Shown here one piece after another: positions 1 through 24,318 of a stretch of DNA of 24,318 nucleotides. The notes under the pieces are model-generated. The model was not told the DNA's origin. It saw only the letters and a list, made by a program, of their open reading frames with translations, and made no database searches. Origin of the DNA: a virus; the IMG/VR virus record IMGVR_UViG_3300038701_003241, positions 1 through 24,318 of that record, one strand, 5' to 3'. Each line of letters starts with the position of its first letter. Position 1 is the first letter of the stretch. The position numbers were made by a program, and so were the translations under genes.

Positions 1-119
1 CTATGCAGATCGCTCAAGGCGTCGTCGAGGTGGGCTGCGGCCCGGAAAGCACCTACTTCATCACGGCGGCAGGTGAGCTTTGGGGCACCGGCGACAACTG
101 TAACCGCAAAAATATCTGA
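1..119 (+). CDS. RCC1-repeat protein, 3' end only
   Basis: The reading frame is open at the left edge and ends at TGA 117-119, leaving 38 visible codons from the ATG at position 3. The residues read like one RCC1-type blade: a VVEVGCGPESTYFIT stretch followed by GELWGTGDN, close to the usual pattern of a Gly-rich turn, a hydrophobic strand and a 'G.LWG.G.N' ending. RCC1 repeats form beta-propellers and are common in large secreted verrucomicrobial and planctomycete proteins. It converges on the phage operon from the opposite strand, so I infer it is host DNA beside the prophage end. A phage-encoded receptor-binding protein is the alternative. The N-terminal part is outside the window. Confidence 0.5.
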   Translation, partial: MQIAQGVVEVGCGPESTYFITAAGELWGTGDNCNRKNI

Positions 120-130
120 AACGGGTGCCT

Positions 131-149
131 AAAAACCCTGAAATGGGTT
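131..149 (-). terminator. Rho-independent-like terminator of the phage late operon
   Basis: On the minus strand a 5-bp perfect stem (AACCC / GGGTT) encloses a 6-nt loop and runs directly into a short U-tract. It lies about 64 bases downstream of the last minus-strand gene (stop at 213). The stem is short, so termination may be weak. On the plus strand no U-run follows, so it does not obviously serve the RCC1 gene. Confidence 0.4.
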
Positions 150-212
150 CGGGCCTTGATTTCGCTGCGGTAGCGCGGCGATGTGGCGAGGGGCTCGCAT
201 GGTCACCGCGAA

Positions 213-734
213 CTACCCGCCGAGCAGGATTTTGAACACATGGTCCCTATTTGGGTAGCTGTCCCATTCGGTATCGATGCCATTTTGAGGTTCGATGACA
301 GCGACTCTTTCCGGAGTCTTGGCGATGACCAGGGCGTGACCGCCGCCGGCGGGGATTCTCGCCCACTCGATCACCTGTCGCACACAAAGACGGCCGGCGA
401 GTGGCTGACGAGCGATACCGGCCAGGGCACACATGATCTCAATGATCAGAGTCAGTAGCTTGGCAAATTTGTCGCAATCGAAGGCATTTCGAATCCAGCG
501 CAGATTGAGAACGAACAAAAACGCACGGTGCCATTTTAGGGCACGCTTGAGCACGATCTCGGGGACTTCGATAAACTCGCCGTCGGTCGTCGATAGGCTG
601 AGGATCGGCTTGCCGGTAAACTCTCGAATGCCGCGCTGCACCGCCTGAAGATCATCATAGGTGCGTGCGGGAGCGCCCTTCGGCCATTCAGGCATCAAGG
701 GCAGTTTGATTAATTTTCGATTCCAGAAAGGCAT
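213..734 (-). CDS. Papain-like / transglutaminase-like cysteine hydrolase
   Basis: 173 residues, the last gene of the late operon. Three spaced motifs suggest a Cys-His-acid papain-like fold: DCDKFA around C87, GGHAL around H133, and IEPQNG with E148. The same C..H..EPQ arrangement occurs in small phage and lectin-associated papain-fold domains (for example the agglutinin C-terminal peptidase family). There is no signal peptide; residues about 90-106 are hydrophobic but sit next to the proposed Cys helix. Its place after the fibre genes, where many phages keep lysis or tail-tip enzymes, suggests a peptidase acting on the cell wall or on virion proteins. Substrate is unknown, and no separate holin is visible. 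The motif assignment is by eye. Confidence 0.55.
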   Translation of the reverse strand: MPFWNRKLIKLPLMPEWPKGAPARTYDDLQAVQRGIREFTGKPILSLSTTDGEFIEVPEIVLKRALKWHRAFLFVLNLRWIRNAFDCDKFAKLLTLIIEIMCALAGIARQPLAGRLCVRQVIEWARIPAGGGHALVIAKTPERVAVIEPQNGIDTEWDSYPNRDHVFKILLGG

Positions 735-739
735 GTAGA

Positions 740-1108
740 TCAGGGATCGGTAGACTCGATCACTTCCTCCGACTCCGGTGAATCGCCTTTAGCTTTTTCT
801 TCCTGGGCGATCGCAACGATCGCAGCCATGAGGGCCGCACGAGTGGTGGTGGCGGTGGTGCCATCAACGAGCGTGATGGCGATGGTCTCGGCGCTCCCGA
901 TGGGCCACGCTACGCGTTCCTTAGGCTGGGTGTAGGTGACGCCAGCGACGATTATGGCATTGTCAAAAAACGCCTCCACGATGCCATCGGCGGGGTCGGT
1001 TTGGATGCGGTAAAGACTGGACGTGGTCTCGATGACCGGTGCCTCCTGGGCAAGGGCAAGGGGCGCGGCGATGAGCGTGAGGAGAATGAGGGCGATGAGC
1101 TTGTTCAT
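740..1108 (-). CDS. Small secreted-type tail-region protein
   Basis: About 122 residues from the ATG at 1108, chosen over the upstream in-frame start at 1198 because it begins a clean Sec signal peptide: MNKLIALILLTLIAAPLALA then QEAP. A start at 1198 would overlap the end of the fibre gene by about 70 bases. The mature part is mainly short beta-like segments with an Ala-rich helix and an acidic Glu/Ser-rich tail. The gene starts 19 bases after the fibre stop and ends five bases before the papain-like gene, so it is almost certainly co-transcribed with both. No convincing Shine-Dalgarno sequence precedes it. Function unknown. A fibre chaperone or a periplasmic or outer-membrane accessory protein are possibilities only. 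Confidence 0.65.
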   Translation of the reverse strand: MNKLIALILLTLIAAPLALAQEAPVIETTSSLYRIQTDPADGIVEAFFDNAIIVAGVTYTQPKERVAWPIGSAETIAITLVDGTTATTTRAALMAAIVAIAQEEKAKGDSPESEEVIESTDP

Positions 1109-1127
1109 GGTCGGAGAGGTGGGAGGT

Positions 1128-3929
1128 TTACTTCGCGATCCAGCCGGTGTTGCCGGTGCCGGATTCTTTGATGTAGAGAGTCGTGTCCGCGCCGCCATCG
1201 GTGCGCGTGTAGATGCTGCCGACGGGCGCGGTTACGCTGCCCTCGGGCGTGCCGGTGCCCGTCGTCCACGTGGCGGCGTTGCCGCTGGGGGCGATGGCTC
1301 CGCCGGCGTGGATCGCGCCGCCGATGCCGATGCCACCGCTGGTGACGAGGTCGCCGGTGGTGGTGTTGGTGCTGGCGGCGCCGCCGGTGAGGTTGGCTTG
1401 GCTGGCGGTGGTTAGGTCGCCAGTGGAGTCGATCGTCCAAGAGCGCGGGTCGCTGTCGGTGACCGCGGTGCCGCCGATCAGGCGGCCGGACGTGCGACCA
1501 AGTTGATCGCCCAGAGCCTGACCGGGCTGGATGTAGGGCCGGATGAGCGCGCCGACGCGCACAAGCTTGATCCCTCCGTGCGAAAAGTTGGTCGCTGCGG
1601 TGATACGCCAGCCAACGCGCATATTGGAGACCGCCGCGGTGGGGGTGAACGTGACCCATTGCTCTCCGGCGTAATCGGTGACGTTGGGATAGCCATTGTC
1701 GGCGGTAGTCAGGTTGTTTGCGGTCCCGATTTTGAATTGTGGATAGCTGCCGGAGTTGAGCACAAAGTCGGGAATGTGAAGGGCGTAAGTTACGCCTGCC
1801 TCAAGGCCCCCGAAGGGATCGTCGGTCACGGCGTGGGCGATGGTGGTGCCGTCGTCGATGCAGGAAGTGATGGCGAGGCCGGAGCTAGTGAGGGTGTCGG
1901 GAGCATGGGCTCCGCCCTCAAAGCCGTCGCCAGCACGGAGATTTACGGCGCTGCCGGGGAAGTCGGCAGACGTGGGGAGCGGGCCGCCGCTGGTCCAGCT
2001 CGCGGCCTCGGAATCGGTCCATGGCCCCAGCGCAAAGCCGACGAGGGGCATCTCGCCGGCGGGGGCTTGGTAGCCGGCGAGATAGTAACTCGTATCAAGG
2101 TCGCCATCGATCCAATTAGGAAATGCGTTGTAGTTATCGGCATCGAAACTGGCGAGGATGTTGGTGCCTTCGAACCACGTCTTCGGCGGCGTGGTGGAGT
2201 CGCCCTCGGTAAACACGAGGGCAAAGCGGACGTAGTCATAGGCGGCGTAGGCGGCAATGAAGTCGTCATACACGAGCTCCCGGCGGGCGTTGAAGGTATC
2301 GCCGACCTCTTTAATGATGAGGTCTCCATTGGTGTCGAAAAACACATGCAGAGTGTGATTGCGCTGGGCGCTTTGCAAAGAACTGCTGATGTTGATATCC
2401 GAAATTGCGGTGATGAGGGTCCGGACCGACGGGTTGGCCGATGGGATGGGAATCACGCCGTAGATGGTGATTGGCATGCCCATGATGGCGCCGAGCTCGC
2501 CCGGCTGCCATTGGATGCGTCGGTGGGTGGTGCGACCGTCGCTGAGGGCGCGGCCCCGGAAAATGGAGGAGGCAAGTTTGCTGCTGAGGTCGGCCCAAGC
2601 GGTCGTAGGTGAGGTGGTGGTTAGGAGGTCGCCGTCGGCGATGATGCCGTTGACTTCGGCGACGGTGTCGATGTCGGCGACGTTGAGGTCGCCGCCGCCG
2701 ACGACGTTGATGGTGGCCCATTCAAAATCGGTGTTGGCGGCGTTGCGGCGGAGGATTTGCAGGCCGGACCCCGAGCCGGTGCGATCGGGGTCGAGGGTGC
2801 CGGTGGTGATGTTGGCGGCGTCGATGCCGCTGCCGACTTTGTTGCCGGAGAGGCTGCCGTCGGCGAGGTCGGTGAGGTCGTCGTCGAGGGGTTGATAGGT
2901 GGCGGCGGCGGCGGTCGTGCTGAGTTTTTCGGTGTCGAGTTCGGCGAGAGCGGCTTGCACGTCGGTCGCGGCGATGTCGCCGGTCGCGGTGCTGGGGACT
3001 TCGCTGGCGACTTGGTCGGCGGCGGCGGCGTTTTCGACGTTGAGGTCCGTGCGCCATTCGTCGGGGGCGAAGTCGGTGTTGTCGCTCGGGTCTCCGGCGA
3101 AGTTGCCGACGGCTCCGGTGAGGTTGGCGTCGGTCTGCGCCTTCGAGTAGACGCTGAGGGCGGCGCGCCAATTGGCGGCGTCGAGGTCGCCTTCGCTGGC
3201 GGGGTCGTCGGCGAGGGCGCTGATGCGGCTGTTGACGGTGGCGTCGCCGTCGGTGACGTCGGTCATGGTGGCGAGGCGGATGCCGTTGTGCTCGGACCCG
3301 CTGGGGAGGAGGAGCACGGTGTCGACCTCGGGTTCTTGGGCGCGCAGGGTGATTTCGTAACCGTCGGCGGCGTGGCCGGTGCTGCCGATGATGAGCTCGG
3401 TCCCTGCTTTTACGGTGCCAGTGGTGACAAGGCCAGGCGCGGTGAGGTTCTCGTCAAAGGTCCAGCCTCCGGTGAGGGTGATATTTTCGAGGTTGAGGGT
3501 GCCGCCGGTGGGGGTGCCGGTGAGGGTGCCGGACACCGTAAAATCTGAGGAGTCGAGCATCTCAACCGTGTCGACAAATTCCCATGCACCATAGGCGTCG
3601 GGGGCCGCGTCGTCTGTAAGGTCGAGGATCAGATTGTCATTTTCATCGGCGAGCTCGGAGAGGTAGAGCGTGCTGCCGAGGCGAGTCTGCCCAAGCGTGA
3701 GGCTGGTGAGGCTGGTAAGGTCGAGGGTGCCACCGGGCGCGCCTGCGAGGGTGCCGGAGAGCGTGAGGGTGCGGGCGGCGGGGATGACGAGGTCGGTCGT
3801 GATCTCGCGGGTGCTGGGGTCTTGCATGACTGCGACCGTGTCCGGATCCGGGAAGACCTGGGCCCGTGCGAACGCGGGAAGTAGCAAGGAGCAAGTGACA
3901 AGTAACAGGTGATGGAGTCGGAATTTCAT
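1128..3929 (-). CDS. Large tail fibre / receptor-binding protein
   Basis: 933 residues from the ATG at 3929. Low-complexity, Ala/Thr/Asp/Gly-rich beta sequence with repeated 'LTLSGTL', 'GTLNLENITL' and 'ALAELDTEK' type units, typical of phage tail fibres. The 'VQAALAELDTEKLS' and 'LSGNKVGSGIDAANI' stretches resemble fibre-stalk repeats, and the C-terminus (GSIYTRTDGGADTTLYIKE) resembles the short domain seen at the ends of many fibre proteins. An in-frame upstream ATG at 4064 would overlap the preceding gene and lose the N-terminal signal-like sequence MKFRLHHLLLVTCSLLLPAF, so 3929 is preferred. Those codons coincide with a heptanucleotide repeat, so the signal peptide may be fortuitous; initiation at the Met before QDPSTREI is possible. 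Expected role: host recognition at the tail tip. Confidence 0.8.
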   Translation of the reverse strand: MKFRLHHLLLVTCSLLLPAFARAQVFPDPDTVAVMQDPSTREITTDLVIPAARTLTLSGTLAGAPGGTLDLTSLTSLTLGQTRLGSTLYLSELADENDNLILDLTDDAAPDAYGAWEFVDTVEMLDSSDFTVSGTLTGTPTGGTLNLENITLTGGWTFDENLTAPGLVTTGTVKAGTELIIGSTGHAADGYEITLRAQEPEVDTVLLLPSGSEHNGIRLATMTDVTDGDATVNSRISALADDPASEGDLDAANWRAALSVYSKAQTDANLTGAVGNFAGDPSDNTDFAPDEWRTDLNVENAAAADQVASEVPSTATGDIAATDVQAALAELDTEKLSTTAAAATYQPLDDDLTDLADGSLSGNKVGSGIDAANITTGTLDPDRTGSGSGLQILRRNAANTDFEWATINVVGGGDLNVADIDTVAEVNGIIADGDLLTTTSPTTAWADLSSKLASSIFRGRALSDGRTTHRRIQWQPGELGAIMGMPITIYGVIPIPSANPSVRTLITAISDINISSSLQSAQRNHTLHVFFDTNGDLIIKEVGDTFNARRELVYDDFIAAYAAYDYVRFALVFTEGDSTTPPKTWFEGTNILASFDADNYNAFPNWIDGDLDTSYYLAGYQAPAGEMPLVGFALGPWTDSEAASWTSGGPLPTSADFPGSAVNLRAGDGFEGGAHAPDTLTSSGLAITSCIDDGTTIAHAVTDDPFGGLEAGVTYALHIPDFVLNSGSYPQFKIGTANNLTTADNGYPNVTDYAGEQWVTFTPTAAVSNMRVGWRITAATNFSHGGIKLVRVGALIRPYIQPGQALGDQLGRTSGRLIGGTAVTDSDPRSWTIDSTGDLTTASQANLTGGAASTNTTTGDLVTSGGIGIGGAIHAGGAIAPSGNAATWTTGTGTPEGSVTAPVGSIYTRTDGGADTTLYIKESGTGNTGWIAK
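3879..3913. repeat. Heptanucleotide tandem repeat (5 units) in the 5' end of the fibre gene
   Basis: Five successive 7-mers on the plus strand: AAGTAGC, AAGGAGC, AAGTGAC, AAGTAAC, AGGTGAT. The first four share AAG..GC/AC. On the minus strand they encode the Leu/Thr/Ser core of the fibre's signal-like N-terminus. Related 7-mer runs occur at 8683-8717 and 20205-20225. Confidence 0.75.
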
Positions 3930-3957
3930 GACGTTTGAAAATGACTGGCGGCCGGTC

Positions 3958-4122
3958 TCAGTCCTCGGGGGGCCCGAAGGCGAATTGGCCGTTCTCGAGA
4001 TACCAGGTGCGGAATTTCCCGTCGGCCGCGTCGCGTAGTTGGATGACCAGACCGAGCTCGCCATCGGCCTTGAAGCGGTAGCCGTTGGCCGGTCCGGTGA
4101 TGAGGGTTTCGTCGGCCGCCAT
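3958..4122 (-). CDS. 54-residue tail protein, copy of the neighbour's C-terminal domain
   Basis: A short gene of 54 codons plus stop, ATG at 4122-4120 and TGA at 3960-3958. Its core, ANGYRFKADGELGL ... QLRDAADGKF ... ENGQFAFGPPED, aligns without difficulty to the last 44 residues of the preceding gene (ANHGFRFKADGAGGL ... QLKDKATGKY ... NSGQLAKGPAED). More than half the positions are identical and the two genes even share DNA sequence around their stop codons. The start lies three bases after the preceding stop, and the fibre gene begins 28 bases after its own stop. I infer a tandem duplication of a small beta domain that decorates the tail tip or bridges to the fibre. Specific role unknown. 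Confidence 0.75.
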   Translation of the reverse strand: MAADETLITGPANGYRFKADGELGLVIQLRDAADGKFRTWYLENGQFAFGPPED

Positions 4123-4125
4123 CGA

Positions 4126-4746
4126 TCAGTCCTCGGCCGGGCCCTTGGCGAGTTGGCCGCTGTTTAAAAACGTGGTGTGGTATTTCCCTGTCGCCTTGTC
4201 CTTGAGTTGGAAGAGCAGGCCGCCGGCGCCGTCTGCCTTGAAGCGGAAACCATGGTTGGCGGCCGACACAGCGGGTGGATCCACTTCACTGCCGGCGCGC
4301 GCCTGGCGGATGACATTAACCAGGAACGGCACGGAGAGTCGCGCCGTGTCGGCGGCGTTCTGGATCTCGACATCGATCGCTACCTGCAGGATCTGCTCGA
4401 GGCCGAAGGCATCGACCAGCTCGGCCGTATTCAGGTTGACCTGAGCCTGATAGACCTCGACGCCATCGACCGTCTCTTCGCTGAACTCGCCGGCGGAGAA
4501 CAACAGCACCCCGCGGCCGCGCTTCACCCTGGCGCCCAGCAGGATCACATCATCGCTGGCCAGAGTCTGCCGGGAGAGCCCTCCGGAGCCCGTGGGCCTG
4601 AGCAGATGCAACCGGAGGGTAAAGGTATCCCCTTCCACCCAGACGGGCGGGACCGCCCCGGTAGGGTCGCTGGCGCTGCGCATGAGCACATTGCCGGCCG
4701 TGCGGTCCAAGTTGAGATACAGATCGATCGTGCGGGCCCAGGTCAT
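4126..4746 (-). CDS. Tail tip protein with C-terminal FKADG domain
   Basis: 206 residues. The N-terminal about 160 residues are beta-rich with the look of a baseplate or fibre-attachment protein (TIDLYLNLDR, GDTFTLRLHLLRPT, VYQAQVNLNTAELVDAF). Residues about 163-206 form the small domain that is repeated as a free-standing 54-residue protein just downstream. It lies between two unknown tail proteins and the fibre gene. No enzymatic motif is visible. Function is inferred only from position. The duplicated domain suggests an adaptor or stoichiometric decoration element. Confidence 0.7.
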   Translation of the reverse strand: MTWARTIDLYLNLDRTAGNVLMRSASDPTGAVPPVWVEGDTFTLRLHLLRPTGSGGLSRQTLASDDVILLGARVKRGRGVLLFSAGEFSEETVDGVEVYQAQVNLNTAELVDAFGLEQILQVAIDVEIQNAADTARLSVPFLVNVIRQARAGSEVDPPAVSAANHGFRFKADGAGGLLFQLKDKATGKYHTTFLNSGQLAKGPAED

Positions 4747-4791
4747 ACGTGCGAGCTGCCCACCTTATCGATCGAGCGGTCTTCCCACCAC

Positions 4792-4818
4792 GCCACGTGG
4801 CCCCATTGGGCGGGTTGG
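4792..4818. repeat. 27-bp dispersed repeat, copy A
   Basis: This intergenic 27-mer matches the segment at 13660-13686 at 23 of 27 positions in the same orientation; the shared core is GTGGCCCC.TTGGGC. Both copies lie in short gaps between phage genes, just before a minus-strand start codon. The similarity exceeds what I would expect by chance between two short gaps, but without a genome search it cannot be called a family. Confidence 0.4.
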
Positions 4819-4823
4819 CTCGG

Positions 4824-5669
4824 TTAGCTGATGGTGAGCTCGAGGTCGATGTCGGGTCCGGACGTGCCGCCATCGATCGTGGCCGTCGTGTAGGTGCGCC
4901 GTAGATCCCGCCACTGGGCATCGGTCCAGCCGCTCGTGTTGGCATCGATCCAGAATCGATCGAAGCCTCCCAGCTGCTCATGATCACCGCTCTTCCAAAA
5001 CTGGGGCCACCAGCTGGAGCTGAAGCCCAGGGTGCGCACCACCATTTCGTCGATCGGATCCTCGCCGGGATCGGGATTGCGCTCGATGCGCCGCACATCG
5101 TAGTCGCGCAACGGCACCCCGGTGGGATAATCGAAATTGCGGGCGAGGAAGAACGGCGCCGGCCGCAACCAATCGAGCCCACGATCGAACTGCTCGATCG
5201 TGGCCCGCTGCACATCGTTGAAATGCAGCACCGGCACGAACTCATCCCACGCCAGCCGACCGGTGACGATATCTACGAAGGGCAGGCTCTCCTCTTCCTC
5301 CGGATCCGGCGGGGTCGTCTCCAGGAGATCGGCGAAAGCCCCGACCCGATCGAAGTCCCACACCAGGTTTTGCGAGGTAGCGCTGTAGTCCCACAAGGTA
5401 TCCTGCCAGCTGCCACTCACCGTGGCTGTGACGGTGATCTGATCGAGCCAGTTGCCATAATCGAGCACGGCGGGGATCTCCCGTAGATCGCCCGGTGCAT
5501 AGGACTGCAGAAACCGCCCAAAGTGGACCTGTTGGATATGCGGCGTAGGCGAAAATCTCGCCTTGCTCCCCGCAAACCTCAGACCGGCGGGCGAATAATT
5601 GGTCGGCGAAGGATCGGCCAGTGACGATCGGCCGCCCCAAAATTCACGTCTGAGCGGTAGCGTAGCCAT
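4824..5669 (-). CDS. Tail tip / baseplate-type structural protein
   Basis: 281 residues, Trp- and Asp-rich, with no transmembrane segment and no recognised motif. Notable segments are FGRFLQSYAPGDLREIPAVL near the N-terminus, an acidic linker PPDPEEEESLP, and a C-terminal immunoglobulin-like ending GTSGPDIDLELTIS. It follows the 186-residue gene by only a few bases and sits where siphovirus distal-tail or hub proteins are encoded. I do not recognise the family. A distal tail or fibre-network protein is the positional inference. Confidence 0.65.
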   Translation of the reverse strand: MATLPLRREFWGGRSSLADPSPTNYSPAGLRFAGSKARFSPTPHIQQVHFGRFLQSYAPGDLREIPAVLDYGNWLDQITVTATVSGSWQDTLWDYSATSQNLVWDFDRVGAFADLLETTPPDPEEEESLPFVDIVTGRLAWDEFVPVLHFNDVQRATIEQFDRGLDWLRPAPFFLARNFDYPTGVPLRDYDVRRIERNPDPGEDPIDEMVVRTLGFSSSWWPQFWKSGDHEQLGGFDRFWIDANTSGWTDAQWRDLRRTYTTATIDGGTSGPDIDLELTIS

Positions 5670-5672
5670 GGC

Positions 5673-6233
5673 TCACATGGCCCACCAGCAATTGGCCAGA
5701 CCGTAGTTTCCGACTCCGAGATTCACGGCGATATTCTGGCTGATCGAGGTGATCGCCCCGCCCGTGACTTCCACATCTGCCAGATTCAGGTAGCTGGTCC
5801 ATGCCGCGGCCGCCGAGGCCTCGGTAGGCGCGGCCGTCGCGAAGATTATGTCGTAGTCGTAGCCACCGCCCGAGGTCCAATCGATCTTGGCATAGACCGC
5901 ACCGGTGCCAGAAACGGCGAGCGTAGGCGCGGGATCATCGTCCAGGGCATCGCTGCCGATCGTGGGCACGACTCCCGCTTGGCCGAGGACGTAGATCCGG
6001 CCGACAGCCACCTTGACCTTCGCAGATCCATCGGAGGCGTCGGTCACGGTGAACGGTGGCGTGGGGGTGGTAGCGGCTTTGGGTTGGGCGATCGCGCGGC
6101 CGAGGGTCCAGCCATTGGGGCCACGCGAGATCCCCGGGGCCAGCGGGGTGAGTGATCGCACGTAGCGGATGAGCTGGGCGACCGTGCCCGCTTCTACATC
6201 GTCGCCGCGTTTGGGTTCTCGAGGGAGTTGCAT
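5673..6233 (-). CDS. Tail structural protein, unknown family
   Basis: 186 residues. It begins MQLPREPKRGDDVEAGTVAQ, continues with a helix containing RYVRSLTPLAPG, and then becomes beta-rich and Gly/Ala/Thr-rich (TVTDASDGSAKVKVAVGRIY, GGYDYDIIFA), a composition typical of tail-tip or fibre attachment proteins. It starts six bases after the stop of the upstream gene and ends three bases before the next, so it is tightly coupled within the tail operon. No catalytic motif, signal or membrane segment. Function from position only. Confidence 0.65.
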   Translation of the reverse strand: MQLPREPKRGDDVEAGTVAQLIRYVRSLTPLAPGISRGPNGWTLGRAIAQPKAATTPTPPFTVTDASDGSAKVKVAVGRIYVLGQAGVVPTIGSDALDDDPAPTLAVSGTGAVYAKIDWTSGGGYDYDIIFATAAPTEASAAAAWTSYLNLADVEVTGGAITSISQNIAVNLGVGNYGLANCWWAM

Positions 6234-6239
6234 GGGGCG

Positions 6240-6980
6240 TCAGCTAGCGGGGTAGATGTCGGAATCCCAATCGTCGGCCCCGGTCCATTCCTGAACGCGT
6301 TCCCACTTGCCGCGACCGCCTTGGCGCACCGCCCGATCGGCCGTGCCGAGCCACACGTAGCCCGTGGGCGCTCCAGTGATGGGGGTCGCGGTCTGGCGCA
6401 CGCCTTGGGCGCTGGATGACGGGGCCTCGAATCCTTTGGTGGTTTTGCGGGCCACGGGGGCCGGGACGATATAGCTCGTCTGCCCGCGGCGGATCTTGTC
6501 GGCCAGCTCTTTGGCATTGGTCGAGAGGGCCGTGTAAAGACTCGAACGGTCAGCGGCCGCCGAGGCGTTGCGCCATTCCTCGATCGCATCGAGATCGGCC
6601 GAGGTGAGGGCTGCCGTGCCGCCGGTGAGATAGCGCGGGTGCTGCTCGATGGGTTTCTCGATCTGGGACCACTCAACCTCTTCGGTGAGATCGATGGCCG
6701 GGGTGCTTGCCCCGGTCCAAGACTCGGAGAGCAGCACAATCGTCATCGTCGCGGATCCACTGGAACCCGTGCCCTCCTGGACCAGATCGACCTGGTCGAC
6801 GTAGAAATCATCATAACCGGCGAGCTCATCACCGATGCTCGGCCGCGCCGCCAACATCGTGGAATATTTGCCGCGCTTTTGGATCACGATGCGCTCGCCC
6901 TCGCTCGAGAGCACGCGGCGGATGGTGCCCTGATCGTGGGTCGAATCATCTCCTCTCCAGACGGGTTCAGGTGTGGCCAT
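6240..6980 (-). CDS. Tail protein downstream of the tape measure
   Basis: 246 residues, encoded three bases after the tape-measure stop. The N-terminal half contains beta segments (ERIVIQKRGKYSTMLAARPS, FYVDQVDLVQEGTG, ATMTIVLLSESWTG). The C-terminal half has a helix (LTSADLDAIEEWRNASAAAD) and ends with Trp-rich VWLGTADRAVRQGGRGKWER. In long-tailed phages the first gene after the tape measure usually encodes the distal tail protein, so that role is inferred. The sequence itself shows no family signature I recognise. Confidence 0.65.
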   Translation of the reverse strand: MATPEPVWRGDDSTHDQGTIRRVLSSEGERIVIQKRGKYSTMLAARPSIGDELAGYDDFYVDQVDLVQEGTGSSGSATMTIVLLSESWTGASTPAIDLTEEVEWSQIEKPIEQHPRYLTGGTAALTSADLDAIEEWRNASAAADRSSLYTALSTNAKELADKIRRGQTSYIVPAPVARKTTKGFEAPSSSAQGVRQTATPITGAPTGYVWLGTADRAVRQGGRGKWERVQEWTGADDWDSDIYPAS

Positions 6981-6983
6981 GGC

Positions 6984-8684
6984 TCAGGCGTATTTGGCGA
7001 TTGAGGTGAGGGCGGGATCCCGTTGCGGCAGCAGGGCCTTGGTGATCTTCTCGGCCACCTTCTCTGAGGCGATAGCCGTGCGGCGAGCGTAGTCGAGCGC
7101 GGGCCCACCCGCCCCACCGATGAATCCACCGATTCGAGCCAGGCTATCACCTTTGATCGTGGCCATCTGCACCCCACCAGGAGCGGCGCCAGCCTCGCCG
7201 GAGGCAGCGCCGCTATCCTTGACGGCCGCCGTCGATTCCTTGGTGGCCGCGGTCGATTCTTTGAGCTCCTGCACCAGGCCGGAAAACTGTTTCTTGATCT
7301 CGGCGGCGCCGGCGATGTCGGACAAGCCCTCGGCGCGGATCTTACCGAAGACCTCGAGGATCCCGTCGCTCAACGGTTTCACGAGCTGGGCGATTCCGGT
7401 GGCCACTTTCTCACGGGCCGCCCTGGCGATTTGATCGGCATTCATGCCCTCTCCACCAAAACCTAAAGTGGGCCCACCCTCACGGAGGATGCGGGCAGAT
7501 CGCGCCCCCGCCTGGGCATTGAAGCTGGCCGCCGCACCGGCCGATCCACCCGCCGCCAGGGCGAGCCAGGGCGTGGCTACCAATTGCTCCATGAATCCCT
7601 GCAGGTGAGCCAGCGGAGTCTGGATGGCCTTAAGCAGAGCCGCGCCAAACTGCGCGGCCGCACCGGTGAGCACATCCTCGATTGCATCCATATTGGCCAC
7701 CCCGAGGCCCAGCATCTCGCTGAACCCGATCGCTGCGGCCGAGAGACCTGCGTAGAGCACATTCAAGGCCCGGGCGAAGCCATACTGCAGCCCCACGCCC
7801 AGCAACTCAGCCAGCCGGCCATCCGCAGCGCCTCCGCGAAAGGCACTCAGGAGCGCCGCGACCGATCGGCCCGCGTTCTCGGCCTGAGGCACGAGCGCGG
7901 TGAGCTTGCGGATGCCGGCATCGAGACCAGGTAACATGGCAGCGATCAAGGGCCGACCGAATGACCGCTGCAGAGCAGTCCACATATCCCGCAGGGTAGA
8001 CATCTTGCCGCGCCAGATCTGGCTCTGCCGGTCCATCATGCCAAAGAACACGCCACCTTGATCGGTCATAGTCACAAAGGCCTTCTGCATGTCGCCGGCG
8101 CCGACCTTTCCAGCGCTCACCATGCCGAGGATCTTGTCCTCAGTCACCCCGAAGTGCTTCGCCAGTTCGGCGATGATAGGGATGCCCCGGTTTTGGAATT
8201 GGTAGATGTCTCGAGCAAAGAGCCGGCCCTGCACGAGATTGCGGCCATAGACCTCGACCAGCTCGCCCAGCGGAATATCCAGCGCCGAGGCGACATCTCC
8301 CAAACGCCGCAGATAGCCGATGGTATCCTGAGCAGGCACGCCGAAGGCCAATAGCTGTTTGGTCGCCGGGGCGAGATCGTTGAGCGTAAACGGAGTCTTG
8401 GCCGCGAAGTTGACCAAGTCGGCGATCGTGTCCTTGGCCGTGGTCGCACTGCCGGTGAGCACCTCCATCGATACCTCGAGGCTTTCCATATTGGCGGCCT
8501 CATCGATCGATCGGTTCAGCTGGTGGACGGCGACGCCCAGACCGACGATCCCGCCGGTCACTGTTGCCAGTGGACCAAGTATCCGCAGCAAGCCACTCCG
8601 GAACCCGGCCACCCCACGCTGGGACTGCCCCAACGGGCCCATGAAGCCGCGGTTATTGAGTCGGAGGGTAGCTGCCAGGTTCAT
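6984..8684 (-). CDS. Tail tape measure protein
   Basis: 566 residues. The N-terminal region matches the tape-measure N-terminal domain pattern: a hydrophobic stretch GPLATVTGGIVGLGVAVHQL, then ANMESLEVSMEVLTGSATTA, KDTIADLVNFAAKTPFTLND and GRNLVQGRLFARDIYQFQNR. The rest is Ala/Gly-rich helix with hydrophobic segments, ending with repeated KESTAA/KDSGAA units. Tape measures set tail length at roughly 1.5 angstrom per residue, so this one predicts a short tail of about 85 nm. It directly follows the frameshifted chaperone gene, as in lambda-like tail operons. The start at 8684 overlaps the edge of a 7-mer repeat and has no strong ribosome-binding site. Confidence 0.9.
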   Translation of the reverse strand: MNLAATLRLNNRGFMGPLGQSQRGVAGFRSGLLRILGPLATVTGGIVGLGVAVHQLNRSIDEAANMESLEVSMEVLTGSATTAKDTIADLVNFAAKTPFTLNDLAPATKQLLAFGVPAQDTIGYLRRLGDVASALDIPLGELVEVYGRNLVQGRLFARDIYQFQNRGIPIIAELAKHFGVTEDKILGMVSAGKVGAGDMQKAFVTMTDQGGVFFGMMDRQSQIWRGKMSTLRDMWTALQRSFGRPLIAAMLPGLDAGIRKLTALVPQAENAGRSVAALLSAFRGGAADGRLAELLGVGLQYGFARALNVLYAGLSAAAIGFSEMLGLGVANMDAIEDVLTGAAAQFGAALLKAIQTPLAHLQGFMEQLVATPWLALAAGGSAGAAASFNAQAGARSARILREGGPTLGFGGEGMNADQIARAAREKVATGIAQLVKPLSDGILEVFGKIRAEGLSDIAGAAEIKKQFSGLVQELKESTAATKESTAAVKDSGAASGEAGAAPGGVQMATIKGDSLARIGGFIGGAGGPALDYARRTAIASEKVAEKITKALLPQRDPALTSIAKYA

Positions 8685-8717
8685 TTCTTGATACTTGTTA
8701 CTTGAGATTTGTTACTT
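8683..8717. repeat. Heptanucleotide tandem repeat between chaperone and tape measure genes
   Basis: Plus-strand 7-mers ATTTCTT, GATACTT, GTTACTT, GAGATTT, GTTACTT run without gaps. They span the tape-measure start codon and the stop codon of the chaperone extension. The unit GTTACTT is the reverse complement of AAGTAAC found in the repeat at 3879-3913, so both belong to the same sequence type. Confidence 0.75.
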
Positions 8718-9472
8718 CGCCTCGTGGCCCGCGGCCTCGAGGCGCTTCAGCATTTCTCGTTCGAAATAGTTGGGGCCGCTGGCTTCGCGGTCGTAGCGGG
8801 CCGAGATCGCCGCATAGAGCGCGAAGGCCTGGGCCAGAGGCACCCGCAGGGCCCGTTGAATGCCCTCGGGTGATGCACCGCCGCCATATTCGCTGAGGAG
8901 CGCATCGAGCAGGGTGAGCGACCAGCCTAGGCCGTTTCCGGGGTTGCGGCCGAGGGACTCTTCTTGGGCTTCCCCGGGCTTTTTTTTTCGGTGGTGGGCA
9001 GCACGGTGGCCATGGCATCGGCCAGCTGCTGGGCCACGGCCTGGCCGAGGGCCATGAGATCCGGAGCCGGCACCTTGGCCGCCCATTTGAGGACCGTGCC
9101 CTTGAACTGGGGTCTCCCCTTCTCGATGGAGGCCATGACCGCGTCTTCGGGCTGCGAGAGCACGTAGACCGCCGCGGCCATGTCGCGGATGGAAAACTCT
9201 TCGACGCCCGTGCCCGCCTCTTCGATGAGCGGGCTCTCGATCTCCTCGAGGAGCATGTAGGTCGCCAGCGTGAGCGGCCGCAGTTCGATCGCGCCCACCT
9301 TGATGGGCGTGGAGAGAAACGCCTGGCGCACCACCGCGGGGTTGAGGTGGCTGCTGGCGAGCGACGCATCGATCGCCGACTGCTCCTGAGGAGAGAAGCG
9401 GGCATCTGCCGGCGGCTGGCCGGTCGCCTGCTTCTTTGCAGCGCGGCGTTTGCCTGGTTTGGCTTTGGCCAT
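8712..9472 (-). CDS. Tail assembly chaperone, -1 frameshift product (G-T type)
   Basis: If ribosomes slip back one base on the A-run at 8988-8980, the reading frame of the short chaperone continues for about 89 more codons to TAA at 8714-8712, giving about 253 residues. The extension is GRNPGNGLGWSLTLLDALLS ... GIQRALRVPLAQAFALYAAI ... NYFEREMLKRLEAAG, a helical domain with good coding character, whereas any separate start for it is poor. In lambda and many other long-tailed phages the fused product binds the tape measure and recruits tail tube subunits. Position just before the tape measure gene agrees. Two frames joined at a slippery site is direct sequence evidence; efficiency is unknown. 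Confidence 0.75.
8927..9472 (-). CDS. Tail assembly chaperone, short form (G type)
   Basis: 181 residues from ATG 9472 to TAG 8929-8927. It has a basic N-terminus (MAKAKPGKRRAAKKQ), then a helical domain (FSPQEQSAIDASLASSHLNP, LRPLTLATYMLLEEIESPLI, IRDMAAAVYVLSQPEDAVMA) of the type found in tail assembly chaperones, and a Lys/Pro/Ser tail after the slippery site. It sits between the putative tail tube gene and the tape measure gene, the standard position. It would be the major product and the frameshifted form the minor one. Confidence 0.75.
   Translation of the reverse strand: MAKAKPGKRRAAKKQATGQPPADARFSPQEQSAIDASLASSHLNPAVVRQAFLSTPIKVGAIELRPLTLATYMLLEEIESPLIEEAGTGVEEFSIRDMAAAVYVLSQPEDAVMASIEKGRPQFKGTVLKWAAKVPAPDLMALGQAVAQQLADAMATVLPTTEKKSPGKPKKSPSAATPETA
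8980..8988 (-). other. Slippery site for programmed -1 frameshift
   Basis: Nine consecutive A residues on the minus strand, read in the zero frame as GAA AAA AAA AGC. The heptamer A AAA AAA is followed by AG, so a -1 slip leads to AAG CCC and opens the extension frame. Such A-rich heptamers are among the most efficient bacterial slippery sites. A C/G-rich stretch follows immediately and could fold, but I did not model a stimulator. Confidence 0.7.
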
Positions 9473-9485
9473 GGGTCAGGCTCCT

Positions 9486-9857
9486 TTAGGCGGGATCGGT
9501 GATGTTCTCGTAGTTGGTGGCCGAGACGCGCAGCTTGCGCACGCCCTTGGACTCCCAGAGCTCCTCCACCTCGTCAATCAGCGCATAGGCGACGCCGCAA
9601 ATGGTCATCCCGTCGCCGCGGGCCAGCGTCGGCGCGGCCGTCTTCACCACCATCTCAAACCGGCACACGTTTTTGTTGTCGAAATAGATGACCGCAACGG
9701 TGGCGCCGTTGTTGTCCTGGATTTCGACCTTCTCGCCCTGCAGCTGTTTGCTGCCGGACAGGATGTGACCGGCGCCCGTGCCGGTGAAGACGCCATTGGC
9801 GCCCCAGAGCACGGTGTTGTCGCCGCGGATGACGGGATTGATTGCAGATTCAGACAT
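9486..9857 (-). CDS. Probable major tail tube protein
   Basis: 123 residues: MSESAINPVIRGDNTVLWGA near the start, then alternating beta segments (GEKVEIQDNNGATVAVIYFD, VCRFEMVVKTAAP, VRKLRVSATNYENI). The length and beta-rich profile fit a small tail tube or head-tail joining subunit. It lies between the gp37-like gene and the chaperone pair, where the major tail tube gene is normally found. I see no diagnostic motif, so the assignment rests on gene order and fold-like composition. Confidence 0.55.
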   Translation of the reverse strand: MSESAINPVIRGDNTVLWGANGVFTGTGAGHILSGSKQLQGEKVEIQDNNGATVAVIYFDNKNVCRFEMVVKTAAPTLARGDGMTICGVAYALIDEVEELWESKGVRKLRVSATNYENITDPA

Positions 9858-9887
9858 GACGGAAAATGAGGAGGGAGATAGAGTGGA

Positions 9888-10391
9888 TTAAGAGTTGCGG
9901 GGCGGAGCTTCGGAAGGAGTGGAGACGACTTGGAATCGCATGCGGTAGGCACTAAGCGGCACGCCATCGGGCAGCACGACGGGGTCGCAGCCAGCGTAGC
10001 GCAGACGGCGCTCGCTCGTGCCATCGTCGGGCAGCATGAGAGACCTCGCTCGGCGGCGAGCCTCGGCCACGAGGCGGATCAGTGGCAACCGATCGCCCGG
10101 GCGGCGACTAAGGGCGCGGGCCTTGGAGTCCTTGGCCAGACCGGGGTTCACGGCGATGCCGATCTCGATCTGGTTTTCGGCGAAGACCGCTTCGGGCATG
10201 TCTGCCTGGGTGTTGGTATCGCCCCCCCAGTGGAGAGCGATCAAACCGCCCTGCGGGCCCGAGGCCAGGACTTCCAGAAAACCCCAGGGATCTTCGGCGA
10301 TGACCAGCTCGGCTTTGTGCTCCTGGGCGAAGGGTGTGAAGTCCTCATGCACGAGCTCGAGCAGGCGATGGGGCTCGAGTCCGGTGATCAT
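9888..10391 (-). CDS. Mu gp37-like tail terminator/completion protein
   Basis: 167 residues with the features of the Mu gp37 family (DUF1834 type): an N-terminal helix ITGLEPHRLLELVHEDFTPF, a central beta part (GGLIALHWGGDTN, AENQIEIGIAVNPG), a basic helical segment with LPLIRLVAEARRRAR, and a C-terminal strand YRMRFQVVSTP. In Mu-like phages this gene follows gp36 and takes part in finishing the head-tail connection or tail. Here it lies 51 bases after the gp36-like gene, as expected. Confidence 0.65.
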   Translation of the reverse strand: MITGLEPHRLLELVHEDFTPFAQEHKAELVIAEDPWGFLEVLASGPQGGLIALHWGGDTNTQADMPEAVFAENQIEIGIAVNPGLAKDSKARALSRRPGDRLPLIRLVAEARRRARSLMLPDDGTSERRLRYAGCDPVVLPDGVPLSAYRMRFQVVSTPSEAPPRNS

Positions 10392-10442
10392 GAGCGCTGC
10401 GAAAAAGAAGAATGTCAGAGAACGGAAAGTGAGGGGCCCGGC

Positions 10443-10874
10443 CTAGGCCATATTGCTGCCCGAGGAAGTGGAAGTCTTGGCCGGGCGCGTCACCGCGCTG
10501 GCCGAGGGCTTCTCGCGACCGATATCGGGCGTGAGTGGCAGCTTGCCGGCGGCGATTTCCTTGAGGGTCTTGTAGGCCTCCTTGGCTCGCTCGAGCCACG
10601 GGTTGTTTTCCGCCTTGGTCATGCCGCGGCGGGCGTAGATGAAGTCGCAGGCGAAGGTCTTGGCCGCATCGACCACGATCGGCGGCAACGGGTTGGCGAA
10701 TGGCACGTCGAAACGACCGCCCAGGATCCCATCGATCTTGCTGTGCACATCGGCCAGCACGGCGGCCCAGGCCTCGGCATCGGCGCTGCCGTCCTCATCA
10801 TCGTCGAGTGCCTGGATGAGGAAGGTGCTGGGGATGCGGCCGTTGATATCGGCCATGGTCACGTAGTCAGGCAT
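10443..10874 (-). CDS. Mu gp36-like protein (DUF1320)
   Basis: 143 residues starting MPDYVTMADINGRIPSTFLI, the typical opening of the DUF1320/gp36 family. It is followed by an acidic loop (DDDEDGSADAEAW), a helix that ends in KIDGILGGRFDVPFANPLPP, and then IVVDAAKTFACDFIYARRGM, all family hallmarks. Family members are small head-completion proteins encoded just after the major head subunit in Mu-like phages. The C-terminus is Ser/Thr-rich and probably disordered. Confidence 0.85.
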   Translation of the reverse strand: MPDYVTMADINGRIPSTFLIQALDDDEDGSADAEAWAAVLADVHSKIDGILGGRFDVPFANPLPPIVVDAAKTFACDFIYARRGMTKAENNPWLERAKEAYKTLKEIAAGKLPLTPDIGREKPSASAVTRPAKTSTSSGSNMA

Positions 10875-10959
10875 CGGGCGGGTGGGTCGGTGGTTTCGGA
10901 GAGGATTGAGGCGGAGGCGGCTGTGTCGGCCGTAGCTTTAGCGGAGGCCGGTCAATGAA

Positions 10960-10989
10960 GCCGCCCGATGTCTTAGCTCATCGGGCAGC
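10960..10989 (-). terminator. Strong hairpin downstream of the major capsid gene
   Basis: GCCCGATG and CATCGGGC form a perfect 8-bp stem around an 8-nt loop. It extends to 11 bp with one G-U pair in the minus-strand RNA. It lies 34 bases after the capsid stop, in the gap before the gp36-like gene. No U-tract follows, so it may be an attenuator or a 3'-end stabiliser that raises capsid mRNA rather than a full terminator. Confidence 0.5.
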
Positions 10990-11023
10990 TTGATGACCGG
11001 GGCCATGGCGGGCCCAAGGTGGG

Positions 11024-11929
11024 TTAGGCGGCGTCGGCGCCGGTGGAGCCGTAGGCGAGCTCGGGGAGGCCGTAGCCCACGTTGCCGCGGCGGTAGGCCT
11101 GGTGGAGGAACTCCTTCTTCTTGAAGACGTGGTCGTCGTTGGGGTTGTCGAGCGAGGCAAACTCGGTCTCGACCTCCACCTGGTTGATGAAGGGCTTCAC
11201 CGGTTGGCCCTCCTCCAGAAGGAACCACATGTCCTCGTTGGCGGCGAGCTGCGGCCAGACCTCGAGCGAAGCCGTGCCTTTGTTGACATTGGAGTCGCCA
11301 CCCGCGACGCGCTCGGCGATGAGGATCTCGCGGGCGGTGGATTCGTAGGCCGGCGAGACGACCAGCACCAGACCCGAGCCCAGGTTCATCGGCCGGCCCT
11401 CGGAGTTGAGGCGGCTCTTGATGTTGGCCCGGGCGATCTCGTAGTTCGCCGCACTGAGCTTCTTGGTGCCCTTGTTGGAGAATTTGGTCTTCTTCGTCCC
11501 CTTCGGAGCGTGGTCGGTATCGAAGAAGTTTTTTCCGGTGTAGCACTTAGAGGTGAAGCCGGCGACCATGAGATCGGCCAACAGCTCGTCCGGATGCTGG
11601 CGAGCGGCCACCCCCATGGCGGTGAAGAGCGGGTTGTAGACGCCGAAACGATCGCGTTCGATGTCCGCGCGCGTCACGCCCACGGTGCTCTCGAACTCCT
11701 TGTTTTCGATCGAGAAGTTGTGGTCGACCAGGTTGCGGATGTTGACCTCGCCCACGAGCTCACGCAGGCCGGGCACGGCGCCGAGCCAGCCGTAGAACTC
11801 CTCCTTGGAGCTCGATTGCGTGCGCATGGCGAAGCGATCGACCATAGGGGCACCTCCTTGGTAGGCGCCCATGAACAACGTGCGGTAGCCCTTGTTGAGG
11901 GCTTTGAGATTTGCGGAGGTGATGATCAT
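11024..11929 (-). CDS. Major capsid protein, Mu gpT family
   Basis: 301 residues from the ATG at 11929. Mu gpT features are clear: IITSANLKALNKGYRTLFMG at the N-terminus, then GWLGAVPGLRELVGEVNIRN, HNFSIENKEFESTVGVTRAD, and FDTDHAPKGTKKTKFSNKGT, with a C-terminal FINQVEVETEFASLDNPNDD. It forms the icosahedral shell. The upstream start at 11974 is rejected because family members begin at MII.SAN. It follows the decoration-like gene and is followed by a strong hairpin, consistent with separate control of capsid dosage. Confidence 0.93.
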   Translation of the reverse strand: MIITSANLKALNKGYRTLFMGAYQGGAPMVDRFAMRTQSSSKEEFYGWLGAVPGLRELVGEVNIRNLVDHNFSIENKEFESTVGVTRADIERDRFGVYNPLFTAMGVAARQHPDELLADLMVAGFTSKCYTGKNFFDTDHAPKGTKKTKFSNKGTKKLSAANYEIARANIKSRLNSEGRPMNLGSGLVLVVSPAYESTAREILIAERVAGGDSNVNKGTASLEVWPQLAANEDMWFLLEEGQPVKPFINQVEVETEFASLDNPNDDHVFKKKEFLHQAYRRGNVGYGLPELAYGSTGADAA

Positions 11930-12029
11930 AAGATTGGGACTGGGTTGGTTTCGAGATTGGGTCTTTCGCCTCAAAAGCCCCGCCGCTCCGGAGAGTCAGC
12001 GAGGCTGGGAAGTGATTTGCAGGGCCAGG

Positions 12030-12554
12030 CTACGCGGCGGCGAATCGGCGGGTGTCGACCCATACACCGTTGGCATCGACTTCGACCACGAGGCCGGCGA
12101 CGATGTCGTTGGTCGTATCCAGCGCCACGGTGTTGTCGTCTTCGACCACGCAGGTGGCGCCTACGTTGGCTTGAGCGACTGCGCTCGATCCCGAGTTGGA
12201 GAAGTGGAACACGCCTTTCTCGACGACGACTTTGAGGTCACCATTGGCGCCGGCGGAGTTGTCGACGGCTTCACGGCAACGGCCCACCACCTTGAGGTTG
12301 GCGGTATCGCTCGCGGGCACAGCCCAACCAGCGGCATCGATCGCCACCAGCGTGCCGGCGAAGATCGAGATCGCAGCCTTCACGGGCAGGGCAACGGTAT
12401 CCCCCGGGCGGGAATCGGTATCGATGTCCTCCGTCGCCGCGGCGAAGTTGAGGCAGAGCGGCGCGGCCCCAAAGGGCGAGGCCTTGAGCAGGTTGAAGGC
12501 GGTCATGCAGGTGACGGCCGCGAAGCAGAGCAGGAAGTGAATGAGATGTTTCAT
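12030..12554 (-). CDS. Capsid decoration/cement-like protein
   Basis: 174 residues located between the protease/scaffold and the major capsid genes. From residue about 50 it is beta-rich (GDTVALPVKAAISIFAGTLV, GDLKVVVEKGVFHF, TNDIVAGLVVEVDANGVWVD), resembling small capsid-cement proteins of the DUF2190 kind. The first 25 residues (MKHLIHFLLCFAAVTCM...) are hydrophobic and signal-like, unusual for a capsid protein. A start at Met17 (12506, before TAFNLLKAS) would remove most of that. Neither start has a good ribosome-binding site. Assignment by position and composition. Confidence 0.6.
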   Translation of the reverse strand: MKHLIHFLLCFAAVTCMTAFNLLKASPFGAAPLCLNFAAATEDIDTDSRPGDTVALPVKAAISIFAGTLVAIDAAGWAVPASDTANLKVVGRCREAVDNSAGANGDLKVVVEKGVFHFSNSGSSAVAQANVGATCVVEDDNTVALDTTNDIVAGLVVEVDANGVWVDTRRFAAA

Positions 12555-12566
12555 AAGGATTAAAAA

Positions 12567-12592
12567 TTCAGCTTTTTAGTTCTTCAGCTTTT
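12567..12592. repeat. Short direct repeat in the scaffold-decoration gap
   Basis: TTCAGCTTTT occurs twice, at 12567-12576 and 12583-12592, 16 bases apart, in an A/T-rich gap between two GC-rich genes. It resembles the other junction repeats of this window in position, although its unit differs. Confidence 0.45.
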
Positions 12593-12608
12593 GGTGAGCG
12601 CAGCGCGC

Positions 12609-13073
12609 TTACGCGTTGTGCTTGGTCCAAGCTTCGTCGGAGATCCCGAGACCCTTTTTGACCTGGGCCTCGGCCGCGGCGTCTGCGGTGTTGCCACCGC
12701 CGATGCTCGAGCTGTGCAGCTTGAGGCCTTCCGGCGTGCGGCGGCCGACCGGCACCTGATCGGCGGGCAGCTCCTCGAGCACGCTCTTGAGCTTGTCGAG
12801 GTCGAGATCCTGCACGCTGTTGGGCACCAGCTTGCCTTCGCGGATCGCGGCGGCGATCAGGCTCTGGCGTTCCTGGCCGTCGAGTTTCTTCTGCAGATCC
12901 TCGATCGAGGTGCTCATGGTCTTGAGCTGGTCGGCCACATCCGCCGGCAAAGCGGGAGCCGCGGGCTCGGCGGAGAGCTTCTTGTGGAAGTCGCCGGCGG
13001 CGGTGTGGATCTGGGCGTCGGTGGCGTCGGCACTGAGTCCGAGCAGGGCGATGAGGATTTTCTTGAAGTCCAT
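12609..13073 (-). CDS. Nested scaffold protein (Mu gpZ-like), in frame within gpI
   Basis: An in-frame ATG at 13073 (MDFKKILIALLGLSADATDA) begins a 154-residue product identical to the C-terminal half of the protease gene. In Mu the scaffold is made from such an internal start in the protease gene. The segment has the expected scaffold look: helical, charged, with a coiled-coil-like LKTMSTSIEDLQKKLDGQER. No clear ribosome-binding site precedes it, so the internal start is inferred from Mu and from the abrupt change after the STQTHS linker. Proteolytic release is the alternative. Confidence 0.45.
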   Translation of the reverse strand: MDFKKILIALLGLSADATDAQIHTAAGDFHKKLSAEPAAPALPADVADQLKTMSTSIEDLQKKLDGQERQSLIAAAIREGKLVPNSVQDLDLDKLKSVLEELPADQVPVGRRTPEGLKLHSSSIGGGNTADAAAEAQVKKGLGISDEAWTKHNA

Positions 13074-13616
13074 AGAATGAGTTTGGGTGGATTCGGATGT
13101 GGGAGAGTCGGTGGTGAGTGCCGCCAGGGGATCGGCTGAGTTGAGCTGCAGCTCGAGCCCCTCGGCCGCACCTTGGCGGGCCAGCGCCACGGAATGGATG
13201 AAGACGACCTCACCCTTTTCGTTGGTCAGAATCGTGGGCGAGAGGTCGCTGTAGTGCTTGCCCTTCACCGCCTCCTCGCCCTCAGGCGTCCAGCGATCGG
13301 CGGCGGTGTGCAGATAGACACCTTCGCCCTCGACCACCTCGAGCTTGCCCGCGGCGGCGCGTTTGCGCGGCTCGGCGCCGGCCTTAAACGCCGGGCTGCC
13401 TGGCACGGTGTTGTGCTCAAAGTCCAAATCGACCGTGTCGAAGTTCACCTTGGCCTGGTTTCCGGGCAACTCGCGGACCGTCGTCTCATTGACAATGAAG
13501 TCACCCTTCACCGAAGGATTGTTGCCCCATTTGGCGACGAGCAGCTTCTCGGGCAGCGCACCGGCGGGCCCGGGTGAGAAGTGGAGGCGGAGAGCGTTGA
13601 TGAGCAGCTTCGACAT
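12609..13616 (-). CDS. Mu gpI-like prohead protease with C-terminal scaffold
   Basis: 335 residues from the ATG at 13616 (SKLLINALRLHFSPGPAG). The upstream ATG at 13640 adds only eight residues and is less like the family. The N-terminal half carries the Mu-like protease pattern: VNFDTVDLDFEHNT, RWTPEGEEAVKGKHYSDLSP, then GEVVFIHSVALARQGAAEGL. A Ser/Thr-rich linker near residue 180 separates it from a helical scaffold half. The family processes the prohead scaffold during capsid maturation. It sits between gpG and the decoration and capsid genes, in Mu-like order. Confidence 0.85.
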   Translation of the reverse strand: MSKLLINALRLHFSPGPAGALPEKLLVAKWGNNPSVKGDFIVNETTVRELPGNQAKVNFDTVDLDFEHNTVPGSPAFKAGAEPRKRAAAGKLEVVEGEGVYLHTAADRWTPEGEEAVKGKHYSDLSPTILTNEKGEVVFIHSVALARQGAAEGLELQLNSADPLAALTTDSPTSESTQTHSMDFKKILIALLGLSADATDAQIHTAAGDFHKKLSAEPAAPALPADVADQLKTMSTSIEDLQKKLDGQERQSLIAAAIREGKLVPNSVQDLDLDKLKSVLEELPADQVPVGRRTPEGLKLHSSSIGGGNTADAAAEAQVKKGLGISDEAWTKHNA

Positions 13617-13659
13617 GCGAGAGGCCGCACCATGGCTCAAAACGCCAACCTGTTTCTAT

Positions 13660-13686
13660 GCCGCGTGGCCCCGTTGGGCAGTTTGG
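13660..13686. repeat. 27-bp dispersed repeat, copy B
   Basis: Partner of 4792-4818, with 23 of 27 identical bases in the same orientation. It lies between the protease gene start and the plus-strand cargo gene, so it could mark an insertion boundary. Confidence 0.4.
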
Positions 13687-13733
13687 ACCGAAAAGGGTCG
13701 CGGCCTTTCGCAGGCGGCGTTTCCCTCAAACCC

Positions 13734-14237
13734 ATGACCGGAATGGAAGTATTCGACAGCGCCATCAAAATTGGCCTGGGGGCGATTATTGGGATATGCG
13801 GAAGTCTGCTATCTCTCCACATCCAATTCTCTCAAGAAATCGAAAAGGAACTGATTACTCGACGCTTGGACAAGGTTGAGGCAATGGCGCAGCACATCAT
13901 CGTTTTTGAACGAGAACTGGAGAATCTGGAGACTACTATTCTTAAAAGGAGTTTGTTCGAACAAATTGAGTTGGAATCACCTGATATCTCTGTCCAGGAG
14001 ATAGCCCATCAGGTCGATGCGTTGCGATCTTTGGCTCCTTCCATTTCGGAATCCCAAGCGATTGCTACTGTTTTGAAGGAACAGGAGTTAGCCCAAGAGT
14101 TGGAAGGCCTTGCTCGGCACCTGAGACTAGGGAAATTTGATCGCGATAACGCTGACCAATTGGACTACGATTCATTGAAACCAATGATCGATGAGAGCCG
14201 GTTGATCATGCTGAGGATTCAGCAGCTGCACTATTAA
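13734..14237 (+). CDS. Cargo protein with one membrane helix and coiled coil
   Basis: 167 residues on the strand opposite to all surrounding phage genes. Starts are possible at ATG 13734 or 13743; neither has a strong ribosome-binding site. An N-terminal hydrophobic segment (AIKIGLGAIIGICGSLLSLH) is probably a membrane helix. The remainder is charged, Glu/Leu-rich helix (EIEKELITRRLDKVEAMAQH, VFERELENLETTILKRS), probably coiled coil facing the cytoplasm. Codon use is clearly more A/T-rich than in the neighbouring head genes. I do not recognise a family. Orientation, composition and site suggest horizontally acquired cargo: an anti-phage, superinfection-exclusion or fitness gene are all open. 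Confidence 0.65.
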   Translation: MTGMEVFDSAIKIGLGAIIGICGSLLSLHIQFSQEIEKELITRRLDKVEAMAQHIIVFERELENLETTILKRSLFEQIELESPDISVQEIAHQVDALRSLAPSISESQAIATVLKEQELAQELEGLARHLRLGKFDRDNADQLDYDSLKPMIDESRLIMLRIQQLHY

Positions 14238-14286
14238 AAAACAGATCTTGATCGAGCTATATCCTCAGATCACGTCATGGAACTGA

Positions 14287-14385
14287 ATGGGGCGCACCTT
14301 CCACCCCGAGCAGCTGGAAGACAGCGGGGTGAAGGTCACCAATGACCGCGGGAAAGCCCATCCGTGGCGACCTACTCGCTTATAG
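14287..14385 (+). other. Possible 32-codon micro-ORF or gene remnant
   Basis: An ATG at 14287 opens 32 GC-rich codons (RTFHPEQLEDSG, then TNDRGKAHPWRPT) ending at TAG 14383-14385. The stretch has GC-rich, coding-like composition unlike the A/T-rich cargo gene just before it, and overlaps nothing else. It may be a scar of an ancestral gene cut by cargo insertion. There is no ribosome-binding site, so it may not be translated. Confidence 0.2.
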
Positions 14386-14387
14386 AT

Positions 14388-14852
14388 TTATTGAGCTTGC
14401 AGCAGTGCATTCAACTTGGCCCGTCCCACGCGTTCCAGTTTCTCTCGAGCAAACGGCGCCAGCTTCGCGTTCTTGCTGTTGCCGATGAAGGGCAGCATCG
14501 GCCGCGCCGGGATGCGCTTTTTCGTGGATCCAAATTGATGCACCGCGGCATACGGGCGGTCGCTCTTGATCGTCACACTTGCCCGGCCGTGGGTGAGATC
14601 GGGCCGCACCCAGGAGCGCCACAACAAAAGGTCACGCTTCAGGATCGCACCGGATTTACCGGCCGCCAGCTTTTCCTTCACGGTGCTCGGTTTCAGCGCC
14701 GGCCACGGCACCACCCGCAGACTGGGATTGTTGAACGACCGCGCCGCGATCGATGCCAGCTGGAGCCCCATCGCCTCGAGCACCGGCTTTGGGTCCTCGG
14801 CCTTCCGGGCGATACGGCGAAGACCAGGCGAAATGAAATCACGAACTATCAC
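14388..14852 (-). CDS. Phage virion morphogenesis protein, Mu gpG-like
   Basis: 154 residues with a GTG start at 14852 chosen because AGGAGG lies seven bases upstream. The C-terminal half shows the phage virion morphogenesis/tail completion signature: YAAVHQFGSTKKRIPARPML followed by PF. The N-terminal half is helical (LRRIARKAEDPKPVLEAMGL) and contains RSFNNPSLRVVPWPALKPST. These proteins act in tail completion and head-tail joining. In Mu, gpG follows gpF. Here SNase, two small genes and the TIR cassette are interposed between the MuF gene and this one. Confidence 0.85.
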   Translation of the reverse strand: MIVRDFISPGLRRIARKAEDPKPVLEAMGLQLASIAARSFNNPSLRVVPWPALKPSTVKEKLAAGKSGAILKRDLLLWRSWVRPDLTHGRASVTIKSDRPYAAVHQFGSTKKRIPARPMLPFIGNSKNAKLAPFAREKLERVGRAKLNALLQAQ

Positions 14853-14918
14853 GAAGTTTCCTCCTAATTTGGATGCTTTGTTACTGCAAGCTCAGCTGAC
14901 TCTCAGATCATACCGAGG

Positions 14919-15368
14919 ATGATCGAAACGGAAAAGGATATCAAAAACGTTGTGGATGAACTCTACTGGACGGCTGGTGCGGTATCTCCTCAGAACAAAG
15001 TCAAAAAGAAATTCGAAACAGTATCATGGCTCGTCGCGGATCAAGGCTGGTGGACAGTTCGCAATTTAACTGTCTCCCTCTACTCGAAACGATGCGTGCG
15101 GTTTACTAATCACGGTTGGCATCGGATCCCGAAGTCACTTTGGCCGTTCCAATTGCCAGCCGACGACGGGGCGACTAGTTTCGAGATAACAGCCCACGAC
15201 ACAGAGCTATCTCGACCATTTTTCGAGCTTTTGATGCGGGCAGTGATTGATCCCAGTAAAGAGTTCAAAGCCCCACATTTCGTGGGAGGCAAATGCACTC
15301 CTTCATATGCTTGGACGATCAAGGCTTCCGAACAATACGAGCGAAACCAAAATCCGAGGACTAAGTAA
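14919..15368 (+). CDS. Unknown partner protein of the TIR gene
   Basis: 149 residues, A/T-rich, opposite in direction to the phage genes. No signal peptide or membrane helix. An N-terminal helix (IETEKDIKNVVDELYWTAGA) is followed by a Trp-rich region (WLVADQGWWTVRNLTVSLYS, HGWHRIPKSLWPFQ) and a mixed region with FEITAHDTELSRPFFELLMR. The stop codon is directly followed by the GTG of the TIR gene, and GAGG inside its last codons serves as that gene's ribosome-binding site, so the two are translationally coupled. I do not recognise the family. In TIR-based defence pairs the partner is often the sensor or regulator, which is the working inference here. Confidence 0.7.
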   Translation: MIETEKDIKNVVDELYWTAGAVSPQNKVKKKFETVSWLVADQGWWTVRNLTVSLYSKRCVRFTNHGWHRIPKSLWPFQLPADDGATSFEITAHDTELSRPFFELLMRAVIDPSKEFKAPHFVGGKCTPSYAWTIKASEQYERNQNPRTK

Positions 15369-15821
15369 GTGAAGGTCTTCATAAGTTACTCCTCCATCGA
15401 CTTGACCTTCGCCCGCAAGGCAAAGGCCTACATAGAGTCTGCCGGATACACAGCCTATGTTTCCGAGTTTGATATGTCAGCGGGGACAAAATTGACCGAT
15501 GAGCTAAAGGTCCAGATTCGGAACTCTCAGGCTTTTGTTCTTCTGTGGAGCAAACACGCAAAATCGTCTGAGTGGGTTTCTCAAGAAATAGGCATAGCTC
15601 AAGGCGATGACATTCCAGTCATTCCAGTTATTCTGGACGATGAACCCTCCCTTCCAGGATTCATAGCAAATCTAAAGTATGTGAGAGCCGCAGACGATTC
15701 TGAAAAAGCCCTCAAGGATCTGAGGAATGCGGTTACATCGCAATTGGAAAAGAAATCGAGCGGCGGACTGATCGTTGCCGCCGTTGTCATTCTACTGCTG
15801 GCGTTGAACACCAAACAGTGA
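15369..15821 (+). CDS. TIR-domain protein with C-terminal membrane anchor
   Basis: 150 residues with a GTG start. Residues 1-125 are a TIR domain: box 1 KVFISYSSID at the N-terminus, the FDMSAGTKLTDELKVQIRNS region, and AFVLLWSKHAKSSEWVSQEI, in which Glu73 of the SxWxxxE motif is the expected NAD+-cleaving residue. Residues about 132-146 (GGLIVAAVVILLLAL) form a short hydrophobic tail, so the protein is probably tail-anchored with the TIR domain in the cytoplasm. Bacterial TIR proteins of defence systems deplete NAD+ or make cyclic nucleotide signals, and membrane-linked TIR effectors are known. The preceding unknown gene is its likely partner. NADase activity is inferred from the intact motif. 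Confidence 0.88.
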   Translation: MKVFISYSSIDLTFARKAKAYIESAGYTAYVSEFDMSAGTKLTDELKVQIRNSQAFVLLWSKHAKSSEWVSQEIGIAQGDDIPVIPVILDDEPSLPGFIANLKYVRAADDSEKALKDLRNAVTSQLEKKSSGGLIVAAVVILLLALNTKQ

Positions 15822-15932
15822 GATCCGAGGACGAGGACCGAAATCAAACACCGTCCAGCCATAGAATTACAATATGGGCAACCTCAGCCGCTAATCAGCA
15901 GTGTCAGTTTTTCTGCATCAGGTGGGTTTGTG

Positions 15933-16325
15933 TCAATAATCCACCTTTTCGACGTAGCCGTGCTCTAACAGAGAGGATCCAAGATCGAGTTCACGCTCAT
16001 CGGTGATCACGATTATCTCCCCCAGCCAGCGGCCGTATTTGCCTTTTTTGTCGTCGTCCGTGCGAAGCGTTACCGACTTGCCCAGGATCATCTCCCGCAC
16101 GCGGTCACGCACCACGAGCCCTTGCTCACGCTCCTCCCCTCGCACCTCGGGAGCATCGTAGAATAGCAACCGGATCTTTTGGTCGACCAAGACCACCCCC
16201 ATGCCGAGATCCACATCCATCGTGAAAGTGTCGCCATCGTAGACGGCCGTGACGGTTGCCGGATAATCGCGGGCCCCAGCTATGATTGCGATCGCGAGAA
16301 ACGAGAGAATCACTCGAGCTTTCAT
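15933..16325 (-). CDS. Exported SNase-fold thermonuclease
   Basis: 130 residues with a signal peptide (MKARVILSFLAIAIIAGA) and a compact staphylococcal-nuclease domain. The catalytic set is present: DGDTF at 30-34, R52, D57 and E60 within IRLLFYDAPEV, and R99 within KYGRWLGEI. The family cleaves DNA and RNA with Ca2+. Its start overlaps the stop of the upstream 116-residue gene by four bases (ATGA), so it is part of that operon. A periplasmic nuclease could destroy incoming DNA of competing phages or scavenge nucleotides. It converges on the TIR gene with about 110 bases between them, in which I see no clear terminator. Confidence 0.88.
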   Translation of the reverse strand: MKARVILSFLAIAIIAGARDYPATVTAVYDGDTFTMDVDLGMGVVLVDQKIRLLFYDAPEVRGEEREQGLVVRDRVREMILGKSVTLRTDDDKKGKYGRWLGEIIVITDERELDLGSSLLEHGYVEKVDY

Positions 16326-16672
16326 GATGCCTCCTGCAGTTGGTAGAGCTTATGCCAGAGTTGCGCATAGGCCGATGATTTTTCGTCCTGGTCTTCCCGC
16401 TGATGGATACGGCCTTTGAAGTTCGAGTAGTCGATATCCTCGGCCACTGCGACCATGAGTTCACAGAGCTGGTCGCGATTGATGACGATACGCCAGCGGT
16501 AGTCCGCCGGGGGCGGGCTGCGGTGGATCGTCCAATCAAGGGCCGCGGTATCCATGCAGGCGGCGACTTGTTTTAGATTTTCAAGGTCCTCGCGCTTGCG
16601 AGCGCGGACGTGGATCTCGTCTTCGGATTTATGGGAGACGGAATAGAATCCGTTTTGAGTGCACAGCCACAT
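16322..16672 (-). CDS. Conserved small protein (MWLCT family), possible immunity or accessory protein
   Basis: 116 residues from ATG 16672, with AAGGAG ten bases upstream, preferred over the in-frame start at 16714. The opening MWLCTQNGFYSVSHKSEDEI, then HVRARKREDLENLK, and the ending RWRIVINRDQLCELMVAVAE with DYSNFKGRIHQRE match a small family I have seen as hypothetical proteins in many bacteria and mobile elements; no function is known to me. It begins two bases after the preceding stop and overlaps the nuclease start. Position behind the MuF effector gene suggests a link to it. Confidence 0.65.
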   Translation of the reverse strand: MWLCTQNGFYSVSHKSEDEIHVRARKREDLENLKQVAACMDTAALDWTIHRSPPPADYRWRIVINRDQLCELMVAVAEDIDYSNFKGRIHQREDQDEKSSAYAQLWHKLYQLQEAS

Positions 16673-16674
16673 GA

Positions 16675-17043
16675 TCAGGCGTCTCCTTTCCGCAGTGCGA
16701 TTTCGGCACGCCAAAACTGCTGCCAGTCCTCAGTATCGCGCAGAGCAATCCACCGCTGCAGCCCATCGGTCGGGATGTCTTCGTCGGGCAGGATTGTCGC
16801 CATGTATTCGCCGTCGGCCGAGGCGAGATCGATCTCGGGGCTGTCACCGTCGGTTTCGATCGTGGCGGCCGGGATCAGGTGCACGTGCCCTTGGTGCTCG
16901 GCACCGAGTTCGGCGATCATCAGGCCGTGGCCCGGCAGCCACTCGGCCGCGCCCAGGTGGATCGGCTGCGGGCTTTCTGCCCGATAGAGCGAGGCGCCAT
17001 TATCGATCAGCTTGTTGAGAAATGAGAGGATGTATTCGGTCAT
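16675..17043 (-). CDS. Small protein directly downstream of MuF, candidate immunity protein
   Basis: 122 residues, acidic, with no signal or membrane segment: MTEYILSFLNKLIDNGASLY, PQPIHLGAAEWLPGHGLMIA, then HLIPAATIETDGDSPEIDL and ILPDEDIPTDGLQRWIALRD. It starts 16 bases after the MuF stop. Immunity proteins of polymorphic toxins are typically small, acidic and encoded immediately downstream of the toxin, which fits. I do not recognise the family. Structural or regulatory roles remain possible. Confidence 0.6.
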   Translation of the reverse strand: MTEYILSFLNKLIDNGASLYRAESPQPIHLGAAEWLPGHGLMIAELGAEHQGHVHLIPAATIETDGDSPEIDLASADGEYMATILPDEDIPTDGLQRWIALRDTEDWQQFWRAEIALRKGDA

Positions 17044-17059
17044 CTTTGCAGGGGTGGTA

Positions 17060-20000
17060 TTATTTGGTTACGATGCGCACGACGTCCTCGAGACTGCGGC
17101 CATCGGGCAGCTCGGTGTAGCCGTGCTTTTTGAAAATGGAGAGCACCTGGCTGCGCTCGGCCGCGCTGCCAGCGTTGATGGTGTCGACGTCCTCGAGCAG
17201 GTGGAAACCGTTTTTGAAGATCGTCTCGTTGGATCCCACCCCAGCATGTTTCTTGAAATCTTCAACCGAGACGCCGCGGGCCGTGCGTGGATCCTTCACA
17301 TATGCGTTCATCCCGGCCGGTCTCACGTCACCAAATTTGTCGCCCCCATAGCTGACCGCATCGAGCCGCGACAGGTTGCCCACCTTGAAGGTGATGCCCC
17401 GGCGCCGATTGGCCAATAGCTTCGATTGGATCCGCGTGAAGAAGTAGCTGGCCCCGCCGGTCGACAAATCCGTGCCGGGGCTCATCCCGGAGTTGATCGG
17501 CACACCGATCCGCAGACGCTCCACGGTGGGGGTCACCTGGGCGCCGCCTTCCAACCAGCTCTCAATGACCTCGGGCAGCTTGCCGGCAAGATTGTGGTGG
17601 AGGGTGTGATCGGCCAGTTGCTGCTCGATTTGCTCCCGCGGCAGGTCCCACCGGTCCCACCGCCGCCAGCCGTAGCCGAACGCATTCTCAGCCCCGTCAA
17701 AGGCAAAGGCCCGGCCGTCGGCCAGGTCGATTTTCAGCCGTTTGTTAATGAAAGTCTTCAGCTTCGTGACCTTGGCCGCGTCATCGATCTCCTCGGCCAT
17801 CACGGCCGCCCAGGCCTTGCGCTTCGCGGGCGTAAGCTGCTTGTGCATGAAGTCGAGATTGCGCGCCAGATAGGTCAGCTCACGCCGGGCCGCCGTGGCC
17901 GGGGCGATGTCCACGCCCAGGGCTTTGGCCGCATCGGCCGCGCTCTCGATCGTGGCGAGTCCACCGCGACCCGGCATGGCCACTTCGACCACCCCCCGCA
18001 GCGCAAACGGGGCCTCGTCGTCATCCGGCAGGATCAGCCGCACCTGACCGCCGCGGCCATCGGTGCCGCCCAGGGCGCTGCGCACTTCGTAGAGTCGGGT
18101 CCCTTCGTCGACCTCGGCAAAACCGCGGCGGCGTGACTTGGCGGTGTAGGCCCAGGGCGAGCGGGCCAGCGTGAGCGAGGAGTCTCCGGCTTTGATCTGC
18201 GGCGCCGGCGGTTGGTAGGCGGCCAACATCTTGGGTTGGCGTTGCTCGGCGATTGCTTTTTCGAGCTCCTCAATGATCTCGAGATAGTGGGCCTTCATCC
18301 CGGCCGGTTCTTTTGTGAGCTCCTTTTTGAGGGTGGCGAGGATCCCGGTCTTGGCCGGTTTGTAGACGCCGTCGCCCGCGTGGTAGCCCACGTGCTTGAT
18401 GACGGGCAACAGCCGACCCCAATAGTTGTCGGCCATGGGCTTGAGTGCATTCAAGCCGGTGTGGGTTTTGCGGACGGCCGCGCCGCCGGTCTCCGTGAGT
18501 TTGAACCGGGCGATGGTGTAGTCCTGCCCTCCGCGACGCTCATGATACCAGAGCACCTGCAGGTCCTCGATCATATCGCGATCGCCCAAGTGTGACTTGC
18601 CGAGGATCCGGGCATCGGCCACCTGCTGAGCAAATTCCGCGGTGAAGGTGTTCGCCGGTAGGATGCGTTGCTCGAGATCGGCGAGGCGGGCCGCGAGCAG
18701 TTCGCGCAGATCCTCCGGCGCCGCCGCGAGGATGGCGCTGCGCTGCTTGACCAGGGCTTGCACCTGATCACGCAACTCGGCCTCGGAGATCCCGCCAAAG
18801 ACGCGCGCGGCCGCGGGGTTGATTTTGGCATCGCGCAGCGAGTCGAGCTCCAACACTTCGCGACCGAAGGCCGCTTTGCGGGCCCCCTGGGCGCGGAAGC
18901 GCAGGGAACCACCGTTGTCGATCCGCCAGATCTTGCCCTTGGCGTCCACCAGCATGTTGTCCAAGTCGAGTCCCACCACATCGTAGTTGGCCAGCAACGC
19001 ATCGGTGGCCAGCTGCTGCCGGGCGCTCTGCAGGATGGCTTGGCGCTGCGCGGGCTTGGCCGCGGCTAGGGCATCCTTGAGGGTGCGACCTTCAATAAAC
19101 TCGGCCAGCTTCACCGGCGCTCCGGAGGCATCGGTGTAGAGCTTGGCGGCCGGCACGTCGGCGCCGGCGGCGCGGTAGAGTTGATCGGCGGCAAACTCTT
19201 CGCGCAGGTGCTCGGCCGAATTGCCCCGCTTGCGCACGAAGCGCCGGCCGCTGGTATCTTCGACCAGCTCGGCCCCGGTGGATCCACCCAGGCGTTGCAC
19301 GACCTTCAGCTTGTCCAGATCGGGCCAGCCATCGCCGGTCGGCGGCTCGGGTGGCAGTTGCTCCTGCAGCCACTCCCACACCGTGCCACGGCGGCCGAGT
19401 TTTTGGGACTTCGACCAATTTTCAAACCAGGCCCATGCCTCCGGGTTGTCCTGGTAGCGGGCGCGCAATTGTTTTTCGGTGAGTCGCAGATCTCCGGGGT
19501 GCCAATGAAACCCACTCCCACCCTGCTTCTCTCGGGGGCTGCGCATATCGAAGCTGCGCGGCACGCCGTCGACCTCGGCCATGAGCGTGCCGGTTTGCTC
19601 GAGCTTCTTGAGAGTATCGCCCTCCACCACCTTGCGGGCCTCGGGCACGCGCTTGGCGTCCTCCTGGCGGATATCCTCCAGATCGTCGGTCGAGATCGGC
19701 ACGACCTGGCACCGGCAGCCGAACTCCCACGGCGGATAGTGCGCTTGCCAGAAAGTCGAGTTCGCCGGCAGCACTTTGCCGTCGAGAGCGGCATGCGTGG
19801 GCCGCACGCGAGAATCCTCCGCACTTTGATACTGCCAGTAGGGAAACACATCGCGCTGCCGGTCCATCACCTCGTAGGCGGCGGCACCATAGGCTTGATA
19901 GCCGTGGATCCGCAGCAGCAGCTCGGCCCGGCGCTTGGCCCGCTCGGGTTCGAGCCAGGGGATGAGATCGGCGACGACCCCTTTTTTCACCTCATCCCAA

Positions 20001-20200
20001 TTGGCCCCCTCCGGCAGCTTGGCGATCCGCGACCTGGCCCGGGCGATCACGGTCGTGCTCTCGACGCCGGTGATCGTGATCGCCCGCGCTCGCACCTCCG
20101 GCAGCAACCGCTGAAACACCTCGGCCGACACAGCGGTCTTGCTGCGCACAAACTTGGCGGCAGTTTTGTGGGGAGCAGGTGCGTGGAGAAATTTAGGCAT
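17060..20200 (-). CDS. MuF head protein fused to kinase-like and C-terminal effector-like domains
   Basis: 1046 residues. Residues 1-170 are the Mu gpF/SPP1 gp7 minor head domain, with the hallmark QYQSAEDSRVRPTHAALDGK (124-142) and WEFGCRCQVVPI. Residues about 296-445 look like a HipA/phosphoinositide-kinase type domain: a FVRKRG lysine (K324), the helix EEFAADQLYRAAG, a hinge-like KLAEFIEGRTL, and a catalytic-loop-like DVVGLDLDN (D407 to N415) followed by RIDNGG (D428). Residues about 885-1046 hold RLRIGVP, LSTGGASYFFTRI and SNETIFKNG, faintly like the Arg, Ser-Thr and Glu motifs of ADP-ribosyltransferases. MuF proteins with polymorphic C-termini are known in temperate phages and may enter the host with DNA. 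The downstream small genes are candidate immunity genes. Confidence 0.82.
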   Translation of the reverse strand: MPKFLHAPAPHKTAAKFVRSKTAVSAEVFQRLLPEVRARAITITGVESTTVIARARSRIAKLPEGANWDEVKKGVVADLIPWLEPERAKRRAELLLRIHGYQAYGAAAYEVMDRQRDVFPYWQYQSAEDSRVRPTHAALDGKVLPANSTFWQAHYPPWEFGCRCQVVPISTDDLEDIRQEDAKRVPEARKVVEGDTLKKLEQTGTLMAEVDGVPRSFDMRSPREKQGGSGFHWHPGDLRLTEKQLRARYQDNPEAWAWFENWSKSQKLGRRGTVWEWLQEQLPPEPPTGDGWPDLDKLKVVQRLGGSTGAELVEDTSGRRFVRKRGNSAEHLREEFAADQLYRAAGADVPAAKLYTDASGAPVKLAEFIEGRTLKDALAAAKPAQRQAILQSARQQLATDALLANYDVVGLDLDNMLVDAKGKIWRIDNGGSLRFRAQGARKAAFGREVLELDSLRDAKINPAAARVFGGISEAELRDQVQALVKQRSAILAAAPEDLRELLAARLADLEQRILPANTFTAEFAQQVADARILGKSHLGDRDMIEDLQVLWYHERRGGQDYTIARFKLTETGGAAVRKTHTGLNALKPMADNYWGRLLPVIKHVGYHAGDGVYKPAKTGILATLKKELTKEPAGMKAHYLEIIEELEKAIAEQRQPKMLAAYQPPAPQIKAGDSSLTLARSPWAYTAKSRRRGFAEVDEGTRLYEVRSALGGTDGRGGQVRLILPDDDEAPFALRGVVEVAMPGRGGLATIESAADAAKALGVDIAPATAARRELTYLARNLDFMHKQLTPAKRKAWAAVMAEEIDDAAKVTKLKTFINKRLKIDLADGRAFAFDGAENAFGYGWRRWDRWDLPREQIEQQLADHTLHHNLAGKLPEVIESWLEGGAQVTPTVERLRIGVPINSGMSPGTDLSTGGASYFFTRIQSKLLANRRRGITFKVGNLSRLDAVSYGGDKFGDVRPAGMNAYVKDPRTARGVSVEDFKKHAGVGSNETIFKNGFHLLEDVDTINAGSAAERSQVLSIFKKHGYTELPDGRSLEDVVRIVTK

Positions 20201-20204
20201 CGGT

Positions 20205-20225
20205 GAAGTAGCGGGTAGTGAGTAG
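20205..20225. repeat. Heptanucleotide tandem repeat upstream of the MuF gene
   Basis: Three 7-mers on the plus strand, GAAGTAG, CGGGTAG and TGAGTAG, share the ending GTAG and end within a few bases of the MuF start codon. They resemble the 7-mer runs at 3879-3913 and 8683-8717. Confidence 0.55.
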
Positions 20226-20343
20226 GTCAGGAAACTAGAAGCCCCCGCGAAGCCCCGCGAATGGACAAGAAGGCCGGTATCCCGGAAAACGCGTGTCTTG
20301 TGGCGTGGAACGCAGAGGCATGGCTTAAAATCGATTTATGGGG

Positions 20344-20559
20344 TCACAGCGTCGCCACGACGCGCTTCATGCTAACGCGGTCGAGAGACATCCCCATAAA
20401 AGAAGCACTGGCACCCTCGAATCGGTGGGGGCACCACCATTCACCGATCTTCATGGCGTTCTCGAGGGAGTCATGGGCTTCGTCCTCGAACTTGCTGGGG
20501 ACCTCGATGCGCACGAGCTCGCCGTTGTCCAAGACCAGATCGATGTAGGTGGTTTTCAT
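20344..20559 (-). CDS. Small hypothetical protein (71 residues)
   Basis: 71 residues: MKTTYIDLVLDNGELVRIEV, a helix with FEDEAHDSLENAMKIGEW, then WCPHRFEGASASFMGMSLDR. The balanced amino-acid composition with alternating strand and helix suggests a real gene rather than a chance frame. It begins directly after a 9-bp triple repeat and lacks a clear ribosome-binding site. It lies between a small unknown gene and MuF. Function unknown. Confidence 0.6.
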   Translation of the reverse strand: MKTTYIDLVLDNGELVRIEVPSKFEDEAHDSLENAMKIGEWWCPHRFEGASASFMGMSLDRVSMKRVVATL

Positions 20560-20586
20560 TTTCGTGTCTTTCGTGTGTTTCGTGGT
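20560..20586. repeat. Triple 9-bp repeat abutting a start codon
   Basis: Read on the minus strand it is ACCACGAAA, CACACGAAA, GACACGAAA followed immediately by ATG of the 71-residue gene. The CACGAAA core recurs exactly every nine bases. Similar runs precede small genes in several GC-rich environmental bacteria (from memory), so it may be a mobile or regulatory repeat. Confidence 0.7.
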
Positions 20587-20597
20587 TAAAAAAGCGC

Positions 20598-21032
20598 TCA
20601 GTATGAAGCCGTGGTCGCTTCGCGCAGGCGTTCGCGGTTGGTGAGTTTTTGACCGGGTTCCTTTTGATCCCAGAACTCCGGATCAGTCGCCTTGGCGTGG
20701 TGTTGCAGGTAGCTCTGGTAGTTAAACTCGAACACGCCGGGAATCGTCAGCTGGCCTTTCACAAAGCCTGCCCAGATGAGCCGCTTCATCGATTGGCGGG
20801 AGATGCCAATGCCCAGCTTCTGCAGCACCTCGGTTTTAACCGGGAACCACCGCGGCGACACGCGACCGATCAAGCGGAACGTGCCGTCGCCCGCGGGCAC
20901 GACATCGGCCACGACGACCTCGGGCAGGATCGCATCGGGGAGCGATACGATACGTTGCCCCGGCAACACCTCGACCACCGCGCAAGACTTGGCCCCTACG
21001 ACGGGCAGGATCTGTGGAACGGGTTTTCCCAT
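20598..21032 (-). CDS. Small phage protein, possibly DNA-binding
   Basis: 144 residues from the ATG at 21032 (MGKPVPQILPVVGAKSCAVV), chosen because AGGAGG lies ten bases upstream; the ATG at 21041 would have a one-base spacer. A beta N-terminal half (VEVLPGQRIVSLPDAILPEV) is followed by a helical segment with KTEVLQKLGIGISRQSMKRL, which could be an excisionase-like or helix-turn-helix element, and a basic C-terminus NRERLREATTASY. It begins one base after the stop of the winged-helix gene, so the two are coupled. A regulator is the inference from context. Confidence 0.6.
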   Translation of the reverse strand: MGKPVPQILPVVGAKSCAVVEVLPGQRIVSLPDAILPEVVVADVVPAGDGTFRLIGRVSPRWFPVKTEVLQKLGIGISRQSMKRLIWAGFVKGQLTIPGVFEFNYQSYLQHHAKATDPEFWDQKEPGQKLTNRERLREATTASY

Positions 21033-21033
21033 G

Positions 21034-21411
21034 TCAGGCATACCTCCTCTGCTGACTGGGGCGGTCGCTTGAATGCCGCGGCACGTTGAGCCCCGCTTCG
21101 AAAAGCGTGCTCTGCACGCCGACGGTCGCCTCGCGTTTTTTGGTCTGAAAGAAAGCCTCCGCTTCATGCGCGGCCGCGGCCCGGTAGATGCCGGCATGGC
21201 GCACCCCGCCCAGGTGAATCACAAAACCCATCTGCAGCAGCTCGGTCGTGCGCGGCCGCAGCGTGAGGATGGAGATCCCGGAGCGCTCGGCGAGCTGCTC
21301 GGTCGTGCACGGCCCATGCTCCTGCCAGGCAACCAGCACTTCCTCGCGCTTCCCATCGATGGTCTTCTGCACCTGGGCAAACGTAGCATTGCGATAGTCG
21401 ATCGGTTTCAT
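21034..21411 (-). CDS. Winged-helix DNA-binding protein
   Basis: 125 residues with ATG at 21411 preceded by GGAGG at seven bases, a strong site that rules out the upstream in-frame start at 21456. Residues about 30-78 are a winged helix: PCTTEQLAERSGISILTLRP, then RTTELLQMGFVIHLGG and RHAGIYRAAAAH as the wing. The N-terminal helix (TFAQVQKTIDGKREEVLVAW) and the C-terminal tail (SLFEAG, SSDRPSQQRRYA) are outside the fold. This architecture fits a phage transcription factor that senses or sets the early-to-late switch. It is divergent from the plus-strand putAbiC-like gene, with about 60 bases between the starts. Confidence 0.7.
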   Translation of the reverse strand: MKPIDYRNATFAQVQKTIDGKREEVLVAWQEHGPCTTEQLAERSGISILTLRPRTTELLQMGFVIHLGGVRHAGIYRAAAAHEAEAFFQTKKREATVGVQSTLFEAGLNVPRHSSDRPSQQRRYA

Positions 21412-21470
21412 GAGATAACCTCCGATTTTGGGTGCAGAACAACCCGTTTGAGCCAAATGCTCAGCGTGTC

Positions 21471-22061
21471 ATGAAGTTCTTTCCCACACTCCCATTCCGA
21501 CCGGGCGAAATTCTTCGATTCGGATTCTGGTTCGTTCTCTTGATGGCCCTGTTTTACGCGGCGGCAATCCGTTGGATTTTCGAAACCCCTCCCGAACGAG
21601 CCGGACAGTTTGGAGATATGTTTGGAGCCCTGAATGCGATATTCGCCGGCCTCGCTTTCGTGGGATTGCTGGCGACCATAGCCTACCAACACCAAGAAAT
21701 TAAAGACGCTCGAACGGACGCCAAGCAGCTCAAGAAATCCGTGGAGAAAATGACCTTCGCCATGATCAAACAAGTTCAAGCGGTGAATAGCCAACGGCAC
21801 TCTCTGGATGCGCAGAACAATCTTCTCGACGAGCAGAATGCTACCACTCGGGAGCAAAATGCCAATGCAAAGCGGGCAGAGTATCTCAATGCCTTGATCG
21901 CTCGCATCGAAAATTACGACCGGCAAATCGCCCAGATCAGTCGAAATCAGCCCCCACCTCGTGATCTGTTTTTGGAACAAGAAAACTTGATTGCGGAGCT
22001 CGATGAGATCTTGGAGTTCACCCGTGATCGAGAACAGGGTAGTTTCGGTATGTTGGATTAA
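21471..22061 (+). CDS. Putative abortive-infection membrane protein (putAbiC-like)
   Basis: 196 residues from ATG 21471; an upstream in-frame GTG at 21432 adds 13 residues, and neither has a clear ribosome-binding site. A 5-bp inverted repeat TGAGC/GCTCA (21449-21463) lies just before the ATG. Two membrane helices (about 15-36 and 53-72) enclose GQFGDMFGALNAIFAGLAF, the signature I associate with the putative phage abortive infection family putAbiC (PF16872). A long charged coiled coil follows (EIKDARTDAKQLKKSVEKMT, NNLLDEQNATTREQNANAKR). It is A/T-rich and inserted between two minus-strand phage genes; its stop is two bases from the stop of the ParB-like gene. Defence function is inferred from the family name. 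Confidence 0.75.
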   Translation: MKFFPTLPFRPGEILRFGFWFVLLMALFYAAAIRWIFETPPERAGQFGDMFGALNAIFAGLAFVGLLATIAYQHQEIKDARTDAKQLKKSVEKMTFAMIKQVQAVNSQRHSLDAQNNLLDEQNATTREQNANAKRAEYLNALIARIENYDRQIAQISRNQPPPRDLFLEQENLIAELDEILEFTRDREQGSFGMLD

Positions 22062-22063
22062 CT

Positions 22064-23059
22064 TCATCGGCTCGGCAATTCGAAGATTTCGACGATGGGC
22101 GCTACGCGCTCGGCTTGGAGTTCGCGGAAGTGCTCCACGCCCTCGAGTGACATTTCCAATTTGACCGGCCGGGCCCCGCGTTGCTGCAGCAGGATCGTTT
22201 GCAGGCTCAGTTCGGCCACCCCTCGATCGGTCCCGCGGGAGAGCAGCTTGGCATCGTCGGACATCAAAAAGGTCCGGAGGAGTCCGATGGGCGATGCCTC
22301 ATCGATGTCCTCTCCCGTCGTGAGCTCGTCCCACATCTTGGCGATCGGCGTGACCTCTTGGTCGTAGCCCGTTTCTGTCCCCAGGGCAAAGGCAAAGGCC
22401 GCCATCACGCCGGCGCTGCGCAGGCCCACCGTTTTCGATCGATAGCGGATGATGTAGTTGATCGGGCTTTCAAACGCGCGGTAGATCTCGAGGGTCTGCC
22501 CCACACTCAACCGGCGCGTGCGTTTGCCGTAGCACAACCCGGCCAGGTTGGAACACATCGAGGAGATGATGCCGCCGTTTTTGAAACCGTGCTGGATCTT
22601 CAGCTGGTCGGCCACCGAGCGCGTGCGGCCGCGGTCGACGGCATCCATCGTGGTCATCTCTTTTTGCGGGATCTCGCTGGGCAATCCAAACGTGACCATC
22701 ATGCGGATCGTCAACCCACTCATCACGATCGCGAGCAGCCGGTGCTGGCCATCGATCAACTCGTCACGATCGTTGAACGCGATCCCCTGGTGGGTGGGCA
22801 CCCACACGCCGTTGATCATGTCGCGGGCGTAGGCCTGCACGACGTCTTCCTTGACCGGGCGGTTGCGGAAATTGTTTTCGAGCCACTTGGTGGCGAGCGC
22901 GGGATCCACGTCGAACCACTGCGAGTTGAGCCCCTCGCCAGCGGCCACGGTCTGGCCGTTCTTTTCGATCGCGATGGGCTCGGTGTGGCTGCCTCCGGAG
23001 ACGAGCCCGGCGGCGCGGGCGCGTTGCACCATGCGTTTGATTTCGTCGGCATCAATCAT
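22064..23059 (-). CDS. ParB/sulfiredoxin-fold phage protein
   Basis: 331 residues. The N-terminal third contains the ParB-like signature DELIDGQHRLLAIV (about 99-112), preceded by VVQAYARDMINGVWVPTHQG and followed by the family-typical MDAVDRGRTRSVADQL (138-153). The rest is helical, without a recognisable helix-turn-helix. Proteins of this type are common in phages. Some ParB-fold proteins are CTPases or nucleases, but no role can be read here. Its ATG overlaps the stop of the HNH gene by four bases (ATGA), so the two are coupled. It could act in replication, packaging or transcription control. Confidence 0.75.
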   Translation of the reverse strand: MIDADEIKRMVQRARAAGLVSGGSHTEPIAIEKNGQTVAAGEGLNSQWFDVDPALATKWLENNFRNRPVKEDVVQAYARDMINGVWVPTHQGIAFNDRDELIDGQHRLLAIVMSGLTIRMMVTFGLPSEIPQKEMTTMDAVDRGRTRSVADQLKIQHGFKNGGIISSMCSNLAGLCYGKRTRRLSVGQTLEIYRAFESPINYIIRYRSKTVGLRSAGVMAAFAFALGTETGYDQEVTPIAKMWDELTTGEDIDEASPIGLLRTFLMSDDAKLLSRGTDRGVAELSLQTILLQQRGARPVKLEMSLEGVEHFRELQAERVAPIVEIFELPSR

Positions 23060-24093
23060 GCGGCACTCCTTTTGTGGGCCCCGCGTAGTTTGTGGATACT
23101 GGGTGTGGTTTCATGGCCATGGGTTTCGGTCTGTTGGCTGCGCTTCAGCAGCAGCGCCGTGAGGTCTCGTGATTTGGCGGCGAGGCCGGCCGCGTGGTTT
23201 TCGCGACACACGTCGTTGCGCGTCGCGAGGGTGAGATTGTGAGGATCCAAGTTATTCGGGTTCCCGTCCGCATGGCGGACGACGTAGCCCTCCGGGATCG
23301 GGCGACCGTGGGCTTCCTCCCAGATCACGTGATGCAGGCAAGGACGGCCTTCCGCTGGATTCCATCCTCCCGATCGCATGTAGCCCGCCTTGCGAGTCCA
23401 AAACCAAAGCGTGTCTTTCCAGATCACTCCCTGGCTCACGACGTTCAATTTCTCGCCCGCGTCGCGGGAGCTCTTGCCGGCATTTATCCGGTCGATGATC
23501 TTGCGCGCCTCCGGCGTGGCGTAGTCGAACGGGATCACGTTGGCGGAGAACGGCAGTTCCGGCCGCGCTTTGTCATCGCAAATGAGTTCACGCATGCGAG
23601 CGATGAACTTGCCGCGGCGAGCAAACGACCACTTGCGCCAGTGGATCTTGAGCTCAACCGGCACGCGGATCCTCGGCTGGGCGCGGATCAAATCGTCGAT
23701 CTCGGCAGGCGTGTAGATCCGGAGCGGAGCGATTTGACCATTGGGCAAACGCTTGGGATCTCCCGTCGCCTTGCGCACCTTGAGCCCGCGGCTCTTAAAA
23801 AGGTCTCCCACAGACTTGTGGCTTCGATCGTATTTTTGGCCCACTTGGCCCAACGACATGCCGGCGCAATAATCCGCATACATGGCTTGGATTCGCTCCG
23901 CTGGCACCCGCCTGTTACCGGCGCCCACCTTGGGCGTGGCCCGGTGCCGGGCGATGCGCAGCGCACGATCCACCAAATCCATCGATTGCTCGACCTGACC
24001 AAAGCGCTGCCCTGCTAGGGCCGTCTCGGCCTTGGTCAATTCCCGGCGCACGATCGCGACCGCTTGGGCATAGGTGCAGGTTCTCAAATCCAT
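23056..24093 (-). CDS. HNH endonuclease with N-terminal helix-turn-helix
   Basis: 345 residues from ATG 24093, chosen because AAGGA lies ten bases upstream; the GTG at 24126 has none and would overlap the upstream gene. Residues about 75-105 form a helix-turn-helix (DYCAGMSLGQVGQKYDRSHK, then SVGDLFKSRG). The C-terminal part is a classical HNH_3 domain: CLHHVIWEEAHG (H254/H255), RHADGNPNNLDPHNLTLAT (about 273-291) and RNDVCRENHAAG. HNH nucleases near phage packaging genes often help terminase cut DNA, while free-standing ones act as homing nucleases. Here it begins a tight string with the ParB-like gene, so a phage function is favoured. Confidence 0.85.
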   Translation of the reverse strand: MDLRTCTYAQAVAIVRRELTKAETALAGQRFGQVEQSMDLVDRALRIARHRATPKVGAGNRRVPAERIQAMYADYCAGMSLGQVGQKYDRSHKSVGDLFKSRGLKVRKATGDPKRLPNGQIAPLRIYTPAEIDDLIRAQPRIRVPVELKIHWRKWSFARRGKFIARMRELICDDKARPELPFSANVIPFDYATPEARKIIDRINAGKSSRDAGEKLNVVSQGVIWKDTLWFWTRKAGYMRSGGWNPAEGRPCLHHVIWEEAHGRPIPEGYVVRHADGNPNNLDPHNLTLATRNDVCRENHAAGLAAKSRDLTALLLKRSQQTETHGHETTPSIHKLRGAHKRSAA

Positions 24094-24106
24094 CTGTTCG
24101 GTTTCC

Positions 24107-24318
24107 TTAGAACGGATCTCCGGCACTCAGCGTGCCCTGGGTTTCTTTGATCTTGCGCGGGGCCCGCTTAGCCTTCGCGAGGGGTTTGCGGCGGTTGCGC
24201 ACGGTGAAGAAGAGGCTCCACAGCTGCTTCTCCGAGGCCTCGCCCAGGGGGCGCTTGTATTGGCGCAGGCAGATCGCCGCGGCGTAGCCTTCATCGAGAC
24301 CGCGCTCGGCCAGGGCGG
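24107..24318 (-). CDS. Unknown phage protein, C-terminal fragment
   Basis: The C-terminal 69 residues of a gene that begins beyond the right edge; TAA at 24109-24107 lies 13 bases before the HNH start. The readable part is helical and basic: LAERGLDEGYAAAICLRQYK, then EASEKQLWSLFFTVRNRRKP and a Lys-rich tail. I cannot identify it. The remaining part is needed. Confidence 0.55.
   Translation of the reverse strand, partial: ALAERGLDEGYAAAICLRQYKRPLGEASEKQLWSLFFTVRNRRKPLAKAKRAPRKIKETQGTLSAGDPF

Follow-up and report, generated by a model that had tools for sequence, protein, structure and literature searches.

What does a small gene do for a phage when it lies against the direction of the phage genes on either side of it? 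The window analysed here, the whole of a 24,318-base virus record, holds such an open reading frame, hereafter called the cargo gene. A first-pass annotation had read it as a putAbiC-like abortive-infection gene, possibly controlled by a divergent winged-helix regulator. Two questions follow: to which family the product belongs, and what role it may have.

The cargo gene and its surroundings

Recognisable phage genes on the contig encode a head protein of the MuF type, a head maturation protease and a head-tail adaptor; a tape-measure match was obtained as well. The named relatives of the protease, among 10 records in total, include SuMu and FP_Mushu, which, partly from their annotation, we take to be Mu-like; a search for the Mu transposase family PF09299 over 11 records gave zero matches, but its control also gave none. 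The whole contig had no megablast match to phage records, Rfam gave none over positions 20000-23500, and no lysogeny gene was identified within the 24-kb fragment. The MuF-type protein (1046 aa, window positions 17060-20200) has its Phage_Mu_F domain confined to residues 88-166; the long remainder, assigned to no family, is conserved in another record (L012) with 44% identity.

The cargo ORF is a real gene. Both of its neighbours are read from the minus strand, and it is antiparallel to the phage genes on either side (Table 1). An alternative GTG start at 21432 would lengthen the product to 209 aa. Its G+C content is 50.6%, versus 61.8% for the contig, a value as low being reached by just 4.8% of the contig's 591-bp sliding windows, and its GC3 is 57.4%, versus 60-83% in 15 other ORFs. 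The membrane module that it encodes (see below) was present in one of the 11 other records that have the winged-helix gene, namely L018, and the cargo is therefore accessory. It shows the traits of a moron: odd composition, an orientation of its own and absence from most relatives. A scan of the plus strand for sigma-70-type promoters, the one promoter type covered, found none between 21000 and 22500, signals in the promoter and terminator scan were close to shuffle level, and no clear Shine-Dalgarno sequence was seen by eye upstream of 21471.

Table 1. Positions in the window of the cargo gene, its neighbours and the predicted parts of its product.
Feature	Positions	Strand	Description
Winged-helix gene, phrog_1123 (function unknown)	21034..21411	-	divergent neighbour
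5-bp inverted repeat, TGAGC-5-GCTCA	21449..21463		at chance level
Cargo gene	21471..22061	+	196 aa, ATG start
First membrane helix, residues 11-38	21501..21584	+	AlphaFold2 model, hydropathy
GQFGDMFG motif into second membrane helix, residues 45-73	21603..21689	+	alignment, AlphaFold2, hydropathy
Long helical stalk, probably a cytoplasmic coiled coil, residues 74-157	21690..21941	+	AlphaFold2; side inferred from charges
Short C-terminal helix, residues 164-187	21960..22031	+	AlphaFold2; PF16872 domain absent there
phrog_5931 gene, weak ParB-like match	22064..23059	-	convergent neighbour, phage gene

Relationship of the protein to putAbiC

A profile search against PF16872 (putAbiC), the family named in the first-pass annotation, was negative: among Pfam matches up to E=1 the window protein had no row for this family (cut-off 22 bits), and a six-frame search of the contig, with stops read through, returned 0 of 1 records up to E=10. 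The best family was phrog_8999, a PHROG of unknown function, with E=4e-9: residues 34-130 in the 209-aa version align with positions 18-123 of the 270-position profile, whose second half has no counterpart. A whole-genome match in G001 reached E=8.5e-14. The similarity of the window protein to its relatives is above chance.

Three proteins, L007 from a Vibrio plasmid, L004 from a Vibrio phage and L009 from a Klebsiella plasmid, cover most of the phrog_8999 profile and carry PF16872 at the C-terminal end, at residues 182-250, 189-261 and 235-319 respectively; the first bears the annotation 'putative phage abortive infection protein'. The part shared with the window protein is therefore their N-terminal membrane module, two helices with a GDxFG motif followed by a coil, which lies outside the Pfam definition, whereas the PF16872 domain itself is missing from the window protein. 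Since phrog_8999 is matched over its N-terminal half and PF16872 is absent, the window protein would represent the anchor half, that is, two membrane helices, a G-D-x-x-G motif and a coiled coil, minus the presumed effector half. The putAbiC-like label is thus borne out for the module, whose relatives include PF16872 carriers and an annotated abortive-infection protein, but not for the domain. The GDxFG module is common to annotated abortive-infection proteins and has no above-cut-off Pfam match of its own here. As for the signature said to lie between two membrane helices, GDMFGALNAIFAGLAF is present in the ORF and the two helices exist, but the signature opens and forms the second helix.

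Three further relatives, L005, L008 and an Akkermansia phage protein (L003), had no Pfam row for PF16872. The last of these, a 303-aa module protein of phage Moulinsart (L003:10394-11305), is encoded near genes annotated as a toxin and a transcriptional repressor. A literature search on putAbiC, PF16872, AbiC-like and DUF6082 found no study of the family; the phrase 'phage abortive infection protein' occurs in two papers.

The module, its predicted fold and its short forms

Viral contigs were scanned with a seven-sequence alignment as query, which gave 155 pattern matches, 42 loci and 45 module ORFs; having been selected by motif, the set is no unbiased census. An alignment of 48 proteins comprises the window protein, L018, L005, L006 and 44 of the 45 viral module ORFs, L092, which duplicates L091, being omitted. 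With a limit of E=0.01, PF16872 was found in 27 of the 48, DUF6082 (PF19560) in 31, and the PADLOC profiles for AbiP and AbiC in 21 and six. The window protein scored 20.3-20.5 bits with DUF6082, below the curated cut-off of 26.7, in a match that lies over its second membrane helix and covers just about 40 of 163 positions.

Among the nearest tested proteins are AbiP and AbiC, known from Lactococcus. The window protein had no row up to E=10 for either PADLOC profile (PDLC02351 for AbiP, PDLC02343 for AbiC), in contrast to the proteins of the same alignment counted above. In the full-length relative L059 the AbiP match spans residues 87-239 and the AbiC match residues 156-227, mostly the part that the window protein lacks, so that defence by the same route is uncertain. 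Matches of the window protein to the PADLOC profiles BrxC, LeoBC, DruC and LmuB were taken as coiled-coil coincidences.

Hydropathy gave two hydrophobic helices, with 19-residue windows beginning at residues 13-21 and 49-54, and G48, D49, G52 and Q73 are invariant across the 48 aligned proteins. The AlphaFold2 model of the window protein (mean pLDDT 86.6, pTM 0.46) has helices at residues 11-38, 41-157 (one continuous helix) and 164-187, which agrees with a protein made of the anchor half only. L059 (mean pLDDT 89.0, pTM 0.71) starts in a similar way, with helices at 9-30 and 38-118, after which come the two short strands and many helices that make up its C-terminal region. The stretch following the second helix is richer in lysine and arginine than the loop is in 45 of the 48 module proteins. 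By the positive-inside rule the side rich in these residues is the cytoplasmic one, so that both the N and the C terminus would be cytoplasmic. Fold searches at E up to 0.001 gave zero matches for the window model in BFVD and for the L059 model in PDB and BFVD; a sequence search of solved structures gave rows at chance level only.

A local stand-in profile for PF16872, lenient because it was trained partly on the same proteins, left nine of the 48 without support (E above 1 or no match): the window protein, L018, L066, L075, L087, both genes of L090, L093 and the split first half of L006. Of these, L075, L087, L090 and L093 have other, longer tails. Short forms are L042 (158 aa), from the bacterial whole-genome loci, and L066 (176 aa), from another phage contig, where it is antiparallel to its neighbours, a 1303-aa ORF called tape-measure-like from reading the sequence and not from a family search, and another minus-strand ORF, overlapped by 4 bp. 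L066 is the clearest parallel to the arrangement in the window. Homology among the C-terminal tails of the short forms was not detected (p from 0.096 to 0.66 in six pairs), and no close protein relative was confirmed in viral contigs. That the module is found by itself, and elsewhere joined to different C-terminal tails, suggests an anchor of modular type whose outputs can be exchanged.

With one module gene counted per locus (L092 omitted) and neighbours assigned by a crude longest-ORF rule, the module gene was antiparallel to both neighbours in 9 of 43 cases, co-directional with both in 19 and mixed in 15. The window protein matched 8 of 297 whole genomes in the phylum of G001 and 11 of 296 in that of G002, seed genomes included. 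These matches correspond to 20 loci, three of which (L030, L045 and L046) lacked a module match when searched later with a profile and were probably picked up through the coil.

Tandem module genes, possibly paired subunits, occur in three of the 42 viral loci (L054:4001-5620, L089:3616-5572 and L090:3956-5964). In a Cytophagales MAG (L006:7953-8842) a module ORF overlaps one with PF16872 that is read in another frame: a frameshift or a split gene. In Falsirhodobacter (L010:2803-3678) the annotation places a putative phage abortive infection protein at 3274-3678, within a frame that is open from 2803 and takes in the membrane module; the annotated start is probably too late.

Possible roles of the cargo gene

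The explanation that we rank first, with a probability of roughly 0.45, is that the cargo is an accessory prophage gene, a moron, whose membrane-protein product belongs to the AbiC/AbiP (putAbiC) superfamily, is cut down to its anchor half and probably acts at the membrane in defence against superinfection. The analysis establishes that the gene exists, its orientation and composition, the anchor-half homology, the missing domain and the predicted fold, whereas topology, oligomerisation, expression in the lysogen and any defence role are inferred. In this product the conserved GDxFG turn would connect two membrane helices, the N and C termini would both face the cytoplasm, and the coiled-coil stalk would end without a PF16872 domain. 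Its expression in the lysogen would not depend on the phage operon around it, and it may oligomerise through the membrane pair and the stalk. Upon infection by a second phage it could disturb the membrane, or phage replication attached to it, with abortive infection or superinfection exclusion as the outcome. The low G+C content together with the antiparallel insertion was counted in favour of a moron, as was the second short form, L066, with the same antiparallel placement.

A partial analogy is offered by the other of the nearest tested proteins, PdpSau of Staphylococcus aureus prophages, a membrane protein that is reported to block phage: Kayvirus DNA hardly replicates in its presence, the membrane potential and permeability of infected cells are altered, and its authors liken it structurally to AbiP (PMC10127798). 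At the level of description, a putative prophage origin and a predicted membrane anchor are what the window protein has in common with it. PdpSau differs in that it is reported to have 278 aa, a single membrane helix and a cytoplasmic domain (PMC10127798). That single helix counts against a membrane-acting defence moron, as do the missing AbiP/AbiC match, sigma-70 site, clear Shine-Dalgarno sequence and lysogeny gene, and the coil tails of the short forms, whose homology is not demonstrable (best p about 0.1).

Ranked second, and unlikely, is gene decay, in which a putAbiC gene once of full length would have lost its 3' half and would no longer function. The cargo stop codon falls 2 bp from the end of the phrog_5931 gene, as though the 3' portion were trimmed away there, and most relatives sampled have a longer C-terminus than the window protein. 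Decay is opposed by the six frames of the contig, which contain no PF16872 remnant even with stops read through, by a frame that stays open across 196 codons, and by L066, which repeats the short plan at an unrelated place.

The conserved anchor half and the missing PF16872 half would also suit a decoy, third in our ranking and less probable still. An anchor without effector would join oligomers of putative host AbiC/AbiP-type partners in a dominant-negative manner and prevent their activation, which would let the phage escape host defence. Full-length versions are known from plasmids and bacterial genomes, and the short form recurs in at least one other phage contig (L066), but it is also found in a bacterial genome (L042), where such a role is less obvious. 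The broader proposal, that phages carry stand-alone AbiC/AbiP anchor modules as antiparallel morons which disarm full-length host proteins as dominant-negative decoys, is more doubtful again.

That the divergent winged-helix protein represses or activates a defence cargo, and so ties it to lysogeny, as the first-pass annotation had suggested, is improbable. The shared gap of about 60 bases between the divergent genes, a point in favour of the idea, is real and measures 59 bp (21412-21470); the winged-helix start at 21411 is backed by the start MKPIDYRN in L012-L015 and L017. The inverted repeat near the cargo start exists as well, but at a frequency expected by chance: at least one 5-bp repeat with a spacer of up to 12 occurs in 36.8% of 2000 shuffles of the gap, and one with a spacer of up to 40 in 73% of the contig's 59-bp windows. 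The exact pattern with a spacer of 3-7 occurs once in the contig versus 0.17 expected, and at least once in 15 of 100 shuffles. Upstream regions were examined for nine of the 11 winged-helix loci, whereas L021 and L022, with matches that start only at residue 34, were omitted for that reason. In none of the nine does a repeat of this form occur within 80 bp upstream of the start; L015 has one about 260 bp upstream. The winged-helix start overlaps an upstream same-strand ORF by 4 bp in L015, L016 and L017, and L012 and L014 likewise have an upstream ORF on the same strand, so the winged-helix gene looks like a member of an operon. By the crude rule the upstream ORF is on the opposite strand in L013, L018, L019 and L020, although L018 offers an equally good candidate on the same strand, an ORF whose end at 5987 is 1 bp from the winged-helix start.

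The winged-helix protein had zero matches in phage records. Its L018 homologue does have a module gene about 350 bp downstream, which speaks for a connection, but that gene lies on the same strand behind an excisionase-like gene and is not divergent, and the module is missing from the other 10 of the 11 records. The L066 short form diverges from the tape-measure-like gene and not from a regulator. Judged by these sequence comparisons, control of the cargo by the winged-helix gene is unsupported. The row in L018:5989-8294 consists of the winged-helix homologue, an excisionase-like HTH gene, the module gene without PF16872 and a D12-type adenine methyltransferase gene.

A lysis or envelope role as an inner-membrane, spanin-like component is very improbable, and the predicted topology differs from that of an Rz-like spanin, with one N-terminal membrane helix and a periplasmic coil: phrog_739, phrog_2466 and phrog_214 (Rz-like spanin) match with E=9e-4 to 9e-3, mainly over the coil, but phrog_8999 scores far better, the cargo is antiparallel to the adjoining phage genes, and the two hydrophobic helices with their charge bias would put the coil in the cytoplasm.
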